Shown here piece after piece: positions 1 through 64,000 of a DNA stretch of 64,000 nucleotides. Source of the DNA: Planctomycetota bacterium (lineage in GTDB: Bacteria; Planctomycetota; Brocadiia; Brocadiales; Bathyanammoxibiaceae); NCBI GenBank assembly GCA_016209685.1, contig JACQVQ010000008.1, positions 193,778 to 257,777 on the forward strand. The letters run 5' to 3'. A program made the position numbers and the translations under genes. The notes under the pieces are model-generated. The model had not been told where the DNA came from and searched no databases. It worked only from the letters and a program-made list of their open reading frames with translations. The first letter of the stretch is position 1, and every line of letters begins with the position of its first letter.

Positions 1-826
1 CGTCGTGGAGGAGGGCACCCATGGCCAGTACCCAGTTGGTGTCTTCAAGGTGAGATATGGTCAGGAGGCTGTGGGTGAAGACGTCCCCTTCCGGGTGGAG
101 GTTGTCGGGTTGTTTGACCCCCTTCATCTTGGTAATCTCAGGGAGGACGTGTTCCAGCAGTCCCAGTTCGTCCAGGAGCTTAATCCCGATAGAGCGGTTC
201 TTGTGGATGAGGATTTTTTCTAGTTCCTCCCTTATCCTTTCCCAGCTCACGGTGAGGATTTTGGGGGCGTACTCCTGGACGGCCTTCCTGGTGGACTCTT
301 CTATCTCATATTCAAAGCGGCTGGCGAAACGGACTGCCCGTATCATCCTTAGGCGGTCTTCTTTGAATCGCTCGCGGGGCTCGCCGATGGTGCGTATGAG
401 TCTTGATTTTATGTCCTGCTGTCCACCTACATAGTCCAGGAGTCTCTCCTGGATGGGGTCGTAGAACATGCCGTTGATGGTGAAGTCCCGCCGTCGGGCG
501 TCTCCCTCAGGGTCACAGAACCTTACACTGTCGGGGTGTCTGCCATCGGAGTAAGGCCCCTCTGAGCGGAAGGTGGCCACCTCAAACGGGTGCCCCTCCT
601 TTAAGACTATTATCACACCGAATTGGGCCCCCACCTGGATGGTCTTCTCAAAGAGGCCTGTTACCTCTTTTGGGCTGGCGCTGGTGGCTATGTCGTAGTC
701 GGAAGGGGTTATGCCCATAAGCATGTCCCGTACACAACCCCCCGCAAGTAGGGCTGTATAGCCCTTGCCACGAAGCTGACGCACAATCTCTATGGCCAGA
801 GCCTTTTTGGTATCCATTGACTTCAT
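1..826 (-). CDS. CCA-adding enzyme / poly(A) polymerase family tRNA nucleotidyltransferase, 3' part missing
   Basis: Reading the minus strand from 826 gives an open frame that leaves the window at base 1 (about 275 codons seen). It has the class II nucleotidyltransferase signature GGCVRD followed by DYDIAT (metal-binding acidic pair), then RRDFTINGMFYDP, the flexible-loop motif of this family. Near the window edge ALLHDV is the start of an HD-type domain. The family adds or repairs the CCA end of tRNA, or polyadenylates RNA; the sequence alone does not decide which. An ATG at 826 is followed in frame by another at 817 and neither has a clear Shine-Dalgarno site, so the start is uncertain by three codons. 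It is followed upstream by a heptad repeat and murD on the same strand. Confidence 0.9.
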   Translation of the reverse strand, partial: MKSMDTKKALAIEIVRQLRGKGYTALLAGGCVRDMLMGITPSDYDIATSASPKEVTGLFEKTIQVGAQFGVIIVLKEGHPFEVATFRSEGPYSDGRHPDSVRFCDPEGDARRRDFTINGMFYDPIQERLLDYVGGQQDIKSRLIRTIGEPRERFKEDRLRMIRAVRFASRFEYEIEESTRKAVQEYAPKILTVSWERIREELEKILIHKNRSIGIKLLDELGLLEHVLPEITKMKGVKQPDNLHPEGDVFTHSLLTISHLEDTNWVLAMGALLHD

Positions 827-832
827 TTTAAA

Positions 833-919
833 GAATCAGGAATACAGAATACAGAATACAGAATTCAGAATACGGAATTTAGAATACTGTATTCTGACTA
901 CTGGCTACTGACTACTGAA
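833..919. repeat. Heptamer-phased repeat array at the murD 3' end
   Basis: About eleven 7-bp units run in register: AATACAG three times, then AATTCAG, AATACGG, AATTTAG, AATACTG, TATTCTG, ACTACTG and variants. The centre AATACTGTATT is palindromic, so the array can fold on itself. It fills the gap behind murD and runs into the gene: the last codons of murD and its TAG stop (898-900) lie inside the array. Confidence 0.8.
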
Positions 920-2457
920 TTCCTGGCCCCTACCAGGGTCTTAAATTCCTTTCCCCTCTCCTGGAAATTCTCGTACATATCATAACTGGCACAGGCAGGG
1001 GAGAGAAGGACTATGTCACCAGGAGAGGCCACCTCGCCGGCAAGCCTTACAGCCTCTGCCAGAGAAGGGGACTGCAATACGTTGGGGAGCGTGCCCTTTG
1101 GATTCGCTTCGCTCACCACAGGCTTTAGCCTGGTTATGAGTCTCATTAGAGTTGGGGCCGTCTCTCCGATAAGTATGACACACTTGCTCCTCTGGGCGCA
1201 TTCCTGGGCAAAGGACTCCAGTGGTATCTTTTTGTCGTATCCCCCGGCTATGAGCACTATTGGGGCCTCAAAGGTCTTTAATCCAGCGATGGCTGATTCT
1301 GGCGTGGTGGCAATTGAATCGTTGTAGTACTTTACCCCCTTTACCTCTGCTACGAACTCCAGCCTGTGTTCCAGGCCCGAGAAGGATTGGATAGTCTTTT
1401 CAATATTTCTGCCGTTTACGCCCAGGAGGAGGGAGGCGCAGGAGGCGGCCAGTATGTTTTCCAAGTTGTGTTTACCAGGGAGGCTTCTGCCGGAGAGGCG
1501 TATCTTTTCTTCTACGGAGGCCAGCTTCAGGAGGGCCTCCTGACCCTTCTGGACGGCGGTACCGCCCAAGAAGAAGGCCCCGTAGCGCGGGGGTACCGCC
1601 TGGCTGCGGAAAGGAGGTAACACTGTCTGGCGAAAATTTGGCCTGTATTTCAGGCTGTACCACAGTACCCTGGACCTTGTCTCCTGGGCCCAGTCCCTTA
1701 GCCTGGGGTCGTCCCAGTTCAGGATTACGTAGTCTTCTGCGGTCTGGTGGCGGAATATGGCCTTTTTGGCCTCAATATAGCTATCCATGTCCTTATGACG
1801 GTCCAGGTGGTTGGGGGCCAGGTTAGTTACTACCGCCACATGGGGGGATTTCCTGATATGGTCCAGGTCTTCCAGTTGGAAGCTAGAGAGTTCCAGCACC
1901 ACAAGGTCTCCCGTCCCCATCTCTTCTACCCTCTCCAGGAGGGAATAACCCATGCCGATATTCCCCCCCAGCCATACCCTCTTCTCCGAACGCTGGAGCA
2001 TGGCGGCTATCAAGGCCGTGGTAGTGGATTTGCCTTTACTTCCGGTGATACCTACGATGGAGGCAGGACAAAATTTAAAGAACAGGTTCATCTCTGTCTC
2101 CAGTGGTACGCCGTTTTCCCTGGCTATGTGGAGGAATCTGGAGTCTCTCGGTATGGCGGGGTTAACCACTACCATGTCCACGTCTTTGAAATCCTCCTCT
2201 CTGTGACCACCCAGGTGTAGCTCCAGAGGCAGTCCCTTGATGGACTCCAGGGAAGGGGCGAGTTGGGACGTCTTCTTAAGGTCAGTAACGGTTACGCTGG
2301 CCCCATGGGTTACGAGGAAGCGGGTAAGACCGGCGCCTCCCCCGAAGAGCCCCAGGCCCATTACAGTTATCTTTTTTCCTTTAAAGACGGTCGCACTGTC
2401 TTGTGGATGGGTGGGGGCGTATTGTAATGCACCCCTGACGGACGTCCGTTTATCCAT
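898..2457 (-). CDS. murD: UDP-N-acetylmuramoylalanine-D-glutamate ligase MurD
   Basis: This cytoplasmic Mur ligase adds D-glutamate to UDP-MurNAc-L-Ala in peptidoglycan synthesis. Visible motifs are the P-loop GITGSKGKSTTTA, NLAPNHLDRHKDMDSY, GKHNLENILAA, YYNDSIATTPES and the C-terminal LLSPACASYDMYENFQERG. The frame opens at 2466, but the ATG at 2457 (MDKRTSV) is preferred because GGAG lies just upstream. The protein is about 70 residues longer than usual. Extra parts coincide with palindromic DNA: an N-terminal GALQYAPTHP stretch, a segment around 1555-1610 holding GGCGGTACCGCC, and a C-terminal tail SVVSSQ from the heptad array. The order in peptidoglycan synthesis is firm; the true N-terminus is less so. 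Confidence 0.95.
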   Translation of the reverse strand: MDKRTSVRGALQYAPTHPQDSATVFKGKKITVMGLGLFGGGAGLTRFLVTHGASVTVTDLKKTSQLAPSLESIKGLPLELHLGGHREEDFKDVDMVVVNPAIPRDSRFLHIARENGVPLETEMNLFFKFCPASIVGITGSKGKSTTTALIAAMLQRSEKRVWLGGNIGMGYSLLERVEEMGTGDLVVLELSSFQLEDLDHIRKSPHVAVVTNLAPNHLDRHKDMDSYIEAKKAIFRHQTAEDYVILNWDDPRLRDWAQETRSRVLWYSLKYRPNFRQTVLPPFRSQAVPPRYGAFFLGGTAVQKGQEALLKLASVEEKIRLSGRSLPGKHNLENILAASCASLLLGVNGRNIEKTIQSFSGLEHRLEFVAEVKGVKYYNDSIATTPESAIAGLKTFEAPIVLIAGGYDKKIPLESFAQECAQRSKCVILIGETAPTLMRLITRLKPVVSEANPKGTLPNVLQSPSLAEAVRLAGEVASPGDIVLLSPACASYDMYENFQERGKEFKTLVGARNSVVSSQ

Positions 2458-2478
2458 TATCTCCATGTTTTAAATATA

Positions 2479-2616
2479 CGCAGGCTAAGGCCTGCGGCTA
2501 CTTACCTCTCGCAGGCTAAAGGCGTTGGAATAAGGTGTAGCGTGCCAGCTTGCTGGCACGTTGGCGTTGGAGCAAGCTCCAACGCTACATTCTCGCAGGC
2601 TAAAGCCTGCGGCTAC
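2479..2616. repeat. Cluster of four palindromic repeats between murD and pyrF
   Basis: Two copies of a GCAGGCTAAAGCCTGC-type hairpin followed by GGCTAC (2479-2502 and 2594-2616, the first with one change) flank two other hairpins: GTGCCAGCTTGCTGGCAC (about 2541-2558) and GTTGGAGCAAGCTCCAAC (about 2565-2582). The last copy contains the TAG stop of pyrF. The first hairpin type recurs at 6174, near 40321 (inverted) and 50079. Confidence 0.85.
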
Positions 2617-3598
2617 TACGCCTCTTGGCCCTCTCTGCGGCCTCTGCCACCTCGGAGTGCATCTTTACCACCGCCTGTCTTATAGCCTCTTCCCAGTCTG
2701 TGGTCTTGCCGCTTTTTTGCCGCCGGGTCTGTCTTGGGCGGATACCACCCCCTGGGGGGTATAGATAGGCAAAGATGATGGAGCGGGAGGAACTTATTAT
2801 TGCGCCATAACCATCGGCATTAAAATAGGCGTCCAGTCCTCTTGCCCCGGCCCCTTGCGCACCATAGCCAGGTACCAGGAAGAAGGCCCTGGGTATGAGA
2901 CGCCTCAGACGGTTGGCTGCCCTGGGGTATTGGGCCCCTACTACGGCCCCCACACTGCTATAGCCATTTTTGCCTATAAGCCCCTTCCCCCATTGCCCTA
3001 CCTTTTTGGCCACCTTTTCAAAAAATCTCTCCCCGTCCGAGGCAGACAGGTCCTGGAAGTCCCTGGAAGAGGGGTTGGTAGTCTTTACCAGGATGAAGAG
3101 GCCCTTGGCTTTTTCCCCAGCCACTTTGAGGAAGGGGGCTATACTATCCCCTCCCAGGTAAGGGTTGAGCGTTACCGAATCAGTCCCGTACCCCTGGAGT
3201 GTGGTTTTGTCTAGTTTGACCTCTCCCAGATGGGCCTGGGCGTAGGCAAGGGCGGTGTGTTCTACGTCCCCCCTCTTTATGTCCCCTATGGTCACCAGCC
3301 CTTTCTTCTGGGCATAGGCTATGGTCTTTCGGTATGCCTCCATCCCCCAGGGTCCCAGTAGTTCGTAAAAGGCGACCTGGAGTTTCACTACACCGGTATA
3401 GGGGGATACGACGTCCAAGACCTTTCTGTTAAATTCCAGTATTGCCCAGCTTGCCCCCCTTAACCCTTGCCCATGGTCTTTGAATGCCTTGTCTTTTATC
3501 TCTTGTGGTAAGTATTGAAGTTGTGGGTCAAGGCCCACCGCAATGGGACTACCCTTCTCCTGTATCACCTCTATGAGGCGATCGGCAAAATTCTTCAA
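2600..3598 (-). CDS. pyrF: Orotidine 5'-phosphate decarboxylase, type 2
   Basis: PyrF makes UMP from OMP, the last step of pyrimidine synthesis. The sequence matches the type 2 subfamily: AVGLDPQ near the N-terminus, [12 protein letters not shown] with the catalytic Lys-Asp-Asp set, [13 protein letters not shown], and [13 protein letters not shown]. At 332 residues it is longer than type 2 relatives (about 270-310). A Pro/Arg-rich segment near residue 285, encoded by palindromic DNA around 2725-2762, sits between FADGYGAII-like strands and the final helix. The start is a TTG that overlaps the trpG stop as TTGA (3595-3598), suggesting translational coupling. The stop codon and the last residues RRL come from a dispersed hairpin repeat. 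Confidence 0.92.
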
Positions 3599-4170
3599 GT
3601 TTTTTCTTTGAGTTCCAGAAAATTTTTAATTAGCTTTGGGCCTTCCTCTGTAAGGAAGGATTCGGGATGGAACTGTACCCCTTCCAGGAGGTACTCCTTG
3701 TGTCTGAGGCCCATGATTTCGTCCCTCTCCGCCCAGGCATTGACCTCTAAGCAAGAGGGGAGGCTCTCTGGTCTTACTATAAGAGAATGATACCGGGTGG
3801 CCTCAAAGGGGTTGGCCAGACCACGGAATATGGTCTTGCCGTCGTGATGTATCATGGAGGTCTTTCCGTGCATGAGTCTCCCGGCCCTGACGATTTCCCC
3901 CCCCAGGACGTAGGCGATACACTGGTGTCCCAGGCATACGCCCAGGATAGGTATCTTGCCCATAAAGTGTTTTATAACCTCGTTAGAGATGCCGCTCTCT
4001 CGTGGGGTGCAGGGGCCTGGGGAGATAATGATATGTCCAGGGGTTTTATCCTCAATCTCCCTCAGGGTAATCTTGTCGTTTCTTGCGACCTCCACCTCCC
4101 GGCCCAGTTCCCCGATACACTGGACAAGGTTGTACGTAAAGGAATCGTAGTTATCTATTACCAGAACCAA
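3595..4170 (-). CDS. trpG: Glutamine amidotransferase of anthranilate / aminodeoxychorismate synthase
   Basis: The 191-residue class I amidotransferase releases ammonia from glutamine for anthranilate (tryptophan) or aminodeoxychorismate (folate) synthesis; TrpG and PabA cannot be told apart here. It has the N-terminal [12 protein letters not shown], the oxyanion region SPGPCTP, the nucleophile elbow GVCLGHQ with the catalytic Cys, and the HPES His/Glu pair near the end. The start is TTG at 4170, with a weak GAGAG upstream. No trpE/pabB partner lies in the window; the next gene in the transcript is pyrF, which it overlaps by 4 bp. Confidence 0.92.
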
Positions 4171-4231
4171 TTTAGTCTCTCATGTACAAATTACCCCAAA
4201 TTTTAGCAAAAGGGAGGCCAAATTTAAAGGG

Positions 4232-5284
4232 TCATTGAGGTATCACCAACGTCTGCCCTGGGACCAGGCGGTCTCTATTTGGGATACCCTCCCGATTGGC
4301 CTCAAATATAGTCTTCCATCGGGAGCCGTCGTTGTAATACTGCCTGGCTAACTTACAGAGTGTGTCGCCTTGTTTGACCTTATGGGTTTTAGGGGAGGCG
4401 TTGTTGTCTGCCGTACCTAACCTGGCCTTTACTCCCTGTATACTTTGATTGGAGGCCGCCAGGGTCTTCCACCTGTATCTCCTCTCCTCCTGGAGGGATT
4501 TAACTACCGGGATTCTGGCCACTGTCTCCCTGCATACCTCGTCGGCAGCCTTGGCGACGTAGAGGTCTCTTAAGGCTATTACGTTTTGTATGGAGCCGGC
4601 AACAAAGTCTATGGGGTTGGTGGCAACCCTTATGTTGTTATCCCTCCTTACCTCTGCCACTTCAAAGAGGGTACTGCCGTCGTGGGTGGAGACGCATCTG
4701 ACATAGACTCCCACAACCACTTGCGTAAAGACGAGGTAATAATGGGCCCCGTAATGCGTAACCTTTCCATAAATGACGGCATCTACCCCCAGTGTCTTCC
4801 CTAAGTCTTTAGGGGTGCATTTGTAAAGCTTTTTAGGGCTGGTGGTGCCTAGTTCCTGTAATATTGCGTCCGTCTCCAATAGTCCTAAGAGTTCAAATTC
4901 TCTAAGGGCGAGATGGGCAAAGAAGAACCTTCTTAGGCGGTTGGAATAGGTCCAGCTCCAGTCCTTTTTCTCCTCCTCAGATCGGTTAGTGATTGGCTCT
5001 CCATTTAACGTGAAGTCCCCCCCCTGCAGGTTCTCAAAGGGCAGGATGGCCAGTTTTTTGGGGGGGTTCGTGGAGAAAGAGGGTGAACACCTGAAGAATC
5101 GTTGCCCTGGGTCTAGCTGATAAATACGATCCAGGAGTTTCTTTTCGCCAGAGTATCCTTTATCCTTTTCTTCCTGGTAGAAGGGGTCATTATTTTGGGC
5201 GGAGAGGTCCCTGTACTGGTTATTGGCACAACCACCGAGGAGGAACAGCAGGAGTGTTATTAGGGTGGCAATCCACCCCTTCAC
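4232..5284 (-). CDS. Lipoprotein with DUF799/GNA1162-like domain and C-terminal LysM domain
   Basis: A GTG at 5284 gives a classic lipoprotein signal: MKGWIATLITLLLFLLGGC, with the lipobox LGGC. The longer open frame starts at 5374, but its extra N-terminus contains SLPLTLNEVKG, a peptide typical of a palindromic repeat, so I reject it. The middle holds KLAILPFENL and a VDAVIYGKVTHYGAHYYLVF block resembling the DUF799/GNA1162 outer-membrane lipoprotein family (CsgG-like fold). The last 45 residues, KVKQGDTLCKLARQYYND to LVPGQTLVIP, are one LysM peptidoglycan-binding domain. It is probably anchored in the outer membrane and tethered to the wall. Function is not known. Confidence 0.8.
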   Translation of the reverse strand: MKGWIATLITLLLFLLGGCANNQYRDLSAQNNDPFYQEEKDKGYSGEKKLLDRIYQLDPGQRFFRCSPSFSTNPPKKLAILPFENLQGGDFTLNGEPITNRSEEEKKDWSWTYSNRLRRFFFAHLALREFELLGLLETDAILQELGTTSPKKLYKCTPKDLGKTLGVDAVIYGKVTHYGAHYYLVFTQVVVGVYVRCVSTHDGSTLFEVAEVRRDNNIRVATNPIDFVAGSIQNVIALRDLYVAKAADEVCRETVARIPVVKSLQEERRYRWKTLAASNQSIQGVKARLGTADNNASPKTHKVKQGDTLCKLARQYYNDGSRWKTIFEANREGIPNRDRLVPGQTLVIPQ

Positions 5285-5640
5285 TTCGTTCAGGGTCAAG
5301 GGCAGGCTCAGGCGGACTGTCCCCGTATCAATAAGGTATGGGGCTGGCGGAAAAGTGGGTAAAAACTTTGCCACAGTTTATCTTAGAATAAGGTTTTACC
5401 AACACCACCCTTGCCCAGGGGGGCATTATACGGCCTTTCCTTTTCAAGTCAAGCGTAAACGGCTGTATTTTGTAAAGTAAGTAGGGGCATGTTGTCCGCC
5501 CTCCAAACTAATTGGCGGGCTTTCAGCCTGAGGCGGATACCCTACCGGCTTATGATGTAATTGCATTTTTCTTCAAAAGTTGTTATTGTAAGGCAGGTCG
5601 GTGGACGGTGGTTGGTGCCGCTACCTGCCTGACGACAAGG
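5285..5640. other. Divergent intergenic region
   Basis: About 350 bp separate two divergent lipoprotein genes and should hold both promoters. I see a GTAGGGGC half-element at 5482, a CCTGAGGCGG palindrome half at 5528 and a CTTCGTTCAGGGTCAAGG repeat near 5286. No convincing -35/-10 pair was found. Confidence 0.4.
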
Positions 5641-6120
5641 ATGAGACTGGATAGAATAATCCTTTTATTGGGAGTGGCCCTGTCCGCCTTAGGTGGATTG
5701 GGTGGATGTTCGGGGATGTCCGAGCAGATGACCGCGGGCTTCGTTAAGGGTATGAGGACCATCCCTGAATCAGACTTCACTCCAGGCGAAAAGGAACGTG
5801 TGGTCAAGGTCAAGAATAGGTTTGAGACCCTCTTTGAACAGGAGCTTAAGAAGAAACTAGAGCAGAGGGGACTTGAGGGCCTAAAGGGCTGGATGGTACT
5901 GTTAAGGTTCCAGTCTGATGGCTTTACCAAGACCGCCGGTCTCTCCCTCTATACCTATTGGGGGCAGGAAGAAAGACGCGATATCTATGCCGTACCGCTT
6001 GAACGCTTCCTGGATGAGTCTCAGACTGTAGAACTGGTGGATAAGGCCACAGAAGAGGTGACGGACTACTTATCGCAGAAGGCCGGCCACAGGCAGACAC
6101 TCCTGGCCGACCCCAGGTAG
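5641..6120 (+). CDS. Small lipoprotein of unknown function
   Basis: The ATG at 5641 follows AAGG and begins a lipoprotein signal, MRLDRIILLLGVALSALGG, with lipobox LGGC. The frame is open further upstream, but that part has no leader features. The mature part is about 135 residues, charged and predicted helical (GEKERVVKVKNRFETLFEQE), followed by a beta-like segment (WMVLLRFQSDGFTKTAGLSL). I do not recognise the family. It is monocistronic, with repeats on its 3' side. Confidence 0.65.
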   Translation: MRLDRIILLLGVALSALGGLGGCSGMSEQMTAGFVKGMRTIPESDFTPGEKERVVKVKNRFETLFEQELKKKLEQRGLEGLKGWMVLLRFQSDGFTKTAGLSLYTYWGQEERRDIYAVPLERFLDESQTVELVDKATEEVTDYLSQKAGHRQTLLADPR

Positions 6121-6143
6121 CGTAAGGACGGGCCTGTTGTATA

Positions 6144-6197
6144 GTAGCCGCAACCTTTAGGTTGCGTTGTTTCTCGCAGGCTAAAGCCTGCGGCTAC
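6144..6197. repeat. Two hairpin repeats
   Basis: TAGCCGCAACCTTTAGGTTGCG (two related arms, 6144-6165) is followed by the GCAGGCTAAAGCCTGC hairpin with GGCTAC tail (6174-6197). They sit between convergent genes and could act as a bidirectional terminator, although no U-tract follows. Confidence 0.7.
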
Positions 6198-6221
6198 TTT
6201 GGGCGGGAGCCAGAGGTACCT

Positions 6222-7103
6222 CTAAAAGGAACTGTACAGTATACTGCTAAAGGCCCCGTGGGGCATAATAGTCCTGAAGCCGTTTACTGTCTCTGTAAGA
6301 TTGGCGGTCATCCTTTTTATGTCTTTGTAGAGGTCTTCCTCGGTTACTAACTTCCCAAGCGTCCCCTCTCCTCTATTAACCTTTCCTAAGAGGATGTTGG
6401 CATTGGAGGTGGCCTCTTTAAGCTCGCTAAAGAGGGTCTCATCCATAAATAGCTTACCCATAGTGCCCTCACCCCTTGACAGCTTGCCCAGGAGGCTATT
6501 GGCGTTACCCGTGGTCTCTTTAAGGTCGTTAAAGAGGGTTTCGTCTGTGAAGAGACGGCCCATGGTCCCTTTACCTTGCTCCATCCCTTCCAGGAGGTTG
6601 TTGGCCCTCTTCAGGGCGCCTGCCAGGTTATGGATGAAATCCTCGCTGACAAGCCTCTCCAGGCTGGACATGGCCGTATCAAAACGCACTACCATGTCAC
6701 TAAGGCCGGGGATGTCTACCCCTTGGATTGTGCTCCCTGAGGGTAAGACAGGCCGGGTAGGTGGTACAAGGTTTAGGTCCACATAACTCTTACCAAAGAG
6801 GAAATCAGGGATGATGGTGGCCACAGAACCCTCTCTGATGGATATCTTCTTTTCAATGGCCATGGCTATCAGGAGCCTATCCCCTTCCACGACCACCTTT
6901 TTTACCGTCCCTATATCCATCCCTGAAAGGGTGACCTTGGCCCCTTTCTTGACGCCCTTGGAACTCTGGAAGTAGGCATTGTACGTATTGTGTTTCTTAA
7001 AGAGTCTTCCCAGGTGCTCTGCCCTGAAGGTCACTGCCCCCAGGATTACCATGCCCACGATAAAGAATATCCCTACTTTTTTAGCAGAGTCAGGCGAATG
7101 CAT
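6222..7103 (-). CDS. mlaD: MlaD-family MCE lipid-transport protein
   Basis: This is the periplasmic substrate-binding subunit of an Mla/Mce lipid transporter. An N-terminal membrane anchor (VGIFFIVGMVILGAVTF, residues 10-26) is followed by one MCE domain (YFQSSKGVKKGAKVTLSG to KSYVDLNLVP). The C-terminal half has three degenerate repeats of about 33 residues with the pattern GxGTxGxLxxxExLxxDLKxxTxNAN (residues about 178-275), probably an extended helical/coiled shaft. GGAGG lies 6 nt before the ATG. It is the last gene of argB-mlaE-mlaF-mlaD. Confidence 0.92.
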   Translation of the reverse strand: MHSPDSAKKVGIFFIVGMVILGAVTFRAEHLGRLFKKHNTYNAYFQSSKGVKKGAKVTLSGMDIGTVKKVVVEGDRLLIAMAIEKKISIREGSVATIIPDFLFGKSYVDLNLVPPTRPVLPSGSTIQGVDIPGLSDMVVRFDTAMSSLERLVSEDFIHNLAGALKRANNLLEGMEQGKGTMGRLFTDETLFNDLKETTGNANSLLGKLSRGEGTMGKLFMDETLFSELKEATSNANILLGKVNRGEGTLGKLVTEEDLYKDIKRMTANLTETVNGFRTIMPHGAFSSILYSSF

Positions 7104-7126
7104 GACTATCCTCCATTAGCTAGTGG

Positions 7127-7906
7127 TCAGGGGGCAACCCCCTGTCCCCTCTCCCCATTGTGTCTCTTAAATCTGCTGATAAACTGTTCTACTATAGGAT
7201 TTGTGCTCCTGCAAAAGGCCTCCGGAGAACCTTGCTCAACGATTTTACCCTCGTATATCATACAGATGAGGTCTGCAATCTCAAAGGCTGAATCCATATC
7301 GTGGGTGACGATTACCACCGTCTTCCTTAACCTGTCCCTGAGGTCTGCTATGAGGGAATCAATGTTCTGGGCCATTATAGGGTCAAGGCCGGTGGTGGGC
7401 TCGTCAAAGAGGATTATCTCGGGGTCCATCGCAAGTGCCCTGGCGATGGCCACCCTCTTTCTCATACCACCACTGAGCTCTCCAGGGAGTTCTAATTCCT
7501 TCCCCTTCAGGCCCACGAGGGCAAGTTTTTCTCGGATAATCTGGTCTATCTCTTCACGACCTAGCCTTCCTTGCTCCACGAGGCCAAGTCCTACGTTTTC
7601 CCCTACGTTTAAGGAATTCAGCAGTGCCGAGCCCTGGAATACCATGGCAAACCTGCGGCGTATCTCCTCAAGTCTACGGCTATACCTGTTGGGCATCTCC
7701 TGGTCAAAGATATAGACGTTGCCAGAATCCGGGCTAAGGAGCCCCACCATGTGTTTCAACAGGACGCTCTTTCCGGCCCCACTACCTCCTACTATGGCCG
7801 TGGCAGTCCCGGCAGGTATCTTAAGGTCTACTCCCCTCAGGACATGGTTATTCCTGAACCACTTATGGAGCTGGCGGACGTCAATAGCTATCCCATTCGT
7901 TCCCAT
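7127..7906 (-). CDS. mlaF: MlaF ABC transporter ATPase
   Basis: The ATPase of the Mla lipid transporter couples ATP hydrolysis to phospholipid movement with MlaE. It has Walker A GGSGAGKSVLLK, the Q-loop region MVFQGSALLNSLNVGENV, signature LSGGMRKRVAIARAL and Walker B IILFDEPTTGLDP. An upstream GTG at 7921 overlaps mlaE, but the ATG at 7906 has GGAG five bases before it and starts right after the mlaE stop, so I chose it. Confidence 0.95.
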   Translation of the reverse strand: MGTNGIAIDVRQLHKWFRNNHVLRGVDLKIPAGTATAIVGGSGAGKSVLLKHMVGLLSPDSGNVYIFDQEMPNRYSRRLEEIRRRFAMVFQGSALLNSLNVGENVGLGLVEQGRLGREEIDQIIREKLALVGLKGKELELPGELSGGMRKRVAIARALAMDPEIILFDEPTTGLDPIMAQNIDSLIADLRDRLRKTVVIVTHDMDSAFEIADLICMIYEGKIVEQGSPEAFCRSTNPIVEQFISRFKRHNGERGQGVAP

Positions 7907-7908
7907 GA

Positions 7909-8703
7909 TTACTCCAGCCACAACCTGGTTACAAAGTAATTAAATACATAAACGCTTACGAAGGATATCACCACGGAATTAGTAGTGGCAAGCCCCACCT
8001 CTCCCGGCCCTCCAGTAGTGGTCAAACCCTTATGACAGCTCACTATAGATATTATAACCCCAAAGACTACCGACTTGACCAGACCTTTTGCCATGTCTTC
8101 AAACGTCAGATAATCGGCCACGTTATCAAAGTAGGCGAGAAAGGGCACCTTGAAATAGGCCTTAGCTACGGCCGCACCCCCCAGGGTACCGATAAAATCC
8201 ACGTATATTACCAGTATGGGCAGCATGGTAATGCAGGCAAGAAACCTGGGCATTACCAGATACCTGACGGGGTTTATGCTCAAGGTCCTCAGGGCGTCTA
8301 TCTCCTCCGAGACGCTCATGGTGGCAATCTCTGCAGTTATGGCGGCACCTATCCTCCCTATAACCAGTATGGCAGTAAGGACAGGGCCTAACTCCCTGGC
8401 CATACCTATGGAGACTATTGCCCCAAGGTCTTCTTCCTGGCCAAATTGTTGCAGGGCAACCCCTGTCTGGAGGGCAAGGACAAAACCCACGAAGATTGCC
8501 GTAAGGGAGGCGATGGGCAGGGAGTCGGCCCCTATCTTCCCCATCTGGGGCAGGACTTTATCCAGGTTACGGAAGACTACCTTACACCACAAGATTGCCT
8601 CTACCAATAACAGGAGCATCTCCCCTGCAGATTGGAAGAAGTCCAGGAGTCTCTGTCCTAGCAGGACAAAAAATCTATCTACCTTTTTGGTCTTCTTTTT
8701 CAA
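7909..8703 (-). CDS. mlaE: MlaE-family ABC permease
   Basis: The inner-membrane permease of the Mla system has five to six hydrophobic segments and the family core GMARELGPVLTAILVIGRIGAAITAEIATM (given only in part here: RELGPVLTA, GRIGAAITAE). The conserved EEIDALRTLSINPVRYLVMPR follows. The start is TTG at 8703, overlapping the argB stop as TTGA; no better start exists before the conserved part, and the basic N-terminus KKKTKKVDRF fits a cytoplasmic end. Confidence 0.93.
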   Translation of the reverse strand: MKKKTKKVDRFFVLLGQRLLDFFQSAGEMLLLLVEAILWCKVVFRNLDKVLPQMGKIGADSLPIASLTAIFVGFVLALQTGVALQQFGQEEDLGAIVSIGMARELGPVLTAILVIGRIGAAITAEIATMSVSEEIDALRTLSINPVRYLVMPRFLACITMLPILVIYVDFIGTLGGAAVAKAYFKVPFLAYFDNVADYLTFEDMAKGLVKSVVFGVIISIVSCHKGLTTTGGPGEVGLATTNSVVISFVSVYVFNYFVTRLWLE

Positions 8704-9623
8704 AGGACTATCTGTGTACCCACCCCTTTATGGGTAAATATTTCCAGGAGGAGGGAGTGAGGCAATCTACCATCAATAATGTGTGCCTTTTTTACTCCAC
8801 CTTCCAGGGCCTTGAGGCAGGCCCTGGCCTTGGGGAGCATCCCTCCAGTAATAACCTCCCTATTGATAAGGGAGTCCACCTCTTTACGGGAGAGGGAGGA
8901 GACTGTGGAGTCTTCTCTCTCAGGGTCAAGCATAATCCCATGCGTATTGGATAGAAAGACTAGTTTTTCCGCCTTCAGGGCAACGGCCAGAAAGGAGGCC
9001 ACACTATCTGCATTAACGTTAAGCAACCCCTTTCCCCGTCTGTAACGGGCCAGGGGTGGAATCACAGGCACCTTCCCTTCCTTGCAGGCCACTAAAAAGG
9101 CCTTTACGTCTACTGAGGTGAGTTCACCCACACAACCCAGGTCAAGTAGGGTGCCGCTGCCATCTGCTGGCATATATTTCTCTGCCTCAAGGGGGGGCCT
9201 GCCGTGCCTCCATAAATTAGCTCCTCCATCCCCTAGCCTCTCTAGCTCCTTTAGTATGGTAGCGTTCACCTGATTAACCAGTACGTCCACCACCACCTCA
9301 AGGGTCTCGGCATCCGTAACCCTGTGACCTTGAATAAATTGGGGTTGTTTTCCCCGCCTGGTCATCTCCCGGCTGATATGTGGCCCACCCCCGTGGACCA
9401 GTACAGGCCGCATGCCTGCCGTCTTCATAAATATCACGTCTTCCAGGAATTCTTGGAGGATGTTCAACTCTGCAAGGGCACTACCCCCTAGTTTTATTAC
9501 TATCACGCGGTCCTTAAAGGCCTTTATGTAGGGTAGGGCCTCAATAAGGGCTTCTGCTTTTCGTATCGCCTCCTCCATTTGTTCGTTACGCCCTAGTACA
9601 AGACTCTCTCCGCCTGATGTCAT
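8700..9623 (-). CDS. argB: Acetylglutamate kinase
   Basis: ArgB phosphorylates N-acetylglutamate in arginine synthesis. Seen are VIKLGGSAL (phosphate binding), VLVHGGGPHIS, NVNADSVAS and ITGGMLPKARACLKAL. The frame is open from 9683, but the first 20 residues come from a repeat region. The ATG at 9623 follows GAGGCGG and begins MTSGGESLVLG, where the TSGG part itself derives from a CCGCCTCAGGCGG-type palindrome; MEEAIRKAEALIEAL further in is another candidate. Linkage to the mla genes is unusual in function but tight (4-bp overlap). Confidence 0.93.
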   Translation of the reverse strand: MTSGGESLVLGRNEQMEEAIRKAEALIEALPYIKAFKDRVIVIKLGGSALAELNILQEFLEDVIFMKTAGMRPVLVHGGGPHISREMTRRGKQPQFIQGHRVTDAETLEVVVDVLVNQVNATILKELERLGDGGANLWRHGRPPLEAEKYMPADGSGTLLDLGCVGELTSVDVKAFLVACKEGKVPVIPPLARYRRGKGLLNVNADSVASFLAVALKAEKLVFLSNTHGIMLDPEREDSTVSSLSRKEVDSLINREVITGGMLPKARACLKALEGGVKKAHIIDGRLPHSLLLEIFTHKGVGTQIVL

Positions 9624-9685
9624 AGTCCGCCTCAGGCAGATAAGGGGTATGCGGCAGTCTCCTTTAACTACTGATTGACCCAATT

Positions 9686-9720
9686 TCTAAACGGTAGGGG
9701 TTGGGAATATTCAACCCCTC
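9686..9720. repeat. 35-bp palindromic direct repeat, copy 1
   Basis: TCTAAACGGT then AGGGGTTG-N8-CAACCCCT. It matches copy 2 at 9786-9820 with only a few changes and lies exactly 100 bp from it. Copy 1 is just downstream of the probable argB transcription start. Confidence 0.8.
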
Positions 9721-9752
9721 TTGTAGGGGCGACCCGCCCCTACTTTCCCAAA

Positions 9753-9781
9753 AATATAACATCTATGTTAGTGTCCGTCAA
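9753..9781 (-). promoter_or_regulatory. Sigma-70 type promoter for the argB-mlaEFD operon
   Basis: On the minus strand TTGACG (9781-9776) and TATATT (9758-9753) are separated by 17 bp. The promoter lies between the two copies of the 35-bp palindromic repeat. Confidence 0.55.
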
Positions 9782-9785
9782 TGCG

Positions 9786-9820
9786 TCTAAACGGGAGGGG
9801 TTGAAAATATCCAACCCCTG
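9786..9820. repeat. 35-bp palindromic direct repeat, copy 2
   Basis: TCTAAACGGG then AGGGGTTG-N8-CAACCCCT, with the same 8-bp arms as copy 1. It lies between two divergent promoters (minus 9781-9753, plus 9834-9861), where a regulator could bind. Confidence 0.8.
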
Positions 9821-9833
9821 CACGGTTAAAATG

Positions 9834-9861
9834 TTGACGCAGTACAGGGAAAAAGTATAAT
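9834..9861 (+). promoter_or_regulatory. Sigma-70 type promoter for the gene at 9900
   Basis: TTGACG (9834-9839), a 16-bp spacer and TATAAT (9856-9861). A start near 9868 would give a leader of about 32 nt ending in a strong ribosome-binding site, AGAGGAGGTAAC. Confidence 0.7.
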
Positions 9862-9899
9862 TGCGGTGTTATATATTTTCTATAGAGGAGGTAACAAAA

Positions 9900-10379
9900 A
9901 TGCGGTTTCAAAGAAAAGGGTCTTTCCTGGTACTGGCCGGTTTGTGCGTCCTATTTATTGGGGTAAGCAGGCTGACCCTGGCCACTTACAGCCGAGATAT
10001 CTTTATGACAGGGGAGGCACCACCCATCCCTGTTCCAGATGTCAAGTATAGCCCAAAGTTGGCTACATTGAAGGTGGAAGAGAGGCTTACTTACGAGGTG
10101 GCAGTCCCTGAGGAGAAACTCCAGAAGGGGGAGGTGGAACCAAATGACCTGGACCTCATAGAGGTACAGGACAAGGAGAGTATAAACTTCCACCAGATAG
10201 AGTGCTTCCACTACCGACAGGTAACCCAGAGGCAGACCCGCAACACGGAGGCCATTGTCTGCACCCGCACGAGGCAGGGCACAGAATACTGGCTCACTAA
10301 CAAGACCCGCTTTGTGGAGTGGGACCCCTGGTCTGATTGGACCGCTATCTCACGTAAGGGGATAGTGAAGAAGGACTAA
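9900..10379 (+). CDS. Small exported protein of unknown function
   Basis: The ATG at 9900 has AGAGGAGG seven to eight bases upstream, which decides the start. An N-terminal signal or anchor (GSFLVLAGLCVLFIGVSRL) is followed by about 130 hydrophilic residues. These contain two Cys (IECFHYRQ and AIVCTRTRQ) about 22 residues apart that could form a disulfide in the periplasm. I do not recognise the family. A good promoter precedes it and a large inverted heptad array follows, so it looks like a well-expressed single-gene unit. Confidence 0.7.
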   Translation: MRFQRKGSFLVLAGLCVLFIGVSRLTLATYSRDIFMTGEAPPIPVPDVKYSPKLATLKVEERLTYEVAVPEEKLQKGEVEPNDLDLIEVQDKESINFHQIECFHYRQVTQRQTRNTEAIVCTRTRQGTEYWLTNKTRFVEWDPWSDWTAISRKGIVKKD

Positions 10380-10391
10380 GCCCACGGAACA

Positions 10392-10516
10392 CAGATGGAC
10401 ACTAGGGACTAGGCACTAGGGACTAAACACTATGCACTAAGGACTAAAAAGAGGTTTGTTTGGTGCCTAGCGCCTAGTCCTTAGTGCTTAGTCCCTAGTG
10501 CCTAGTGTCCAGTGCT
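10392..10516. repeat. Large inverted heptamer array (hairpin of about 55-bp arms)
   Basis: The left arm carries about seven units of the type AGGGACT / AGGCACT / AAACACT / AAGGACT; the right arm has about eight units of the inverse type AGTCCCT / AGTGCCT / AGTCCTT. The two arms can pair over their length around a short loop near 10450. Position after a 3' end suggests a terminator or mRNA-end stabiliser. Confidence 0.85.
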
Positions 10517-10611
10517 TACCGCCATTAATATCCCGTCTACAAAAAACTTTCGGCAGTTACAATGTAAACCTTTATGGGGCAGGGCTTATCTAATTATTAA
10601 GGGTCTGAAAC

Positions 10612-11169
10612 GTGGAGAGATACGACCCCGAGAATAACCTTATAGAGAGGATTAAGGAAGGGGACGAAAGGGCCTTTGAAGAGTTGGTAGATAGGTACAA
10701 GGGGATGGGTTTTTCCCTGGCCTACCGTTTTCTGGGAAACCCTGAGGATGCCAGGGACGTATCTCAGGAGGCGTTTGCGCAGGTGTATCTCCATATCAAA
10801 GGTTTCCGAGGGGATAGCACCTTTAAGACCTGGTTCTATAGGATTATTATTAACCTCTGCCGCAGAACCGCCACGGGCAGGCAGAAGAGGGCTGAACAGT
10901 CCCTGGACCCTTATATTGAAAAGGAGATGGAACCCCAGGCCCGGGAGGACGTGGAGGAGGAGGTCAGGCAGAAGGAGCTTAAGATGGCCGTAGAGGAGGC
11001 CGTCAGAGGACTTCCTGTAAGGCAGAGAGAGGTCTTCGTCATGAAGCACATGGAGGGGATGAAGATATCCGAGATAAGCGAGGTCCTTAACTGTGCCGAG
11101 GGGACGGTTAAGATCCACCTCTTCAGGGCCGTGAGGGCCCTGCAAGAGAGATTGAAGGGCTGGAGGTAG
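10612..11169 (+). CDS. ECF-type RNA polymerase sigma factor
   Basis: The 185-residue protein has sigma region 2 (AFEELVDRYKGMGFSLAYRF, then DVSQEAFAQVYLHIKGFRG and STFKTWFYRIIINLCRR) and region 4 (LPVRQREVFVMKHMEGMKIS followed by EVLNCAEGTVKIHLFRAVRAL). It is RpoE-like. The start is GTG at 10612. The gene just downstream encodes a zinc-finger anti-sigma factor, so activity is probably set by a membrane signal. The four genes 10612-12457 are one operon with ATGA overlaps. Confidence 0.93.
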   Translation: MERYDPENNLIERIKEGDERAFEELVDRYKGMGFSLAYRFLGNPEDARDVSQEAFAQVYLHIKGFRGDSTFKTWFYRIIINLCRRTATGRQKRAEQSLDPYIEKEMEPQAREDVEEEVRQKELKMAVEEAVRGLPVRQREVFVMKHMEGMKISEISEVLNCAEGTVKIHLFRAVRALQERLKGWR

Positions 11170-11172
11170 GCC

Positions 11173-11613
11173 ATGAGGTGTAAAGAGGTAGAAAGGGAAT
11201 TAGTCAACTATTACTATAACGAGGTTGATGCCACCACAAGGTCCGCCGTATCAGACCATGTCTCTACTTGTCCCAGGTGTCAGGTCTCCTGGAAAGACCT
11301 CAACGCCACTCTAGAGGGTGTGGAACGGGGCGTCCCTCCTACAAAGGTCATTGAGAGGGACTACCTTGCGGGGGTGTTCAAGAAGATAAAAAAGAGACAG
11401 CGGCACAAACTACTCATTACCCTCGTCTCGGCCATTACGCCGTTTGTGCTGATGGTGTCATTGGGTGTAACTGCATATATTATTAAGACAAAGATAGAGA
11501 CGTCCCTGGTCGCCCAGGAGTATGAGCTTATTGAACATCTGGACCTGGTACAGGACATGGAGATTATCCAGGACCTGGAGGACTTAGAGGCCATTCCCAC
11601 GGAAGGGGCATGA
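11173..11613 (+). CDS. Membrane anti-sigma factor with HC2-type zinc finger
   Basis: An N-terminal zinc-binding anti-sigma domain shows the His-x3-Cys-x2-Cys motif in DHVSTCPRC. One transmembrane helix follows (LLITLVSAITPFVLMVSLGV, about residues 77-97), then a short periplasmic tail rich in Leu, Glu and Asp (EYELIEHLDLVQDMEIIQDL). The tail resembles the small exported protein encoded next. It should hold the ECF sigma factor at the membrane. ATG lies 3 bp after the sigma stop; the end overlaps the next gene by 4 bp (ATGA). Confidence 0.88.
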   Translation: MRCKEVERELVNYYYNEVDATTRSAVSDHVSTCPRCQVSWKDLNATLEGVERGVPPTKVIERDYLAGVFKKIKKRQRHKLLITLVSAITPFVLMVSLGVTAYIIKTKIETSLVAQEYELIEHLDLVQDMEIIQDLEDLEAIPTEGA

Positions 11614-11867
11614 GGTTATTAATATTGGCGCTGATGATAATGCTCGCCTCTTCGCCTGTCCTGGGCGCCGGAGATTCTAAGACCTCCAAGGACAAGACCG
11701 GTAAGGAAGAGGAAGAGATTGTTGAAGTCCTTGAGATGCTGGAGGAGTACGAACTGCTTCAGGATATGGAGACCTTGAAGGCTTCCCCCGAGCTTGAGCA
11801 AGGGGGCGAAGAAATAGAAGAAAATAGGCCTAATCCGGGGAAGAAGAAGGAATCAGAGGGGAAATGA
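11610..11867 (+). CDS. Small acidic exported protein in the sigma operon
   Basis: This 85-residue protein starts with a signal peptide (MRLLILALMIMLASSPVLGAG) and continues as a very acidic helical chain. The segment EMLEEYELLQDMETLKA echoes the periplasmic tail of the preceding anti-sigma factor (EYELIEHLDLVQDMEIIQDL), suggesting duplication or a shared binding partner. ATGA overlaps on both sides make it part of the same transcript. No known family is recognised. Confidence 0.75.
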   Translation: MRLLILALMIMLASSPVLGAGDSKTSKDKTGKEEEEIVEVLEMLEEYELLQDMETLKASPELEQGGEEIEENRPNPGKKKESEGK

Positions 11868-12457
11868 GAGGGATAATCTTAGCCGTCTTTGCCTGTCTCC
11901 TTTTCTCAGCCATTGCCCTGTACCCACATAGTACGGGGCTGGCCGAGGAAATAGTAGGGCCAACTCTGCCTAAGGAAGACACGGGTTTCAAAGATAAGCT
12001 CAAGAGATGGCGCGAGATGAGCCCCGAACAGAAGGAGATAATCAAAGAACGTTTCCGCCAGTGGAAGGACCTCCCTCCGGAAGAAAGAGATAAGCTAAAG
12101 CAGAATTTTCAGAGATTCAAGGCCATGCCCCCGGAAGAGCGCCAGATTCTAAAGGAGAGGTTCAGGCGTTTCAAGAACCTGTCTCCGGAAGAGAGGCAGG
12201 GGCTATTAGAGAATTACGAGAAGTGGAGGTCCCTTGACCCGGAAAAGAGGAAAGAGTTACGGAAAGGATTCAAGAGGTGGAAGGAACTGCCGCCTGAACG
12301 CAGAAGGGAGATGAAAGACCGTCTGAGGAATATCTTTCCACCACGCAGAGATACGTCTCCTCCACCCCACACGGACACGCCCCCTAAACCACGTCCTAAC
12401 CGTCCTACTGGGCCGCCTCCTGGAGGCAAGGGCAAGGGGCCAGGGGGTAGGGAGTAG
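11864..12457 (+). CDS. DUF3106 protein, exported, with six 18-residue repeats
   Basis: A signal peptide (residues 1-27) precedes six tandem repeats of 18 residues with the pattern RFKxMPPEERxxLKERFR (residues about 43-150), typical of DUF3106. A Pro/Gly/Lys-rich tail follows. Helical PEER-type repeats in the periplasm recall extracytoplasmic stress sensors, and the gene closes an ECF sigma / anti-sigma operon, so a role in sensing envelope stress is plausible but inferred. The last two residues and stop (AGG-GAG-TAG) belong to a heptad repeat type seen at several other gene ends. Confidence 0.85.
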   Translation: MRGIILAVFACLLFSAIALYPHSTGLAEEIVGPTLPKEDTGFKDKLKRWREMSPEQKEIIKERFRQWKDLPPEERDKLKQNFQRFKAMPPEERQILKERFRRFKNLSPEERQGLLENYEKWRSLDPEKRKELRKGFKRWKELPPERRREMKDRLRNIFPPRRDTSPPPHTDTPPKPRPNRPTGPPPGGKGKGPGGRE

Positions 12458-12691
12458 GCCCCGCACCACGCAGGGTGCAGGGCTTGCCATGTACCCTTAG
12501 CTGTGAACCCCACGTAGTTCACAGGGGTAGGGGCCAGGGGTAGCCGCAGGTCATGCCTTAGGCAGATTCGCCTCTGGCGAACTTTAGCCTGCGTTATACT
12601 TTTTCCCTATTCCCTGGTCCCTAGTCCCTAGCACCTATCGCTACTGCCCTAACCCTTGACATAATAACCATTAAATTGTAACGTGGATTTT
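12458..12691. repeat. Intergenic region filled with small palindromes
   Basis: It holds GTGAACCCCACGTAGTTCAC (about 12506-12525), a decayed CTTAGGCAGATTCGCC palindrome, a TAGCCTGCG fragment and a run of CCCTAGT-type heptads (12604-12640). A TTGACA at 12656 has no matching -10 at normal spacing. Confidence 0.55.
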
Positions 12692-13933
12692 ATGCCTATC
12701 AAAAGACTCCAAAGTGGCACCCACCCCAAGCAGCCTCCCCCCGAAGATGGGGCAAGGTCCAGGAGGGAATTTCTAAAGGCCGGGGCAGTGACCATAGGTG
12801 CCCTGTGCCTGGGCTGTCCGAATGCCTTCTTGACACCAGATGGTGCTACCGCCTTTGCCACCATGGAGTCGGCAGAGGGTCTGGTAACGGGGCAATCCGA
12901 AAAGGAGTTTCCTCTCAAGGAGGCCATGTATTACAAGAAGCTGGAGACCCTCAGGGTGGAGTGTCAGCTCTGTCCAAGGGGATGCAAGGTTGCTGATTTA
13001 GAGCGAGGATACTGCGGAGTAAGGGAAAACCGGGGTGGTGACTACTATACCCTGGTACATTCCAGGGCGTGTGCCTTGCACGTTGACCCTATAGAGAAAA
13101 AACCCTTCTTCCATTATCTCCCTGGTACCCCGGCCCTTTCGGTGGCGGCCCCCGGTTGCAACGTAGAATGTAAATTCTGCCAGAACTGGCAGATATCTCA
13201 GTTCAGGCCGGAACAGATAGATTGTACAAAACTCTCCCCGGAAGACCTTGTCAGGATGGCTAAGCAGAGTTCTTCTCCCACCATCGCCTTCACCTATTCA
13301 GAGCCGGTGGTCTTTTACGAATACATGTACGACACCGCAAGGATGGCCAGGGGGCAGGGCGTTACCAGTGTAGTGGTCTCCAACGGTTACATAAAGGAAG
13401 AGCCACTGGTGGAGCTGTGCAAATATCTGGACGCCGTGAAGATTGACCTTAAGGCCTTCACGGAGAAGTTCTATAAAGAGACCTGCAGCGGGGAGCTAAA
13501 ACCCGTCCTGGAGACCTTAAAGACCTTAAAACAACTGGGCAAGTGGTTTGAGATTGTGGTGTTGATTGTCCCTACCCTGAACGACGGTGAAGGAGAGATA
13601 AAAGAGATGTGTAGCTGGGTCCTTCAGGAACTTGGTCCGGACGTGCCCATCCATTTCTCCCGTTTCCACCCCACTTACAAGATAATGAACCTGCCGCCTA
13701 CCCCTGTGGCCATCCTGGAGAGGGCCAGGCAGATTGCCCTGGATACAGGACTCCACTTCGCTTATCTGGGTAACGTCCCAGGCCATGAGGGGGAGAGTAC
13801 CTATTGTCCCAAATGCAAGGAGCTGGTTATAAAGAGGGTGGGTCTTGTGGTGGCCAAGAACCATCTCAAAGAGGGGCACTGTGGTAACTGCCAGCACCCC
13901 ATACCCGGGGTATGGAATGTAACTAGGGAATAG
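12692..13933 (+). CDS. AmmeMemoRadiSam-type radical SAM enzyme with a Tat-like signal
   Basis: The radical SAM cluster motif is CNVECKFC. It is preceded by a Cys-rich region CQLCPRGCKVADLERGYCGV and followed by the family-typical FTYSEPVVFYEYMYD and CPKCKELVIKR, matching the family named AmmeMemoRadiSam radical SAM enzyme (related to pyruvate formate-lyase activating enzymes). Unusually, the N-terminus carries SRREFLKAGAVTIGALCLGC, a twin-arginine motif plus hydrophobic stretch. GTG at 12683 is an alternative start. Substrate unknown; the usual AmmeMemo partners are not adjacent. The C-terminal TRE and stop fall in an AGGGAATAG repeat. Confidence 0.88.
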   Translation: MPIKRLQSGTHPKQPPPEDGARSRREFLKAGAVTIGALCLGCPNAFLTPDGATAFATMESAEGLVTGQSEKEFPLKEAMYYKKLETLRVECQLCPRGCKVADLERGYCGVRENRGGDYYTLVHSRACALHVDPIEKKPFFHYLPGTPALSVAAPGCNVECKFCQNWQISQFRPEQIDCTKLSPEDLVRMAKQSSSPTIAFTYSEPVVFYEYMYDTARMARGQGVTSVVVSNGYIKEEPLVELCKYLDAVKIDLKAFTEKFYKETCSGELKPVLETLKTLKQLGKWFEIVVLIVPTLNDGEGEIKEMCSWVLQELGPDVPIHFSRFHPTYKIMNLPPTPVAILERARQIALDTGLHFAYLGNVPGHEGESTYCPKCKELVIKRVGLVVAKNHLKEGHCGNCQHPIPGVWNVTRE

Positions 13934-14022
13934 GGGATAGGAATTGCGGAATGCGGATTTCGGATTTGGAATTTATAAATTCGCAATTCCAAATTCGCAA
14001 TTTCTCTAACCCCTAGCCTCTT
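13926..14022. repeat. Inverted heptad array between convergent genes
   Basis: Units such as AATTGCGG, AATGCGG, ATTTCGG and their inverses (CGCAATT, CAAATTCG) form two arms around 13975. The outer parts AGGGAATAGGGGATAGG and CTAACCCCTAGCC supply the stop codons of both flanking genes (TAG at 13931 and TAG on the minus strand at 14013-14015). Confidence 0.8.
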
Positions 14023-16406
14023 GGCCCCTGTACGGTTTGGGTCAGGAGTAATACAAAACTCACCCCATTAAGGGCCCCCGCCACCCAGCACGCACCTTCT
14101 ACACCCAGGACGGGCAGCAGTACAATCCCTACCAGTATAGCCCCTACGAAGGCGCCGGCGTGGTCAACACTATCCAGGATACCTGCAGTAAAACCCATCT
14201 CTGCCGCTTTAGTCGGGAGTGGCCCTGCCGCCTCCTCCATGTAGAGTTTGCTGGCGATGGGGAATTCCATCCCTGTCAGCAGACCAGGTATTACTACCAG
14301 GAACATAAACAACGCCTCTGAGCCAGACATGGTTGCCGGGAACCATCTAAGTATGGGTACCAGCATAAGGGAATAGGATACTACGCCTAGTACTATCCAC
14401 ATGAGCACACGGGAACAATCCCTCTGTCCCTTCAAGACTACGGTATTGCTCAGGTACCCTCCCAGGGCCAGGCCCATCATGAATAGGGCCACTATAAGGC
14501 CAATCCTTTCATAAATGTAACCGTAGACGTTCTGGAAGGAGAAAATGAGGATAATCTCCAGTACAATCCCCGCAAAGCCCGTAGTGGCAATGGCCAGGAG
14601 ACAGTTGAAACGCCTCTGTCGTGTGTGTAGCGTGCGACCTTGTGTCGTACTGTATAAATCTGGCCGGCGTGCCAAACAAGCTGGCACGCTACACATAAGA
14701 AGCCTTACAAGGAGGAAGGCCCCGAGTGCCACAAAAAAATACCATAGTTTGACCCTGGACATGGCGTGGAGCACTGGCATTAGTTGTCCCCCAGCAAATT
14801 GCTCCCATAGGAGGAGGTTGAAGAAATAGGTCACAGGTCTTGAGTCTGTGTTCAGAGGGGTGTCTTTCCTGTCTTGAAGTCGTCTCTCTATGAAACGGAC
14901 TTGCTCAGGCTGGAGGTAAGTAAAAAGGTGATGCTCCGAGAAATAATCTGACTGGACACCCCTCTCCTTGTAGCGGGAAGTCAGGGTAGGAATATCCGTA
15001 GTAACGGTGTCAGGTGCTGAGCTTGCAAGGTAATAATTAGTCTGTCCAGGGGTAACCACTACATAAGGAAAGACCTCTTTCAGGGTTTGGTATATGGAGC
15101 CGGTGTAATTGCCCACCATCTCCCCTATGTAAGCCACTGCGGAGCTTACGGAGGTGACCAACACCCCCTGGGGTTCAAGCAGGGCCTTTGCCTCCTTGAA
15201 GAACTCCAGGGTATAGAATCGGTTTAAGGAGGCCGTGGAAGGGTCAGGCATGTGGATAAGGATTATGTCGTATCTATACCTCCCCCTGGATTCCTTTACG
15301 AAGTGGCGCCCGTCCAGATAAAAGACCTTCACCCTTGCGTCCTCTAGTGCCCTCTTCTCTTCTTCAGGGAGATAGGGTCTTGTGATACCCAGGAGTTTAG
15401 GGTCCAGCTCCACGTAGTGTAACTCCTCCAGGGGGTACTTGAGCATCTCACTCAGCAGTCCCCCCACCCCCCCTCCAATGAGGAGGACCCTCTTGGGGGC
15501 AGGGTGTTCCAGCATGACCAGATGGGCTATTGGCCCATATTCATAAGGATTGGGAAAGGAGAAGGCGTGTTGTCCACTGGCGTAGACGCTATATTGTCCT
15601 GCCTCCTTACCAAGGGCGATGTTCTGATACCTGGTATCGGCGGAGGCCATCAGTTCAATGCCTGGGTTTAGAGACTCCCACCTCTTGCGGATAAAGAAGT
15701 CCTCCACGTCCCGAATATCCCCGGAGACGATAAGCCATAATGCAACGGAGAGGAAGATACCAGAGAGCAGTAGGGACATCCACCTGAGGCGGAGCCGTGT
15801 CCCTACCATAAAGATAGATAGTAGCAGGAGATTAGTAAGGATGACGGAATCCAGGAGGGCCATGGCATAAAAGGAAGAGGCCCTTGGGGCTAATGCAAAG
15901 GTAAAGACTACACCCCCCAGGAGACTACCCAGGGACTCCAGGATATACACGGCCCCTATGTCCGTTGCCGCCCCCCTGGTAAAACCCTTAAAGACGTGGG
16001 CTGAAAAAGGGAATACAAAACCTACGACAAAACTGAAGGGCATGATTATGAGGGGCGAAGACAAGAGCAGGGCCAGTATGGATATGTGTTGTCCATAAGG
16101 CACGTGGATTATAAAGCGTAGCAACCTGATGGCCACTACCTGTCCGGGGAGCATCAGGCACAAGGCCAGGAGGAGATAGAGGAATAGGGTCTGCTTACTT
16201 TGGCATCCGCTTATGACCTTTGCACCTAGCCCCGCCCCCAGCGCCACCCCAAAGAGCCACGTCCCCAGAATCACCCCCAAGCACAACTCGTTCCCGTAGA
16301 AGACTACAAGTAGTTCCCTTACCAGGATTACCTGGGCCATGGTGGCCTGGGTCCCGATGAGGACCACTGCCGTCAGGAGGAAGTACCAGCCACTGGAGAT
16401 GGACAT
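14013..16406 (-). CDS. Membrane protein with spermidine-synthase-like methyltransferase fold domain
   Basis: This 797-residue protein has an N-terminal bundle of about seven membrane helices (residues 1-230), a soluble spermidine/spermine-synthase-like domain with VLLIGGGVGGLLSEML and ELHYVELDPKLL (nucleotide-binding motif), and a C-terminal membrane bundle (from about 560). Such proteins are common but of unproven activity; polyamine synthesis should not be assumed. In the second bundle, residues about 572-600 (CSVPACLARRPDL and following) are encoded by a hairpin repeat at 14633-14700 and interrupt the hydrophobic pattern. It is monocistronic. Confidence 0.8.
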   Translation of the reverse strand: MSISSGWYFLLTAVVLIGTQATMAQVILVRELLVVFYGNELCLGVILGTWLFGVALGAGLGAKVISGCQSKQTLFLYLLLALCLMLPGQVVAIRLLRFIIHVPYGQHISILALLLSSPLIIMPFSFVVGFVFPFSAHVFKGFTRGAATDIGAVYILESLGSLLGGVVFTFALAPRASSFYAMALLDSVILTNLLLLSIFMVGTRLRLRWMSLLLSGIFLSVALWLIVSGDIRDVEDFFIRKRWESLNPGIELMASADTRYQNIALGKEAGQYSVYASGQHAFSFPNPYEYGPIAHLVMLEHPAPKRVLLIGGGVGGLLSEMLKYPLEELHYVELDPKLLGITRPYLPEEEKRALEDARVKVFYLDGRHFVKESRGRYRYDIILIHMPDPSTASLNRFYTLEFFKEAKALLEPQGVLVTSVSSAVAYIGEMVGNYTGSIYQTLKEVFPYVVVTPGQTNYYLASSAPDTVTTDIPTLTSRYKERGVQSDYFSEHHLFTYLQPEQVRFIERRLQDRKDTPLNTDSRPVTYFFNLLLWEQFAGGQLMPVLHAMSRVKLWYFFVALGAFLLVRLLMCSVPACLARRPDLYSTTQGRTLHTRQRRFNCLLAIATTGFAGIVLEIILIFSFQNVYGYIYERIGLIVALFMMGLALGGYLSNTVVLKGQRDCSRVLMWIVLGVVSYSLMLVPILRWFPATMSGSEALFMFLVVIPGLLTGMEFPIASKLYMEEAAGPLPTKAAEMGFTAGILDSVDHAGAFVGAILVGIVLLPVLGVEGACWVAGALNGVSFVLLLTQTVQGPRG
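14633..14700. repeat. Intragenic palindromic repeat
   Basis: GTAGCGTGCGACC and GTGCCAAACAAGCTGGCAC with TGTAGCG / CGCTACA ends, related to the hairpin at 2537-2560. It is inserted in frame in the membrane protein gene. Confidence 0.7.
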
Positions 16407-16411
16407 GTTTA

Positions 16412-16492
16412 TGGAATAGGGAAAAACAAATTACAAATTACAGATTATAAATTTGCAATTTGTAATCTGTAATTTGCATTTCCCTAACGCTG
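16412..16492. repeat. AT-rich inverted heptad array
   Basis: ACAAATT, ACAAATT, ACAGATT, ATAAATT units pair with AATTTGT, AATCTGT, AATTTGC units around 16450; flanked by AGGGAAA and TTTCCCTAAC. Confidence 0.8.
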
Positions 16493-16657
16493 TTCAAAAG
16501 TAGGTCTGGCTTGTGATTCCTTTGTTATAGGCTCTGTAGCTCGCATGGAGGGCCACTCCATGGACTGCTCCCTCATGTCCTCAGGCCTCTCCGTTGGTCC
16601 AGAGGCACAGCCTGCCATGGGAAAAACTAGCAATAATATCAAGATTACCCTTAACAT
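16484..16657 (-). CDS. Very small lipoprotein
   Basis: From the ATG at 16657, with GAGGG upstream, a 57-residue lipoprotein is read: MLRVILILLLVFPMAGC with the lipobox MAGC, then about 40 polar residues rich in Glu, Pro and Met. A longer frame from 16789 exists, but its extra N-terminus translates the hairpin repeat at 16700-16770 (GEVKSPLFRGG), so I reject it. No family recognised. Confidence 0.55.
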   Translation of the reverse strand: MLRVILILLLVFPMAGCASGPTERPEDMREQSMEWPSMRATEPITKESQARPTFEQR

Positions 16658-16699
16658 AGATGTCCCTCTACTAAACATACCAAATACCCAGGATATGTT

Positions 16700-16770
16700 C
16701 AACAGAAACCTCCCATCCCCCCCTCTAAAAAGAGGGGACTTCACTTCCCCTTGTAAGGGAGGGCCTTTCT
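16700..16770. repeat. Paired hairpin repeats upstream of two divergent genes
   Basis: CCCCTCTAAAAAGAGGGG (about 16720-16737) and CCCTTGTAAGGG (about 16748-16760) are adjacent small hairpins of a common dispersed type. Confidence 0.7.
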
Positions 16771-16787
16771 GATAGAATGGCGGTATC

Positions 16788-18929
16788 ATGCTTCGCCCCG
16801 TAGTCTTGTTCTTGCTGTGTCTATTTACACCCTCGGTGGCAGTCCCCCTTGACAGTAGTGTAGGGGCTCAAAATTTTGAGCCCCTGCTAGTTGGACACGA
16901 CCTCCAGGTGGAACTGGACCCCCAGGCCCACAGCCTTAAGGCCAGGGACATCATCAGCCTGGAGGTAGGTGAGGAGGAGACGGTATTCTTATCCTTCAAC
17001 ACCACCCTGCAGATACACTCCGTAAAGATTGGCCCCCAGCTAACAGGGCAACTCGGCATTGGTGTCCCTGCTACCCTGTCAGAGGTCAGCCCGGTCCGCG
17101 TGGCGAGCGGGGACAGGGACGGTATTGAGGTATCTATACCTCCTGCCCTCAGGGGGAAAAAGATATTCCTTGTGGTCTCATACTCCGGGGTGCTTTACGA
17201 ACCCCTGGACCCCTTCAATGAGCCCCCGGCCACCATTACCCCGGAGTTCGTATATCTATCTCCCAGTGCCCACTGGTACCCCGACCCCCCTAACAGTATG
17301 GGGGTATTCAGGGTAACGGCCACCGTACCCAGAGGCTACGAGGTGGTAACCCATGGGAGTCTGGTTGAGCGAAAGGAGGAGGGGAGTACCGCCTCTTTCC
17401 TCTGGGAGGCAGACTACCCTACCGAGTCCTGCTACCTTATTGCGGCCCCTTACAAGGTAACCCATTATAGACACGGAGAGATAGACCTCTATACCTACTT
17501 CTTTCCAGAGGAACAAGGACTGTCGGAGAGTTACATGGAGGCCTCCAAGGGGTATCTGGACATGTATCAAAGACTTCTGGGGCCTTATCCCTTCAGTAAG
17601 TTTGCTGTGGTGGAAAACCTCTTCCCTACCGGCTACGGCATGCCCTCTTACACGCTCATCGGCAGGCAGGTATTGAAGATGCCCTTCATCGTCCATATAT
17701 CCCTGGGACACGAGATAGCCCACAGTTGGTGGGGGAATTGCGTTATCCCTCACCCTGCGCACGGGAACTGGTGCGAGGGGCTGACCTCCTATCTGGCCGA
17801 CTATTACTATAATGAACTCATCGGGCCAGGACCGGCCGCAGAGTACCGTAGAGACCTCCTCAGGTCCTATGCCAGTTATATAAACGAGGAAAATGACTTC
17901 GCCCTGGAGGGTTTTACTGGCGGTTCGGTGGGCAGGGCCGAGAAGGCTATCAGGTCTGTCCTTTACGGCAAGGCCGCTATGGTCTTTCACATGCTGAGAA
18001 ATATAGTGGGGGACGAGCACTTCTTCCAGGCACTAAGGGAGCTCTACGTGGATAAGAAGTGGGAGTTAACTACGTGGGAAGATTTCAGATTGGTCTTTGA
18101 GGGCCAATCGGGCCAGGCACTGGATTGGTTCTTTAAACAGTGGGTCTATCAAAAGGGGGCCCCTTCTCTAGGGCTTGAAGGTGTTAGTCCGCTCAAGACG
18201 GAAGACGGGGCCTTTCAGATAGAGTTTCATCTAAGGCAGGCAGCCCCCCCGTATCGTCTCCAGATACCCGTGGTCCTCACCCACGGGGCCCAAGAGAAAA
18301 ATACGCAACCCTCCGTAGTGGAGATGGATTCCCAGGTGGGGACGTTTTCCCTGGAGAGTCCTTCCAGGCCGGTGAGCCTGTCCATTGACCCCGATTCCAA
18401 CCTCTTCCGCCGGCTACACCCCATGGAACTCGCCCCAACACTGGATAGGGCATTAGGAGGGGAGGACCTCTTGATAGTAAGACCGTCAGGAGGGAGTACA
18501 AAGCTCCTGGAGGGATATGAAATGACTGCCCATCTGCTTATGCCCCACGGGGAGGTAAAGGCGGATAAAGAGGTGTCGGAGTCTGACCTCGCCAGGGGCC
18601 TCTTAATCCTGGGAGGGCCGGAGAACAATCTCCTGTTCGGGAGATTCCCTAACCTCCTACCTAAGGGTCTCCTTTTAGCGGAGGAGGGGTTCACATTTCG
18701 GGATAAGAAATACGAGTCGGGTGCCTCTATACTCTTAAGCCTCCATAACCCTTTCCATAGAGAAAAGACCGTTTGTATATTTCTAAGTCGGGAGCCGGAG
18801 GCCATAAGGGCTACTGCCCGGAAGCTTATACACTATGGTAAATACAGCTACGTAATTTTTGTAGATGGTAACAGTGTGGATAAAGGGACGTTTACGGAGG
18901 AGATAAATCCTTTAGTGCATTATTTCTAG
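16788..18929 (+). CDS. Exported M1-family zinc aminopeptidase-like protein
   Basis: A signal peptide (MLRPVVLFLLCLFTPSVAVP) is followed by an M1 N-terminal beta domain and the catalytic domain with HEIAHSWWGN (zinc His at residues 308 and 312). The third zinc ligand is probably the Glu of NWCEG, 17 residues after the second His by my count, one shorter than the usual spacing. A C-terminal region of about 160 residues (from DRALGGEDLLIVRPSGG) is separate from the peptidase and unassigned. The stretch SVGAQNFEPLLVG near residue 27 is coded by a GGGGCTCAAAATTTTGAGCCCC palindrome. The stop codon starts a GTAGGGGC hairpin. Confidence 0.85.
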   Translation: MLRPVVLFLLCLFTPSVAVPLDSSVGAQNFEPLLVGHDLQVELDPQAHSLKARDIISLEVGEEETVFLSFNTTLQIHSVKIGPQLTGQLGIGVPATLSEVSPVRVASGDRDGIEVSIPPALRGKKIFLVVSYSGVLYEPLDPFNEPPATITPEFVYLSPSAHWYPDPPNSMGVFRVTATVPRGYEVVTHGSLVERKEEGSTASFLWEADYPTESCYLIAAPYKVTHYRHGEIDLYTYFFPEEQGLSESYMEASKGYLDMYQRLLGPYPFSKFAVVENLFPTGYGMPSYTLIGRQVLKMPFIVHISLGHEIAHSWWGNCVIPHPAHGNWCEGLTSYLADYYYNELIGPGPAAEYRRDLLRSYASYINEENDFALEGFTGGSVGRAEKAIRSVLYGKAAMVFHMLRNIVGDEHFFQALRELYVDKKWELTTWEDFRLVFEGQSGQALDWFFKQWVYQKGAPSLGLEGVSPLKTEDGAFQIEFHLRQAAPPYRLQIPVVLTHGAQEKNTQPSVVEMDSQVGTFSLESPSRPVSLSIDPDSNLFRRLHPMELAPTLDRALGGEDLLIVRPSGGSTKLLEGYEMTAHLLMPHGEVKADKEVSESDLARGLLILGGPENNLLFGRFPNLLPKGLLLAEEGFTFRDKKYESGASILLSLHNPFHREKTVCIFLSREPEAIRATARKLIHYGKYSYVIFVDGNSVDKGTFTEEINPLVHYF

Positions 18930-18957
18930 TAGGGGCGACCCGGCGTGTCGCCCCTAC
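18927..18957. repeat. GTAGGGGC hairpin at the M1 gene end
   Basis: GTAGGGGCGACCCGG then CGTGTCGCCCCTAC pair over about 11 bp. The TAG stop of the preceding gene lies directly at its left edge and the next gene starts 20 bp on. Confidence 0.8.
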
Positions 18958-18977
18958 GACCGAAAGGAGATAGTTGT

Positions 18978-19682
18978 ATGAGATGGATTTGGTTTTGTGC
19001 GGTCTTTTGTTTGATGGCAAATCCTGTATGGGGTCAGGAGAAGGCCAAGGCGGTAGACCCCATGAAGCTGAGGGCCCATTATGTACAGGCCCTAAATATG
19101 GTTAAGTTCGGGATGGACGAAGAGGCTATCTCCGAGCTTAAGAAATGCCTGGAGATAGACCCCAATTTTGCTGAAGCCCGCTTTGAGCTTGGGAAGAGTT
19201 ACTGCCGCACGGGCAGACTGGATGAGGGCGTCTCCGAATTCAAGAAGGTGCTGGAGATAAAGCCCCAGTACGAAGGGGTGCACTATGAGTTGGGGCTGGT
19301 CTACTATGATAAGGACATGGTAGAGGAGGGTCTTTCTTTATGCAAGGAATACCTGAAAGACCGCCCCCAGGACGGCAAGATGCACTCCCTTGCGGGCGTG
19401 CTGTTCATCAAGAAAAAGGCCGTACCAGAGGCCATCTCTGAGTTTAAGGAGCAGATAGAGCTAGGTCACCATCCGGAACTGGGCTATGTGAACCTGGGGA
19501 TGGCCCTGGCCATGAAGGAATCCTGGGACGAGGCCATTACGGCCTACAAGAAGGCCCTGGAACTCAATGACCGTAACCCAAGGGCCCACTACCAGTTGGC
19601 CGTAGCCTACGAGAAAAAGGGCCTCAAGGGAGAGGCCCAAAAGGAACAGGCCATTTATAAGGAGTTGGTGGGGAAACAATAA
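18978..19682 (+). CDS. Exported TPR-repeat protein
   Basis: The ATG at 18978 follows AAAGGAGAT and begins a signal peptide (MRWIWFCAVFCLMANPVWGQ). About five to six TPR motifs of 34 residues follow (EEAISELKKCLEIDPNFAEA, DEGVSEFKKVLEIKPQYEGV, DEAITAYKKALELNDRNPRA). It is probably a periplasmic scaffold; the partner is unknown. It may be cotranscribed with the M1 peptidase. Confidence 0.85.
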   Translation: MRWIWFCAVFCLMANPVWGQEKAKAVDPMKLRAHYVQALNMVKFGMDEEAISELKKCLEIDPNFAEARFELGKSYCRTGRLDEGVSEFKKVLEIKPQYEGVHYELGLVYYDKDMVEEGLSLCKEYLKDRPQDGKMHSLAGVLFIKKKAVPEAISEFKEQIELGHHPELGYVNLGMALAMKESWDEAITAYKKALELNDRNPRAHYQLAVAYEKKGLKGEAQKEQAIYKELVGKQ

Positions 19683-19684
19683 TA

Positions 19685-19824
19685 GAGGCCTCTGAAAAAC
19701 TGTAACTCAGTGTCATTGCGAGCGGAGCGAAGCAATCTCATCTTTTCTTAGGCAAAACCACTTAAGAGATTGCTTCGGGGTTTTACCCCTCGCAATGACA
19801 GCTTTACAAGAGGGTTTTGCAGAG
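19685..19824. mobile_element. MITE-like element, damaged right end
   Basis: The left end CCTCTGAAAAACT and right end AGGGTTTTGCAGAG (inverse CTCTGCAAAACCCT) match the terminal repeats of the element at 22964. Inside, TGTCATTGCGAGC and CGCAATGACA form an inner inverted repeat. The right end lacks the final GTCT and no target duplication is visible. Confidence 0.55.
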
Positions 19825-19936
19825 CGGAGAAGACTACGGCAGGCTCGTGGATGAGCACGCAAAAATGGCAGAGTGGTTTTTTGAGCAACTTCAGGTTTCA
19901 AAAGAACTGTTTAGAAAACACATGGGAATAAATTGA
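19823..19936 (+). pseudogene. Possible 3' remnant of an unidentified gene
   Basis: Directly after the repeat end, 37 codons and a TGA read SGEDYGRLVDEHAKMAEW, then FFEQLQVSKELFRKHMGIN. The composition looks like real protein sequence, and there is no start codon before the repeat. It may be the tail of a gene destroyed by the repeat insertion. I do not recognise it. Confidence 0.3.
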
Positions 19937-20010
19937 CGAACGCCCAACAAATCACTCCAGCGGACGGTATATCTGCCGCCGGTCTGCCTCTGGCACGATC
20001 TGCCCCTACG

Positions 20011-21069
20011 TTAAACTAATTCAACCTTACGGTTGCCCTTTATTACCTCCCCGATAACCACTGCCCCTTCCCCGGCCTCCCGGAGCATATTGATTATAGA
20101 GTCTGTGTAATAATCCTTCACTATCAAGACCATCCCAATCCCCATATTAAAGACCCTGAACATCTCCTTCTCAGGCACCTGGCCTAATTTCTTGATGAGG
20201 GAGAAGACGGGCGGGGGAGTCCAACTATCCTTGTCTATCCTGATGGAGCACCCCTCCGGCAGGATTCTAGGTATATTTCCTGGCAGGCCGCCCCCGGTGA
20301 TATGGGCAATGCCTTTTACCACATTTTTTACCTTATAATGGGTCAGGAGATGTCCAATGGCCCTGGCATATATCCTGGTGGGCCTGAGGAGTTCCTCTCC
20401 GAGGGTACAGCCAAGCTCCTCCACCTCCTTATGTATGGGCCACTTGGCCTCCTCAAAGAAGACCCGGCGAACGAGGGAAAAACCGTTGCTATGGAGTCCG
20501 CTGGAGCGTATACCAATCACCGTATCCCCCGGGACAATATCCTTGCCCAGGATAATCCTCTTCCTTTCTGCTACCCCCACTACGAAGCCAGCCAGGTCGT
20601 ATTCCTCCTCCTGGTAGAATCCGGGCAGTTCCGGGGTCTCTCCACCTATAAGGGCACAGCCCGCATCCCTACAGCCTGCCACCATCCCCTTAATAATCTC
20701 ATGGAGGCGGGAGGGGACTATCTTACTGCTGGCCATGTAATCAAGGAAGAACAGGGGTTCTGCCCCCATTACCAGTATGTCATTTACACACATAGCCACC
20801 AGGTCTATCCCTACCGTGTCATGCTTATCCATCATAAATGCCACCTTTAGTTTGGTGCCTACGCCATCGGTAGAGGAGACCAACACAGGTTGCTTGTAGG
20901 AGCGGAACAGGCGGTTACCGTAATTGAGGGAGAAAAGGCCACTGAACCCTCCGGGGCACTCTATAACCCTGGGGGTAAAGGTCCTGCGCATGTCGGTGTA
21001 AATGGCCTGAGTAAACTTCTCCTTGGTGGAGATGTCCACCCCGGCCTCTTTGTAGGTTATGGGGGGCAT
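20011..21069 (-). CDS. purM: Phosphoribosylformylglycinamidine cyclo-ligase (AIR synthetase)
   Basis: PurM closes the imidazole ring to make AIR in purine synthesis, using ATP. Seen are YKEAGVDIS, VSSTDGVGTKLKVAF, GIDLVAMCVNDILVMGAEPLFFLDY, GCALIGGETPELPGFY and HITGGGLPGNIPRILP. The length of 352 residues is normal. It is downstream of purF, separated by one hairpin repeat of about 60 bp, and is probably cotranscribed. Confidence 0.96.
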   Translation of the reverse strand: MPPITYKEAGVDISTKEKFTQAIYTDMRRTFTPRVIECPGGFSGLFSLNYGNRLFRSYKQPVLVSSTDGVGTKLKVAFMMDKHDTVGIDLVAMCVNDILVMGAEPLFFLDYMASSKIVPSRLHEIIKGMVAGCRDAGCALIGGETPELPGFYQEEEYDLAGFVVGVAERKRIILGKDIVPGDTVIGIRSSGLHSNGFSLVRRVFFEEAKWPIHKEVEELGCTLGEELLRPTRIYARAIGHLLTHYKVKNVVKGIAHITGGGLPGNIPRILPEGCSIRIDKDSWTPPPVFSLIKKLGQVPEKEMFRVFNMGIGMVLIVKDYYTDSIINMLREAGEGAVVIGEVIKGNRKVELV

Positions 21070-21133
21070 GTTGTAGGGGCAGGTCTTGTACCTGCCCTGT
21101 TATTCTGGGCAACCGCAAGGGTTGCCCCTACAC
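21066..21133. repeat. Double palindrome between purF and purM
   Basis: GTAGGGGCAGGTC-TTG-TACCTGCCC (from 21074) and GGGCAACC-GCAA-GGGTTGCCC followed by CTAC are two nested hairpins sharing TGTAGGGGC / GCCCCTACA ends. The purF stop codon (TAG, 21128-21130) is part of the right end. Confidence 0.8.
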
Positions 21134-22609
21134 CACAATGGTATGTTCTCCCACCCTCTCTTCCCTCTCCTCATGGGTGGCATCCGCATGAGGCGGACTC
21201 CCGCTGGGGGTCTTTTTCTCCTCCTCCCCCACGGGTATAGGATATTTGCCGGCAAAGCAGGCTATACAGTAATCCTTCGGGGAAGTGGTACAACTGAGCA
21301 TCCCTTCTATGCTCAGGTAGCCCAGGCTGTCCACGTCCAGGAATCCTGGCATCTCTTTCAAGGAACGGGTGGCGGCAATGAGTTCTTCCTTTATCTGGAA
21401 ATCTATCCCGTAATAACAGGGGTAACGATGGGGTGGACAGCTTATCCTGACGTGGATTTCCTTGGCCCCCGCCTTTCTCAGCAGACTAAAACGGCTCTTG
21501 GACGTAGTCCCCCTTACGATAGAATCGTCTACCACCACTACACGCTTGCCCCTGACGACCTCCGGTATTGCATTTAGCTTTATCTCTGCCTTGCGACTGC
21601 GACTGTCCGCCCTCGGGAGTATAAAGGTCCTTCCCACGTAGTGATTCCTTATAAAACCCCTATCCAGTGGTATACCAGAGGCCTGGGAGTACCCCATAGC
21701 CGCAGAGTTGCCGCCTTCTGGTACGGGGATGACTATATCGGCCTCGGCTGGTTGCTCCTCCGCCAGCTTTATCCCCAGGGCCTTTCGGAAGAGGTGGACG
21801 TTCTGCCCGGCAAAACGGCTATCCGGCCTGGAAAAATATATTAGCTCAAATATACAGTAGGAGGGCCTCTCCGGGGCAAACCTCTCCGCCCGCATCCCGT
21901 CCTTGTTTATATAAATTATCTCCCCCGGGGCTACCTCCCTGATGTATTCCGCCCCCGCCTGGTCCAGGGCACAACTCTCCGAGGCCAGTACATATCCTCC
22001 TCCCTCTAACTTCCCCAGGCAGAGGGGCCTGAACCCCCCCGGGTCTCTCACTGCAATCATCTCCTTTTGGGTGAGGATAAGGAGGGAGAAAGAACCTTTA
22101 AGGTTTTTGAAGAGTTTGCCCAGGTCCGTATGGAATTCTGTCCTGGCCATGAGGTGGAGGATTATCTCTGTATCGCATGTAGTCTGGAAGAGTGAACCCT
22201 GCGACTCCAGTAGTCGCTTCTGGCTGACCGCCTCTGTCAGTTGCCCGTTATGGGCGATGGCTATCTGTGCGGCAGGGCTGCCCCCGAAGGAACATTCTCC
22301 CACCAGGGGTTGGGCGTTAAGTGGGTGGCTGAGTCCCACAGTGGAATAACGGACGTGCCCTATGGCGGCATGGTTCCTCAGTCTCTTCAAATCTTCAGGG
22401 GTAAAGACCTGGCTCACCAGGCCCATACCCTTATGCCACTGGATTACCTTGCCGTTGGTAGAGGCTATCCCGGCACTTTCTTCACCACGGTGCTGTAGGG
22501 CGTAAAGACCATAATAGACCTTATCTACTGCGTCAGGGCATCCGTAAACCCCCATGATGCCACAACCGTGTTTGATAGATTCGCCTTGCTCGCTACAAGG
22601 TTGTGTCAT
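21128..22609 (-). CDS. purF: Amidophosphoribosyltransferase
   Basis: PurF catalyses the first committed step of purine synthesis (PRPP to phosphoribosylamine). Cys16 of HGCGIMGVYG is the glutaminase nucleophile, so the first 15 residues would be a cleaved propeptide. LQHRGEESAGIA, GHVRYSTVG and the PRPP motif VVVDDSIVRGTTSK are present, as are FAGKYPI and the Cys residues of an Fe-S type enzyme (SCPPHRYPCYYG, CIACFAGKYP). The propeptide PCSEQGES overlaps a CAACCTTG / CGAGCAAGG repeat, and the final residues and stop come from the downstream hairpin. Confidence 0.96.
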   Translation of the reverse strand: MTQPCSEQGESIKHGCGIMGVYGCPDAVDKVYYGLYALQHRGEESAGIASTNGKVIQWHKGMGLVSQVFTPEDLKRLRNHAAIGHVRYSTVGLSHPLNAQPLVGECSFGGSPAAQIAIAHNGQLTEAVSQKRLLESQGSLFQTTCDTEIILHLMARTEFHTDLGKLFKNLKGSFSLLILTQKEMIAVRDPGGFRPLCLGKLEGGGYVLASESCALDQAGAEYIREVAPGEIIYINKDGMRAERFAPERPSYCIFELIYFSRPDSRFAGQNVHLFRKALGIKLAEEQPAEADIVIPVPEGGNSAAMGYSQASGIPLDRGFIRNHYVGRTFILPRADSRSRKAEIKLNAIPEVVRGKRVVVVDDSIVRGTTSKSRFSLLRKAGAKEIHVRISCPPHRYPCYYGIDFQIKEELIAATRSLKEMPGFLDVDSLGYLSIEGMLSCTTSPKDYCIACFAGKYPIPVGEEEKKTPSGSPPHADATHEEREERVGEHTIVV

Positions 22610-22686
22610 TCCATTGCTCCCCGCCAGGTTATCCGAGGGCCCATTTTAGATACACAGAGGAGGTTGTTTCCTAGCATAACAGGCTA

Positions 22687-22714
22687 ATTATACCATGCCC
22701 GTTCCTGTAGTCAA
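22687..22714 (-). promoter_or_regulatory. Sigma-70 type promoter of purF-purM
   Basis: On the minus strand TTGACT (22714-22709), 16-bp spacer, TATAAT (22692-22687). The start would be near 22680, giving a purF leader of about 70 nt. Confidence 0.65.
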
Positions 22715-22727
22715 TCAAAAGTAGGGG

Positions 22728-22860
22728 GCATGGAGTAGGGACCAGGGGGCAGGGGTTAGGGATTAGGGAGGGAAAAGAATTGTAAATTGCAAATTGTAAA
22801 TTTAAAATTTTAAATTTCCAATTTACAATGTCTTCAGGAGGCAGGGGTAACCCCTGCCCC
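22728..22860. repeat. Heptad array and palindrome cluster
   Basis: AGGGGGCATGGAGTAGGG-type heptads (22731-22770) lead into an AT-rich inverted array (TTGTAAA, TTGCAAA, TTTAAAATTTTAAA, AATTTACAA) and a GGCAGGGGTAACCCCTGCC palindrome (about 22842-22860). Confidence 0.75.
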
Positions 22861-22963
22861 TGCAAAGCCCTGAAAATATAATACTTGACAGCCAATGTAG
22901 AAAATTATAGGTTTTGTGTTAGCAGGCTGATAAGATGTGATTTCTTCCTTTTTAATGTACATA

Positions 22964-23173
22964 GAGACCTCTGAAAAACTCCGCTCACCTGTCATTCCTT
23001 CGGCTTCGCTCAGGCTTGTAGTGAGCGAAGCGAATCTAACGGCATCTGAGGGAGCGAAGTAGTTGCCGAAGCCCTGAGCGGAGCGAAGGGGGCCGAAGAA
23101 TCTCCTAAAATACTAGATTCTTCGCTTCGCTCAGAATGACAAAAGGGTGCTGTAGCGACTTTTGCAGAGGTCT
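22964..23173. mobile_element. MITE-like element with 16-bp terminal inverted repeats and a 6-bp target duplication
   Basis: The left end is AGACCTCTGAAAAACT (22965-22980); the right end is ACTTTTGCAGAGGTCT (23158-23173), 14 of 16 positions matching when inverted. TACATA occurs on both sides (22958-22963 and 23174-23179), as a target-site duplication would. The inside is non-coding and made of CATTCTGAGCGAAGCGAAG-type inverted repeats. It needs a transposase in trans. Confidence 0.7.
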
Positions 23174-23288
23174 TACATACGTATTATACTGACATATAAG
23201 CGTTTAGACCACCGTACAACCCATCTATAGGGCTGGCGGACTTTCGGCATAGTCGCTGAACCACATAAGGAGCTGGAGGTACCTTGCT

Positions 23289-25211
23289 ATGGTAGAGAAA
23301 AAGCCGAAGGAATTGGTCAAAAAGGGCGTCACCCTGAAACTTGCCGCAATACTTGTCCCATTAACCGCCCTCTTCGTAGCCATCCTGGTGCTGGGGTTTT
23401 ACACCACATTTAAGCTGAAAGGGGATGCAAAAGGCATAAATTATGCAGGCCAGATACGCTACCGCAGTTATAGATTGGCCACACGGGTAAATGAATACCA
23501 GGCCCTGCAAGGGGGTGCAAAGGATGGGGCCCGCAATGCCATACTTAACTTGACAGAAGAATTTGAGACGATTCTGTATGGTCTGAGAGACGGCAATAAG
23601 GCCCTGGGCCTTAGGGGTTTCAATCCACCTCCCAAAGGAGCGGATTTTAGTTACAATGACCCCTGGTGGCAATTTGATAGACACATCAACGACTATAACC
23701 AGAAGATAAAACCTCTAATCCTTCACGTCCTGGAGTCCCCCAACCAGGAAGGGGCAGGGGAGGCCCTTAGACTATATAATAAAAATGTCCCTCCTTTTGT
23801 AGACGACGTGGACCGCACGGTGCGTCTGTTAGAATCGCTGTCAGAAAAAAAGCTCTCAGGGTTCAAGAACACAGAGTTTATCCTCCTGGGTCTGTTTCTG
23901 GGGATAGTAGGGACGTCTTTCTTCCTGGCCGCATTCTTCATACGCAAGCCCTTATTGGGCATCCTTAAGGGGGCAGAGGCCTTTAGCCGTGGAGACTTAA
24001 ACTACAGAATACCTGTGAAGGGCAGGGATGAGATAGGTGCCCTGGCCCAGGGATTTAACACCATGGCAGAGACTATTAAAAATAACGTTGATACTATTGA
24101 AAGGAATGTAAAGGAGGCACAGGCAAGCCGCAGCTTACTCCATGGGGTGTTAGGCGATATGGGTTGTCTTGTAAGGATTGTAAACCCCAGGACCCATAAG
24201 GTACTCTTACAAAATAACGCCCTGCAGTCCCTCTACCCCCAGGGGCTGGAACGCCCCTGCTACACCTTGTTGGGCAGAGAGACGGAGTGCGAATGCTGCA
24301 CCAGCGCGGAAGCTATTGAAAGAGGGAGAGATTTTTCCAACGAAGTAGAGCTCCCCGGAGGTATCTCTTGTGCCATCCAGTCCTTCCCACTTGCTAATCC
24401 CGATGGTACTATAACCAATACCATGGAAGTGATAAGGGATATTACGATTAATAAGAAGATGGAATCCAGGATACGACTACTAGAGTCTCAGAAGATGAAC
24501 GCCATCGGACACCTCTCTAGCGGTATAGCCCATTATATAAATAATCCCCTATCAAGGATAAACATGTCTGCCGACGTCCTTCTTAAAGGAATAGAGGAGG
24601 CAAAAGAATGTGTCCATTCCGAAGAACTTAAGAATCACCTTACAGAGGTAAAGGAGTTGGCCAGGCGTTGTGATACTGTGATGAAAGACCTCCTCAGTAT
24701 ATCTGAGTTGCCCAGACCAGAGAAAATACCTATCTACATAAACGCGGCGGTGGAACATGTCCTGAGGGTGGTAGCCCCCCAATTGAAACCCTTGAATATC
24801 CAACTCGTAAAAGAACTCTCTACCACGACCCCCATGGTCCTTGGCAGTTACAGCCAGTTGGAGGCGGCATTTATGAACCTTGTCTCTAACGCCATAGACG
24901 CCATGCCCAAAGGGGGCACCCTAACCGTTAAGACCTGGCACCTTATCAGAGGGGACAAGGTTGAAGTAACCATCAGTGATACAGGCCCTACAATAGATAA
25001 AAAAGACCTGCCACACCTCTTTAACCCCTACTTCCTCCTTAAAATAAGGCCACCTATGCGGTGTACAGGACTGGAACTAGCCCTTGCCCAATTGACCATC
25101 CAGTCCCACGGGGGCACCATTGAGGTAGACTCAGAGGAGGGAAGTGGCACGACCTTTAAGGTGAGGCTGTCTGTTTATTGTGAGACGGGAAAGCTTCCCA
25201 CTAGGGAGTAG
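23289..25211 (+). CDS. Membrane sensor kinase with degenerate catalytic motifs
   Basis: Membrane helices at about 18-41 and 196-218 flank a periplasmic PilJ/NarX-type sensor (NYAGQIRYRSYRLATRVNEY). HAMP (about 219-275), a PAS-like domain with a Cys cluster (CYTLLGRETECECC), a dimerisation/phosphoacceptor helix and a HATPase domain follow. The H-box reads GIAHYINNPL where relatives have HEINNPL. The ATP-lid boxes are DTGPTI and CTGLELALAQ instead of DTGPGI and GTGLGLALV. Weakened kinase activity is possible. The two-component system at 25349-30803 follows on the same strand. The C-terminal PTRE and stop lie in a heptad repeat. Confidence 0.85.
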   Translation: MVEKKPKELVKKGVTLKLAAILVPLTALFVAILVLGFYTTFKLKGDAKGINYAGQIRYRSYRLATRVNEYQALQGGAKDGARNAILNLTEEFETILYGLRDGNKALGLRGFNPPPKGADFSYNDPWWQFDRHINDYNQKIKPLILHVLESPNQEGAGEALRLYNKNVPPFVDDVDRTVRLLESLSEKKLSGFKNTEFILLGLFLGIVGTSFFLAAFFIRKPLLGILKGAEAFSRGDLNYRIPVKGRDEIGALAQGFNTMAETIKNNVDTIERNVKEAQASRSLLHGVLGDMGCLVRIVNPRTHKVLLQNNALQSLYPQGLERPCYTLLGRETECECCTSAEAIERGRDFSNEVELPGGISCAIQSFPLANPDGTITNTMEVIRDITINKKMESRIRLLESQKMNAIGHLSSGIAHYINNPLSRINMSADVLLKGIEEAKECVHSEELKNHLTEVKELARRCDTVMKDLLSISELPRPEKIPIYINAAVEHVLRVVAPQLKPLNIQLVKELSTTTPMVLGSYSQLEAAFMNLVSNAIDAMPKGGTLTVKTWHLIRGDKVEVTISDTGPTIDKKDLPHLFNPYFLLKIRPPMRCTGLELALAQLTIQSHGGTIEVDSEEGSGTTFKVRLSVYCETGKLPTRE

Positions 25212-25288
25212 GGACTAAGCACTATGCACTAAGCAGAAACCCTGTTTTCTTAGTCCATAGTGCCTAGTGCCTACTGTTTCTAAGAAGC
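25197..25288. repeat. Inverted heptad array
   Basis: CACTAGGGAGTAGGGACTAAGC and following AGCACTATGCACTAAGC units pair with TTAGTCCATAGTGCC / TAGTGCC units after 25250 (runs shown in parts). It covers the stop codon of the sensor kinase. Confidence 0.75.
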
Positions 25289-25348
25289 CCCTTGAAGCCT
25301 TCCTCCTTTCATGTTAATATTTTAGAAATAATCCATGGGGGATGGTAG

Positions 25349-28300
25349 ATGTTTAAATCAGTAAAGACGAGGCTTATAGTCCTTTTCCTCCTCCTGGCCT
25401 TCCTACCCTTGCTGGCCCTGAGGTTTATTGCATATCCCCATGCACTTGGTGCCCTTAAGACAGAGGCGCTCAAGAACCTGGAGAACGTGGGGATAAAGCA
25501 GGCAGAGATTGTTACCCTGTGGATGCGAGAGCGGGTAAGGGACGTAAAGGTAGCCGCCCAGAACCCCCTGGTAATACAGGGCACACACATAACCCCCAGA
25601 GACAAGGAGTTCCTCCTCTTATCTGCCCTCCTGAATACTATTAAAGAGTCTTACGGGTACAAGGAGGTCTTAATCAGTGACGCAGAGGGGCAGGTAAGGG
25701 TCTCCGCCTCCGAACACCTACGCGGTACAAATATCTTTGACTCCGAAGGGTTCCGTAGGTCCCTGGCTGGTATGGCCTTTATTTACGAGGTCTTTCCCAG
25801 GTCGGGGGCAGGGTCACTTACTACAAAAGATGACCTCCCCTGCATGATTTTTTCCAGTCCTGTTACCTCCGGAAACAAGGTCCTGGGCGTACTCATATTC
25901 CAGATGGAGTTGAGGGGGATTAATAGCCTGATGAAGACCGTAAACCTTGGGGTAAGCGGCGAGACCTACGTGATAGACGACAAGGGGCTTACCCTTACGG
26001 AGCTAAAACACTGGCCCAGGGAGAGTGGGAGTATTGGACAGGGTATAAATAACCCTCTAGACGGTAAACCCACCCTGGCCGTACAGGAGTGCCTCAAAGG
26101 ACAGGAGGGGTTTGACGCCGAGGGCTACCTTAACTATGCGGGCGCAGAGGTCTTTGGCTTCTGGCAATGGATACCAGAGTTCAAGCTAGGGATACTGGCG
26201 GAGGTGGGCAAAGACGAGACCCTGAGGGTTGCCTATGACCTCAAGGTAATGGTGAACAGGATTATCTTTGGCCTGAGCGTATCCATTTTCCTGGTTGCCT
26301 TTTACATGGGAAAGAAGATATCCAGGCCCATCCTGAGCCTCACGGCACTCACCAGGAGGATGGCCCAGGGAGACCTCACCCAGAGGGCAGAAATTACCAC
26401 CGGGGACGAGATTGGAGAGCTTGCCAGTTCTTTTAATCAGATGGTAACGGCTATCGGAGACAAGACCAAGAGATTAGAAGAGACTACCAATTTCCTTAAC
26501 AGTATCCTCCTCTCTTCCACGGAGTACTCCATTATGGCCTTAGACCACCAGGGGAGGATACAGACCTTCAATGAGGGGGCAAGAAAGATGTATGGCTACG
26601 AGCCGGAAGAAGTGGTGGGCAGGCACCTTATCTATTCCCTCTTTGATACCGAGGGGAACGGACGGCTAGAGGAGGCCCTCTCCCTCACAGAAAAGACAGG
26701 CAGGTTTGAGATAGACCTTCAGGGGAGGCGGAAGTCCGGAGAATCCTTTCCCGCCCACCTGACCCTTACCCTGAGGAGGGGCGAATCCGCCTTTCTGACG
26801 GTGGGAGGGGCATCGCCGTCTGGTGGTACCATCACCTCAGAGGGCAGACCAATAGGTTTTGTAGCCATCTCTAGAGACGTTACCCGACAAAAGGCCCTGG
26901 AGGCGGAAGTTCAGCGCTACACCTCCACACTGGAAAGAATGGTGGAGGAAAGAACCCAGGCCCTCAGGGCCACCGAACAGCGTTACCGCAGCCTCTTTGA
27001 TGCCACTAAGGATGCTGTCTTTATATGTGATGGGGAAGACAGGTTCCTGGATATAAACCAGGCTGGTGCAGAACTATTTGGCTACTCCTCAAAAGAGGAG
27101 GTATTGAATCAGAAATTCATCAATACCCTCTATGTTAACCCGGAAGATGGGAAGTCCCTGCGCCGTATCATGGACGGGTACGGTTTCATGAAAGATTTTG
27201 AGGTAGAGCTCAAGAGGAAGGACGGTACCAGTATTACCGCACTGATGACCTGCGACCTGAGGGTCAACGACCAGGAGGAGGTCATTGGTTATGAGGGTAT
27301 TATCAGAGACGTTACCGAAAAGAAGAGGCGGGAGAGGGAGAAAGACATAATCAACAACGCAAATAAGACCATTGCCTCCAGCCTCGAGTTAAAGGAGGTC
27401 TATAAGGCAGTGAGCCTGGAGTTAGGGAAGTTTATAGACTTTGACCGCACGAGTATTACTCTCCTCCTGGGAGAGAACAACGTCATAGAGTACATCGTAT
27501 TTACCAAAGGCCAGGATTCCAGCCAACTATCCGAGGGGGTCGTCTTCCTGAAGGGGGGTAGTGCCACAGAGGCCGTCATCAACTCAGGCAGGCCCGTAAT
27601 CGTCCCGGATACGTCAAAGGGAGGATTTTTTACCGATAATATCTTCCATTCGGAAGGCATACTGTCACGTCTAAGTTTCCCTCTGGAATATAAAGGGAGG
27701 GGCATAGGGGCATTGAATTTTGGCAGTAAAAAGATAAACAATTTCACACAGGAGCACGTGGAACTCCTTATGCAAGTGGCCCCACAACTGGCTATTGCCA
27801 TAGAAAACTCCAATCTTTTCTGCAGGATTCGCGACTCTGAGGAGAAATACAGAGACCTCATAGAGAACGCCCCGGAGATGATACACCAGCTGGACGCACA
27901 GGGGAGGTTCCTTGACGTGAACAAGACGGAGCTGGAACGCCTGGGTTACAGTTGTCAGGAGATGCTTAAACTGGGGCTGGAGGACATAGTCCCCAGGGAG
28001 TATAAGAAAGGCGTTAAGAGACACCTCGCAAGGGTGGTGGAAATGGGTCACGACCGTGCAGAGGCCGTCTTCCTCACCAAATTCGGCCAATGGATGTATG
28101 TGGAGATGGACACCACGGGCCTCCGGGACCCCCTAAGCGGTCGTTTCATCCACGCCAGGAGTTTTGTAAGAGACATAACGGAGAGAAAGAAGGCCGAAAA
28201 AGAACTCCTCCGCCTCGCCCATACCATCAGGAGCATCGGTGAATGTGTCGTCATCGCAGATAAAGAAGGCAAAATATCTTTTGTCAATAAGGCCTTTGAG

Positions 28301-29443
28301 AATGTTACCCATTATGAGGCTAGAGAGGTGTTAGGCAAGAATATAGACCTCTTGGGCTCACCCAATAGCCCAACGGGGTGGCAGGAAGAACTCTTGGGGG
28401 GTACTTTTGGCGTCGGAGTATGGGAAGGAGAATTGCTTTTTAAAAGGAAGGATGGAGAGGAGTTCCCAGTTTACCTATTCACCTCCATTATTAAAGAAGC
28501 CGACAAAGAGCCACCAGCCATGGTGGTTGCCTTCAGGGACATTGCTGAAAACAAGAGGTTGCAGATGGAACTACTGCAATCAGAAAAGATGGCCGCCATA
28601 GGGCAGCTTGCTGCCGGGGTGGCCCACGAGATACGCAACCCTTTAAACATCATCGGCAGTTCTATATACTATCTGAAGGAAGTCCTTCCGGATGCCCCCA
28701 CTAACGCCCAGGCAGGCCAGCCCGGTGCCGATAGGGTGCAGGGCCAGGAGGACAACATAAAAGACCACCTTAGGATAATTCAGGAGGAAATCCGCCGTTG
28801 TCAGAGGATTATAACCCATCTCCTGGACTTCTCTCACAGGGCCAAACCGGAATCAGAAGAATGTGACCTTAACAGGCTTATAGAGGACACCCTCTTCCTG
28901 GTGGGTAAAGAATTGGAAGTTAACAAAGTAAAGGTGGTCAAGGTCTTTCAGTCCCTCCCTCCCCTCTATCTCAACGTGGATGACATGAAACAGGTACTCT
29001 TAAATGTTATCCTCAACGCCAGGGACGCTATGCCCAGGGGAGGCATCCTGAAGATTATTACTCAACTCGGTACTCCAGATACCGTAGAAGTAGTCTTCAG
29101 CGACACAGGGCAGGGTATACCTCAGAACGCGCTAAAGAACCTGTTCCTACCCTTTTACACCACAAAAGAACCAGGGATGGGTACGGGACTCGGACTCTAT
29201 GCCGTCCATTCTGCCGTTAAACGGGCAAAGGGTTCCATAAAGGTGGATTCTACTCCTGGACGTGGCACCACCTTCACTATCAGCCTGCCTTTATCAGGAG
29301 CGGCCCAGCCGCACCCACCTGCCCTGAACCAGAATGGTTCAGGGCCTGCGGTGTTTGATACCACAGGGTTGCTGTCTGGCACTGGGGACAAGGTCTCAGG
29401 GTACGTAGGTCCAGAGGGTATAGAAGATGACAGGGAAAGCTAG
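25349..29443 (+). CDS. Large hybrid-sensing histidine kinase (Cache-HAMP-PAS-PAS-GAF-PAS-PAS-HisKA-HATPase)
   Basis: This 1364-residue kinase has a periplasmic Cache-like sensor between membrane helices at about 9-28 and 303-321, HAMP (to about 375), PAS domains at about 384-510 and 545-665, a GAF domain (about 680-835), and two more PAS domains (about 835-950 and 957-1075). A normal kinase core follows: GVAHEIRNPLNI (phospho-His), NVILNARDAM, DTGQGIP and GTGLGLYAVH. The partner NtrC-type regulator overlaps by 17 bp. Two insertions in linkers, AQAGQPGADRVQG and PPALNQNGSGPAV, derive from dispersed repeats. Signal unknown. Confidence 0.93.
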   Translation: MFKSVKTRLIVLFLLLAFLPLLALRFIAYPHALGALKTEALKNLENVGIKQAEIVTLWMRERVRDVKVAAQNPLVIQGTHITPRDKEFLLLSALLNTIKESYGYKEVLISDAEGQVRVSASEHLRGTNIFDSEGFRRSLAGMAFIYEVFPRSGAGSLTTKDDLPCMIFSSPVTSGNKVLGVLIFQMELRGINSLMKTVNLGVSGETYVIDDKGLTLTELKHWPRESGSIGQGINNPLDGKPTLAVQECLKGQEGFDAEGYLNYAGAEVFGFWQWIPEFKLGILAEVGKDETLRVAYDLKVMVNRIIFGLSVSIFLVAFYMGKKISRPILSLTALTRRMAQGDLTQRAEITTGDEIGELASSFNQMVTAIGDKTKRLEETTNFLNSILLSSTEYSIMALDHQGRIQTFNEGARKMYGYEPEEVVGRHLIYSLFDTEGNGRLEEALSLTEKTGRFEIDLQGRRKSGESFPAHLTLTLRRGESAFLTVGGASPSGGTITSEGRPIGFVAISRDVTRQKALEAEVQRYTSTLERMVEERTQALRATEQRYRSLFDATKDAVFICDGEDRFLDINQAGAELFGYSSKEEVLNQKFINTLYVNPEDGKSLRRIMDGYGFMKDFEVELKRKDGTSITALMTCDLRVNDQEEVIGYEGIIRDVTEKKRREREKDIINNANKTIASSLELKEVYKAVSLELGKFIDFDRTSITLLLGENNVIEYIVFTKGQDSSQLSEGVVFLKGGSATEAVINSGRPVIVPDTSKGGFFTDNIFHSEGILSRLSFPLEYKGRGIGALNFGSKKINNFTQEHVELLMQVAPQLAIAIENSNLFCRIRDSEEKYRDLIENAPEMIHQLDAQGRFLDVNKTELERLGYSCQEMLKLGLEDIVPREYKKGVKRHLARVVEMGHDRAEAVFLTKFGQWMYVEMDTTGLRDPLSGRFIHARSFVRDITERKKAEKELLRLAHTIRSIGECVVIADKEGKISFVNKAFENVTHYEAREVLGKNIDLLGSPNSPTGWQEELLGGTFGVGVWEGELLFKRKDGEEFPVYLFTSIIKEADKEPPAMVVAFRDIAENKRLQMELLQSEKMAAIGQLAAGVAHEIRNPLNIIGSSIYYLKEVLPDAPTNAQAGQPGADRVQGQEDNIKDHLRIIQEEIRRCQRIITHLLDFSHRAKPESEECDLNRLIEDTLFLVGKELEVNKVKVVKVFQSLPPLYLNVDDMKQVLLNVILNARDAMPRGGILKIITQLGTPDTVEVVFSDTGQGIPQNALKNLFLPFYTTKEPGMGTGLGLYAVHSAVKRAKGSIKVDSTPGRGTTFTISLPLSGAAQPHPPALNQNGSGPAVFDTTGLLSGTGDKVSGYVGPEGIEDDRES

Positions 29444-30803
29444 AGTCCTGGTAGTAGACGACGAGATTAACCTGTTAAAGACGCTGAGTGACATCCTTAA
29501 CAGGAACGGCTATGAGGTGGCGGTGGCTAAGGACGGCCCTTCAGCCCTTGGCCTTATAGAAAAGGATGGGTTTGACATTGCCCTGCTGGATATAAGGATG
29601 CCCCACATGGACGGGGTTGAACTACTGGGGCGAATCAAGGCCCGACACCCCGATGTGGAAGTAATCATCATGACCGCCTACGGCACCATAGAGACTGCCA
29701 TAAAGTCCATAAAGCTAGGGGCCTATGCCTATATCCTCAAGCCCCTGGATATAGATGACGTACTGGTGAACCTGAAGAAAATAACCCAGATGAAGACCCT
29801 GGCTGGGGAGGCCAGATTTCTCCAGGACCAACTCCTGCAGGAACACAGCTACGAGCACATTATAGGCAGGTCTAAGCAGATACGAGGGGTGGTAGAAACT
29901 ATAAAGAAAGTGGCCCCCTCGGACTCCACTGTCCTCATCACAGGCCCCAGTGGCGCTGGAAAAGAGATGGTGGCCGACGCCGTCCACTACTCCAGCAAGC
30001 GGTGTTCAAGACCTTACCTGAAGATTAACTGTGCCGCCTTTCCGGAGACCCTCCTGGAGAGCGAACTCTTTGGCTACGAAAAAGGGGCCTTTACGGGGGC
30101 TGATAAACAGAAGAAAGGTAAATTTGAGGTAGCCGACGGAGGTACCCTCTTCCTGGACGAGATAGGGGACATGCCCTTCCCCATGCAGGCCAAATTACTC
30201 AGGGTGCTGGAAAAAGGGGAGTTTGAGCGACTGGGAGGTAATGATGTCATAAAGGTGGACGTCCGTTTCGTTGCCGCCACCAATCAGAACCTTACCAGGA
30301 TGTTACAGGAAAGACGCTTCAGAAGTGACCTATTCTACCGTCTCAATACCGTTATAATTAATTTACCACCTCTGGTAGAGAGGAGCGAGGACATACCCTT
30401 ACTGGTAGACCATTTTCTTGCGAAGTTTTCCAGAGAAATGAGCAGAAAGCAACCAGACGTCAGCCCCGAGGCCGTGAAACTCATACTCTCCTACCCCTGG
30501 CCAGGCAACGTTAGGGAATTGGCCAACGCCATAGAACGGGCAGTGATATTCTGCGAAAAAGGGGTAATAAAGCCCCATGACCTCCCCCCCGCCATACACC
30601 ATGGGCCCTCATCCGCCTCAGGCGAACCCCATGAGTTCCTCCCGGAAGACCTCCGCCTGGATGCAGTGGAAAGCCGGCATATAAGCGAGGTACTCAAGCT
30701 CACCGGGGGTAACAAAAACGAGGCCGCAAGACGCCTGGGCATCCACAGGGAGACCCTCTATAAGAAAATAAAAAAGTTTAACCTGCCGGATGCCGGGGAC
30801 TAG
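29427..30803 (+). CDS. NtrC-family sigma-54-dependent response regulator
   Basis: The receiver domain (residues 1-120) has DDE, the phosphoacceptor Asp in LLDIRMP, and the conserved Lys in LKPL. The AAA+ domain has GPSGAGKE (Walker A), the sigma-54 contact loop GAFTGA, GGTLFLDEIGDM (Walker B) and NVRELANAIERAV. The C-terminal Fis-type helix-turn-helix ends RRLGIHRETLYKKIKKF. It should activate sigma-54 promoters when phosphorylated by the overlapping kinase gene product. A linker SSASGEPHE comes from a CCGCCTCAGGCG palindrome at about 30612. Confidence 0.95.
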   Translation: MTGKARVLVVDDEINLLKTLSDILNRNGYEVAVAKDGPSALGLIEKDGFDIALLDIRMPHMDGVELLGRIKARHPDVEVIIMTAYGTIETAIKSIKLGAYAYILKPLDIDDVLVNLKKITQMKTLAGEARFLQDQLLQEHSYEHIIGRSKQIRGVVETIKKVAPSDSTVLITGPSGAGKEMVADAVHYSSKRCSRPYLKINCAAFPETLLESELFGYEKGAFTGADKQKKGKFEVADGGTLFLDEIGDMPFPMQAKLLRVLEKGEFERLGGNDVIKVDVRFVAATNQNLTRMLQERRFRSDLFYRLNTVIINLPPLVERSEDIPLLVDHFLAKFSREMSRKQPDVSPEAVKLILSYPWPGNVRELANAIERAVIFCEKGVIKPHDLPPAIHHGPSSASGEPHEFLPEDLRLDAVESRHISEVLKLTGGNKNEAARRLGIHRETLYKKIKKFNLPDAGD

Positions 30804-30834
30804 CCCTTGCCCCCCAACCTCTGATTCTAATTCC

Positions 30835-31458
30835 ATGTTAAAACTCATCATAGGCACCAGGAATCTCAAAAAAAGAGAGGAGTTGGTGGAACTGCTTAAA
30901 GGACTTCCCTTGAAGCTCCAGGGTATTGAAGACTACCCGGACCTCCCAGAGGTAGAGGAGGATGGGAAGACCTTCCAGGAGAACGCCATAAAAAAGGCCA
31001 CCACCGTGGCTAAACTCACGGGAGAATGGGCCGTGGCGGAAGATTCTGGCCTGGAGGTGGATGCCCTGGGTGGTGCCCCGGGGGTACGTTCCGCACGCTA
31101 CGCAGGGGAGGTGTTACCCGCCCCAGGCGGACGCCCGCCTGAGGCTGCCTATAAGGAAAACAACCTAAAACTCCTCAAGGCCATGGAGGGGATTACGCCT
31201 GAGCGCCGGACTGCCAGGTTCCGATGCGTCATTGCCCTTGCTAACCCAGAGGGGCTCCTTTTTGTGGTTGAAGGACAGTGCGAAGGCCTCGTATCTCAGG
31301 AGGCCAGGGGGGAACAGGGTTTCGGCTATGACCCTGTCTTCTATCTGCCTGGCTATGGGAAGACCTTCGCGGAGCTGGGTACTGTAGTGAAAAACCAGGT
31401 CAGTCACAGGGCCCAGGCCCTCAAAAAATTTAGAGAAAGGCTGCGGGAGCTTATTTAG
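30835..31458 (+). CDS. rdgB: XTP/dITP diphosphatase (RdgB/HAM1)
   Basis: This house-cleaning enzyme hydrolyses dITP and XTP. Seen are IIGTRNLKKREEL, AVAEDSGLEVDALGGAPGVRSARYAG (in two parts), FGYDPVFYLPGYGKTFAEL and the C-terminal VSHRAQALKKF. The ATG at 30835 starts directly at the family N-terminus; the frame is open 15 codons upstream but without family similarity. A loop PAPGGRPPEAAYK carries an insertion of the palindrome family CCAGGCGGACGCCCGCCTGAGG. Confidence 0.94.
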   Translation: MLKLIIGTRNLKKREELVELLKGLPLKLQGIEDYPDLPEVEEDGKTFQENAIKKATTVAKLTGEWAVAEDSGLEVDALGGAPGVRSARYAGEVLPAPGGRPPEAAYKENNLKLLKAMEGITPERRTARFRCVIALANPEGLLFVVEGQCEGLVSQEARGEQGFGYDPVFYLPGYGKTFAELGTVVKNQVSHRAQALKKFRERLRELI

Positions 31459-31468
31459 AAAAGTAATG

Positions 31469-31540
31469 AGAACTCTGAAAAAGCCGTAACGACACTATCT
31501 TTCATTCTTAATCCGTAGGGGCACGGCACGCCGTGCCCCT
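31469..31540. repeat. MITE left end followed by a GTAGGGGC hairpin
   Basis: AGAACTCTGAAAAAGC (31469-31484) matches the left terminal repeat of the MITE-like family, with TTTCATTCTT inside. The right part is replaced by GTAGGGGCACGG-CA-CGCCGTGCCCCTAC. Confidence 0.6.
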
Positions 31541-31564
31541 ACCTCATTCAGTCCCTACAAGTTC

Positions 31565-34500
31565 ATGATGAAGAAGCTGTCCTTATTTCTTATATTGTAT
31601 CTCCTCCTTTTTTCTTATCCCTCTGCAGAGGCAGGGGAGGGGCTATCACCCAAGGCGGAGGTCTCACCTGGTAAAAGACAGGACTCAATCCAGAAGTCTC
31701 CTTTCTTGACGTCTGGTCCGCCTAAGCCTGCCCTGCACCGTTCTGGTGCAGGGCCTGCCCTTGAGCGAAGCGAAGGGGCGGAAACCGCCCCGTCACTGGA
31801 GGAGTCAAGGGCTAGGGCAGAAGAGGCCAGACTCCAGGCGGAATCTGTAATGGCCTCCTATGAGAAGTCCATAAAAGACCTGGAGATGGAACTCCGGAGG
31901 GCCGAGGAAGAATCCATCAAGACAATGGCTGAAAAGGAGGCCCTGGTTGCCAGGAAGACCATTGGGCTGGAATTGGCCGTGGCTTCTCAGCTAGAGGAGG
32001 CAACAAGGGAAAGGGGCCAGCTTTTAAGGGATAGACTCCAGGTCTTAAGGGAGAGTCTCCGTTCCGAGGAAGAAGTCCTGAAGGCCAGGAATGATACGGT
32101 GACCATATTAGAGAAAGGAACCAGACTAGCAGATAAAGTGGTGGCTATCCCGATTGAAAGGGTGTCCATGGTACGGAAGGAAGTGGAAGTTGAAGAGGCC
32201 TACCTCCAGTCTGCCAATGCCGGACTGAGGGAGAAAGAGTCGTATTTAGCGGGGCTGAAGGTGAAATTTAAAGAAGTGCAAGCGAAAATCAAGGAGGAAG
32301 AGAGACGGCTCCGAGGAGACCTCAAGACCCTGGAAGAACTCCCTTTTGGAAAAGGGGAAGGGCCACAACGTTTTGTCTATCAGAGCAGACTCCTGCTCCA
32401 GACACGCCTGGCAAACATAAATGATGAGATGGCCATAGGAGAGGAAGAGATAAAGTTAGCTGAGAGAGGACTGGGAAAGGCAAGGATAGACTCTTTTAAT
32501 GTCCAGCTTAGAGTGGCGTTGTTAAAGGAGGAGGTCTCACTCCTTGAAGGGAGACTAAAGGCGGAAGAACTCCAAAAAAAGGAGGAAGAGGCCGAGACAG
32601 CCCGCAGGGCTGAGGAAGAAAGAAAGAAGGAAGCAGAGGTAGAAAAGGCGGCCGCCCATAAGGAGGAAGCGGAGGCCTTAAAAAAGGCAGGAGAGTTGGA
32701 CCAACAGCAACGGGACGCCGTCTCTCCCGAGCGAAGACGGTCGCTGGAACTGGAATCCACTATCTTTACACTCCAGGGGGAGATAGCCAAGAAAAAGGAC
32801 ACCCTCGCTACTGAGAGGACGAGGTTGTTTGAGGATAATGCCGAGTACAAGAAGCTGGTCAGGGACGTACACACAATATTGGGCGGGGAGAACACCCCCT
32901 CTGAGATAAGGGAAGAGATGCCCCTGCTAAAGGACGGGACGGCACGATGGGAAGAGAAATTAGAGGCAGTGGAGAACCTGTTAGAGGCGGTACAGAAGGA
33001 GAGGTCACTGCTAGCAGAACAGCTACAGCAAGCCCGTTCTGAACTGGTTGCACCTCCCGGTGAAAGCCCTGAAATCATAAGGGAGGCTGAAGTCCTTAAA
33101 GATACGACCCTGGCCAGTAAGTTGATGGCCCATGCTCAAGAAAAGGTCAAACTACTGGAGGAGGAAGGGCGGCTTATAACTGCATGGGTCACAAGGATAG
33201 AGGAGAGGAGGGGAATTGTTCGGGAGGGGCTTCAACTGCTTGCCGATGCTACGAGGGGACTCTCCGGTATCAGTGCCGCTAATATATGGGTCGGGCGGGA
33301 GTGGAAGGCTAGCTGGTTGGCCACGAAGGGGGGGCTGGCGAGACTCCTCTCCCCCAGGAAGGGTTCAGACATTATTACCTTCATAGAGGACCCTGCCCAG
33401 AGGAGTATACGCACGTCAATGGCCGGAGTGGGTGTACTTGCCCTCATTACGGCGGCAGTCTTTGGTTGGTATTATTGCAAGAGGTGGTGTCGGCTAAGCC
33501 TCAAGAGGTTAGAAGAGGCAGGTTCCCAGAATTATATAAAGGCCGCCCTACTGCCTGCCCTCTTCAGGGTCTTACAGGGTGGGGTTACCTTGTGGTTGGT
33601 CCTGGGTCTATGTTTTGGCATAGCGTCCCTGTTTGAGATTGAAGGCCCCCTTACGCACTCTCTAAAGTATGGGCTTATAGTCTTCTCCATTTATAAAGTA
33701 CTACATGGTTTTCTGGTAGAGGCTGTAAAGCCAAAGGGGTGGGGCAGGCCACTCCTGACCTTACCCCCTCCCCTGGCCTGGCACGGCTATCTTACCCTCC
33801 ATACAATCCTACTCTACTCAGCCATCTTTATCACCATTATAGGGGTTCTGGGTTCTTTTGGGCCCAGGACCCAGGAAATACTGTGGAGGGTGTACTCCCT
33901 CAGTGTCCTTGCCCTCTTTATCTGGTTTGTGGCCCCTAAGTCAGTGTTCCTGGCACTATTATCTTCACCCTCGGCGGAGGTGGTCTCCGCCTCAGGTGTG
34001 CCCGATGTCAAAAAAGTGGCCTCGCCACCCGGAACCAAGTTGAGGAAGTTTCAGAGGGGATGCGTCCATACCGTCCATCCACTTACTATAGCCTTCCTTG
34101 TACTCCTTGTAGTCTTAGACAGTCTAGGCTACACCTCTATGACCTATGCCCTTATAGGCACCGCCATAAGTTGCATGATTACCCTGGCATCTGTGGCAGT
34201 GGCAAGGAAGCTCATAACCACCTTTATATTAGATAGGCTGGCCCGCAAGAGGCCCGTTGGAGAGGATGAAGGCGTAGTAGCCTTCAAGGTTACCAGGGGT
34301 ATAGTGGATTATTCTTCAGTTATAGTATCTATTATTGTAATAGTTAGTTTGTGGGTGGCTACCCTTGTGGACTTTGCCAGCACACCTGCGGCCCCGGAGC
34401 CCTTCAAGGGCTTCGCCTCGGAGATAGAAAATGTCCTGAGGATAACGGCAGGGGTATTGGGGTACAAATTGGGCCTGGGCGAGGGGGGATACACTACCCC

Positions 34501-35326
34501 CCTTAAGATTATAGTAGGACTCATCCTGGTGGGAATAGCCTTCCTGGTAGCCGCTACTATAAAACGGTTTCTCCAGAGGAGGGTCCTGGGTAAATTAGGA
34601 CTTGAGAGGGGAATGGAGGCTACTATCTCTTCTATAATTACTTACGTTATTATCGCCTTTTCAGTCCTCTTTGCCATGAGCGTGGCAGGGGTTCCTCTCA
34701 GGAGCCTTGCCTTCTTCGCCGGGGCACTGGGTATTGGTATTGGTTTTGGCCTGCAGAACATCGTACACAACTTTGTTAGCGGTATCGTCCTCCTCTTTGA
34801 AAGGCCCATCAGGGTAGGGGACATCATTATCCTTGAACAAGGACTGAAGGGTACGGTGGAGAAGATAGGTCCAAGGAGCACTATCCTGATTACCCCAGAT
34901 AATGTTAGTGTGGTGATACCTAATTCTAAATTAATAGATACTCAGATAGTGAACTGGAGCCAGCCTACGGAGAGGCTCAGGGTTTCTACGAGTGTAGGTG
35001 TGGCCTATGGTTCTGACTTAGAACTTGTAAAGAATTGTCTCTTAGAGGTGGCAAAGAAACACCCCATGGTCAGGAAGTATCCCGAGCCCATGGTCCGCTT
35101 TGAGAAGTTCGGAGACAGTGCCCTTGTCTTTGAACTCATCTACTGGGTGGATAATGCCAACGCAAGATGGGTGGCTTTGAGCGAACTGAATTTTGCCATA
35201 GATAAGACCTTCAGAGAACATAACATCTCCATCCCCTTCCCCCAACAAGACTTACATATACGCACCGTATTGCCGCCCACCTCAGGTGGACCGCAGGATA
35301 CAAAGGAGACAAAAGTCAGGGAGTAG
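31565..35326 (+). CDS. Giant MscS-family mechanosensitive channel (MscK/MscM-like)
   Basis: The 1253-residue protein has a signal peptide, a periplasmic coiled-coil region (residues about 75-570, Glu/Lys/Arg rich), several membrane helices from about 620 on, and the MscS pore and beta domains at about 1000-1235. The pore helix region reads FAGALGIGIGFGLQNIVHNF, then FERPIRVGDII and PNSKLIDTQIVNWS. It would release solutes on hypo-osmotic shock. The early segment KPALHRSGAGPALERSEGA and the C-terminal TSGGPQ and VRE ends are repeat-derived, as is a SASGVPD loop near residue 810. Confidence 0.9.
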   Translation: MMKKLSLFLILYLLLFSYPSAEAGEGLSPKAEVSPGKRQDSIQKSPFLTSGPPKPALHRSGAGPALERSEGAETAPSLEESRARAEEARLQAESVMASYEKSIKDLEMELRRAEEESIKTMAEKEALVARKTIGLELAVASQLEEATRERGQLLRDRLQVLRESLRSEEEVLKARNDTVTILEKGTRLADKVVAIPIERVSMVRKEVEVEEAYLQSANAGLREKESYLAGLKVKFKEVQAKIKEEERRLRGDLKTLEELPFGKGEGPQRFVYQSRLLLQTRLANINDEMAIGEEEIKLAERGLGKARIDSFNVQLRVALLKEEVSLLEGRLKAEELQKKEEEAETARRAEEERKKEAEVEKAAAHKEEAEALKKAGELDQQQRDAVSPERRRSLELESTIFTLQGEIAKKKDTLATERTRLFEDNAEYKKLVRDVHTILGGENTPSEIREEMPLLKDGTARWEEKLEAVENLLEAVQKERSLLAEQLQQARSELVAPPGESPEIIREAEVLKDTTLASKLMAHAQEKVKLLEEEGRLITAWVTRIEERRGIVREGLQLLADATRGLSGISAANIWVGREWKASWLATKGGLARLLSPRKGSDIITFIEDPAQRSIRTSMAGVGVLALITAAVFGWYYCKRWCRLSLKRLEEAGSQNYIKAALLPALFRVLQGGVTLWLVLGLCFGIASLFEIEGPLTHSLKYGLIVFSIYKVLHGFLVEAVKPKGWGRPLLTLPPPLAWHGYLTLHTILLYSAIFITIIGVLGSFGPRTQEILWRVYSLSVLALFIWFVAPKSVFLALLSSPSAEVVSASGVPDVKKVASPPGTKLRKFQRGCVHTVHPLTIAFLVLLVVLDSLGYTSMTYALIGTAISCMITLASVAVARKLITTFILDRLARKRPVGEDEGVVAFKVTRGIVDYSSVIVSIIVIVSLWVATLVDFASTPAAPEPFKGFASEIENVLRITAGVLGYKLGLGEGGYTTPLKIIVGLILVGIAFLVAATIKRFLQRRVLGKLGLERGMEATISSIITYVIIAFSVLFAMSVAGVPLRSLAFFAGALGIGIGFGLQNIVHNFVSGIVLLFERPIRVGDIIILEQGLKGTVEKIGPRSTILITPDNVSVVIPNSKLIDTQIVNWSQPTERLRVSTSVGVAYGSDLELVKNCLLEVAKKHPMVRKYPEPMVRFEKFGDSALVFELIYWVDNANARWVALSELNFAIDKTFREHNISIPFPQQDLHIRTVLPPTSGGPQDTKETKVRE

Positions 35327-35430
35327 GGGTTAGGGGGCAGAAAAAACTGAATTGTAAAATGAAAATTTTAAATTTCCAATTTTCAATTTACAATTTTTTC
35401 CCTCCCCCCGCTTCCCTGCCCCCTAGCTAC
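35320..35430. repeat. Inverted heptad array after the channel gene
   Basis: AGGGAGTAGGGGTTAGGGGG-type units, then an AT-rich inverted part (TTGTAAAATGAAAATTTTAA / CAATTTTCAATTTACAA) and CCCCCTAGC. The channel stop codon lies inside. Confidence 0.75.
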
Positions 35431-35446
35431 TGTACCCCATCTCCCC

Positions 35447-35477
35447 TTGACAAAAGGGTAAATTGATTTAGTATAGA
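35447..35477 (+). promoter_or_regulatory. Weak sigma-70 promoter candidate for the S41 protease
   Basis: TTGACA (35447-35452) with TATAGA at 35472-35477, spacer 19 bp, longer than ideal. Confidence 0.3.
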
Positions 35478-35500
35478 AGTAAAGATAGTAGGCAGCTTGT

Positions 35501-35527
35501 AGGGGCGTATTGCAATACGCCCCTGCT
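35501..35527. repeat. GTAGGGGC hairpin
   Basis: TAGGGGCGTATTGC-AATACGCCCCTG, the same palindrome type that lies in frame in hypE (53440-53467). Confidence 0.75.
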
Positions 35528-35565
35528 TTTACTGCCTGCTCCTTACTGCCTACTTTTTACTGAGC

Positions 35566-38500
35566 GTGACGAAAGAAATGTCCTGGCACACAAAGAGATC
35601 CTGGGCTGGCAAGAAGAGGGGGCTCTTCTCAGTATTTTTAGGTTTATTAGTCTCCTTCCTGGCCATCTCCTTAACCTTGCCAGAACCCAGTCAGGCCCTC
35701 TTCCTGGACTGGTACACGGGGGAAAAGGCCCCTAAGTACCGCCTCCCAGGTGCAGTCTGTTCCTACGTAGACAGGTTCTACGTAGACCCGGAGAGGATAC
35801 ATGCCCAACATATGGCCGTTGAGGGCCTGAATTGGATAGAGAGGCTTCTGCCAGAGGTACAGGTGGAGTTTGTGGAGGCCAATGGCACACTGGAGATTAC
35901 GGCTGGGGAGACCAAAAAGAAACTAGACGCCTCTAAAGTCCAGAACCTGGACGATGCCCTTGCCGTGTTAAAGGACGGCCTCCTATTTGTCCAGACGAAC
36001 ATGGAGGACGCCTCAAAGGCTAGTGATGTAGAGTACACTGCCATAAATGGGATGCTGGGGGACCTGGACCCCCATTCGGTCTTCCTCCCACCAAAGGAGT
36101 ACAAGGAATTTATGATAGGCACCTCTGGGAAGTTTGGCGGCCTGGGGATGGTGGTGGGGATAAGAGAAATGACCCTCACGGTAATCTCCCCCATAGAAGG
36201 TACTCCGGCTTACATGGCCGGGTTAAAGTCTGGGGACAAGATTATGGAAATAGAGGGGGAGTCTACGGTAAATATGTCCTTACACGAGGCCGTCGGTAAG
36301 CTCCGGGGTGAACCAGGCACAAAGGTCGCCCTTTACCTCTTGACCGGCAAGTCGGCCGAACCCAGGTTAGTGACCCTTAAGCGGGAAAGAATTATCCTGC
36401 CCAGTGTAGAATCGCAACTCCTGGGGGGAAACGTAGGCTATATAAGGATAAGAAATTTTCAGGAAGACACGGTAGATGACCTGGATAAAAACCTCCAACA
36501 GCTCCAGAAGACCTCTCAAGAGTTAAGGGGCGTAATACTGGACATGAGAAATAATTCCGGCGGCCTCCTTGACCAGGCAGTGGGGGTATCGGACAGGTTC
36601 CTGGAAAAAGGGGTCATAGTGGCAACAGTAGGCCAGGGCAAGAGACAGAGGGAGGTACAGAGGGCCCGGTACTCGGAAAAGGATATAACCCTCTGCCCCC
36701 TGATAGTGATTATAGATGCGGCTAGCGCCTCGGGTTCAGAGATTGTAGCCGCAGCCCTGAAGGAAAGTGACCGTGCCCTTACTATCGGGGATAGAAGCTT
36801 CGGTAAGGGTACCGTCCAACAACTAATTGATCTGGCTGACGGCTCGGCCTTGAAGCTCACCGTGGCCAAATACCTCACACCCCTTTATAGGGACATCCAG
36901 ACTCTCGGGATAACCCCCGATGTTAACCTTGTTCCAGTAGTCCTGGGAAAGGAGAATATCCTCCTGGAGAAGGGCACTGCTGGGGCACTCAGGGAGGCAG
37001 ACATGCGGGGACACCTACATGGAGAGGTTAATCCTCCAGAACCACCTCTTGTCTCTCTGAAGTATCTAGCCGCCTTAGAGGATATCCCTGAGGGTGAGGA
37101 AGAAAGCATTTACAAACAAAAGGACCTCTCCAAGGACAACCAGGTGCAGATTGCCCTTGAACTGATAAAGAACACGGCCTCTACTACTAGGGAGCAGATG
37201 TTAAAGGACCTCTGGCCTTCCTTTGAGAAAATAAGGCAGGCCGAAGAGGAAAAGATTATAAAGGCCCTGGCAGAGCTGGGGATAGATTGGCGCTATGGAA
37301 AAGACACCAAGACTCCCAAACCCGTTGCCTCCCTTGCCCTCCAACCCTTGAAGGAGAAGTGGACCGCTGGAGAGACGGTTAACGTTACCCTTACCGTTGA
37401 GAACCAGGGAGAAGGGTCCCTCTACAGGATGTACGGTATCATAGAATCTAAAAACCTACTCCTGGATAAGCTGGAATTCCCTCTGGGAAGGATAGACAAA
37501 GGTACTTCTAAGAACTATACCCATAAGATAGAATTACCAAAGAATAGCCTGGACAGGTCCGATGAGTTCACCATCAAATTTACGGAGTTGAACGGGAACG
37601 TACCCAAAGACGTCTATGGTACCCTGACGGTAGAGGCACTGCCTAGACCCGAGTTTGCATTCTCGTATCAGATAACAGAGGCCAACACTGAAGGGTGGAG
37701 GCCGGACGACGATGGGTTGGTACAGAAGGGAGAACTCCTGGACTTCCTGGTAACGGTACGGAACATTGGAAAGGGTGCTAGCTCCAAAAATGTGGTTGCC
37801 GTAAGGAACCTGAGCCAAAAAGAGGTCTTCGTGGAAGAAGGCAGTAAGGAACTAGGAGAGCTTGCCCCTGGAGAAGAAAAGACTACCCGTCTACGCTTCC
37901 TGGTCAAAGAGGCCCTGGAGGCGAAGGAATTCAGTATGGACCTGGTAATAACTGACCTTAACTTCGGCGTCTATCTCTCCCAGAAATTGACCTTCCCCGT
38001 GATGGCCCCCAAGGTTTCCCCTCCTGTGGTAGAGGTAGACAAGCGCATCCAGGCCGCACGGCCCACATGGGTCTTTGGGGGCAGGTCAACGGAATCCCCC
38101 ATCATGTGCCAGATAAAAAAGGGGAGTATAGTAAAAGTCAACGGATGGGTACCAGGCTGGTACAGGATGGGCCTGCCCGGTGGAGGTAGGGGTTGGGTCC
38201 CTGCCACGGACGTCTCCGAGACCTCAGTGGAAAAGGAGGAGGTCCTTGCCCTTCACCTGCAGTATATGCCCCCCGTAATTGAATTTGAGAAGACCCCTCT
38301 CCTCCTTCCATCCAGCAGGATGACACTATCAGGCAGTGCCAGAGACGACCAGGTGGTCAAGCACCTCTTTGTAATGGTAAACAACGAGAAGGCCTTCTTC
38401 AAATCTCAAAAGAAAGGGGAGAAGGCCAAGGAATTGGCCTTCACCGCCGAGATTCCTCTTAAAGAGGGACCTAACGCCATAACCATCGTAGCCAGAGACG

Positions 38501-38583
38501 ATGCAGGGCTCTCCTATGCACAGACCTTCGTGGTCAGCAGTAAGCCTGCTTTAGTAAAAGGTAGTGGAGTAGAGACTCCTTAA
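35566..38583 (+). CDS. Exported S41 C-terminal processing protease with added CARDB and SH3-like domains
   Basis: A signal sequence (about residues 20-45) is followed by a helical N-terminal part, a PDZ domain (about 190-280) and the S41 catalytic domain with Ser in AASASGSEIVA (about 389) and Lys in SFGKGTVQQ (about 414). Beyond it lie two CARDB-like beta domains (from LQPLKEKWTAGETVNVTLTV and from FAFSYQITEANTEGW), a bacterial SH3-like segment (IKKGSIVKVNGWVPGWYRM) and a final Ig-like domain. At 1005 residues it is about twice a normal Ctp protease. GTG at 35566 is used; ATG at 35578 is possible. Confidence 0.9.
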   Translation: MTKEMSWHTKRSWAGKKRGLFSVFLGLLVSFLAISLTLPEPSQALFLDWYTGEKAPKYRLPGAVCSYVDRFYVDPERIHAQHMAVEGLNWIERLLPEVQVEFVEANGTLEITAGETKKKLDASKVQNLDDALAVLKDGLLFVQTNMEDASKASDVEYTAINGMLGDLDPHSVFLPPKEYKEFMIGTSGKFGGLGMVVGIREMTLTVISPIEGTPAYMAGLKSGDKIMEIEGESTVNMSLHEAVGKLRGEPGTKVALYLLTGKSAEPRLVTLKRERIILPSVESQLLGGNVGYIRIRNFQEDTVDDLDKNLQQLQKTSQELRGVILDMRNNSGGLLDQAVGVSDRFLEKGVIVATVGQGKRQREVQRARYSEKDITLCPLIVIIDAASASGSEIVAAALKESDRALTIGDRSFGKGTVQQLIDLADGSALKLTVAKYLTPLYRDIQTLGITPDVNLVPVVLGKENILLEKGTAGALREADMRGHLHGEVNPPEPPLVSLKYLAALEDIPEGEEESIYKQKDLSKDNQVQIALELIKNTASTTREQMLKDLWPSFEKIRQAEEEKIIKALAELGIDWRYGKDTKTPKPVASLALQPLKEKWTAGETVNVTLTVENQGEGSLYRMYGIIESKNLLLDKLEFPLGRIDKGTSKNYTHKIELPKNSLDRSDEFTIKFTELNGNVPKDVYGTLTVEALPRPEFAFSYQITEANTEGWRPDDDGLVQKGELLDFLVTVRNIGKGASSKNVVAVRNLSQKEVFVEEGSKELGELAPGEEKTTRLRFLVKEALEAKEFSMDLVITDLNFGVYLSQKLTFPVMAPKVSPPVVEVDKRIQAARPTWVFGGRSTESPIMCQIKKGSIVKVNGWVPGWYRMGLPGGGRGWVPATDVSETSVEKEEVLALHLQYMPPVIEFEKTPLLLPSSRMTLSGSARDDQVVKHLFVMVNNEKAFFKSQKKGEKAKELAFTAEIPLKEGPNAITIVARDDAGLSYAQTFVVSSKPALVKGSGVETP

Positions 38584-38652
38584 CAGACTGTGGACTATAT
38601 ACTTTGGACTCTGGACTTAAGACTTTAAATCTATAGTCTAAGGTCTTGAAAG
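38584..38652. repeat. Inverted heptad array
   Basis: GTGGACT, ATATACT, TTGGACT, CTGGACT, TAAGACT units and the inverse AGTCTAAGGTCTT form a hairpin between the S41 gene and rluD. Confidence 0.75.
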
Positions 38653-38655
38653 GCA

Positions 38656-39705
38656 GTGTCAGAAAGCCACTCCTTTATAGTTTCCCAATCCCTTGAAGGT
38701 ATCCGCCTCCTGGAGTTCCTGTCCACAAAACTCCCTCTATATTCTATTAATACCCTCAAAAGTCTGATAGAAAGAGGCTCAGCAAGTGTAAACACAAAGA
38801 GGGCGAGTGCCGGCCTGGCCTTAGGGGAGGGAGATGAGGTGGCCATTTTTATCCCGGAGGGCACCAGGAGGTACGAACCCCACCCTCTACCACTGGAAGT
38901 GCTCTTTGAGGACGGACACGTCCTTGCGGTAAACAAGCCTGCAGGGTTGGCAGTGATTCCGGAAAGGGATGAGCGTGTAGGGGCGGGTTTGAAACCCGCC
39001 CGTACAGGGGCAGGGGTTACTCCTGCCCAAGATGAAGGGGCAGGTCTGAAACCCGCACCCACATTTATCAGTGGGCTTCTACATTACCTCCAAAACCTCT
39101 CCCCCCTCTCAAGGGGCAAAGGGCTAAGGCCCAGGCTTGTCCACAGGTTAGATAAGGACACCAGCGGTGTACTCCTGGTGGCAAAGGACCCGGAGGCGGA
39201 GAGACACCTCTCTGGACAGTTTGAAGACAGGGTCGTAGAAAAAGAATACGTTGCCCTCGTGGACGGCAGGGTAGAAAGGGAAGAGGCTACCATAAATCTC
39301 CCTCTGGAAGAGACCACCCGTGGTAAGATGAGGCCTAACCCTCGTGGAAAAGAGGCCGTAACCCAGTACAGAATTCAGGAGCGATTTGACGGCTTCACCC
39401 TCCTGAAGCTCATGCCAAAGACTGGCCGCACACACCAGATAAGGGTACACCTGAAGGCCATCGGCCACCCCCTCTCCATAGACCCACTGTATGGCAACAG
39501 GTCTGCAATCTTCCTCTCCAGCCTGAAGGCCGACTATAAGCCAAAGAAAGGGCAGACTGAGACCCCCATTATCTCCAGGCTCACCCTCCATGCCCATAAG
39601 ATAACCTTTGAGCCTCTTCCTGGGGTGGGGAAGATAACGGCAGAGGCCCCCATGGCTGAGGATATGGACAGGCTGATAAGGGTGTTGAGAAAATATAGGA
39701 AATGA
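38656..39705 (+). CDS. rluD: RluD-family 23S rRNA pseudouridine synthase
   Basis: An S4-like N-terminal part (EFLSTKLPLYSINTLKSLIE) is followed by the pseudouridine synthase domain with the catalytic Asp in HRLDKDTSGVLLVA and the KTGRTHQIRVHL motif. The start is GTG with AAAGG before it. Residues about 107-136 (containing GAGLKPARTGAGVTPAQ and GAGLKPAPT) are encoded by three tandem GGGGCAGGTTTGAAACC-type hairpins at 38976-39062 and separate VIPERDE from LLHYLQN; they are absent from the family core. Function as a large-subunit synthase is likely; exact target not provable. Confidence 0.9.
   Translation: MSESHSFIVSQSLEGIRLLEFLSTKLPLYSINTLKSLIERGSASVNTKRASAGLALGEGDEVAIFIPEGTRRYEPHPLPLEVLFEDGHVLAVNKPAGLAVIPERDERVGAGLKPARTGAGVTPAQDEGAGLKPAPTFISGLLHYLQNLSPLSRGKGLRPRLVHRLDKDTSGVLLVAKDPEAERHLSGQFEDRVVEKEYVALVDGRVEREEATINLPLEETTRGKMRPNPRGKEAVTQYRIQERFDGFTLLKLMPKTGRTHQIRVHLKAIGHPLSIDPLYGNRSAIFLSSLKADYKPKKGQTETPIISRLTLHAHKITFEPLPGVGKITAEAPMAEDMDRLIRVLRKYRK
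38976..39062. repeat. In-frame triple hairpin repeat inside rluD
   Basis: GTAGGGGCGGGTTTG-AAACCCGCCCGTAC, then CAGGGGCAGGGGTTACTCCTGCCC, then GGGGCAGGTCTGAAACCCGC (each with partly paired arms) make up 87 bp, that is 29 codons, keeping the frame. Confidence 0.85.
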
Positions 39706-39725
39706 CAGTTTTTATATTTGCTAAT

Positions 39726-40074
39726 AGCTCTGCAAAAGTCTACATAGCACTACTTGTCATTCTGAGTGAGCCGAAGCCCTGAGCGTAGCGAAGGGGAAGC
39801 GAAGAATCTCATAGCGAAGAAACTAGACCCTTCGCTTCGCTCAGGGTGACAGGCTGGAGGATTCTTTGTGTAAAAGATGTCATTCTGATCCGCCTCAGGC
39901 GGAGAAGAACCTGGATTGCTTCGGGCTGATGCCCTCGCAATGACAGGTACGGCAGGTGGTGCGTTACCACGCACCCTACTAACTGTTTGTCATTCTGAGC
40001 GAAGCGAAGAATCTTGTATTTTAGCTAGATTCTTCGTTGCCTTTGATAACTCAGAATGACATCTTTAGTATTTC
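39726..40074. repeat. Intergenic cluster of inverted repeats and a MITE end
   Basis: A MITE terminal repeat AGCTCTGCAAAAGT (39726-39739) is followed by at least three inverted CATTCTGAGCGAAGCGAAG / CTTCGCTTCGCTCAG units, one CCGCCTCAGGCGG palindrome (39890) and CGCAATGACA. No gene is visible in these 350 bp. Confidence 0.7.
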
Positions 40075-40287
40075 TCATAGACCTCGATCTTTAGTTCCAG
40101 TCCCCTCCCCTCCCAACTCTTTCTCTCTCTCCGGGGTGAGGGGTTCTTCTATGCGGTGCTTCTCCTCTATCCACAGGCCCAGGTCAATGAGTTTGCATCG
40201 CTCCGAACAGAAGGGGAAGTAAGGCAAATCCCTTACGGACTTGTATTCCAGTTCCTTCCCGCAGTAGCGACAGTCAATCCTGGGCAT
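40075..40287 (-). CDS. yacG: DNA gyrase inhibitor YacG-like zinc protein
   Basis: This 70-residue protein shows the YacG zinc motif Cys-x2-Cys-x15-Cys-x3-Cys (CRYCGKELEY to PFCSERCKLIDLGLW). YacG binds and inhibits DNA gyrase in E. coli. The C-terminal tail EKELGGEGTGTKDRGL runs into repeat DNA. It lies downstream of polX on the same strand. Confidence 0.85.
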   Translation of the reverse strand: MPRIDCRYCGKELEYKSVRDLPYFPFCSERCKLIDLGLWIEEKHRIEEPLTPEREKELGGEGTGTKDRGL

Positions 40288-40380
40288 GGTTTAGGGGGTA
40301 GGGGATAGGGAGTAGGGGGTAGCCGCAGGCTTTAGCCTGCGTTATATTTTTTCCCTAACTCCTAATCCCTGGTCTCTGTT
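40288..40380. repeat. Heptad repeats with an inverted GCAGGC hairpin half
   Basis: AGGGGGTAGGGGATAGGGAGT units pair with AACTCCTAATCCC units; between them GTAGCCGCAGGCTTTAGCCTGCG (about 40319-40341) is the common hairpin. The polX stop TAG (40355-40357) is inside. Confidence 0.75.
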
Positions 40381-42106
40381 TAATCTTCCTCTTAGCCCTA
40401 CAGAACTCTAACAGCCTCTCCAGTGGCCACGTGTTTATAACGTCCTCCTTCTCCAGCCAGCCTCGTCTGGCCACGCCAACGCCCAACTGCATCATCCACA
40501 TCTGGTCCAGGTGGTGGGTATCGGTGGAGATGGCTATCTTCACGCCCATCTCCCTGGCCTTTCTGACGTTTACATCGTTGAGGTCCAGGCGGTCCCAGAA
40601 GGAGTTAATCTCCAGGGCAGTACCGGTCCTGGCGGCGGCCTCCATCACCCTGTCCATATCCACCTCGTAGCCCTCCCTCTGGCTAATCAATCGGCCTGTG
40701 GGGTGGACTATGATGTTTACGTAAGGGTTATGGATGGCGGACAGGAGCCTCTCCGTAACTTGTTCCTTACTCTGTTTGAAGCCTGCATGGACTGCCCCCA
40801 GGACTATATCCAGACGGGCAAGTACCTTATCAGAGATGTCCATAGAGCCGTCGTTCTTGATATCACACTCACTGGCCTTGAGTAGCCTGAATCCCGTGGC
40901 AGGAAGTCTCTTATTCAGTCCATCAATCTCCTCAATCTCTTTCAGCAACCTCTCTTCGTCCAGCCCATGGGCCACACGGGTGCTCTTCGTATGGTCTGAG
41001 ACCACACAGTACCGGTAGCCCCTCTCTTGTGCATGTCTTGCAATCTCCTCAAAGGTGGAGCTTCCATCTGACCATTTGGAGTGGACGTGGAGGTCTCCTT
41101 TAACGTCTTTTAATTCTATCAATTCTGGAAGCCTCCCCTCCTGGGATGCCTCTATCTCACCCCTGTCCTCCCTTAGTTCAGGGGGTATCCAATCCATCCC
41201 CAGGGCCTTGTATATATCCTCCTCAAGCCGGCCTCCCAGTTTCTTATCTCCACGGAAGACGCCGTACTCGCTAATCTTTAGTCCCTTCTTCTTGGCAATC
41301 TCACGGAGGTGGATGTTGTGGGCCTTACTGCCCGTAAAGTACTGCAGGGCGGAGCCAAAGGAGTCCTCCTCCACCACCCGCAGGTCCACCTGAAGCCCCT
41401 CCTCTATGCGTACGGAGCCCTTGGTATCCCCGGCGGCCAGCACCTCTCTTACCTCCGGGAGGCTGACGAATGCCTGCACGATTTCCTTGCCCTGGTGGGC
41501 GGCGCAGAGGATGTCAATATCACCAATGGTCTCCTTCATCCTCCTGAGGGAGCCGGCAGGTTGCATGGAGAGGATGCCCTTGACCCCTCTGAGTCTCTCT
41601 ACGATACGGTTTACCACCGGGAAGGCCACCCCCAGGGCTATCCTCTGCTGGCTGGTGCGGAAGAGTTCTATGCCCTTGAGGATGTTTTCTATCTTTTTTT
41701 CAGCGATTCCCTTAAGCCCTTTCAGCCTCCCTTGCTTGATGGCCTCCTCCAGCTGGGCTATCCCCACGATGCCCAGTTCTTTATTTAGCATGGCCACGGT
41801 CTTTGGCCCAAGGCCGGGTATATGCATCATAGCCACGGTCTCAGGAGACACCCCCTCCATGACCTCCTCGTACCTGGACATCCGCCCCGTCTTGAGGAAC
41901 TCCTCTATCTTCTCGGCATGGCCTTCTCCGATGCCAGGGATGTCTTTGAGCTTACCCTCCCCGGCTATCTCCTTTATGTCCTGGGTCAGGTCGCCAATAA
42001 CCCTGGCCGCCCTGCGGTAGGAATTTATGCGGAAGGGGTTCTCCCCCTTTAGCTCCAGTACGTCGGCCATCCGTTCAAAGATGGAGGCTATCTCGGCATT
42101 CTTCAT
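40355..42106 (-). CDS. polX: Bacterial DNA polymerase/3'-5' exonuclease PolX
   Basis: An N-terminal 8-kDa-type helix-hairpin-helix region ([33 protein letters not shown]) and a family X polymerase palm with [18 protein letters not shown] (metal Asp pair) and VDLRVV are joined to a C-terminal PHP exonuclease ([31 protein letters not shown]). The length of 583 residues is typical for bacterial PolX, a repair enzyme. The last residues QRPGIRS and stop are coded by AGGGATTAGGAGTTAG heptads. Confidence 0.96.
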
Positions 42107-42335
42107 GACACGTCCAGTCCTCGGCCACTACAAAAGCCTGTCCAGAACGGATTATAGCAGTGGGGGATTTTGGGTGTCAACGTGGAAGGTAGGGGGTAAT
42201 GTAGGGGCGAGCTGGTAGCTCACCCCTTCTCTGCCTCAGGCGTAGAAGGGGAAGAATGACATCACATGATGTTGGGGTGACTTTTGCAAAGGTCCCAACC
42301 CACGTATATTACCTTTCCACGGAAATGTCTGAAAT
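42107..42335. other. Intergenic region with a MITE right end
   Basis: It contains GACTTTTGCAAAGGTC (about 42278-42293), a terminal repeat of the MITE-like family, after GAATGACATCACATGATG. No gene is visible. Confidence 0.45.
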
Positions 42336-42542
42336 TTAGACACTGCTTTTTTCCATTTGCAAGAATGATACTTCAGAAATATTGGCCTGTTCTTGTGCAT
42401 GTTCAATAGTCATACTTACAAGATTGCCCTTTCCGTCCAAGTCAATATAAAGGTTTCCCGATATTTCCCTCGTCTCCACAACTGGTTCGTTTGAAAATTC
42501 AATTAGTGCTGTATCTGTATCTGCAAAATACCGAATTTTCAC
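42336..42542 (-). CDS. DUF2283 small protein
   Basis: The 68 residues match the DUF2283 pattern: KIRYFADTDTALIEFSNEP, then NLYIDLDGKGNLVSMTIEHA. GTG start with GAGGAAGA upstream. Members are often paired with a DUF4258 toxin-like gene; no such partner is visible here. The gene and its upstream flank are AT-rich compared with neighbours. Confidence 0.75.
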   Translation of the reverse strand: MKIRYFADTDTALIEFSNEPVVETREISGNLYIDLDGKGNLVSMTIEHAQEQANISEVSFLQMEKSSV

Positions 42543-42639
42543 TTCTCTTCCTCACCGAATTATATCATTTTTCTGCCTAACATTTATTTTTATATTATTC
42601 TTGCTTTTCAAACCATATAGCATATCTGGGCATCCGTCA

Positions 42640-42836
42640 AGATGATAATTGTCATTCTGAGCGAAGCGAAGTCACGCCTGAGGCGGATTCGCCTATGGCG
42701 AAAATCTGAGATTCTTCGGTCCCCTTCGCTACGCTCAAGGGCTTCGGCAACTACTTCGCTCCCTCAGACGCCGTCCTGAGTCCGCCTCAGGCGGACGAAG
42801 GAATGACAGTAGGTAGGGTTTTTCAGGGATCTCATA
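42640..42836. repeat. Inverted repeat cluster related to the MITE family
   Basis: GTCATTCTGAGCGAAGCGAAG at the left pairs with inverse units (TTCGCTACGCTCAAGGG, GAATGACAG) at the right. The right boundary GGGTTTTTCAGGGATCTC inverts to GAGATCCCTGAAAAACCC, close to the MITE terminal repeat. Two CCGCCTCAGGCGG palindromes lie inside. Confidence 0.65.
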
Positions 42837-42867
42837 TATTACCCCCACAGAAATCTCTGGAATTTGG

Positions 42868-42897
42868 TTGACAAGGACGTCAGGAGGGTTTTAAAAT
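42868..42897 (+). promoter_or_regulatory. Sigma-70 type promoter for hsp20
   Basis: TTGACA (42868-42873), 18-bp spacer, TAAAAT (42892-42897). The leader would be about 100 nt. No CIRCE inverted repeat is seen. Confidence 0.6.
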
Positions 42898-43002
42898 TTA
42901 AATAGGCGTGGATTATCCATTCCTTCTCCGCATTAGCCACGTACCGATAGGGTACGGGGTGAGGCGGACCAGGAAGGTCTTTAAGAAAGGAGGGATTAGG
43001 TT

Positions 43003-43434
43003 ATGGCGGACATCATGAAATGGCCTGAGATACCTACTTTTGGTTCCCTTCAGAGGGAAATGGATAGGCTCTTTGAGGATTTCTTCCGCAGGGGTGGACT
43101 CGTGAGGCCATCGGTGGATGTAGTAGAAACTAACGATACGGTGGTGGTCAAGGCAGAACTCCCTGGGATGGAGCCTAAAGACGTGGACATCTCTGTGAGC
43201 GATGACAGGCTGACTATAAAAGGGGAGAGGAAGGCAGAAAAAGAAGAAAAGGGGAAGACCTTTTATAGGATGGAGAGATGCTACGGGAGTTTTAGCCGTA
43301 CCATTGAGTTGCCCGCCTCTGTAGAGGCCGATAAGGCTAAGGCCGATTACAAGAACGGCGTCCTGGAGATTACGCTCCCCAAGACTGAGCAGGTTAAGGC
43401 CAAGAAGATACCCATCAAGACGAATAACCAATAA
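43003..43434 (+). CDS. Hsp20 / alpha-crystallin family small heat-shock protein
   Basis: This 143-residue ATP-independent chaperone has the alpha-crystallin domain from VRPSVDVVETNDTVVVKAEL through ELPGMEPKDVDISV and FSRTIELPASVE to NGVLEITLPK, and the C-terminal IPI motif (KKIPIKT) needed for oligomer contacts. AAAGGAGGGA nine bases before ATG decides the start. A promoter precedes it and an intrinsic terminator follows, so it is a monocistronic unit. Confidence 0.95.
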   Translation: MADIMKWPEIPTFGSLQREMDRLFEDFFRRGGLVRPSVDVVETNDTVVVKAELPGMEPKDVDISVSDDRLTIKGERKAEKEEKGKTFYRMERCYGSFSRTIELPASVEADKAKADYKNGVLEITLPKTEQVKAKKIPIKTNNQ

Positions 43435-43526
43435 GACGGGGTAGGAATTCATCTCCACTGCGGTATGACCGTGTGTGTGGTCTTGAATCTGTTCAGGAGG
43501 GTATGTGTGCGTTCTCCCTTTTAAAA

Positions 43527-43563
43527 AGAAGAGGGGCTATAAAAGTCCCTCTTTTTTGTTTTT
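43527..43563 (+). terminator. Intrinsic terminator of hsp20
   Basis: A stem with arms AAGAGGG (43529-43535) and CCCTCTT (43547-43553) and a loop of 11 bases is followed by a T-rich run TTTTTTGTTTTT. Confidence 0.85.
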
Positions 43564-43584
43564 ACGTCGGGGAGTTTCCTATTT

Positions 43585-43692
43585 AGGGGCTAGGAGTCAG
43601 GGATTAGAAGAATTGCGAATTTGTAATTGCGAATTTTTAAATCCGCATTCCGCAATCCGAAATCCGCAATTCCTGGTCCCTACTCCCTGGTT
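43585..43692. repeat. Inverted heptad array
   Basis: GGGGCTAGGAGTCAGGGATTAG, AATTGCGAATTTG and CCGCATTCCGCAATCCG-type units (in parts) pair with TGGTCCCTACTCCCTGG across 43640. Confidence 0.75.
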
Positions 43693-44163
43693 TTAGTACT
43701 CTATGGATACTATCTCGTACTTCAAGATACCCATAGGTGCCTTTATGCTAACCTTCTCCCCCACCTGACGGCCAATAAACTCCTTAGCTAGAGGAGAGGT
43801 AACGAGAATCTTACCGTTGTCGGGGTCGGCCTCTCCTTGACCCACCAGGTGGTATCTTTCTATCTCTCCGCTGTCCAGGTCTTTTACGGTTACCCTGGCG
43901 GTGATAGCCACCGTATCTTTGGGTATTTTGGCCAGATTAATTATGTAAGAATTGGCCAATTTATGTTCAAGGAGCCTAATCTTGGCCTCCAGTAGCCCTT
44001 GAGCCTCTCGGGCGGCGTGGTAATCAGCGTTCTCCCTGAGGTCGCCGTGGGAGCGGGCCTCACCGATGGCCTTCACAATCTTGGGCCTTTCCACGTGCTT
44101 TAAATGATTAATCTCCTCTTCTAGTTTCTTTCTCCCCTCATGGGTTATAGGAATCCGCTCCAT
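43693..44163 (-). CDS. greA: Transcription elongation factor GreA
   Basis: GreA rescues backtracked RNA polymerase. The coiled-coil N-terminal domain has EGRKKLEEEINHLKHVERP and the tip motif GDLRENADYHAAREAQ with the acidic pair. The C-terminal FKBP-like domain has VTSPLAKEFIGRQVGE. The ATG at 44163 with GGAGG upstream is preferred over an open frame from 44205. The length of 156 residues is typical. Confidence 0.95.
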   Translation of the reverse strand: MERIPITHEGRKKLEEEINHLKHVERPKIVKAIGEARSHGDLRENADYHAAREAQGLLEAKIRLLEHKLANSYIINLAKIPKDTVAITARVTVKDLDSGEIERYHLVGQGEADPDNGKILVTSPLAKEFIGRQVGEKVSIKAPMGILKYEIVSIEY

Positions 44164-44261
44164 GGAAGTGTGCCTCCATAAAAATGGTCTTACGGGAGGA
44201 GCCATCTTAAAGAAGTACGGCCCCAGCTGGCAAGGCTTTTTAGGTCCTTGACATGTAAAGA

Positions 44262-45620
44262 CTAGGTTCTACTATCGTCCTTTATGGGAAACCTGACGGT
44301 AAAAACAGTCCCCTTATTTAATTCACTACGGAAGGAGATTTCTCCTTCGTAATGTCTTACCAGACTTCTGACAATGGCAAGGCCGAGCCCGGTCCCCTCC
44401 TTTTCCAGGGTCTTTGCGTTCTCCGCCCGATAGAACTCCTCAAAGATACGGGGCTTGGCCTCCTCGGGGATGCCCAGCCCGGTGTCCCTCACCTCCAGCA
44501 TGACCTGCCTCCCTACCCGTTTGTTTATTATACCCACGCTTCCCCCCTCGGGGGTGTATTTGATGGCGTTATCTATGAGGTTGGTAAGGATGAGGTCTAT
44601 CTCCGTGGGTACTGCGCGGAGGGTAACGTGTTCTGAATCCACGGAGAGTTTCAGCCTCTTGCCCTCTATCTTGGAGTGCATGAGGGAGAGGATATTTTTA
44701 ATGGACTCCTCCATGTTTACCTCCTCATACTCCTCCTTTTTGGGTCTCTCCAGTTTGCCTGAGGCGAAGTCCAAGAGGTCATTTACCAGTTGGAGGAGGA
44801 ACCCGGTACGGCGCATTATCCTCCCCAGGATGTCAGACAGGGCCTCGGGTACCTGACCGGCGTATCCCTCCTCTACTGTCCGCAGGAGGCTCTCTATGGC
44901 GCTCAGCGGTGCCCTGAGTTCATGGGTAACCCTCAATACGAATTCGTCCTTTGCCCGGTCCAGTTTATGAAGTCTTTCATGTGCCACAATCAATTCTGCC
45001 TCCCTCTTTTTTAATAGCTGGGTTACGGAGGTGGCCAGGTAGGCTGCACCATAAAAGGTAGTGGCTAGAAAGAAGAGCTCGCCGAGTATAAACCATGGGT
45101 GTCTGTAAAGATACCAGGGGAAGAATTCCTTCACGGGCATGTGAGGTATAACCCCCACGGCCTCCAGCAAGGCCAGACAGGCTATCATTATCAGGGCAAG
45201 GGTGGCGTCTAAAAAGCAGGCCCGTCTGGGCAGGAGCACGGCACTGATAATGATGTGAAAGATGAAGTAGTAGAGTACGGGACTCTCTATGCCCCCGGTG
45301 TAATGGACGATGAAAATAAGGCCCAGCCAGTCCCCGCCCACCTGCAGGTGGGCAAACCATTCTTTGGTAAGGACCGGCCCCCTCAGAAAGGAATAAAAGA
45401 TATTAAGGAATAAGACCCCCAGCCCCACACAACTTATCTGGAATAATGGGAGGGAGATTCCAAACACCCTGGCGGGTATCCAGCTAAAGGTAAATATCCC
45501 CAACACGGCCAGCCACCTGAGGCGGATGAACCATCTCACCCTCCCCTCCAGTTCCTTCTCCAGGGGCAGGGGCGTATGGCCATACGCCCCTACAGGGTCT
45601 TTTTCCAGGTGTTTCTCCAT
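44262..45620 (-). CDS. Membrane histidine kinase
   Basis: A five- to six-helix membrane domain (residues about 30-205, WFIRLRWLAVLGIFTFSW onward) is followed by a coiled linker, HisKA with VTHELRAPLSAIES, and HATPase with NLIDNAIKYTPEGG, DTGLGIP and GTGLGLAIV, all intact. It lacks a periplasmic sensor, so the membrane domain itself may sense the signal. The N-terminal VGAYGHTPLPLEKE part is coded by a GCGTATGGCCATACGCCCCTAC palindrome. It lies 6 bp after the response regulator gene, in one operon. Confidence 0.92.
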   Translation of the reverse strand: MEKHLEKDPVGAYGHTPLPLEKELEGRVRWFIRLRWLAVLGIFTFSWIPARVFGISLPLFQISCVGLGVLFLNIFYSFLRGPVLTKEWFAHLQVGGDWLGLIFIVHYTGGIESPVLYYFIFHIIISAVLLPRRACFLDATLALIMIACLALLEAVGVIPHMPVKEFFPWYLYRHPWFILGELFFLATTFYGAAYLATSVTQLLKKREAELIVAHERLHKLDRAKDEFVLRVTHELRAPLSAIESLLRTVEEGYAGQVPEALSDILGRIMRRTGFLLQLVNDLLDFASGKLERPKKEEYEEVNMEESIKNILSLMHSKIEGKRLKLSVDSEHVTLRAVPTEIDLILTNLIDNAIKYTPEGGSVGIINKRVGRQVMLEVRDTGLGIPEEAKPRIFEEFYRAENAKTLEKEGTGLGLAIVRSLVRHYEGEISFRSELNKGTVFTVRFPIKDDSRT

Positions 45621-45626
45621 ATACGT

Positions 45627-46028
45627 CTATTTCTTGAGCAAGTGAGAGACCTTTTCCAGGAGGACTCTGGGTTCAATCGGCTTCTCAATAAAACCTTCCA
45701 CGGGGAGGAACCCCTCGTCCGTCCTCGGGGAGAAGCGGAATGGGGTGGTCCTATGGATGGCCGTAATCATCAGGATAGGCAGTTTCCTAAAGTCCTTGTA
45801 AGGGGAATCGGGGGCCTCGCTCCTCAACTTGTAGGCAAAATGGAACCCCTCGGTAGTGGTCTCCATCATTACGTCCAGAATCACGAGGTCGGGCCTCTCC
45901 TTCAGTACCTTTTGCAACCCCTCTTTGGCCGAAGAGGCCGAGACTACCTGGTAATGGTTGGCCTCCAGGGGCATCCTCATCGCCTCTACTATGTCAGGGT
46001 CGTCGTCCACTATCAGTATCTTAGCCAT
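45627..46028 (-). CDS. Single-domain response regulator
   Basis: Only a receiver domain is present: VDDDPDI, the phosphoacceptor Asp in LVILDVMMETT, and Lys in FIEKPIEP. No output domain follows. The ATG at 46028 begins MAKILIVDDD; a longer frame from 46073 only translates repeat DNA. The putative Shine-Dalgarno sequence AAGGGG belongs to a CCCTGAGCGTAGCGAAGGGG repeat, and the start lies inside the end of the hydrogenase endopeptidase gene. Confidence 0.92.
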   Translation of the reverse strand: MAKILIVDDDPDIVEAMRMPLEANHYQVVSASSAKEGLQKVLKERPDLVILDVMMETTTEGFHFAYKLRSEAPDSPYKDFRKLPILMITAIHRTTPFRFSPRTDEGFLPVEGFIEKPIEPRVLLEKVSHLLKK

Positions 46029-46614
46029 TGGATTCCCCTTCGCTACGCTCAGGGCTTCGGCTTTGCTCACCACAAGCTCTAGCCCCCAGTTCCTCCAGGA
46101 TGATTCGGATGATGTCTGAAACAGAACCCTTTACCTCAGGGCTAAGGCCTATTCCCGGGCCTACCCTCCTGGGTTGGATGCCTATTATTGTAATCTTTGG
46201 TGGGTTATCCGCAAGTTGTAAAAACGGTAGGCACTCCCGGAGGCTGACCTCGTGGAGGGAGTACCTTAGACGGGGCTTGAGGGATTGGAGCGTCTTCACG
46301 TCCAGTTGCCTTATGCTCCCAGGCTCAAGGCCCATCTCCAGTGCGTCCACAAAGATGGCCTCCCTGTGGCCATCTATCAAACCTAGCAGGCTAAAACCCC
46401 CAACCCCGCCGTCGTAAAGTCTCACGTGAGAAGGCAGGGTGAGTCGCTCCAGCTCTTTTATCACCTCTACGCCTACCCCGTCATCGCCAAGGAGGGGGTT
46501 GCCTATGCCTATAATTGCTACTGGGGGGATTGGTTTTTCCACTTCTGGTAGTCTCTTCCTATTTGTAACCTTGTCCAAAACCGAAGTCACGACCAGTGCC
46601 AATCCCGTGTTCAC
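46021..46614 (-). CDS. [NiFe]-hydrogenase maturation endopeptidase
   Basis: The HyaD/HycI-type protease clips the C-terminal peptide of the hydrogenase large subunit after nickel insertion. Motifs are IIGIGNPLLGDDGVG (first metal ligand Asp/Glu region), FVDALEMGLEPGS and YSLHEVSL (His ligand region). The frame starts with GTG at 46614 and overlaps the zinc-ribbon gene; a GTG at 46542, just after that gene, is an alternative and perhaps better start. The C-terminal tail ACGEQSRSPERSEGESNG is repeat-derived. It lies close downstream of the alpha subunit gene. Confidence 0.88.
   Translation of the reverse strand: MNTGLALVVTSVLDKVTNRKRLPEVEKPIPPVAIIGIGNPLLGDDGVGVEVIKELERLTLPSHVRLYDGGVGGFSLLGLIDGHREAIFVDALEMGLEPGSIRQLDVKTLQSLKPRLRYSLHEVSLRECLPFLQLADNPPKITIIGIQPRRVGPGIGLSPEVKGSVSDIIRIILEELGARACGEQSRSPERSEGESNG
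46024..46082. repeat. Repeat overlapping two gene ends
   Basis: CCCTTCGCTACGCTCAGGG and GGCTTTGCTCACCACAAGC units encode the endopeptidase tail on one frame and supply the ribosome-binding region of the response regulator. Confidence 0.75.
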
Positions 46615-46795
46615 AATGAGGACATATTACCTCTGAATCAGGGTCGGTAGTGAGGCTATGCCTTGCGCTGCATTCGCGGTAACCAATACCATCCCAAGCC
46701 CACTCTTCAGTCATTAAAGCTGTGAACCATATAACTCTTAGGATTTTCCCGCAGTTCTTGCACCGCTTTCTCCTCGTATTTCTCCTGGTAGCCAT
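46559..46795 (-). CDS. Small zinc-ribbon-like protein
   Basis: A 78-residue protein with two CxxC pairs, CKNCGK near residue 12 and CPHCEH near residue 59, and an extra CSARH. It could bind zinc as a ribbon. GGGAG lies upstream of the ATG at 46795. It sits between the hydrogenase alpha gene and the endopeptidase gene, but it does not look like HypA and I do not recognise the family. Confidence 0.5.
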   Translation of the reverse strand: MATRRNTRRKRCKNCGKILRVIWFTALMTEEWAWDGIGYRECSARHSLTTDPDSEVICPHCEHGIGTGRDFGFGQGYK

Positions 46796-46833
46796 ACTAT
46801 AATTATCTCCCTTCTAAAGAAAGACAAAAACAC

Positions 46834-48129
46834 TCAGACAAACCTCACCTCCATAAGGTGGGAGGCACAGGAGATGCAGGGGTCGTAAGACCTCACCAGC
46901 ATCTCCACAGATAAGGTTATCTCTTCCTTTGGTCTATCTAGTATCTCCGGGACGAATTTCCGAAGGTCTCCCTCTATATTGGCCAGGTTCTGGGCGGTGG
47001 GGATGATGTAATTTCCGTAGGTAACAGTCCCTTTGTCATCCAGACGGTGTTCATGGAATAGTGTCCCCCTTGGTGCCTCGGTAATCCCTACACCTATGCC
47101 ATCTTTGGGTTTTATCTCCAGTTTCTCCTCTTTAAGACTCTCCTTGAGGAGGGAATCAATGATTTTAATACTATCTTCCAGGCAGTGGACGCCCTCCACC
47201 ACCTGGGCCTGATTATTCATGAAGGGGTTATGGCAGGGGGGTTTTACCCCAAGGTATTCCGCCGCCTCTTTGGCCCTAGGGTGGAGTCTTTCATAGTTGT
47301 TGTGAATCCTGGCCAGTGCGCCCACCCTGTAAGTCTCTCCGATGGAACGGGCATGTTTTGCGGTGGAGTGGGGGACTATGTATTCCTTCACCCTGTCCAG
47401 GTAATCAGGTGGCCGTGTGTCCGCCCCAGGCGGATTGAGGCTTGATTTTATTGGGCCATCGTATAAGGCGTACTCCTCAGGGTGTGTGATGGAGACGTAC
47501 TCCACCTCCCTATGGAAGTCCGTAGACTTTAGCCTCTTAAAGAGTTCTACTGTAGCCTGCATGTCAGGTCTGGCCTCCACGAGTCTATCCCTGAAGGACA
47601 GGAGTTTTTCCGGTTCAGGGAGGGCCGTGAATCCCCCCACTACCATAGAGCATGGGTGGACGTGTCTTCCGCCTATGAGGGCACAGAGTTCATTGGCCAT
47701 CTTCTTGAGACGCATCCCCCTGGACACTATCTCTTTATTGTTGGGGAGCATACCGAATACGCTCTTTGCCCCAAAGAAGTCGGGGACGGCAAGGAAGTAC
47801 AGGTGGAGGATATGGCTCTGGATGTACTCCCCGTGGAGCATGAGCTTCCTCAGCCTGATTGTTTGCTCAGAGGGAACGACCCCCAGGGCCTCCTCAATGG
47901 CCTTTAGTGAGGTAGTAGTGTGGGTAACGGCGCAGATACCGCATATCCTGGAGGTAATGTGTGCCACCTCGTCCCAGTTCCTACCCAGAACCATGGCCTC
48001 AAAGAACCTGGGGGATTCTACTATATCCATGCGGAGTTCTTCTATCCGCCCCTTTTTTATGTTTATTACAATATTTCCGTGACCCTCTACTCGGGTGATG
48101 TGTTCAAGGTGTAGGTGGTAGTCGTGCAT
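46834..48129 (-). CDS. [NiFe]-hydrogenase large (alpha) subunit, group 3-like
   Basis: This is the catalytic subunit that binds the Ni-Fe(CN)2CO centre. The two ligand motifs are complete: RICGICAVTH near residue 61 and DPCISCASH close to the C-terminus, followed by LMEVRFV, the peptide removed by the endopeptidase after the His. The 431-residue length and the neighbouring beta, gamma and delta genes fit the soluble NAD(P)-linked group 3b (sulfhydrogenase-type) enzymes. A NPPGADTRPPD loop is coded by a CCAGGCGG palindrome. It is separated from the delta gene by an AT-rich island, and no ribosome-binding site is obvious at 48129. Confidence 0.95.
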   Translation of the reverse strand: MHDYHLHLEHITRVEGHGNIVINIKKGRIEELRMDIVESPRFFEAMVLGRNWDEVAHITSRICGICAVTHTTTSLKAIEEALGVVPSEQTIRLRKLMLHGEYIQSHILHLYFLAVPDFFGAKSVFGMLPNNKEIVSRGMRLKKMANELCALIGGRHVHPCSMVVGGFTALPEPEKLLSFRDRLVEARPDMQATVELFKRLKSTDFHREVEYVSITHPEEYALYDGPIKSSLNPPGADTRPPDYLDRVKEYIVPHSTAKHARSIGETYRVGALARIHNNYERLHPRAKEAAEYLGVKPPCHNPFMNNQAQVVEGVHCLEDSIKIIDSLLKESLKEEKLEIKPKDGIGVGITEAPRGTLFHEHRLDDKGTVTYGNYIIPTAQNLANIEGDLRKFVPEILDRPKEEITLSVEMLVRSYDPCISCASHLMEVRFV

Positions 48130-48179
48130 GGAGATAATCTAGTAGTTCTTGCTTTGTGGTAGCTAAATTCAAAACTGTA

Positions 48180-49187
48180 TTAAGCTAATTTCTTTCTTAC
48201 ATTGAAGACATAAGTGTATGGGGTTGTTTCCAATATAGAATGTCTTCGGGCTTGACCTCTAAAAACCTCTCTTACAATTTTGATACCAGCATGGACACCA
48301 AGTACTGTAGCTCCGATTGGAACCGAAATAGTAGTTGCTCCGATTGCTCCAACATCTGACATAGAGATTTTAAAAGGTACTAACAAACAATTTAAAAAGG
48401 TTTCAATTCTATTTTCTTTTAGTTTCCTACTTAGAACCAAACATTGCTCCTTAATCTCATCTTTGACAGACTCAATTTTTTCACGTTGTCTCTCTTCGGT
48501 TAATGGCCTGATGGATTCAATAGTATCCCTGGTAACTCTACGAAAAGCTAATAACTCTCTCTCGTGTTTCTCTTTGAATTTTAACAATTTTTTTACTGGT
48601 ACAGCCTCTTTTGGGGCTGGTAGCAATTCTTCTAGGACGAGAGAAGCAGATACCGTTGTAGACTTATCGGATGGGGTTAGGTGAGACTGTAGAAACCCTT
48701 TTTGATAATCCGTACTGTCCGTAATAGGTTCAAGCCTCAGATGATTAGCAAGATACGAAGCCAGAAATCCCATATAAACGCGACCAGTATTAGTTTCTAA
48801 AAATTGCCAAGGGCCACCCTCTTTGAATAAATCCTTATCTCTTAACTTATCTAGTAGTCCATCCGCAAACTTATCTCTATGGATTTTGCAGTCATATCTA
48901 CGTTTTTCTGGAGGACCAATCTTCAAGGTAAATTCTTTACTATCAATTATCTTCAAGAAAGACTCCGATAGTTTTTGTCCTTCCTGTCCTTCTAAAATAT
49001 CTTCAGGATTAATGAAGTCTAACACCCCATAACTCTTAAGCTCCCTAGAAACATGTTTTTGGGGTATTTCTTTCTCCACTTCCCAAGGCACAATAGGACT
49101 AATCCTGTCCCAGTATAAAATTGCTCTCCTTAACCACAAATTATCAGAAATCTGGATATACGGATAATATAATGCACTAGTCAACAT
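48180..49187 (-). CDS. DUF6236-like protein
   Basis: The 335-residue protein opens with LTSALYYPYIQISDNLWLRR and YWDRISPIVPWE, which I associate with the DUF6236 family, function unknown. The middle is helical and charged; residues about 275-300 (AIGATTISVPIGATVLGVHA) are small-residue rich and may be a membrane-like hairpin. GGGAGG precedes the ATG. DNA here is clearly AT-richer than in the hydrogenase genes (12 G/C in the 60 bases at 48361), pointing to later arrival. Confidence 0.65.
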   Translation of the reverse strand: MLTSALYYPYIQISDNLWLRRAILYWDRISPIVPWEVEKEIPQKHVSRELKSYGVLDFINPEDILEGQEGQKLSESFLKIIDSKEFTLKIGPPEKRRYDCKIHRDKFADGLLDKLRDKDLFKEGGPWQFLETNTGRVYMGFLASYLANHLRLEPITDSTDYQKGFLQSHLTPSDKSTTVSASLVLEELLPAPKEAVPVKKLLKFKEKHERELLAFRRVTRDTIESIRPLTEERQREKIESVKDEIKEQCLVLSRKLKENRIETFLNCLLVPFKISMSDVGAIGATTISVPIGATVLGVHAGIKIVREVFRGQARRHSILETTPYTYVFNVRKKLA

Positions 49188-49212
49188 AATTCCCTCCCAT
49201 AAAACTTTATTA

Positions 49213-49434
49213 TTAAAGCAACTCTAGAAATTCTTCTACGGTCAAACCTGAATGGCGAATCAGGGCACGCAGTGTACCCACAGAAAGTTCCTTGTGCTGG
49301 GGTATCGAGAGGTTGGTTTTGACACCAGGTTTTATCATTACTAAGTGGCTGCCCACCTGGCCAATTGTCTGCCAGCCAGCTTTTTGAAAGGCTTTTACGG
49401 CCTCCTTGCCAGAAATGTTGGCCAATCTACCCAT
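49213..49434 (-). CDS. hicA: HicA-type mRNA interferase toxin
   Basis: The 73-residue protein has the HicA/YcfA dsRNA-binding fold: ISGKEAVKAFQKAGWQTIGQ, then the active-site His in VGSHLVM and IPQHKELSVGTLRALIRHSG. HicA cleaves mRNA and is neutralised by HicB. It is last in a hicB-hicB-hicA operon, with 7 bp to the upstream antitoxin. Confidence 0.9.
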   Translation of the reverse strand: MGRLANISGKEAVKAFQKAGWQTIGQVGSHLVMIKPGVKTNLSIPQHKELSVGTLRALIRHSGLTVEEFLELL

Positions 49435-49441
49435 GTCTTAC

Positions 49442-49657
49442 CTATACGGTTACAATGATGGGTGGCTGTCCAGGCTTCTTAGGCAGGGCTGAAATCGCCT
49501 TCTGGTCTTCGGCCCAAAGCCAGGCCGTAATGGCTTCTTTGATATTTTCCAGGGCTTCTTTTTCATCTTTGCCCTGGGAGATGCAACCTGGAAGGGCCGG
49601 GCACTCGGCAACTATCCAGCCATCTTCGGCTCGCTCAAGTGTAACATGGAAAATCAA
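49442..49657 (-). CDS. hicB: HicB-type antitoxin
   Basis: The 71 residues form the HicB RNase-H-like partial fold (VTLERAEDGWIVAECPALPG, CISQGKDEKEALENIKEAI). No separate DNA-binding domain is present. The start is TTG at 49657 with AGGAGG upstream, overlapping the preceding HicB-like gene as TTGA. It is the direct neighbour of hicA and so the likely antitoxin. Confidence 0.88.
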   Translation of the reverse strand: MIFHVTLERAEDGWIVAECPALPGCISQGKDEKEALENIKEAITAWLWAEDQKAISALPKKPGQPPIIVTV

Positions 49658-49896
49658 AGTTTTTTCCTCCTATGCAGTGATAGTTTCCATCGGTGGAGTT
49701 GTAACAGCAACAAAATGTTCCCCTCTATAGCATCCTTCAAGTTTTCCCTTGCCTCTTCAAAGGTCTCCCCTTGAGAGAAGAATCCAGGAACTCTTGGGAC
49801 TTTAGCGATTACCACACCATTTTCATCCTGTGAGTATTTTGCCTCTTTCAGGGCCTCTTCAATATAGCGAGTTATTGAAAAAACTTTTACCTTCAC
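49654..49896 (-). CDS. Second HicB-like protein
   Basis: The 80-residue protein shares the HicB pattern (NGVVIAKVPRVPGFFSQGET, EEARENLKDAIEGN) but has a basic tail LHRWKLSLHRRKKL. GTG start with AAAGGGAAG upstream. Two HicB-like genes before one hicA is unusual; it may be a second antitoxin, a regulator, or the survivor of another pair that lost its toxin. Confidence 0.8.
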   Translation of the reverse strand: MKVKVFSITRYIEEALKEAKYSQDENGVVIAKVPRVPGFFSQGETFEEARENLKDAIEGNILLLLQLHRWKLSLHRRKKL

Positions 49897-49948
49897 GGTC
49901 TTCCCTTTCTAATAGAATCAGTTGGGTACGTAAAGCATATCTTGGACC

Positions 49949-50040
49949 CTATTTTGTTTCCATAACAAACTTCCACCCGCTCCCAAACATCTTATATCTT
50001 TCCACGGCTTCTTCTACTGTGAGTCCATGTTCTGTGAGCC
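49949..50040 (-). pseudogene. 3' relic of a second [NiFe]-hydrogenase delta subunit gene
   Basis: Read on the minus strand, this piece gives LTEHGLTVEEAVERYKMFGS and GWKFVMETK before a TAG. The first 25 residues (to WKFV) are identical to the C-terminus of the intact delta subunit gene at 50161. At the DNA level nine codons differ, all synonymous by my count. The similarity stops at 50040 next to a hairpin repeat. It is the tail of a diverged gene copy, not a recent duplication. Confidence 0.8.
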
Positions 50041-50100
50041 TCCCCTCTATCAAGAGGGGTAGGGGGTGTGTTAGAACGCAGGCTAAAGCCTGCGGCTACT
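50041..50100. repeat. Hairpin repeats beside the relic
   Basis: CCCCTCTATCAAGAGGGG (about 50043-50060) and the GCAGGCTAAAGCCTGC hairpin with GGCTAC tail (50079-50100) lie between the delta relic and the intact delta gene. Confidence 0.75.
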
Positions 50101-50160
50101 TAAGTTGTATTATGACAATAGACCTTTCCTAAGATTATTTTGGATAAGAGTGATTTTTGC

Positions 50161-50910
50161 CTATATTACAAACTTCCATCCACTCCCAAACATCTTGTAT
50201 CTTTCCACTGCCTCCTCTACTGTGAGCCCGTGTTCTGTGAGGAGGTTCTTGTGGCTGGAGGCGTTGGGGTCGTCCACCAGCCCACGACAGCCCTCACATC
50301 CGTGTCCATAGGTGGGGCAGATGGCCTTACAGCCGGCACGCGTTATAGGCCCAAGGCATACCTTGCCCACGTCAAAGACGCAGACGTTCTCCTTCATCTG
50401 GCACTCCACGCATACGGGGTAGTTTGGAATCCTGGGCCTGCGGCCTATAAGGATGGACTTGGTTACCTCCAGAAACTCATCCGGGTCTATGGGACAGCCG
50501 TGTATGTAATAGTCCACCTTCACCGCCTGGTCTATGGGCATGGTGGGGATACTCTCAAAGTAGTGGGCCTTGTCTCCGTAGACAATCTCTTTTGCCTTAT
50601 CTACCCCGATAAGGTTCTTCATCATGTTTACGCCACCCATAGTGGCACATGCCCCCAGGGCCACCACTACCTTAGCCCTCTCCCGTAGCCCTTTTACTTG
50701 TTTAAGGTCGGATGGGGTGGTAATGCTCCCCTCAATGAATACGATGTCATAGTCGTCCGCCTGAGGCGGATGCTCGGTCATAGCCTCCCTGAAGGACACT
50801 ATGTCCACGTGCTCGGCCAGGGCCAGGAGGTCTTCCTCCAGGTTTAAGACCATGAGCTGACAGCCCTCACAACAGCTGAAGGAGAAGAAGGCTACACGGG
50901 GTTTAGCCAA
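50161..50910 (-). CDS. [NiFe]-hydrogenase small (delta) subunit
   Basis: The electron-transfer subunit binds Fe-S clusters next to the Ni-Fe site. It has VAFFSFSCCEGCQLMVLNLE (proximal-cluster Cys pair), GACATMGG, HGCPIDPDEF and late Cys clusters CVECQMKENVC and CPTYGHGCEGC. The TTG at 50910 (MAKPRVAFF) with GAGGT upstream is chosen; the frame is open to 51039 but those 43 residues translate heptad and hairpin repeats. The loop EHPPQADDYD comes from a CCGCCTGAGGCGG palindrome. The alpha gene lies 2 kb downstream, beyond the island. Confidence 0.93.
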   Translation of the reverse strand: MAKPRVAFFSFSCCEGCQLMVLNLEEDLLALAEHVDIVSFREAMTEHPPQADDYDIVFIEGSITTPSDLKQVKGLRERAKVVVALGACATMGGVNMMKNLIGVDKAKEIVYGDKAHYFESIPTMPIDQAVKVDYYIHGCPIDPDEFLEVTKSILIGRRPRIPNYPVCVECQMKENVCVFDVGKVCLGPITRAGCKAICPTYGHGCEGCRGLVDDPNASSHKNLLTEHGLTVEEAVERYKMFGSGWKFVI

Positions 50911-50924
50911 GTCACTTACCTCAT

Positions 50925-51047
50925 TCCGAATGCGGAGCGAAATTAGCATTGGGGGCAGAGCCCCAATGCTATAGCCCTGGTGCTCCGCCACCAGGGCTGA
51001 AATCCAAAATCTGCAATCCGCATTTAGAACGTTCCGCATTCCGCATT
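50925..51047. repeat. Repeat cluster between the gamma and delta genes
   Basis: GAATGCGGAGCGAAATTAGC heptad-like units, GGGGGCAGAGCCCC, AGCCCTGGTG-CTCCG-CCACCAGGGCT and ATCCGCATTTAGAACGTTCC units (in parts). They can be read in frame as an N-terminal extension of delta. Confidence 0.7.
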
Positions 51048-51875
51048 TTATATTGCCTCTGGCAATCTCTTTAAGAATTGATAGCTAAATACAGGTCCTT
51101 CCTGGCAGACATATACGTTATTTATCTGGCAATGCCCGCACTTGCCCACCCCGCATCTCATCCTCCTCTCAAGGGACATGAGTATCTGGGACTCAGGGAG
51201 GGCCTTCTGGTAGAGTTCCATGAGTACGAATTTATACATCACCGGTGGCCCAACGATAATGGCATAGGTCTCTTTAGGTCTCAATTCCAGGGGCGGGATG
51301 AGCCGGGTGATAACCCCCACATTACCCCCCCACGTCTCATCAGGTTTATCTACCGTCAGCATGAGCCTTACGTCCCCCTTCTGTCCCCAGGCCATTAACT
51401 CGTCGGCAAAGAGGAACTCTTTTGGGGTCTTGGCCCCGTAGAGGATGCTTAGCTGGCCAAAATCCTTCCTCCTCTCCAGTATGTAATGTATAAGGGAACG
51501 GAGGGGGATCATCCCGATGCCTCCAGCCACAAATAGGAGGTCTTTGCCCTTCAGGGCCTCTATGGGGAAACCTTTACCGAAGGGCCCGCGGAGTCCTATG
51601 GTGGCGCCCTCCTGGAGTCTGTGGAGGGCGTTGGTGAGGCTCCCTACGCGGCGTACGCACACCTCCACGCCGTCCTTTTTCAATGGGGAGGAGGCCAGGG
51701 TAACCGGGGACTCCCCCACCCCTAATACGGAGAGAAGGATAAACTGTCCGGGTTCAAATGAGAAAGGCCTCGCCTCAAGGAGTCTTATTTCAAAGAATTT
51801 CTCCAACTCGGTTAACTGCTGGGCCTTTACAATCTCGGCCAGGGTGGGGATGTAGAGTTTTATGTCGCTAATCAT
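51048..51875 (-). CDS. Hydrogenase gamma subunit, FAD/NAD(P)-binding reductase
   Basis: The diaphorase subunit passes electrons between FAD, an Fe-S centre and NAD(P). FAD-binding region: FEPGQFILLSVLGVGESPVT; NAD(P) region: LLFVAGGIGMIPLRSLI; the C-terminal 2Fe-2S motif is CGVGKCGHCQINNVYVC. It matches the HydG/HyhG type of group 3b hydrogenases. It overlaps beta by 8 bp. Confidence 0.93.
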   Translation of the reverse strand: MISDIKLYIPTLAEIVKAQQLTELEKFFEIRLLEARPFSFEPGQFILLSVLGVGESPVTLASSPLKKDGVEVCVRRVGSLTNALHRLQEGATIGLRGPFGKGFPIEALKGKDLLFVAGGIGMIPLRSLIHYILERRKDFGQLSILYGAKTPKEFLFADELMAWGQKGDVRLMLTVDKPDETWGGNVGVITRLIPPLELRPKETYAIIVGPPVMYKFVLMELYQKALPESQILMSLERRMRCGVGKCGHCQINNVYVCQEGPVFSYQFLKRLPEAI

Positions 51876-52902
51876 GTTTTACCTCCGCCAGCCGGTTTAC
51901 TACCTCCACCGGGTGTATATGCACCAGGCAGGCCCTATAACAGCGTCCACAGCCCACGCAATGGGACTGTCCGTGTTTGGCCATTTGATAATTGAATTTC
52001 CTGTTGAAACGGTGGCGTAGACGCTGGCTCCTCTGGGTACGGAAGTTTACGCCTCCAGCAATCATGGCAAACTCGGCCAGCAGGCACCCGTCCCACTGCC
52101 TCCTCCGCTCCCCCTCCCTGAGGCTTACGTCCATTGCGTCAAAGGTGTCAAAACAGTAGCAGGTGGGGCAGACCAGGTTACAGCGTCCGCAGGCCAGGCA
52201 TATATCCCCAATCTCCTTCCAGACGGGGTGTTCCCAGTTAGAGGTAAAAAGGAGGGGCAGGTTGGAGAGTTCCGTCTTAAACTTGTAGGGGTATTCCTTC
52301 TTCCGCCCCTCTCTCCTGGCAAGGAATGACTCCTTCTCTTTCTCTGAGGGTTTTCTTGCCTTGCTGAAATCCTGGAGGAGTTTTTCGCCTCGTGGAGTCC
52401 CAACCGTGATAAAGTAGCCCTCCCCTATATCCGTCAGGAGGAGGTCAAAGCCCTCTTTTACGTCAAGGCTTCCTACAGTACTGCAGAAGCAGTCCTTGTC
52501 GCAAGGTCTCAGGCAGTCTATGCCGATTATGGTTGTGTTTTCCCGGCGCGCCTTGTAATAGGGGTCAACGTTTGTGTCAAAAAAGACCTTGTCCGTAAGG
52601 GATATCCCGCTTATATCGCATGGTCTGACGCCGAATATCACCTGAGGAGGGGCTTCTATTTTAGGTTTGAGACTAGGTCTTGGCGCCAGGGCCATACAGA
52701 AAAGGGTCTCCTCCTGGGGTTGGAGGTACTTCTTTGGGGGGAGGATGGTGGGGATATAATCCTCCCCTGGGTCCCAAAAGTCTGGCGCCTCACCAAAGAC
52801 GTAGTGTGGGCCCTTCTTTTTTACCCGATAGACCTTGTAATCCTTTTTCAGGTCTTTGTAGAAGGGGCCTATATCTTTCTTGTGTAGAAAGCCTTCTTTC
52901 AT
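51868..52902 (-). CDS. Hydrogenase beta subunit, iron-sulfur electron-transfer protein
   Basis: The HydB/HyhB-type subunit carries two 4Fe-4S motifs, CLACGRCNLVCPTCYC and CVGCGRCYRACLVHI, plus RPCDISG and CLRPCDKDCFC characteristic of the family (anaerobic sulfite reductase A-like). It relays electrons between gamma and delta. It is the first structural gene after hypE, with a heptad repeat between. Confidence 0.93.
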   Translation of the reverse strand: MKEGFLHKKDIGPFYKDLKKDYKVYRVKKKGPHYVFGEAPDFWDPGEDYIPTILPPKKYLQPQEETLFCMALAPRPSLKPKIEAPPQVIFGVRPCDISGISLTDKVFFDTNVDPYYKARRENTTIIGIDCLRPCDKDCFCSTVGSLDVKEGFDLLLTDIGEGYFITVGTPRGEKLLQDFSKARKPSEKEKESFLARREGRKKEYPYKFKTELSNLPLLFTSNWEHPVWKEIGDICLACGRCNLVCPTCYCFDTFDAMDVSLREGERRRQWDGCLLAEFAMIAGGVNFRTQRSQRLRHRFNRKFNYQMAKHGQSHCVGCGRCYRACLVHIHPVEVVNRLAEVKHD

Positions 52903-52924
52903 ATGTTTATAAACATGGGCAAAC

Positions 52925-53008
52925 TGTCAGTAGACAGGTTACAGGATACAGGTTACAGGGTAAAGATTTTTACTTGTCTCCTGTTACCTGTCACCTGTTT
53001 CCTAATCT
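52925..53008. repeat. Inverted heptad array
   Basis: AGGTTAC, AGGATAC, AGGTTAC, AGGGTAA units pair with TGTTACC, TGTCACC, TGTTTCC units around 52968. Confidence 0.8.
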
Positions 53009-54109
53009 CTAGCATATCCTCGGCAGTGGGTCGGAGGCAGGCATATCTATAACCCTTGTGCCTCCCACCAGGGTCTTCATGAAGACCCTGCCCGCTGGGC
53101 CTTTTACTACCTCCCCAATAATGGCTGAGTCTTTCCCAAGGGGGTGCCGCCTGAGGACGTCCAGGACTCTGCCTGCGTCGGCCTCCGGGCAGACTATTAC
53201 TACCTTCCCTTCATTGGCCAGATACATGGGGTCAAGTCCCAATAGCTCACAGGCCGCACTGACCCCCTCCCTTACGGGGATAGACTCTTCAAACAGCAGT
53301 ATACCAAAGTCCCTCCCGTTTGCCACCTCGTTTAGCGTGGTGGCCAGTCCGCCCCTGGTGGGGTCTCGCATGAACCTTATATCTTTGCAGGCCCCCAGGG
53401 CCTCTTGTATCATCCCGCCCAGGGGGGCGCAGTCGCTTAGTAGGGGCGTATTGCAATACGCCCCTACTTCTGGCAGTTCTTTTCTCGCCGCAAGGATGGC
53501 CACGCCATGGTCCCCCAGGGTGCCGCTGAGGAGTATCTTATCTCCGGTCTTTATCCTATCCGGGGAGATACAAAGGGAGTCTTCCACAACGCCTATACCG
53601 GCGGTATTTATGTATAGCCCATCTGCCGAACCCTTCTCTACGACCTTGGTATCGCCAGTAGAGATTATCACCCCAGCCTCCACGGCCGTCTCTTTCATGG
53701 AACTCACTACCCTCTCCAGCAGAGACATCTCCAGCCCTTCCTCTAATATGAAGGCAGTGGACAGGAACAGGGGCCTGGCCCCCATGACGGCCAGGTCGTT
53801 CACCGTCCCGCTTATGGCCAGCCTTCCTATGTCTCCCCCTGGGAAGAAGAGGGGTTTTACCACGAAGGAATCCGTGGTGAAGGCCAACTTGATTCCGGAG
53901 TGTGGATTGCGGATTGCGGAATGCGGAGTTAGAATTCCGCATCCCGAATTCTGCACTTGCAAATTCCCTGGTAGCTCTACTATTGCAGAGTCGCCAAATT
54001 GAGCGAGAATGGGGTTCTGGAAGTGGTGGAAGAATATGTCCTTTATCAGTTCATGCGAGAGCTTCCCGCCGCTACCGTGGCCGAGGAGTATCTTCTTATC
54101 GCCTGTCAT
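53009..54109 (-). CDS. hypE: Hydrogenase maturation protein HypE
   Basis: HypE dehydrates the thiocarbamoyl group made by HypF to give the CN ligands of the active site iron. Seen are GHGSGGKLSHELI at the N-terminus, TTDSFVVKPLFFPGGDIGRL, MRDPTRGGLATTLNE and the C-terminal PRIC with the modified Cys. At 366 residues it is longer than usual because of two in-frame repeat peptides: residues about 48-71 (NSGCGILTPHSAIRNPHSG) and about 215-224 (VGAYCNTPLL). Both lie in loops between conserved blocks. It overlaps hypD by ATGA. Confidence 0.94.
   Translation of the reverse strand: MTGDKKILLGHGSGGKLSHELIKDIFFHHFQNPILAQFGDSAIVELPGNLQVQNSGCGILTPHSAIRNPHSGIKLAFTTDSFVVKPLFFPGGDIGRLAISGTVNDLAVMGARPLFLSTAFILEEGLEMSLLERVVSSMKETAVEAGVIISTGDTKVVEKGSADGLYINTAGIGVVEDSLCISPDRIKTGDKILLSGTLGDHGVAILAARKELPEVGAYCNTPLLSDCAPLGGMIQEALGACKDIRFMRDPTRGGLATTLNEVANGRDFGILLFEESIPVREGVSAACELLGLDPMYLANEGKVVIVCPEADAGRVLDVLRRHPLGKDSAIIGEVVKGPAGRVFMKTLVGGTRVIDMPASDPLPRIC
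53440..53467. repeat. In-frame GTAGGGGC palindrome inside hypE
   Basis: GTAGGGGCGTATTG-CAATACGCCCCTAC is a perfect 28-bp palindrome inside the coding region. Confidence 0.9.
53895..53968. repeat. In-frame heptad array inside hypE
   Basis: GATTGCG, GATTGCG, GAATGCG, GAGTTAG, AATTCCG, CATCCCG, AATTCTG, CACTTGC: eight 7-bp units coding about 24 residues without breaking the frame. Confidence 0.85.
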
Positions 54110-55215
54110 TTGCTTTCCCCCTGATATTTAAACCACGCCGCACAGGTGCCCTCGCTGGAGACCATACAGGGGCCTACGGGGTGGCTGGGGGTGCAGGCCC
54201 TGCCGAAGAGGGGGCAGTCCGGGGGTGTCTTTACCCCCCTGAGCATATCGCCACACAAGCATCCTTTTGGTTCTCTTGTCTTGGGTGCCGGGATGGAAAA
54301 GTGCAGGGCGGCATCAAACCTCTGGTATCTGCCCCTGAGTCCGAGACCACTCATGGGGACTACCCCGATACCCCGCCATTCTGCGTCGCAGGGTTCAAAG
54401 ACCTCCTCAATAACGGCCTGTGCCCTGGGATTACCTTCGGGCCTTACTACCCTGGAGTACTGGATTTCTACCCTGGCTTCTCCCCGTACTATCTGGCCAA
54501 GGAGCATGTATATTCCATGGAGGATGTCCAGTGGCTCAAACCCGGCAATAACGCATGGTATACCAAACTCCCTGGCCAGGAACTCATAGGGTCTGGAGCC
54601 TATGATGGTACTGACGTGGGCAGGGCATATAAAACCCTGTAGGGGCACGTTGCAACGTGCCCCTACATCTTCCACCAGGGACCTCATCACCTGGGGCATG
54701 GTCTTGTGGGAACAGAGGACGAAATAATTCCCTAACCCCTTTCTGTCGGCCTCCAGCACGGAGGCGGCAATGGTGGGGGCAGTGGTCTCAAAGCCTACAC
54801 CCAGGAATACCACCTTCTTGTCGGGGTTAGCCTCTGCCATGGAGAGGGCGTCTGCGGTGGAGTAGACCACCTTTACGTTGCCCAGGGCCAGCCTCTCCAG
54901 GCTTGACTCCGAGCCTGGGACCTTGAGCATGTCTCCAAAGGTGCAGATGATTACCCCGGGGACGTGGGCCAGGGTAATGGCCTGGTCTATGTAGCTTGTG
55001 GGGGTGACACAGACGGGGCATCCTGGCCCTGATAGCAGTCTGAGGTTGGCAGGCAGTAGCCCCTTTAGTCCGTATCTGAAGATGTTCATGGTATGGGTAC
55101 CGCAGACTTCCATAATAGTGTATCCGCCTGAGGCGGACCCATCCAAGAGGGAGGAAATCCTCTGGGCCAGTCCCCTGGCCAGTTCCTTATCTCTGAACTC
55201 TGTCATGTATTTCAT
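54106..55215 (-). CDS. hypD: Hydrogenase maturation protein HypD
   Basis: HypD is the Fe-S scaffold on which the Fe(CN)2CO group is built, with HypC and HypE. Motifs: MEVCGTHT, SGPGCPVCVTP, GFETTAPT, FICPAHVS, GFEPLDIL and the C-terminal 4Fe-4S cluster region GCLCGDML, DCPLFGRAC and GPCMVSSEGTCAAW. Residues DVGARCNVPLQG (about 184-193) are encoded by a 28-bp palindrome at 54639-54666, and DGSASGGY near residue 26 by a CCGCCTGAGGCGG palindrome. Confidence 0.95.
   Translation of the reverse strand: MKYMTEFRDKELARGLAQRISSLLDGSASGGYTIMEVCGTHTMNIFRYGLKGLLPANLRLLSGPGCPVCVTPTSYIDQAITLAHVPGVIICTFGDMLKVPGSESSLERLALGNVKVVYSTADALSMAEANPDKKVVFLGVGFETTAPTIAASVLEADRKGLGNYFVLCSHKTMPQVMRSLVEDVGARCNVPLQGFICPAHVSTIIGSRPYEFLAREFGIPCVIAGFEPLDILHGIYMLLGQIVRGEARVEIQYSRVVRPEGNPRAQAVIEEVFEPCDAEWRGIGVVPMSGLGLRGRYQRFDAALHFSIPAPKTREPKGCLCGDMLRGVKTPPDCPLFGRACTPSHPVGPCMVSSEGTCAAWFKYQGESK
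54639..54666. repeat. In-frame GTAGGGGC palindrome inside hypD
   Basis: GTAGGGGCACGTTG-CAACGTGCCCCTAC is a perfect 28-bp palindrome, with the same ends as the hypE copy but a different inner part. Confidence 0.9.
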
Positions 55216-55218
55216 GGC

Positions 55219-55467
55219 TTAAATCCTGTCATGTCCGGGTGTAGGGGCGGTTCGCGAACCGCCCCTACTTAGGGTGGACATGAACTGGAGGGTCTTCCTA
55301 GCCACTTTTTCATCCAGTTTCTCTATGGCGTAGCCTGCATGGACAATGACGTAATCCCCCACCGAGACACTATCCAGTAGAGACAGGTTTATCTTGCACC
55401 TTAAGCCCCCTAACTCTCCAACCGCTGGGTCTACCTCCACTACCTTCATAGGCACGCCCAGGCACAT
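55219..55467 (-). CDS. hypC: Hydrogenase maturation chaperone HypC
   Basis: HypC carries the Fe(CN)2CO group to the large subunit using the Cys of its N-terminal MCLGVP, which is present; GDYVIVHAGYAIEKLDE is typical. The normal protein ends near residue 65; the tail RGGSRTAPTPGHDRI is encoded by the palindrome at 55241-55268. It shares one base with the hypF stop (TAATG). Confidence 0.95.
   Translation of the reverse strand: MCLGVPMKVVEVDPAVGELGGLRCKINLSLLDSVSVGDYVIVHAGYAIEKLDEKVARKTLQFMSTLSRGGSRTAPTPGHDRI
55241..55268. repeat. GTAGGGGC palindrome at the hypC 3' end
   Basis: GTAGGGGCGGTTCG-CGAACCGCCCCTAC, 28 bp, a third version with the same ends as those in hypD and hypE. Confidence 0.9.
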
Positions 55468-58064
55468 TACTTTGCCCCCTTTAAAGGGGGCGGATACCGC
55501 CTGTCTGCAATTACTGCCTGGCCCAGGCTGAGGCCGCCATCGTTGGTGGGCACCTTGTGGTGGATATAGACCTCAAATCCCTCGCCGACAAGGATCCCCT
55601 CACAGAGCCTCAGGAGGAGGACGTTCTGAAAGACTCCCCCGCTAAGGACCACCCTTTCCTGCCCGCTCTCTCCCCGTATCCTCTTACAGACCTCTCCTGT
55701 CATAAGGGCAACGCTGTAATGAAACCTGGAAGAAATCTTTGTGATTGGTGTACCTTTACATAGGTCTTTGAGTATTCCTTCAAACAGGCCACGCCAGCCT
55801 ATGTGGAGTGTGGAATGGGGAGTGTGGAGTGCGGAATTTAACTCCGCATTCTGCATTCCGCATTCCGCATTTAGGATGTTCCGTACTCCGCATCCCAAGT
55901 GTGCCCCTACCGCCTCTCTCAGCTCAAAAGGGTATGATATATCAGTTCCTTCGTCCGCTCCGCCTGAGGCGGATTCAAGTTCAATAGCGGCCTGGCCCTC
56001 GTAGGTTATTACCCCCCTTATACACAGCAGGGCCGACACACCGTCAAAGAGCCTCCCCATGCTGGAGGTCAGGGGTGAGTTTATTTTCTTATCCATCATC
56101 TCCTTTACAGTAGGCCACTTCCCCTTATCCAATCTCCTTACAAATTCTATGTCCGTCTTTAGAAAGTCCTCTCCAAAGAGGTGGTAGAGGTAGCTGAGGG
56201 CCATACGCCAGGGCTCCTTTATGGCCTTCTGTCCGCCTGGCATGGGGACGTACTCTAGATGCCCTACCCGGCGGTAACCGTGGGGGCTTGCCAGGAGGAA
56301 TTCCCCTCCCCAGAGGTGACCGTCCTCGCCGTAGCCCAGGCCATCAAAGGCGATCCCTATGACCTCTCCTTCCAGGCCGTTCTCGGCCATACAGCTTACT
56401 ACGTGGGCATGGTGGTGTTGTACAGGTATTTTTGAGATACCGTCCTCTAGTCCAAGGGCGTACTGGGTGGAGAGGTAATCGGGGTGCATGTCGTAGGCCA
56501 CTATATCTGGTTCCAGATAGAGCATCTTTTTAAAGCGTTCTATGCCCAGCTGGAAGGCCTCCAGGGTCTCCAGGTTCTCCAGGTCTCCGATGTGTGGGCT
56601 AAGGAAGGCATGGTGTTTCTTGCCGATACAGAAGGTATTCTTAAGCATAGCCCCACAGGCCAGGACGTCCTTCCCGAATGGAGAGGCTAGTCTAAGGGGA
56701 TAAGGTGCGTAGCCCCTGGCCCTCCTGATAAGGATTGCAGAATGCGTTCCGCGTGCGGAATGGGGAGTGCGAAGTGCGGAATTTAACTCCGCATTCCGAA
56801 GTCTGCAATCCGCATTTGGAATGTTCCGCATTCCTAATTCTAGATTGGCCCTCACCACGGAGTCGTCACAGCGGGTGAAGATGGGCCTGTTAGAGACCAG
56901 GAAGTAATCGGCAACGTCTTTAAGACGTGCCAGGGCCTCTGAGTCCTCAAAGAGGATGGGCTCGTCGGTAACGTTTCCACTGGTCATGACCAACAGGTCT
57001 CCAGCGTGACGTAAGAGGTAGTGATGTAAGGGTGTGTAGGGGAGCATAATGCCCAGTTCCTTGCAACCTGGTGCCACTCCTTCGGCTATCTTAGCCCCTG
57101 GCCCTGCACCGTTCTGGTGCAGGGCTGGCCTCTTTTCCAGTAGGACGATGGGCCTCTTGGCTGAGAGGAGGAGTTGGGCCTCCTGGGGGCCGATGCGGCA
57201 GACCCCTCTTGCCCCCTCCAGGTCTCTGGCCATGAGGGCGAAGGGTTTCTCACAGCGGCGTTTCCTATTCCTCAATTCAGATACCGCAGGGGACTGGGTG
57301 GCATCTACTGCCAGGTGATAACCCCCTATGCCTTTGATGGCAAGAATCCTGCCGCCTTTAAGGAGGCTTACGGTCTGCCCAAGGACGTCCCCTGGTAGTT
57401 CGTTCCCACGGCAGTCTAACAGTCTCAACTGTGGGCCGCATCTGGGGCAGGCATTGGGTTGGGCATGGAATCGCCTGTCCTGGGGGTCGTGATACTCCCC
57501 GGAGCAATCCTGGCACATAATGAAGGCGTCCATAGTCGTATTGCCCCGGTCGTAGGGGATGTCTCTAGCGATGGTATAGCGTGGTCCGCAATGACTGCAA
57601 TTGATGAATGGATAGAGGTATCGGCGGTCGGTGGGGTCAAAGAATTCCTTAAGGCACTCCTCACAGGTGGCTATATCAGGAGCTACCAGTGCCTCTTTGT
57701 GGGTTGGGTCCGCTTTATGCGGACTATCCTTTATCTCAAACGTGGTGTAACCTAGAGGGGGCAGGTCCTGCCAGTGGAGTTCTTCAATAAGGGCCTGGGG
57801 TGGAGGCGAGTCCAACATGGAGTTGATGAACCTGTCCAGGTGTTCCCTTTCTCCCTCAATGTCAACGGAGACCCCGTTGGTATCATTCTGTACATAACCC
57901 TTGAGGAGGAGGCGGGTGGCTAACCTGAAGACAAAGGGACGGAAGCCGACTCCCTGGACGATGCCTCTGGTGATGATTAGTCGCCTCTCCACTCTTGGGA
58001 GAGACAGGCCCTGTACCGATGAGGTACAGGGCAGGGGAGGGTGGCCCGTTCCGGAAGGAGACAA
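55467..58064 (-). CDS. hypF: Carbamoyltransferase HypF
   Basis: HypF makes the carbamoyl group for the CN ligands. Domains in order: acylphosphatase (GIVQGVGFRPFVFRLA), two zinc fingers (CEECLKEFFDP, CSHCGPRYT, CQDCSGEYHDP, CPRCGP), YrdC-like (LLKGGRILAIKGIGGYHL) and Kae1-like (VQHHHAHVVSCMAE, DGLGYGEDG). At 865 residues it exceeds the usual 750-770 because of three repeat peptides: about 314-322 (PALHQNGAGP), 407-444 (DCRLRNAELNSALRTPHSA) and 723-754 (ECGMQNAELNSALHTPHS). The start is TTG at 58064; GTG just before ERRLIITRG (VERRL) is an alternative because the first 23 residues also include a repeat. Confidence 0.94.
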   Translation of the reverse strand: MSPSGTGHPPLPCTSSVQGLSLPRVERRLIITRGIVQGVGFRPFVFRLATRLLLKGYVQNDTNGVSVDIEGEREHLDRFINSMLDSPPPQALIEELHWQDLPPLGYTTFEIKDSPHKADPTHKEALVAPDIATCEECLKEFFDPTDRRYLYPFINCSHCGPRYTIARDIPYDRGNTTMDAFIMCQDCSGEYHDPQDRRFHAQPNACPRCGPQLRLLDCRGNELPGDVLGQTVSLLKGGRILAIKGIGGYHLAVDATQSPAVSELRNRKRRCEKPFALMARDLEGARGVCRIGPQEAQLLLSAKRPIVLLEKRPALHQNGAGPGAKIAEGVAPGCKELGIMLPYTPLHHYLLRHAGDLLVMTSGNVTDEPILFEDSEALARLKDVADYFLVSNRPIFTRCDDSVVRANLELGMRNIPNADCRLRNAELNSALRTPHSARGTHSAILIRRARGYAPYPLRLASPFGKDVLACGAMLKNTFCIGKKHHAFLSPHIGDLENLETLEAFQLGIERFKKMLYLEPDIVAYDMHPDYLSTQYALGLEDGISKIPVQHHHAHVVSCMAENGLEGEVIGIAFDGLGYGEDGHLWGGEFLLASPHGYRRVGHLEYVPMPGGQKAIKEPWRMALSYLYHLFGEDFLKTDIEFVRRLDKGKWPTVKEMMDKKINSPLTSSMGRLFDGVSALLCIRGVITYEGQAAIELESASGGADEGTDISYPFELREAVGAHLGCGVRNILNAECGMQNAELNSALHTPHSTLHIGWRGLFEGILKDLCKGTPITKISSRFHYSVALMTGEVCKRIRGESGQERVVLSGGVFQNVLLLRLCEGILVGEGFEVYIHHKVPTNDGGLSLGQAVIADRRYPPPLKGAK
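55803..55897. repeat. In-frame heptad array A inside hypF
   Basis: GTGTGGAATGGGGAGTGTGG, AATTTAACTCCGCATTCTGC and ATTCCGCATTCCGCATTTAG stretches in 7-bp phase; coding strand gives NAELNSALHTPHS. Confidence 0.85.
56732..56845. repeat. In-frame heptad array B inside hypF
   Basis: GATTGCAGAATGCG, GTGCGGAATGGGGAGTGCG, AATTTAACTCCGCATTCCG and AATGTTCCGCATTCC stretches; same orientation and reading frame as array A, coding NAELNSALRTPHS. Confidence 0.85.
57101..57125. repeat. In-frame GCCCTGCACC hairpin inside hypF
   Basis: GCCCTGCACC-GTTCT-GGTGCAGGGC; an identical copy lies at 31730-31754 in the channel gene and a variant at 29321-29345 in the large kinase gene. Confidence 0.9.
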
Positions 58065-58985
58065 CTACGTTACTCCCTGGAGGTCCTTGTTCGTTTCCTG
58101 TGAGGTCTCTTGTATGGCCCTGGAGAGGGAATTGATTCTTTTGAGGTATTCCAGGTGAGATGTGGTTTCGCCTGAGGTGGATACCTCCAGTCCCTTTGCG
58201 GCCTGAAAGTTCTCCAGGGCCATGCGGTAGTTGTTCTCGTAGTAATCTCTCAGGCCGGAGTAAAAGAAGTAGAGGAATCTGGTCTCATTGCTAGTAGTGA
58301 GGGCCAGTGCTTTTTTGATGGTGTCTGCGGCCTGCTGGTAATAGCCGCTGTTGTAATAACTCTTAGCGGCGGTCTGGAGTACCGCCAATCTCCCTTCCTT
58401 ATAGATAGCGGAGAATAGGTCCTCCAGTCCCTCCGGACCAAAGACCTCCTTGAGCAGGTTTTCGTTCTCTAAGAAGAATCTCATTAACAGGCCATTTTCA
58501 GGGTAGCTGGCCATGAAGTCTTTTAGCTGTTCCAGGGTCTCGGACAGGAGGGCATTGGTCTCCTTGAGCTCTACGGCAAGCCTCTTTTTGGCCCTTTCCA
58601 GGGTGCGGTCTAACTCTTTAAGGAACTTCTTCTCATGCTGGCCTTTCTGGGGTTTTCCTTCCAGGGCCTTTGCCTTCGGGCCATAAGTCTCTGCCTGGTA
58701 ACAATTTTCTCGGATAATCATGGCTTCGTGGAAGATAGAGCTTACTGCCAGGTCAAAGAGTTGTTCCTTACTGGAGCTGGAGTCGTTTTCCCTGAAGATG
58801 GAGTGGCAGATCTTTTTTAGGTTGAATAAGAGGGACTGCCCTTTATCATCTACAAGCCTCTGGACTTCCTCAAATCTAAAAGTCCCCTTCTGGTAATCGT
58901 TGTAGAACTGTCTGTAGAGGACTACCGAGCGGAGGAAGATTTTGACTATCTCTACTATCTTGCGGTCTCGGTCCGTGTCTTCCAT
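58065..58985 (-). CDS. Helical, TPR-like cytoplasmic protein
   Basis: The ATG at 58985 (MEDTDRDRKIVEI) is preferred; the frame is open to 59177, but the added 64 residues translate two repeat elements. The protein is about 306 residues and nearly all helical, with a charged middle coiled coil (LKELDRTLERAKKRLAVELK) and a C-terminal part with TPR-like helices (YNSGYYQQAADTIKKALALT, YYENNYRMALENFQAAKGLE). Function unknown. It lies between the radical SAM-STAS gene and hypF on one transcript. Confidence 0.7.
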   Translation of the reverse strand: MEDTDRDRKIVEIVKIFLRSVVLYRQFYNDYQKGTFRFEEVQRLVDDKGQSLLFNLKKICHSIFRENDSSSSKEQLFDLAVSSIFHEAMIIRENCYQAETYGPKAKALEGKPQKGQHEKKFLKELDRTLERAKKRLAVELKETNALLSETLEQLKDFMASYPENGLLMRFFLENENLLKEVFGPEGLEDLFSAIYKEGRLAVLQTAAKSYYNSGYYQQAADTIKKALALTTSNETRFLYFFYSGLRDYYENNYRMALENFQAAKGLEVSTSGETTSHLEYLKRINSLSRAIQETSQETNKDLQGVT

Positions 58986-58989
58986 TCCT

Positions 58990-59107
58990 TTTACCACGCG
59001 GGTAGGGGCGTATTGTCGTGCCTGAGGCAGACCCGCCCAGGGCGGACAATACGCCCCTACTATACAGGTTTTACCATGCCGGTAGGGGCAGGTTTCAAAC
59101 CTGCCCC
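58990..59107. repeat. Repeats between the radical SAM gene and the helical protein gene
   Basis: A GTAGGGGCGTATTGTC / GACAATACGCCCCTAC inverted pair (59002-59058) has a CCTGAGGCAG / CCCAGGGCGG piece inserted in its centre, followed by GTAGGGGCAGGTTTG-AAACCTGCCCCCTAC (about 59081-59110). Confidence 0.8.
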
Positions 59108-59112
59108 CTACC

Positions 59113-60885
59113 TTAGGTGTCCCCTTTGGCCAGCCCTGGACCAGGATGGTCAAGGGCCAGGGGGTAAAGGGCCTCAAACTTTATCTTTTCTTGAAGTTTC
59201 TTTAGTTTCAGGAGTTCAGCCAGGGCAGTCCTGGAAAAGAGGACCACTTCTTTGCAATCCACCACCACCTCTACCACCCCTGTAGCTAATATCTTGTTAA
59301 TCCTCTTTATGAACTTCTTTACTACCTTTTCGTCCAGTACCCCTTTCAGGGAGACATGTAAGGTCTTGATCTTCTCATCATAGGTAGTATGGATGCTAAG
59401 TATCCTCTCAATGACCTCCTCTCTGGTATTTTGCAGGAGGCGGGAGAGGTCGCTTGAGACGTCTCCGTCTGGGGTGGGTTGCTGTCCAGATGCAGTAAGG
59501 TCAGTTACTGGTGGGGTATTGGGGATGAGTCCCTCCGAGGAGGAACTGAGGGTGCCCTGGATGCGGTGGAGGAGCCTGGCGATGGGGGATATACCTCCCT
59601 TTGGGACACGGTTGGCCATCCGCCTGAAGGTCCAGTTGATGCCAAGCCTGGACAGTAGATAGGGTTGCGCGGGCCTGATTACCCTCTTAAAGATGCTGGG
59701 TATGGAGAACAGGCGGTGATTCACCCAGTAATAACCCTCTTGTAAGGTCTCGGGGGACATGAGCCTCGGATAGAAGGTGACGTGACGGCCATCATAATGT
59801 GCCATATTCTTGTCAAATATCCTGCCCTCTTTCTCCATCTGGCGGTAAAAAGGCGTGCCTGGCAGTGGGGTCAGGATGGCGGGGGTGGACATGGTAATCC
59901 TATTTTCTTCCAGGAATTCTACTGTGCGTTCAAAGACGGACTCATCGTCTCCATCAAAGCCAAAGATTATCCCTGCCGTGATACTTATCCCGTGGTCAAA
60001 GAATTTTTTGATGGACTCCTTATATTTTTCCACCTTGTTAAAGCCCTTTCTTACCTTCTTCAGGTTCTCCTGGGAGAGGCTCTCAATGCCCAGGAAGAGG
60101 CCCTTGCAACCGCTTTCCGCGGCCTTTTTCAGGAGTTCCAGGTCATCGGCCAGCTTGAGGTTTGACTGCCCTGACCATGTGAGCCCTAAGGGTTTGATGG
60201 CCTCAAAGAGCTCCATGGAATATTTCCTGTTACCGGCAATGTTGTCATCCACGAATATGATGTAGCCGGGGGGCATGCTTTCAAGTTCCTTCACCACGTC
60301 TTTTACGGGCCTGAGGCGGTAGGTGTTACCGAAGAAGTTGGTTACTGAACAGAACTCACAGCCAAAGGGGCAGCCCCTGGAGGCCTGGAGGCAGTTAGCG
60401 GTAACGTAGGCATCTCTCTTTAATAGGTCTATCCTGGGATGGGGAAGGTTCTCCAGGGAGGGGAGTCCGTTCTGGCGGTAGAAGGGTTTTAGCTCGCCAT
60501 TCTTAAAGTCTTGTATGAGGCGCGGCCAGAGCCCTTCTGCCTCTCCAACTACTACGCTGTCGGCATGCAATTTTGCCTCTTCCGGCACGGCAGTGGGGTG
60601 GATACCGCCGAGTACCACTTTTACGCCCCTCTGGCGGAATTCCCTGGCTATCTCATAGGCCCTGGGGGAGAGGAAGGTCATTACCGATATGCCCACCAGG
60701 TCTACCTCTTCTTCAAAGTCTATCTTTTCTATGCTCTCGTCCAGCAGCCTCACCTCCACATCGGGTGGGGTCAAGGCTGCCAGGACTGGGAGGCTCAACC
60801 TGGGAAACCAGAAGGACCGGACGTCTTTCTTTGAATAACTAAAAATAGATTCCTTTAGCTCTGGAGAGATTAAGAGTAGCTTCAT
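59113..60885 (-). CDS. B12-binding-domain radical SAM protein fused to a STAS-like domain
   Basis: The N-terminal cobalamin-binding-type domain (residues about 1-150, DLVGISVMTFLSPRAYEIAR, VVLGGIHPTAVPEEA) is followed by the radical SAM core with CPFGCEFC near residue 172 and a DUF4070-like region (about 380-450). After a polar linker, the last 90 residues (LHVSLKGVLDEKVVKKFIKR, VVEVVVDCKEVVLFSRTALA) resemble a STAS domain of anti-sigma antagonists. The substrate is unknown; class B enzymes of this kind often methylate or rearrange lipids or cofactors. It is the first gene of the transcript running into hypF-C-D-E and the hydrogenase genes. Confidence 0.85.
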   Translation of the reverse strand: MKLLLISPELKESIFSYSKKDVRSFWFPRLSLPVLAALTPPDVEVRLLDESIEKIDFEEEVDLVGISVMTFLSPRAYEIAREFRQRGVKVVLGGIHPTAVPEEAKLHADSVVVGEAEGLWPRLIQDFKNGELKPFYRQNGLPSLENLPHPRIDLLKRDAYVTANCLQASRGCPFGCEFCSVTNFFGNTYRLRPVKDVVKELESMPPGYIIFVDDNIAGNRKYSMELFEAIKPLGLTWSGQSNLKLADDLELLKKAAESGCKGLFLGIESLSQENLKKVRKGFNKVEKYKESIKKFFDHGISITAGIIFGFDGDDESVFERTVEFLEENRITMSTPAILTPLPGTPFYRQMEKEGRIFDKNMAHYDGRHVTFYPRLMSPETLQEGYYWVNHRLFSIPSIFKRVIRPAQPYLLSRLGINWTFRRMANRVPKGGISPIARLLHRIQGTLSSSSEGLIPNTPPVTDLTASGQQPTPDGDVSSDLSRLLQNTREEVIERILSIHTTYDEKIKTLHVSLKGVLDEKVVKKFIKRINKILATGVVEVVVDCKEVVLFSRTALAELLKLKKLQEKIKFEALYPLALDHPGPGLAKGDT

Positions 60886-60922
60886 ATATTTCCCCTCTGC
60901 CTTGTTTTTTCTGGAAAGCTAG

Positions 60923-60950
60923 ATTATACATTTTGAAGAGCTTCTGTCAA
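60923..60950 (-). promoter_or_regulatory. Consensus sigma-70 promoter for the hydrogenase-side operon
   Basis: On the minus strand TTGACA (60950-60945), 16-bp spacer, TATAAT (60928-60923). Start near 60916, about 30 nt before the ATG at 60885. Both hexamers are perfect. Confidence 0.75.
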
Positions 60951-61051
60951 CGCCTTTCGCCAGGGCAAGTTTTTAATTTAGTGTGTTTAAAGATTAAAGC
61001 CCAAAATGTTACCCATCTCCATATACTCCACAAGGGCTTTCTATTTTTCCC

Positions 61052-61079
61052 TTGACATTTCACCACATCAACCTATAAT
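61052..61079 (+). promoter_or_regulatory. Upstream consensus promoter of the mre operon
   Basis: TTGACA (61052-61057), 16-bp spacer, TATAAT (61074-61079). It would give a leader of about 147 nt to mreB, in which only two tiny frames (at 61083 and 61099) are visible. Confidence 0.7.
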
Positions 61080-61152
61080 TCGATGAAAGTGAACTGCCAT
61101 GCAAAAAGACAGCATTGAACAAGGCTAAAAGAAAGAGGAGTGGTGTTTTTTT

Positions 61153-61182
61153 TTGACTTTTTGTGTCCATATATGGTATTAT
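61153..61182 (+). promoter_or_regulatory. Downstream promoter candidate of the mre operon
   Basis: TTGACT (61153-61158), 18-bp spacer, TATTAT (61177-61182), preceded by a T-tract; leader about 45 nt. Confidence 0.5.
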
Positions 61183-61232
61183 ATGACCAGTAAACCTACA
61201 ACAAGTATGATATCTAATGAGATGGTGAGACC

Positions 61233-62288
61233 ATGCATCCAGTAGATTTCTTCATGGGACTGATGTCCACGGACATTGGCATTGATTTGGGTACGGCTAA
61301 TACCCTGGTATGTCTGCCTGGTCGCGGGGTAGTGCTCTCCGAACCAACGGTGGTGGCCGTAAGGCCGGGGACTAACAAGGTACTCCTGGGCGGCAAGGCG
61401 GTGGGTAACACTGCAAAGGCCATGCTGGAGAAGGCACCGGATACTATCTCTGTGATAAGACCGCTAAAACACGGGGTCATTGCCGACTTTGACATCACCG
61501 AGGCCCTCCTTAAATACTTCATCCAGAAGGTACATAAGAGGAAATGGGGGTTAAGGCCCAGGCTAATCATCGCCATCCCGTCAGGGATTACGGCGGTAGA
61601 GAGGCGGGCGGTAGTTAACTCCTCGGAGAGGGCAGGGGCCAGGGAGGTCTACCTGGTCTCAGAGCCCAAGGCGGCCGCTATAGGCATCGGTCTACCCATC
61701 AGCGAGCCTGTGGCCCATATGATTGTAGATATTGGCGGCGGTACCACCGAAGTAGCAGTCCTCTCCCTGGGAGACATCTTTACCCACGTCAGCCTCAGGG
61801 TAGCAGGGGATGAGATGGACGAGTCCATAGTCCACTACGTCCGCAATAACTACAACATGGACATCGGGTACAGGACGGCTGAGAACATCAAGCTGGAAAT
61901 AGGCTCGGCCTATCCCATGGAAGAAGAGGTTACCATGGACATTAAAGGGAGGGATACCATCTCAGGCCTGCCCAGGGCCACGGTGATGAGTTCTGAAGAG
62001 GTCAGGGAGGCATTGAGAGGGCCCGTGGATCACATAGCCAATGCAGTAAAGACCGTACTGGAGAGGACTGTGCCTGAACTGGCCTCAGACCTCCTGGAGT
62101 ACGGGATGGTGATGGTTGGGGGTGGCTCGCTTCTGAGAGGGTTAGACAAATTTTTGGCCGAGGAGACGGGTATGGCCGTCCGTATAGCCGAAGACCCCCT
62201 CACCGCAGTAGCCAGGGGCACCGGGATACTGCTGGAAAACCTGGATATCTACAAAGACGTATTACAAAATGAAGAGGTGGAGGTCTAG
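61233..62288 (+). CDS. mreB: Rod-shape-determining protein MreB
   Basis: This actin-like ATPase organises lateral wall synthesis. Actin motifs: DIGIDLGTANTLV (phosphate 1), VDIGGGTTEVAVLSLG (phosphate 2), GGGSLLRGLDKFLAEETG (adenosine). SEPKAAAIGIGLP and RVAGDEMDESIV are also typical. ATG at 61233 is used, with GGTGAG upstream; MSTDIG eight to eleven codons in is possible. The next gene mreC starts inside its 3' end. Confidence 0.96.
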   Translation: MHPVDFFMGLMSTDIGIDLGTANTLVCLPGRGVVLSEPTVVAVRPGTNKVLLGGKAVGNTAKAMLEKAPDTISVIRPLKHGVIADFDITEALLKYFIQKVHKRKWGLRPRLIIAIPSGITAVERRAVVNSSERAGAREVYLVSEPKAAAIGIGLPISEPVAHMIVDIGGGTTEVAVLSLGDIFTHVSLRVAGDEMDESIVHYVRNNYNMDIGYRTAENIKLEIGSAYPMEEEVTMDIKGRDTISGLPRATVMSSEEVREALRGPVDHIANAVKTVLERTVPELASDLLEYGMVMVGGGSLLRGLDKFLAEETGMAVRIAEDPLTAVARGTGILLENLDIYKDVLQNEEVEV

Positions 62289-63210
62289 AAGGCATAATCC
62301 CCCCAGGAAGATACTCCTGGCCCTCATTCCTTTAGTAATTTCCCTTGGTCTCCTCAGCCTGCCCTTTGCCTTCTCAGACAAAATAAGGCTCCTGGTAGGT
62401 TCTCCCTTTAAACCGGTGCAGAAGGCCTTCCTTAAGGCAGGACGAGGGGTTAATCGGGCCTTCGTATGGGTCCCAACCTCCTGGACTGCCTCTAGTAAGG
62501 TAAAAGAACTGGAAGGGGAGGTACAGAGACTACAGAACCGGCTGGTCCAGAGAGAGGTTGCCGTGGCCCGACTCCAGACCGAACTTGCCTCCGTTACGGA
62601 GTATTATAAAGAGATAAAAGTGCCACAAAGGCCTCTACTGGCCCACGTGGTAGGTTATGACGTCTCAGACTTCAGAAAGACCTTCCTGATAGATGTAGGC
62701 TCAAGGCACGGAGTTGCTAAAGATAGCGTAGTGCTGGCCCAGGACGCACTGGTGGGGAGGGTATCCTCAATAGGCCCCTACACCAGCAGGGTACTCCTAA
62801 TTACAGACCCAGCCTCCAGGGTACCTGCCAGGATACTGGAGACTAGCGACCTGGGGGTGGTAGAGGGGACTTCGGGCGGGCTATGCCGTCTAAAATACCT
62901 GCCTAAGTGGTCCACCTCAGGTGGAAAGGTACAGAAAGGCTTCAGGGTGGTCTCAGCCCCTATCGGAGGCATCTACCCAGACTCCCTCTACATTGCTACC
63001 GTGGCAGATGACGTAGAAGAAGAAGGGACACCATATAAGACCTTAAAACTCAGACCAGGGGTGGACTTTGCCGGGTTAGACACCGTACTAATCCTCAACG
63101 CACCTCCCCTCCAGGACGGTCAGGAGTCACGGAATATTACCAGCAGTAAAGGAGGCGGGCAGATGCTAGTACCGCTGGCAAGCGGCAGCACTGCTGGCAA
63201 CAGAAGGTGA
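62269..63210 (+). CDS. mreC: Rod-shape-determining protein MreC
   Basis: MreC is a periplasmic scaffold of the elongasome: a short basic N-terminus, one membrane anchor (ILLALIPLVISLGLLSLPFA), a coiled coil (KVKELEGEVQRLQNRLVQRE) and the beta-barrel pair (VVGYDVSDFRKTFLIDVGS, LVGRVSSIGPYTSRVLLITD). A loop SGGKVQ is encoded by a CCACCTCAGGTGG palindrome at 62910-62922. It overlaps mreB by 20 bp. Confidence 0.95.
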   Translation: MKRWRSRRHNPPRKILLALIPLVISLGLLSLPFAFSDKIRLLVGSPFKPVQKAFLKAGRGVNRAFVWVPTSWTASSKVKELEGEVQRLQNRLVQREVAVARLQTELASVTEYYKEIKVPQRPLLAHVVGYDVSDFRKTFLIDVGSRHGVAKDSVVLAQDALVGRVSSIGPYTSRVLLITDPASRVPARILETSDLGVVEGTSGGLCRLKYLPKWSTSGGKVQKGFRVVSAPIGGIYPDSLYIATVADDVEEEGTPYKTLKLRPGVDFAGLDTVLILNAPPLQDGQESRNITSSKGGGQMLVPLASGSTAGNRR

Positions 63211-63214
63211 GATT

Positions 63215-63718
63215 GTGCTCTGGGTAATACTAGTAGCTACTGCCCTCTTTATAGCCATCCTTGAGACTACCACCTTCCCCTACAACCTGGGAGGTAACCT
63301 CCTGGGAATAAAACCAGACCTCTTCCTGCCCATTACGGTCTTATGTGCCCTGAGGCTGGATCTGCTTCAGGCAAGCCTTGTTGGCCTGGTCATGGGGCTT
63401 GCCAGGGATTTGTTCTCCAACGACCCCGTGGGCCTGCACAGTTCCTTCTTCGTAGGGATAGCCCTAATCGTCGGACTCCTCAAGGATAAATTCTACAACG
63501 ACCCCATACTGGTCCAGCTACTGGTAGTCCTGCTTGCCTCCCTGATACACCGGGGGGGATGCGCCATAGTTCTCGGGCTGACCTACCACTCCATTGACCC
63601 CCTCTCCGTCCTCTGGAAGGTCTTCATGGGCACCCTCCTTACCCTGGCCGTGGCCCCCATACCGTATTTCCTACTCAAAAAATTTCTGCCCCCTGTAAGG
63701 TGGAAGGATGTATCCTAA
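63215..63718 (+). CDS. mreD: Rod-shape-determining protein MreD
   Basis: A 167-residue integral membrane protein with five to six helices, in the canonical place between mreC and the PBP2 gene. GTG start with GGTGAG upstream. The residues LDLLQASLVGLVMGLARDLF match the conserved MreD region. Confidence 0.88.
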   Translation: MLWVILVATALFIAILETTTFPYNLGGNLLGIKPDLFLPITVLCALRLDLLQASLVGLVMGLARDLFSNDPVGLHSSFFVGIALIVGLLKDKFYNDPILVQLLVVLLASLIHRGGCAIVLGLTYHSIDPLSVLWKVFMGTLLTLAVAPIPYFLLKKFLPPVRWKDVS

Positions 63719-64000
63719 CAGACTAAAGATACTCTTCGTCTTAATAGCGTTGCTCCACCTGGCACTGGTGGGGAGGTTGGCCCAATTGCAACTCGTCCAG
63801 GGAGGGAAATACAGCGGCCTCTCCAAGAAACGTCTCATAAAGGAGCACACCTTATCGGCCCGCAGGGGCAGTATCTACGACCGACACGGTAGACCCCTCG
63901 CCCTGGAAGAGGCCTCTTTTGACGTGGAGGTGCGCTACAAGAACCTCCTTTACAGTTACTACGCCTCCAGGTCCGCCAAAGATGCATCTTCCGACGACAG
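63708..64000 (+). CDS. mrdA: Penicillin-binding protein 2, 5' part
   Basis: The gene runs off the window. The first 97 residues show a membrane anchor (LKILFVLIALLHLALVGRLA), then SARRGSIYDRHGRPLALE, the conserved start of the class B PBP dimerisation domain. The ATG at 63708 overlaps the mreD end and has GGAAGG just before it. The position after mreBCD identifies it as the elongasome transpeptidase. Confidence 0.88.
   Translation, partial: MYPNRLKILFVLIALLHLALVGRLAQLQLVQGGKYSGLSKKRLIKEHTLSARRGSIYDRHGRPLALEEASFDVEVRYKNLLYSYYASRSAKDASSDD

Follow-up and report, generated by a model that had tools for sequence, protein, structure and literature searches.

Four adjacent hydrogenase-maturation genes of an uncultured Brocadiales planctomycete, hypC, hypD, hypE and hypF, hold short mobile DNA palindromes within their reading frames. 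Coordinates are positions within the window, the whole stretch of 64,000 nt that was analyzed. The genes and the elements located in or beside them are as follows.

53009–54109, minus strand: hypE, an open reading frame with a Pfam AIRS/AIRS_C match
53440–53467, minus strand: double-foot REP palindrome in hypE, core GTATTGCAATAC, read as EVGAYCNTPLL (residues about 214–223)
about 53884–53957, minus strand: heptad (GCGGAAT-type) fold-back array in hypE, within a loop missing from nearly all homologues
54106–55215, minus strand: hypD, an open reading frame with a Pfam HypD match
54639–54666, minus strand: double-foot REP palindrome in hypD, core ACGTTGCAACGT, read as VGARCNVPLQ
55123–55137, minus strand: TCCGCCTGAGGCGGA palindrome in hypD, read as SASGG
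55219–55467, minus strand: hypC, an open reading frame with a Pfam HypC match
55241–55268, minus strand: double-foot REP palindrome in the C-terminal tail of hypC, core GGTTCGCGAACC, read as SRGGSRTAPT
55467–57992, minus strand: hypF, an open reading frame with a Pfam HypF match and a likely start at 57992
55802–55897, minus strand: heptad fold-back array in hypF, read as NILNAECGMQNAELNSALHTPHSTLH
55959–55973, minus strand: TCCGCCTGAGGCGGA palindrome in hypF, read as SASGG
56732–56840, minus strand: heptad fold-back array in hypF, situated between the part resembling Sua5 and the part resembling Kae1, read as RNAELNSALRTPHSA
57101–57125, minus strand: 25-bp hairpin GCCCTGCACC-N5-GGTGCAGGGC in hypF, read as PALHQNGAGP
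58008–58032, minus strand: 25-bp hairpin of the same family as that at 57101, a short way upstream of the probable start of hypF

The perfect 28-bp palindromes that the earlier note had placed in hypE, hypD and hypC were all found, as were its single heptad array in hypE and its two arrays and hairpin in hypF. The two TCCGCCTGAGGCGGA palindromes (55123–55137 and 55959–55973) and the hairpin at 58008–58032 had been overlooked. All four genes contain palindromes, as had been claimed, but the hypC copy follows the Pfam domain (residues 1–63 of 82) and lies in the tail, so that the fold of this protein is uninterrupted.

These palindromes are very probably parasitic DNA of the genome that came to rest in reading frames and persisted wherever an extra loop was tolerated. 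Five matches to GTAGGGGC...GCCCCTAC were observed in the window compared with none in 100 dinucleotide shuffles, and exact copies numbered 200 in 2.02 Mb of the same genome compared with none for the reversed pattern, that is, a high-copy, dispersed family. The hyp palindromes are part of this genome-wide invasion, and their cores recur at unrelated loci (ACGTTGCAACGT 25 times, other cores 3–8 times). About two thirds of the GTAGGGGC palindromes were common to both congeners compared, and their movement is therefore slow or old. A literature search on the letters GTAGGGGC returned unrelated papers only. Local template switching in replication could also make palindromes in place, without mobile elements, and would fit their perfect symmetry, the replacement of native sequence, and the nested or core-switched palindromes seen at one site. 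Local events are nevertheless unable to explain a few sequences recurring at many unrelated loci, or the matching copies linked to RAYT genes that are described below, which makes this a highly improbable origin; template switching may contribute to repair or core switching.

The GTAGGGGC family belongs to the "double-foot" REPs that accompany TnpA_REP/RAYT subclass 2.4, as that subclass is set out in PMC6006769, where double-foot REPs and REPs in frame within tnpA_REP genes are reported. The REPs described there have a GTAG 5′ foot and a CTAC 3′ foot, with a cognate RAYT of about 194 aa bearing NH[IFV]H, WQ and YIxNNP, and the system here agrees in these features. The palindromes at 53440, 54639 and 55241 likewise form hairpins with feet GT[AG]G at the 5′ side and C[TC]AC at the 3′ side. 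Unlike the REPs described there, the copies here show perfect or nearly perfect symmetry and carry one of several interchangeable cores, and unrelated conserved genes contain many of them.

Three RAYT genes of the subclass 2.4 type were found in the same genome; each contains, in frame, a palindrome subtype of its own, and both RAYT motifs and an in-frame internal REP are present. The motifs are MPNHVH, WQ and YIINNP in L039, MPNHFH, WQ and YIINNP in L303, and NHLH in L304; L039 matched the REP_Tyr_transpos model NF047646 at E = 6.7e-19, below the curated score cut-off. Two of the genes have a flanking copy with a core identical to the internal one (GAACGGCCGTTC for L303, GGTTCGCGAACC for L304), and both the internal and the 3′-flanking copies of L304 are the same 28 bp as the hypC palindrome. 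Across 36 loci of this RAYT clade, elements lay near the gene 28 times, compared with an expectation of 6.4 based on the remainder of these loci (P about 3e-10, with related loci counted as independent). A first RAYT search had returned mainly IS200-type genes without REPs, and the link emerged once close relatives and the L269-like clade were searched. The hypD core ACGTTGCAACGT and the hypE core GTATTGCAATAC were not seen with any of the three clade members found in the assembly, which is 94.6% complete.

The three GTAGGGGC palindromes would owe their movement to subclass 2.4 RAYT transposases (TnpA_REP, HUH-tyrosine) resident in the genome, most likely via folded single-stranded DNA during replication, with L304 as a putative mobilizer and GTAGGGGCGGTTCGCGAACCGCCCCTAC as its putative single-stranded substrate. 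The pairing of the hypC palindrome subtype with a specific RAYT gene of the same genome makes REP mobility in coding DNA testable. The heptad arrays, 25-bp GCCCTG hairpins and 15-bp SASGG palindromes are other short dispersed families; they had no GTAG or CGTC foot tag, and no link of the heptad, 25-bp GCCCTG/CAGGGC or 15-bp families to any transposase was found.

Congeners with empty and filled sites amount to a natural experiment. Identity of the hyp DNA to congeners was about 94% (5–6% divergence). Relationships among the three congeners are close to a trichotomy (19, 20 and 24 informative sites), which gives gains and losses in the genus no direction. Empty sites, which the earlier note had proposed to look for, were observed, and in hypF they are precise (27 bp and 93 bp). 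The 93-bp net insert is the 55802 array, which is present in G002 and missing from G001 and G006. The 27-bp net insert at 57101 fits a 25-bp hairpin plus a 2-bp CA duplication; this site is empty in G001 and G002 and holds a decayed copy in G006, and the hairpin at 58008 is likewise missing (27 bp) in G002. The 56732 array varies in length among congeners, with a net change of 39 nt and unrelated sequence in G006. The TCCGCCTGAGGCGGA palindrome in hypD is shared with G002 and not with G001, and that in hypF is shared with G001 and not with G002 or G006.

Other sites were filled differently. The hypE 53440 palindrome also occurs in G001 with one mismatch, and the site of the hypE heptad array holds different inserts across three related genomes, with G001 and G006 carrying other inserts. 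The hypD 54639 palindrome replaces native KALGLQ of G006 with a net gain of 12 nt, and at this site G001 has the core ACGGCGCGCCGT. In general, GTAGGGGC elements displace about 10–16 bp of native sequence and leave no clean target duplication, and a simple insertion model therefore does not fit. Relatives had either no loop or a different insert, and in none was the same loop written in unrelated codons. An assembly artefact was ruled out, since separate genomes have sites in common and differ at others. A high similarity between the ends of GTAGGGGC palindromes and their target sites was set aside because that test includes homologous flank.

Frame and phase were examined in stretches of sequence (1.13 Mb of this genome and 0.64 Mb of G001), using genes called by a home-made gene finder. 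Among element-class indels, 30/33 in coding sequence were multiples of three compared with 33/81 elsewhere (P = 7e-7); for all indels the counts were 45/51 and 48/103. Intragenic GTAGGGGC copies (n = 29) were read in phase 0 in 19 cases and phase 1 in 10, with none in the phase that reads TAG, and the 15-bp palindrome read SASGG or SALGG in 33/39 intragenic copies. The in-frame state reflects filtering by selection; it does not follow from how long an element is. The earlier claim of frame preservation accordingly stands for net lengths, which are multiples of three, and not for the 28-bp palindrome itself. Fixed element length was rejected as the cause of in-frame status for most families, as non-coding indels are of any length; the 25-bp hairpin, which makes 27 bp with its 2-bp duplication, may be an exception.

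These constraints bear on translational bypassing, by which the ribosome would skip the palindromes in mRNA and make proteins without foreign loops. Hairpins in many conserved genes do recall Magnusiomyces capitatus mitochondria, for which such skipping is reported (mentioned in PMC6649704). Neither a multiple of three nor an open phase would be required for bypassing, and yet coding sequence shows both constraints strongly and sequence outside it shows neither; the inserts also take the place of native codons, and the peptide favored by the 15-bp copies consists of small residues. We regard bypassing as extremely improbable.

Selection for function is a further explanation, in which the hairpins would tune the stability or translation of hyp mRNA, or the loops would serve Hyp complexes. 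All four adjacent genes contain several families, and many REPs are transcribed and have been proposed as RNA elements (PMC3733652). Against this, the same hyp sites gain, lose or swap inserts at the modest divergence given above, and GTAGGGGC copies are depleted in genes overall (29/111 intragenic, though predicted genes make up 85% of the DNA), so that a functional role is very unlikely. Under the parasite reading, elements would strike many places, and the intragenic survivors would be those with a net length that is a multiple of three, no stop in the phase used, and a location in solvent loops. They would then come and go between species, in some cases lost precisely and in others swapped for a member of another family.

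The location of the inserts was examined in alignments and structure models. Relatives and solved structures of HypE, HypF and HypD were without the loops, in agreement with the foreign in-frame inserts that had been proposed, and at the 53440 region this HypE has 5 more residues (15 nt) than most homologues. AlphaFold models were confident except at the main inserts, which were low-confidence loops between confident core elements: residues 211–220 of HypE at the 53440 insert (pLDDT about 59), residues 53–67 of HypE at the heptad-array loop, and residues 697–725 (55802 array), 387–416 (56732 array) and 292–296 (57101 hairpin) of HypF (pLDDT <50 for each of these four). Retained inserts would be translated as disordered loops, and they apparently form floppy surface loops. 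Divergence rich in synonymous changes suggests that Hyp proteins with inserts retain function.

The GCGGAAT heptad is stop-free on both strands and reads AECGMRN or IPHSAFR. Seven is coprime to three, so whichever phase of a strand is read, a tandem heptad gives the identical cycle of seven residues. An array may therefore come to lie in a gene, whatever its phase or orientation, without bringing in stops, with only net length left to chance. It is conceivable, if rather doubtful, that these fold-back arrays make up a kind of mobile repeat, tolerant of coding sequence, that has yet to be described. The TAACTGA heptanucleotide repeats of Beggiatoaceae (PMC4679880) are also tandem 7-bp repeats dispersed through the genome, but they are arranged as direct repeats, lie mostly between genes and contain stops when read forward, whereas the arrays here fold back on themselves, and the stop-free heptad type accounts for most of the intragenic ones.

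Taken as a whole, the locus is a multi-family case of an already known phenomenon, mobile palindromes hidden inside proteins. Intragenic GTAG REPs are similarly 20–40 bp palindromes in frame in conserved genes of several species, including the PVC superphylum (PMC3733652); here, several non-GTAG families share the same genes, and empty sites in congeners permit a quantitative frame test. The parallel drawn earlier with Rickettsia holds, in that palindromic repeats lie in frame in conserved protein genes, and the sequences are indeed unrelated to RPEs and of several families together. Rickettsia RPEs are 105–146 bp (PMC2229807) compared with 15–93 bp here, and the hyp elements work like RPEs but are not classed with them; RPE-4 and RPE-6 have been counted among CGTC REPs (PMC3733652). 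In a free-living planctomycete lineage, mobile palindromes can thus steadily give conserved enzymes short foreign loops, and the occurrence in metagenomic proteins of peptides like VGAGLKPAPT or NPHSAFR probably marks translated repeats rather than domains.

The hypE, hypD, hypC and hypF genes, all on the reverse strand, each matched their own Pfam family, and when the sequence of the window was re-checked, every palindrome that the earlier note had placed inside them was present at its coordinates. Two 15-bp palindromes had been overlooked and are added here (all reverse strand).

53440 (hypE), 54639 (hypD) and 55241 (hypC), 28-bp GTAGGGGC...GCCCCTAC palindromes
53895 (hypE), 55803 and 56732 (hypF), heptad fold-back arrays
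57101 (hypF), hairpin
55123-55137 and 55959-55973, 15-bp palindromes

The window covers positions 193778-257777 of contig C8 of the own genome (G000), whose lineage is placed in the Brocadiales. The GTAGGGGC...GCCCCTAC pattern was matched five times in the window (none in 100 shuffles) and 200 times in 2.02 Mb of the own genome (none for the reversed pattern). Copies numbered 161 and 162 in the congeners, 7-93 in other family members and 0-49 in the rest of the order.

The hyp DNA was aligned with two congeners, G001 (Planctomycetes bacterium RIFCSPHIGHO2_12_FULL_52_36) and G002, and one family member, G006. The proposal that these are foreign sequences was borne out by empty sites: 27 bp at the 57101 hairpin are missing in G001 and G002 (G006 has a decayed version of it there), and the 93-bp array at 55803 is present in G002 and lacking in G001 and G006. 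The hypE 53895 site is filled by heptads in the window and, in both G001 and G006, by other inserts that are palindromic or of low complexity, and G006 HypD has KALGLQ in place of the hypD palindrome. In the hyp region the congeners form a near-trichotomy. Judged from these alignments, the hyp elements are read as inserts, not ancestral loops.

The hypD palindrome core differs between the window and G001 (ACGGCGCGCCGT against ACGTTGCAACGT). Such core switching between two congeners, in which the palindrome ends are the same and the symmetric core differs at the same site, suggests ectopic conversion or re-insertion, and was seen at the following sites.

Window 54639-54666 (reverse strand, hypD) against L018
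L142 2785 against L202
L143 4467 against L216

In a truA-like pseudouridine synthase gene, the same loop is filled by a heptad array in one of the two species and, in the second, by a GTAGGGGC palindrome (L036 16420 against L184 5082).

Homologue alignments (39 other sequences for HypE, 29 for HypF and 28 for HypD) restricted the loops to this lineage; some distant proteins do have insertions in these variable loops, but unrelated ones, and solved homologue structures are without the loops of this lineage. The idea of added loops also agreed with AlphaFold models, in which low-confidence segments coincide with the main inserts. In HypE (mean pLDDT 89), values fall below 50 only at residues 53-67, the heptad insert, and are ~59 over the palindrome (211-220); in HypF (mean 86), values below 50 at 292-296, 387-416 and 697-725 correspond to the hairpin and two heptad inserts, and also occur at the C-terminus. 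Within the hyp genes, changes fall preferentially at third codon positions, which is consistent with purifying selection on translated Hyp proteins.

The in-frame status of the elements is a filter. Stretches of the own genome (1.13 Mb) and G001 (0.64 Mb) were compared, of which ~0.25 Mb aligned, and 154 indels of at least 12 bp were placed relative to genes predicted with a home-made gene finder. Multiples of three made up 45/51 indels inside genes vs 48/103 elsewhere, and 30/33 vs 33/81 for recognisable elements. Only 29 of the 111 exact GTAGGGGC palindromes lay inside predicted genes, although genes were 85% of the sequence, and none of the 29 was in the TAG-reading phase; 33 of the 39 intragenic TCCGCCTNAGGCGGA copies read SASGG or SALGG.

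Period-7 arrays numbered 208, vs 0-15 for each of ten other periods tested. A tandem heptad encodes one seven-residue cycle, identical in every phase, and the GCGGAAT type, stop-free on both strands, made up 10/15 arrays inside genes vs 19/193 outside (P = 1e-6). A heptad fold-back array of the ACAGGTT/AACCTGT type fills the space separating hypE from the neighbouring gene (52928-53003); read in one orientation, this type contains stops, in agreement with an intergenic preference.

Two sites of the 25-bp hairpin fit insertion with a 2-bp CA duplication. The GTAGGGGC elements replaced ~10-16 bp of native sequence for a net gain of 12, 15 or 18 bp, a pattern that fits no simple insertion model. 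From sequence comparison, their mobiliser is very probably a RAYT. Three RAYT genes of the own genome belong to a single clade, with motifs of TnpA_REP subclass 2.4; each contains an in-frame REP palindrome of its own subtype, and the following two also have an identical flanking copy.

L304:1505-2107 (contig C8), RAYT gene
L303:1379-2133 (contig C14), RAYT gene

The L304 gene takes its TAG stop codon from the downstream flanking palindrome, and its palindrome and that of hypC are an identical 28 bp. Across 36 loci of the clade, with related loci counted as independent, 28 elements lay at the RAYT gene vs 6.4 expected. Other repeats with a GTAG tag flank two more RAYTs (L038 and L040).

Double-foot REPs and in-frame REPs within tnpA_REP genes, the traits by which PMC6006769 defines subclass 2.4, are shared by the own-genome RAYT/GTAGGGGC system, and conserved genes containing GTAG and CGTC REPs, including Rickettsia RPE-4 and RPE-6, have been listed (PMC3733652). 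Because these traits match, the GTAGGGGC family belongs to a kind already described. In the REP literature compared, we found no case in which a single set of enzyme genes holds at least four unrelated families side by side, none in which one family takes the place of another at the same loop, and no coding-compatible heptad fold-back arrays; the hyp case therefore counts as a variant of a known phenomenon.

Elsewhere in the window, one palindrome is nested in the centre of another at 59003-59060 (GTAGGGGCGTATTG, a TGCCTGAGGCAGACCCGCC-like insert, then CAATACGCCCCTAC), with comparable nesting in other own stretches (e.g. L142 9102 and L165 3811). Further in-frame elements sit in other genes of the window, at 31730-31754 (ALHRSGAGPALERSEGAE, mechanosensitive-channel-like protein), 38978-39006 (AGLKPARTGAGVTPAQDEGAGLKPAPT, RluD-like protein), 29321-29345 (C-terminus of a histidine kinase) and 16860-16887 (N-terminus of a peptidase).
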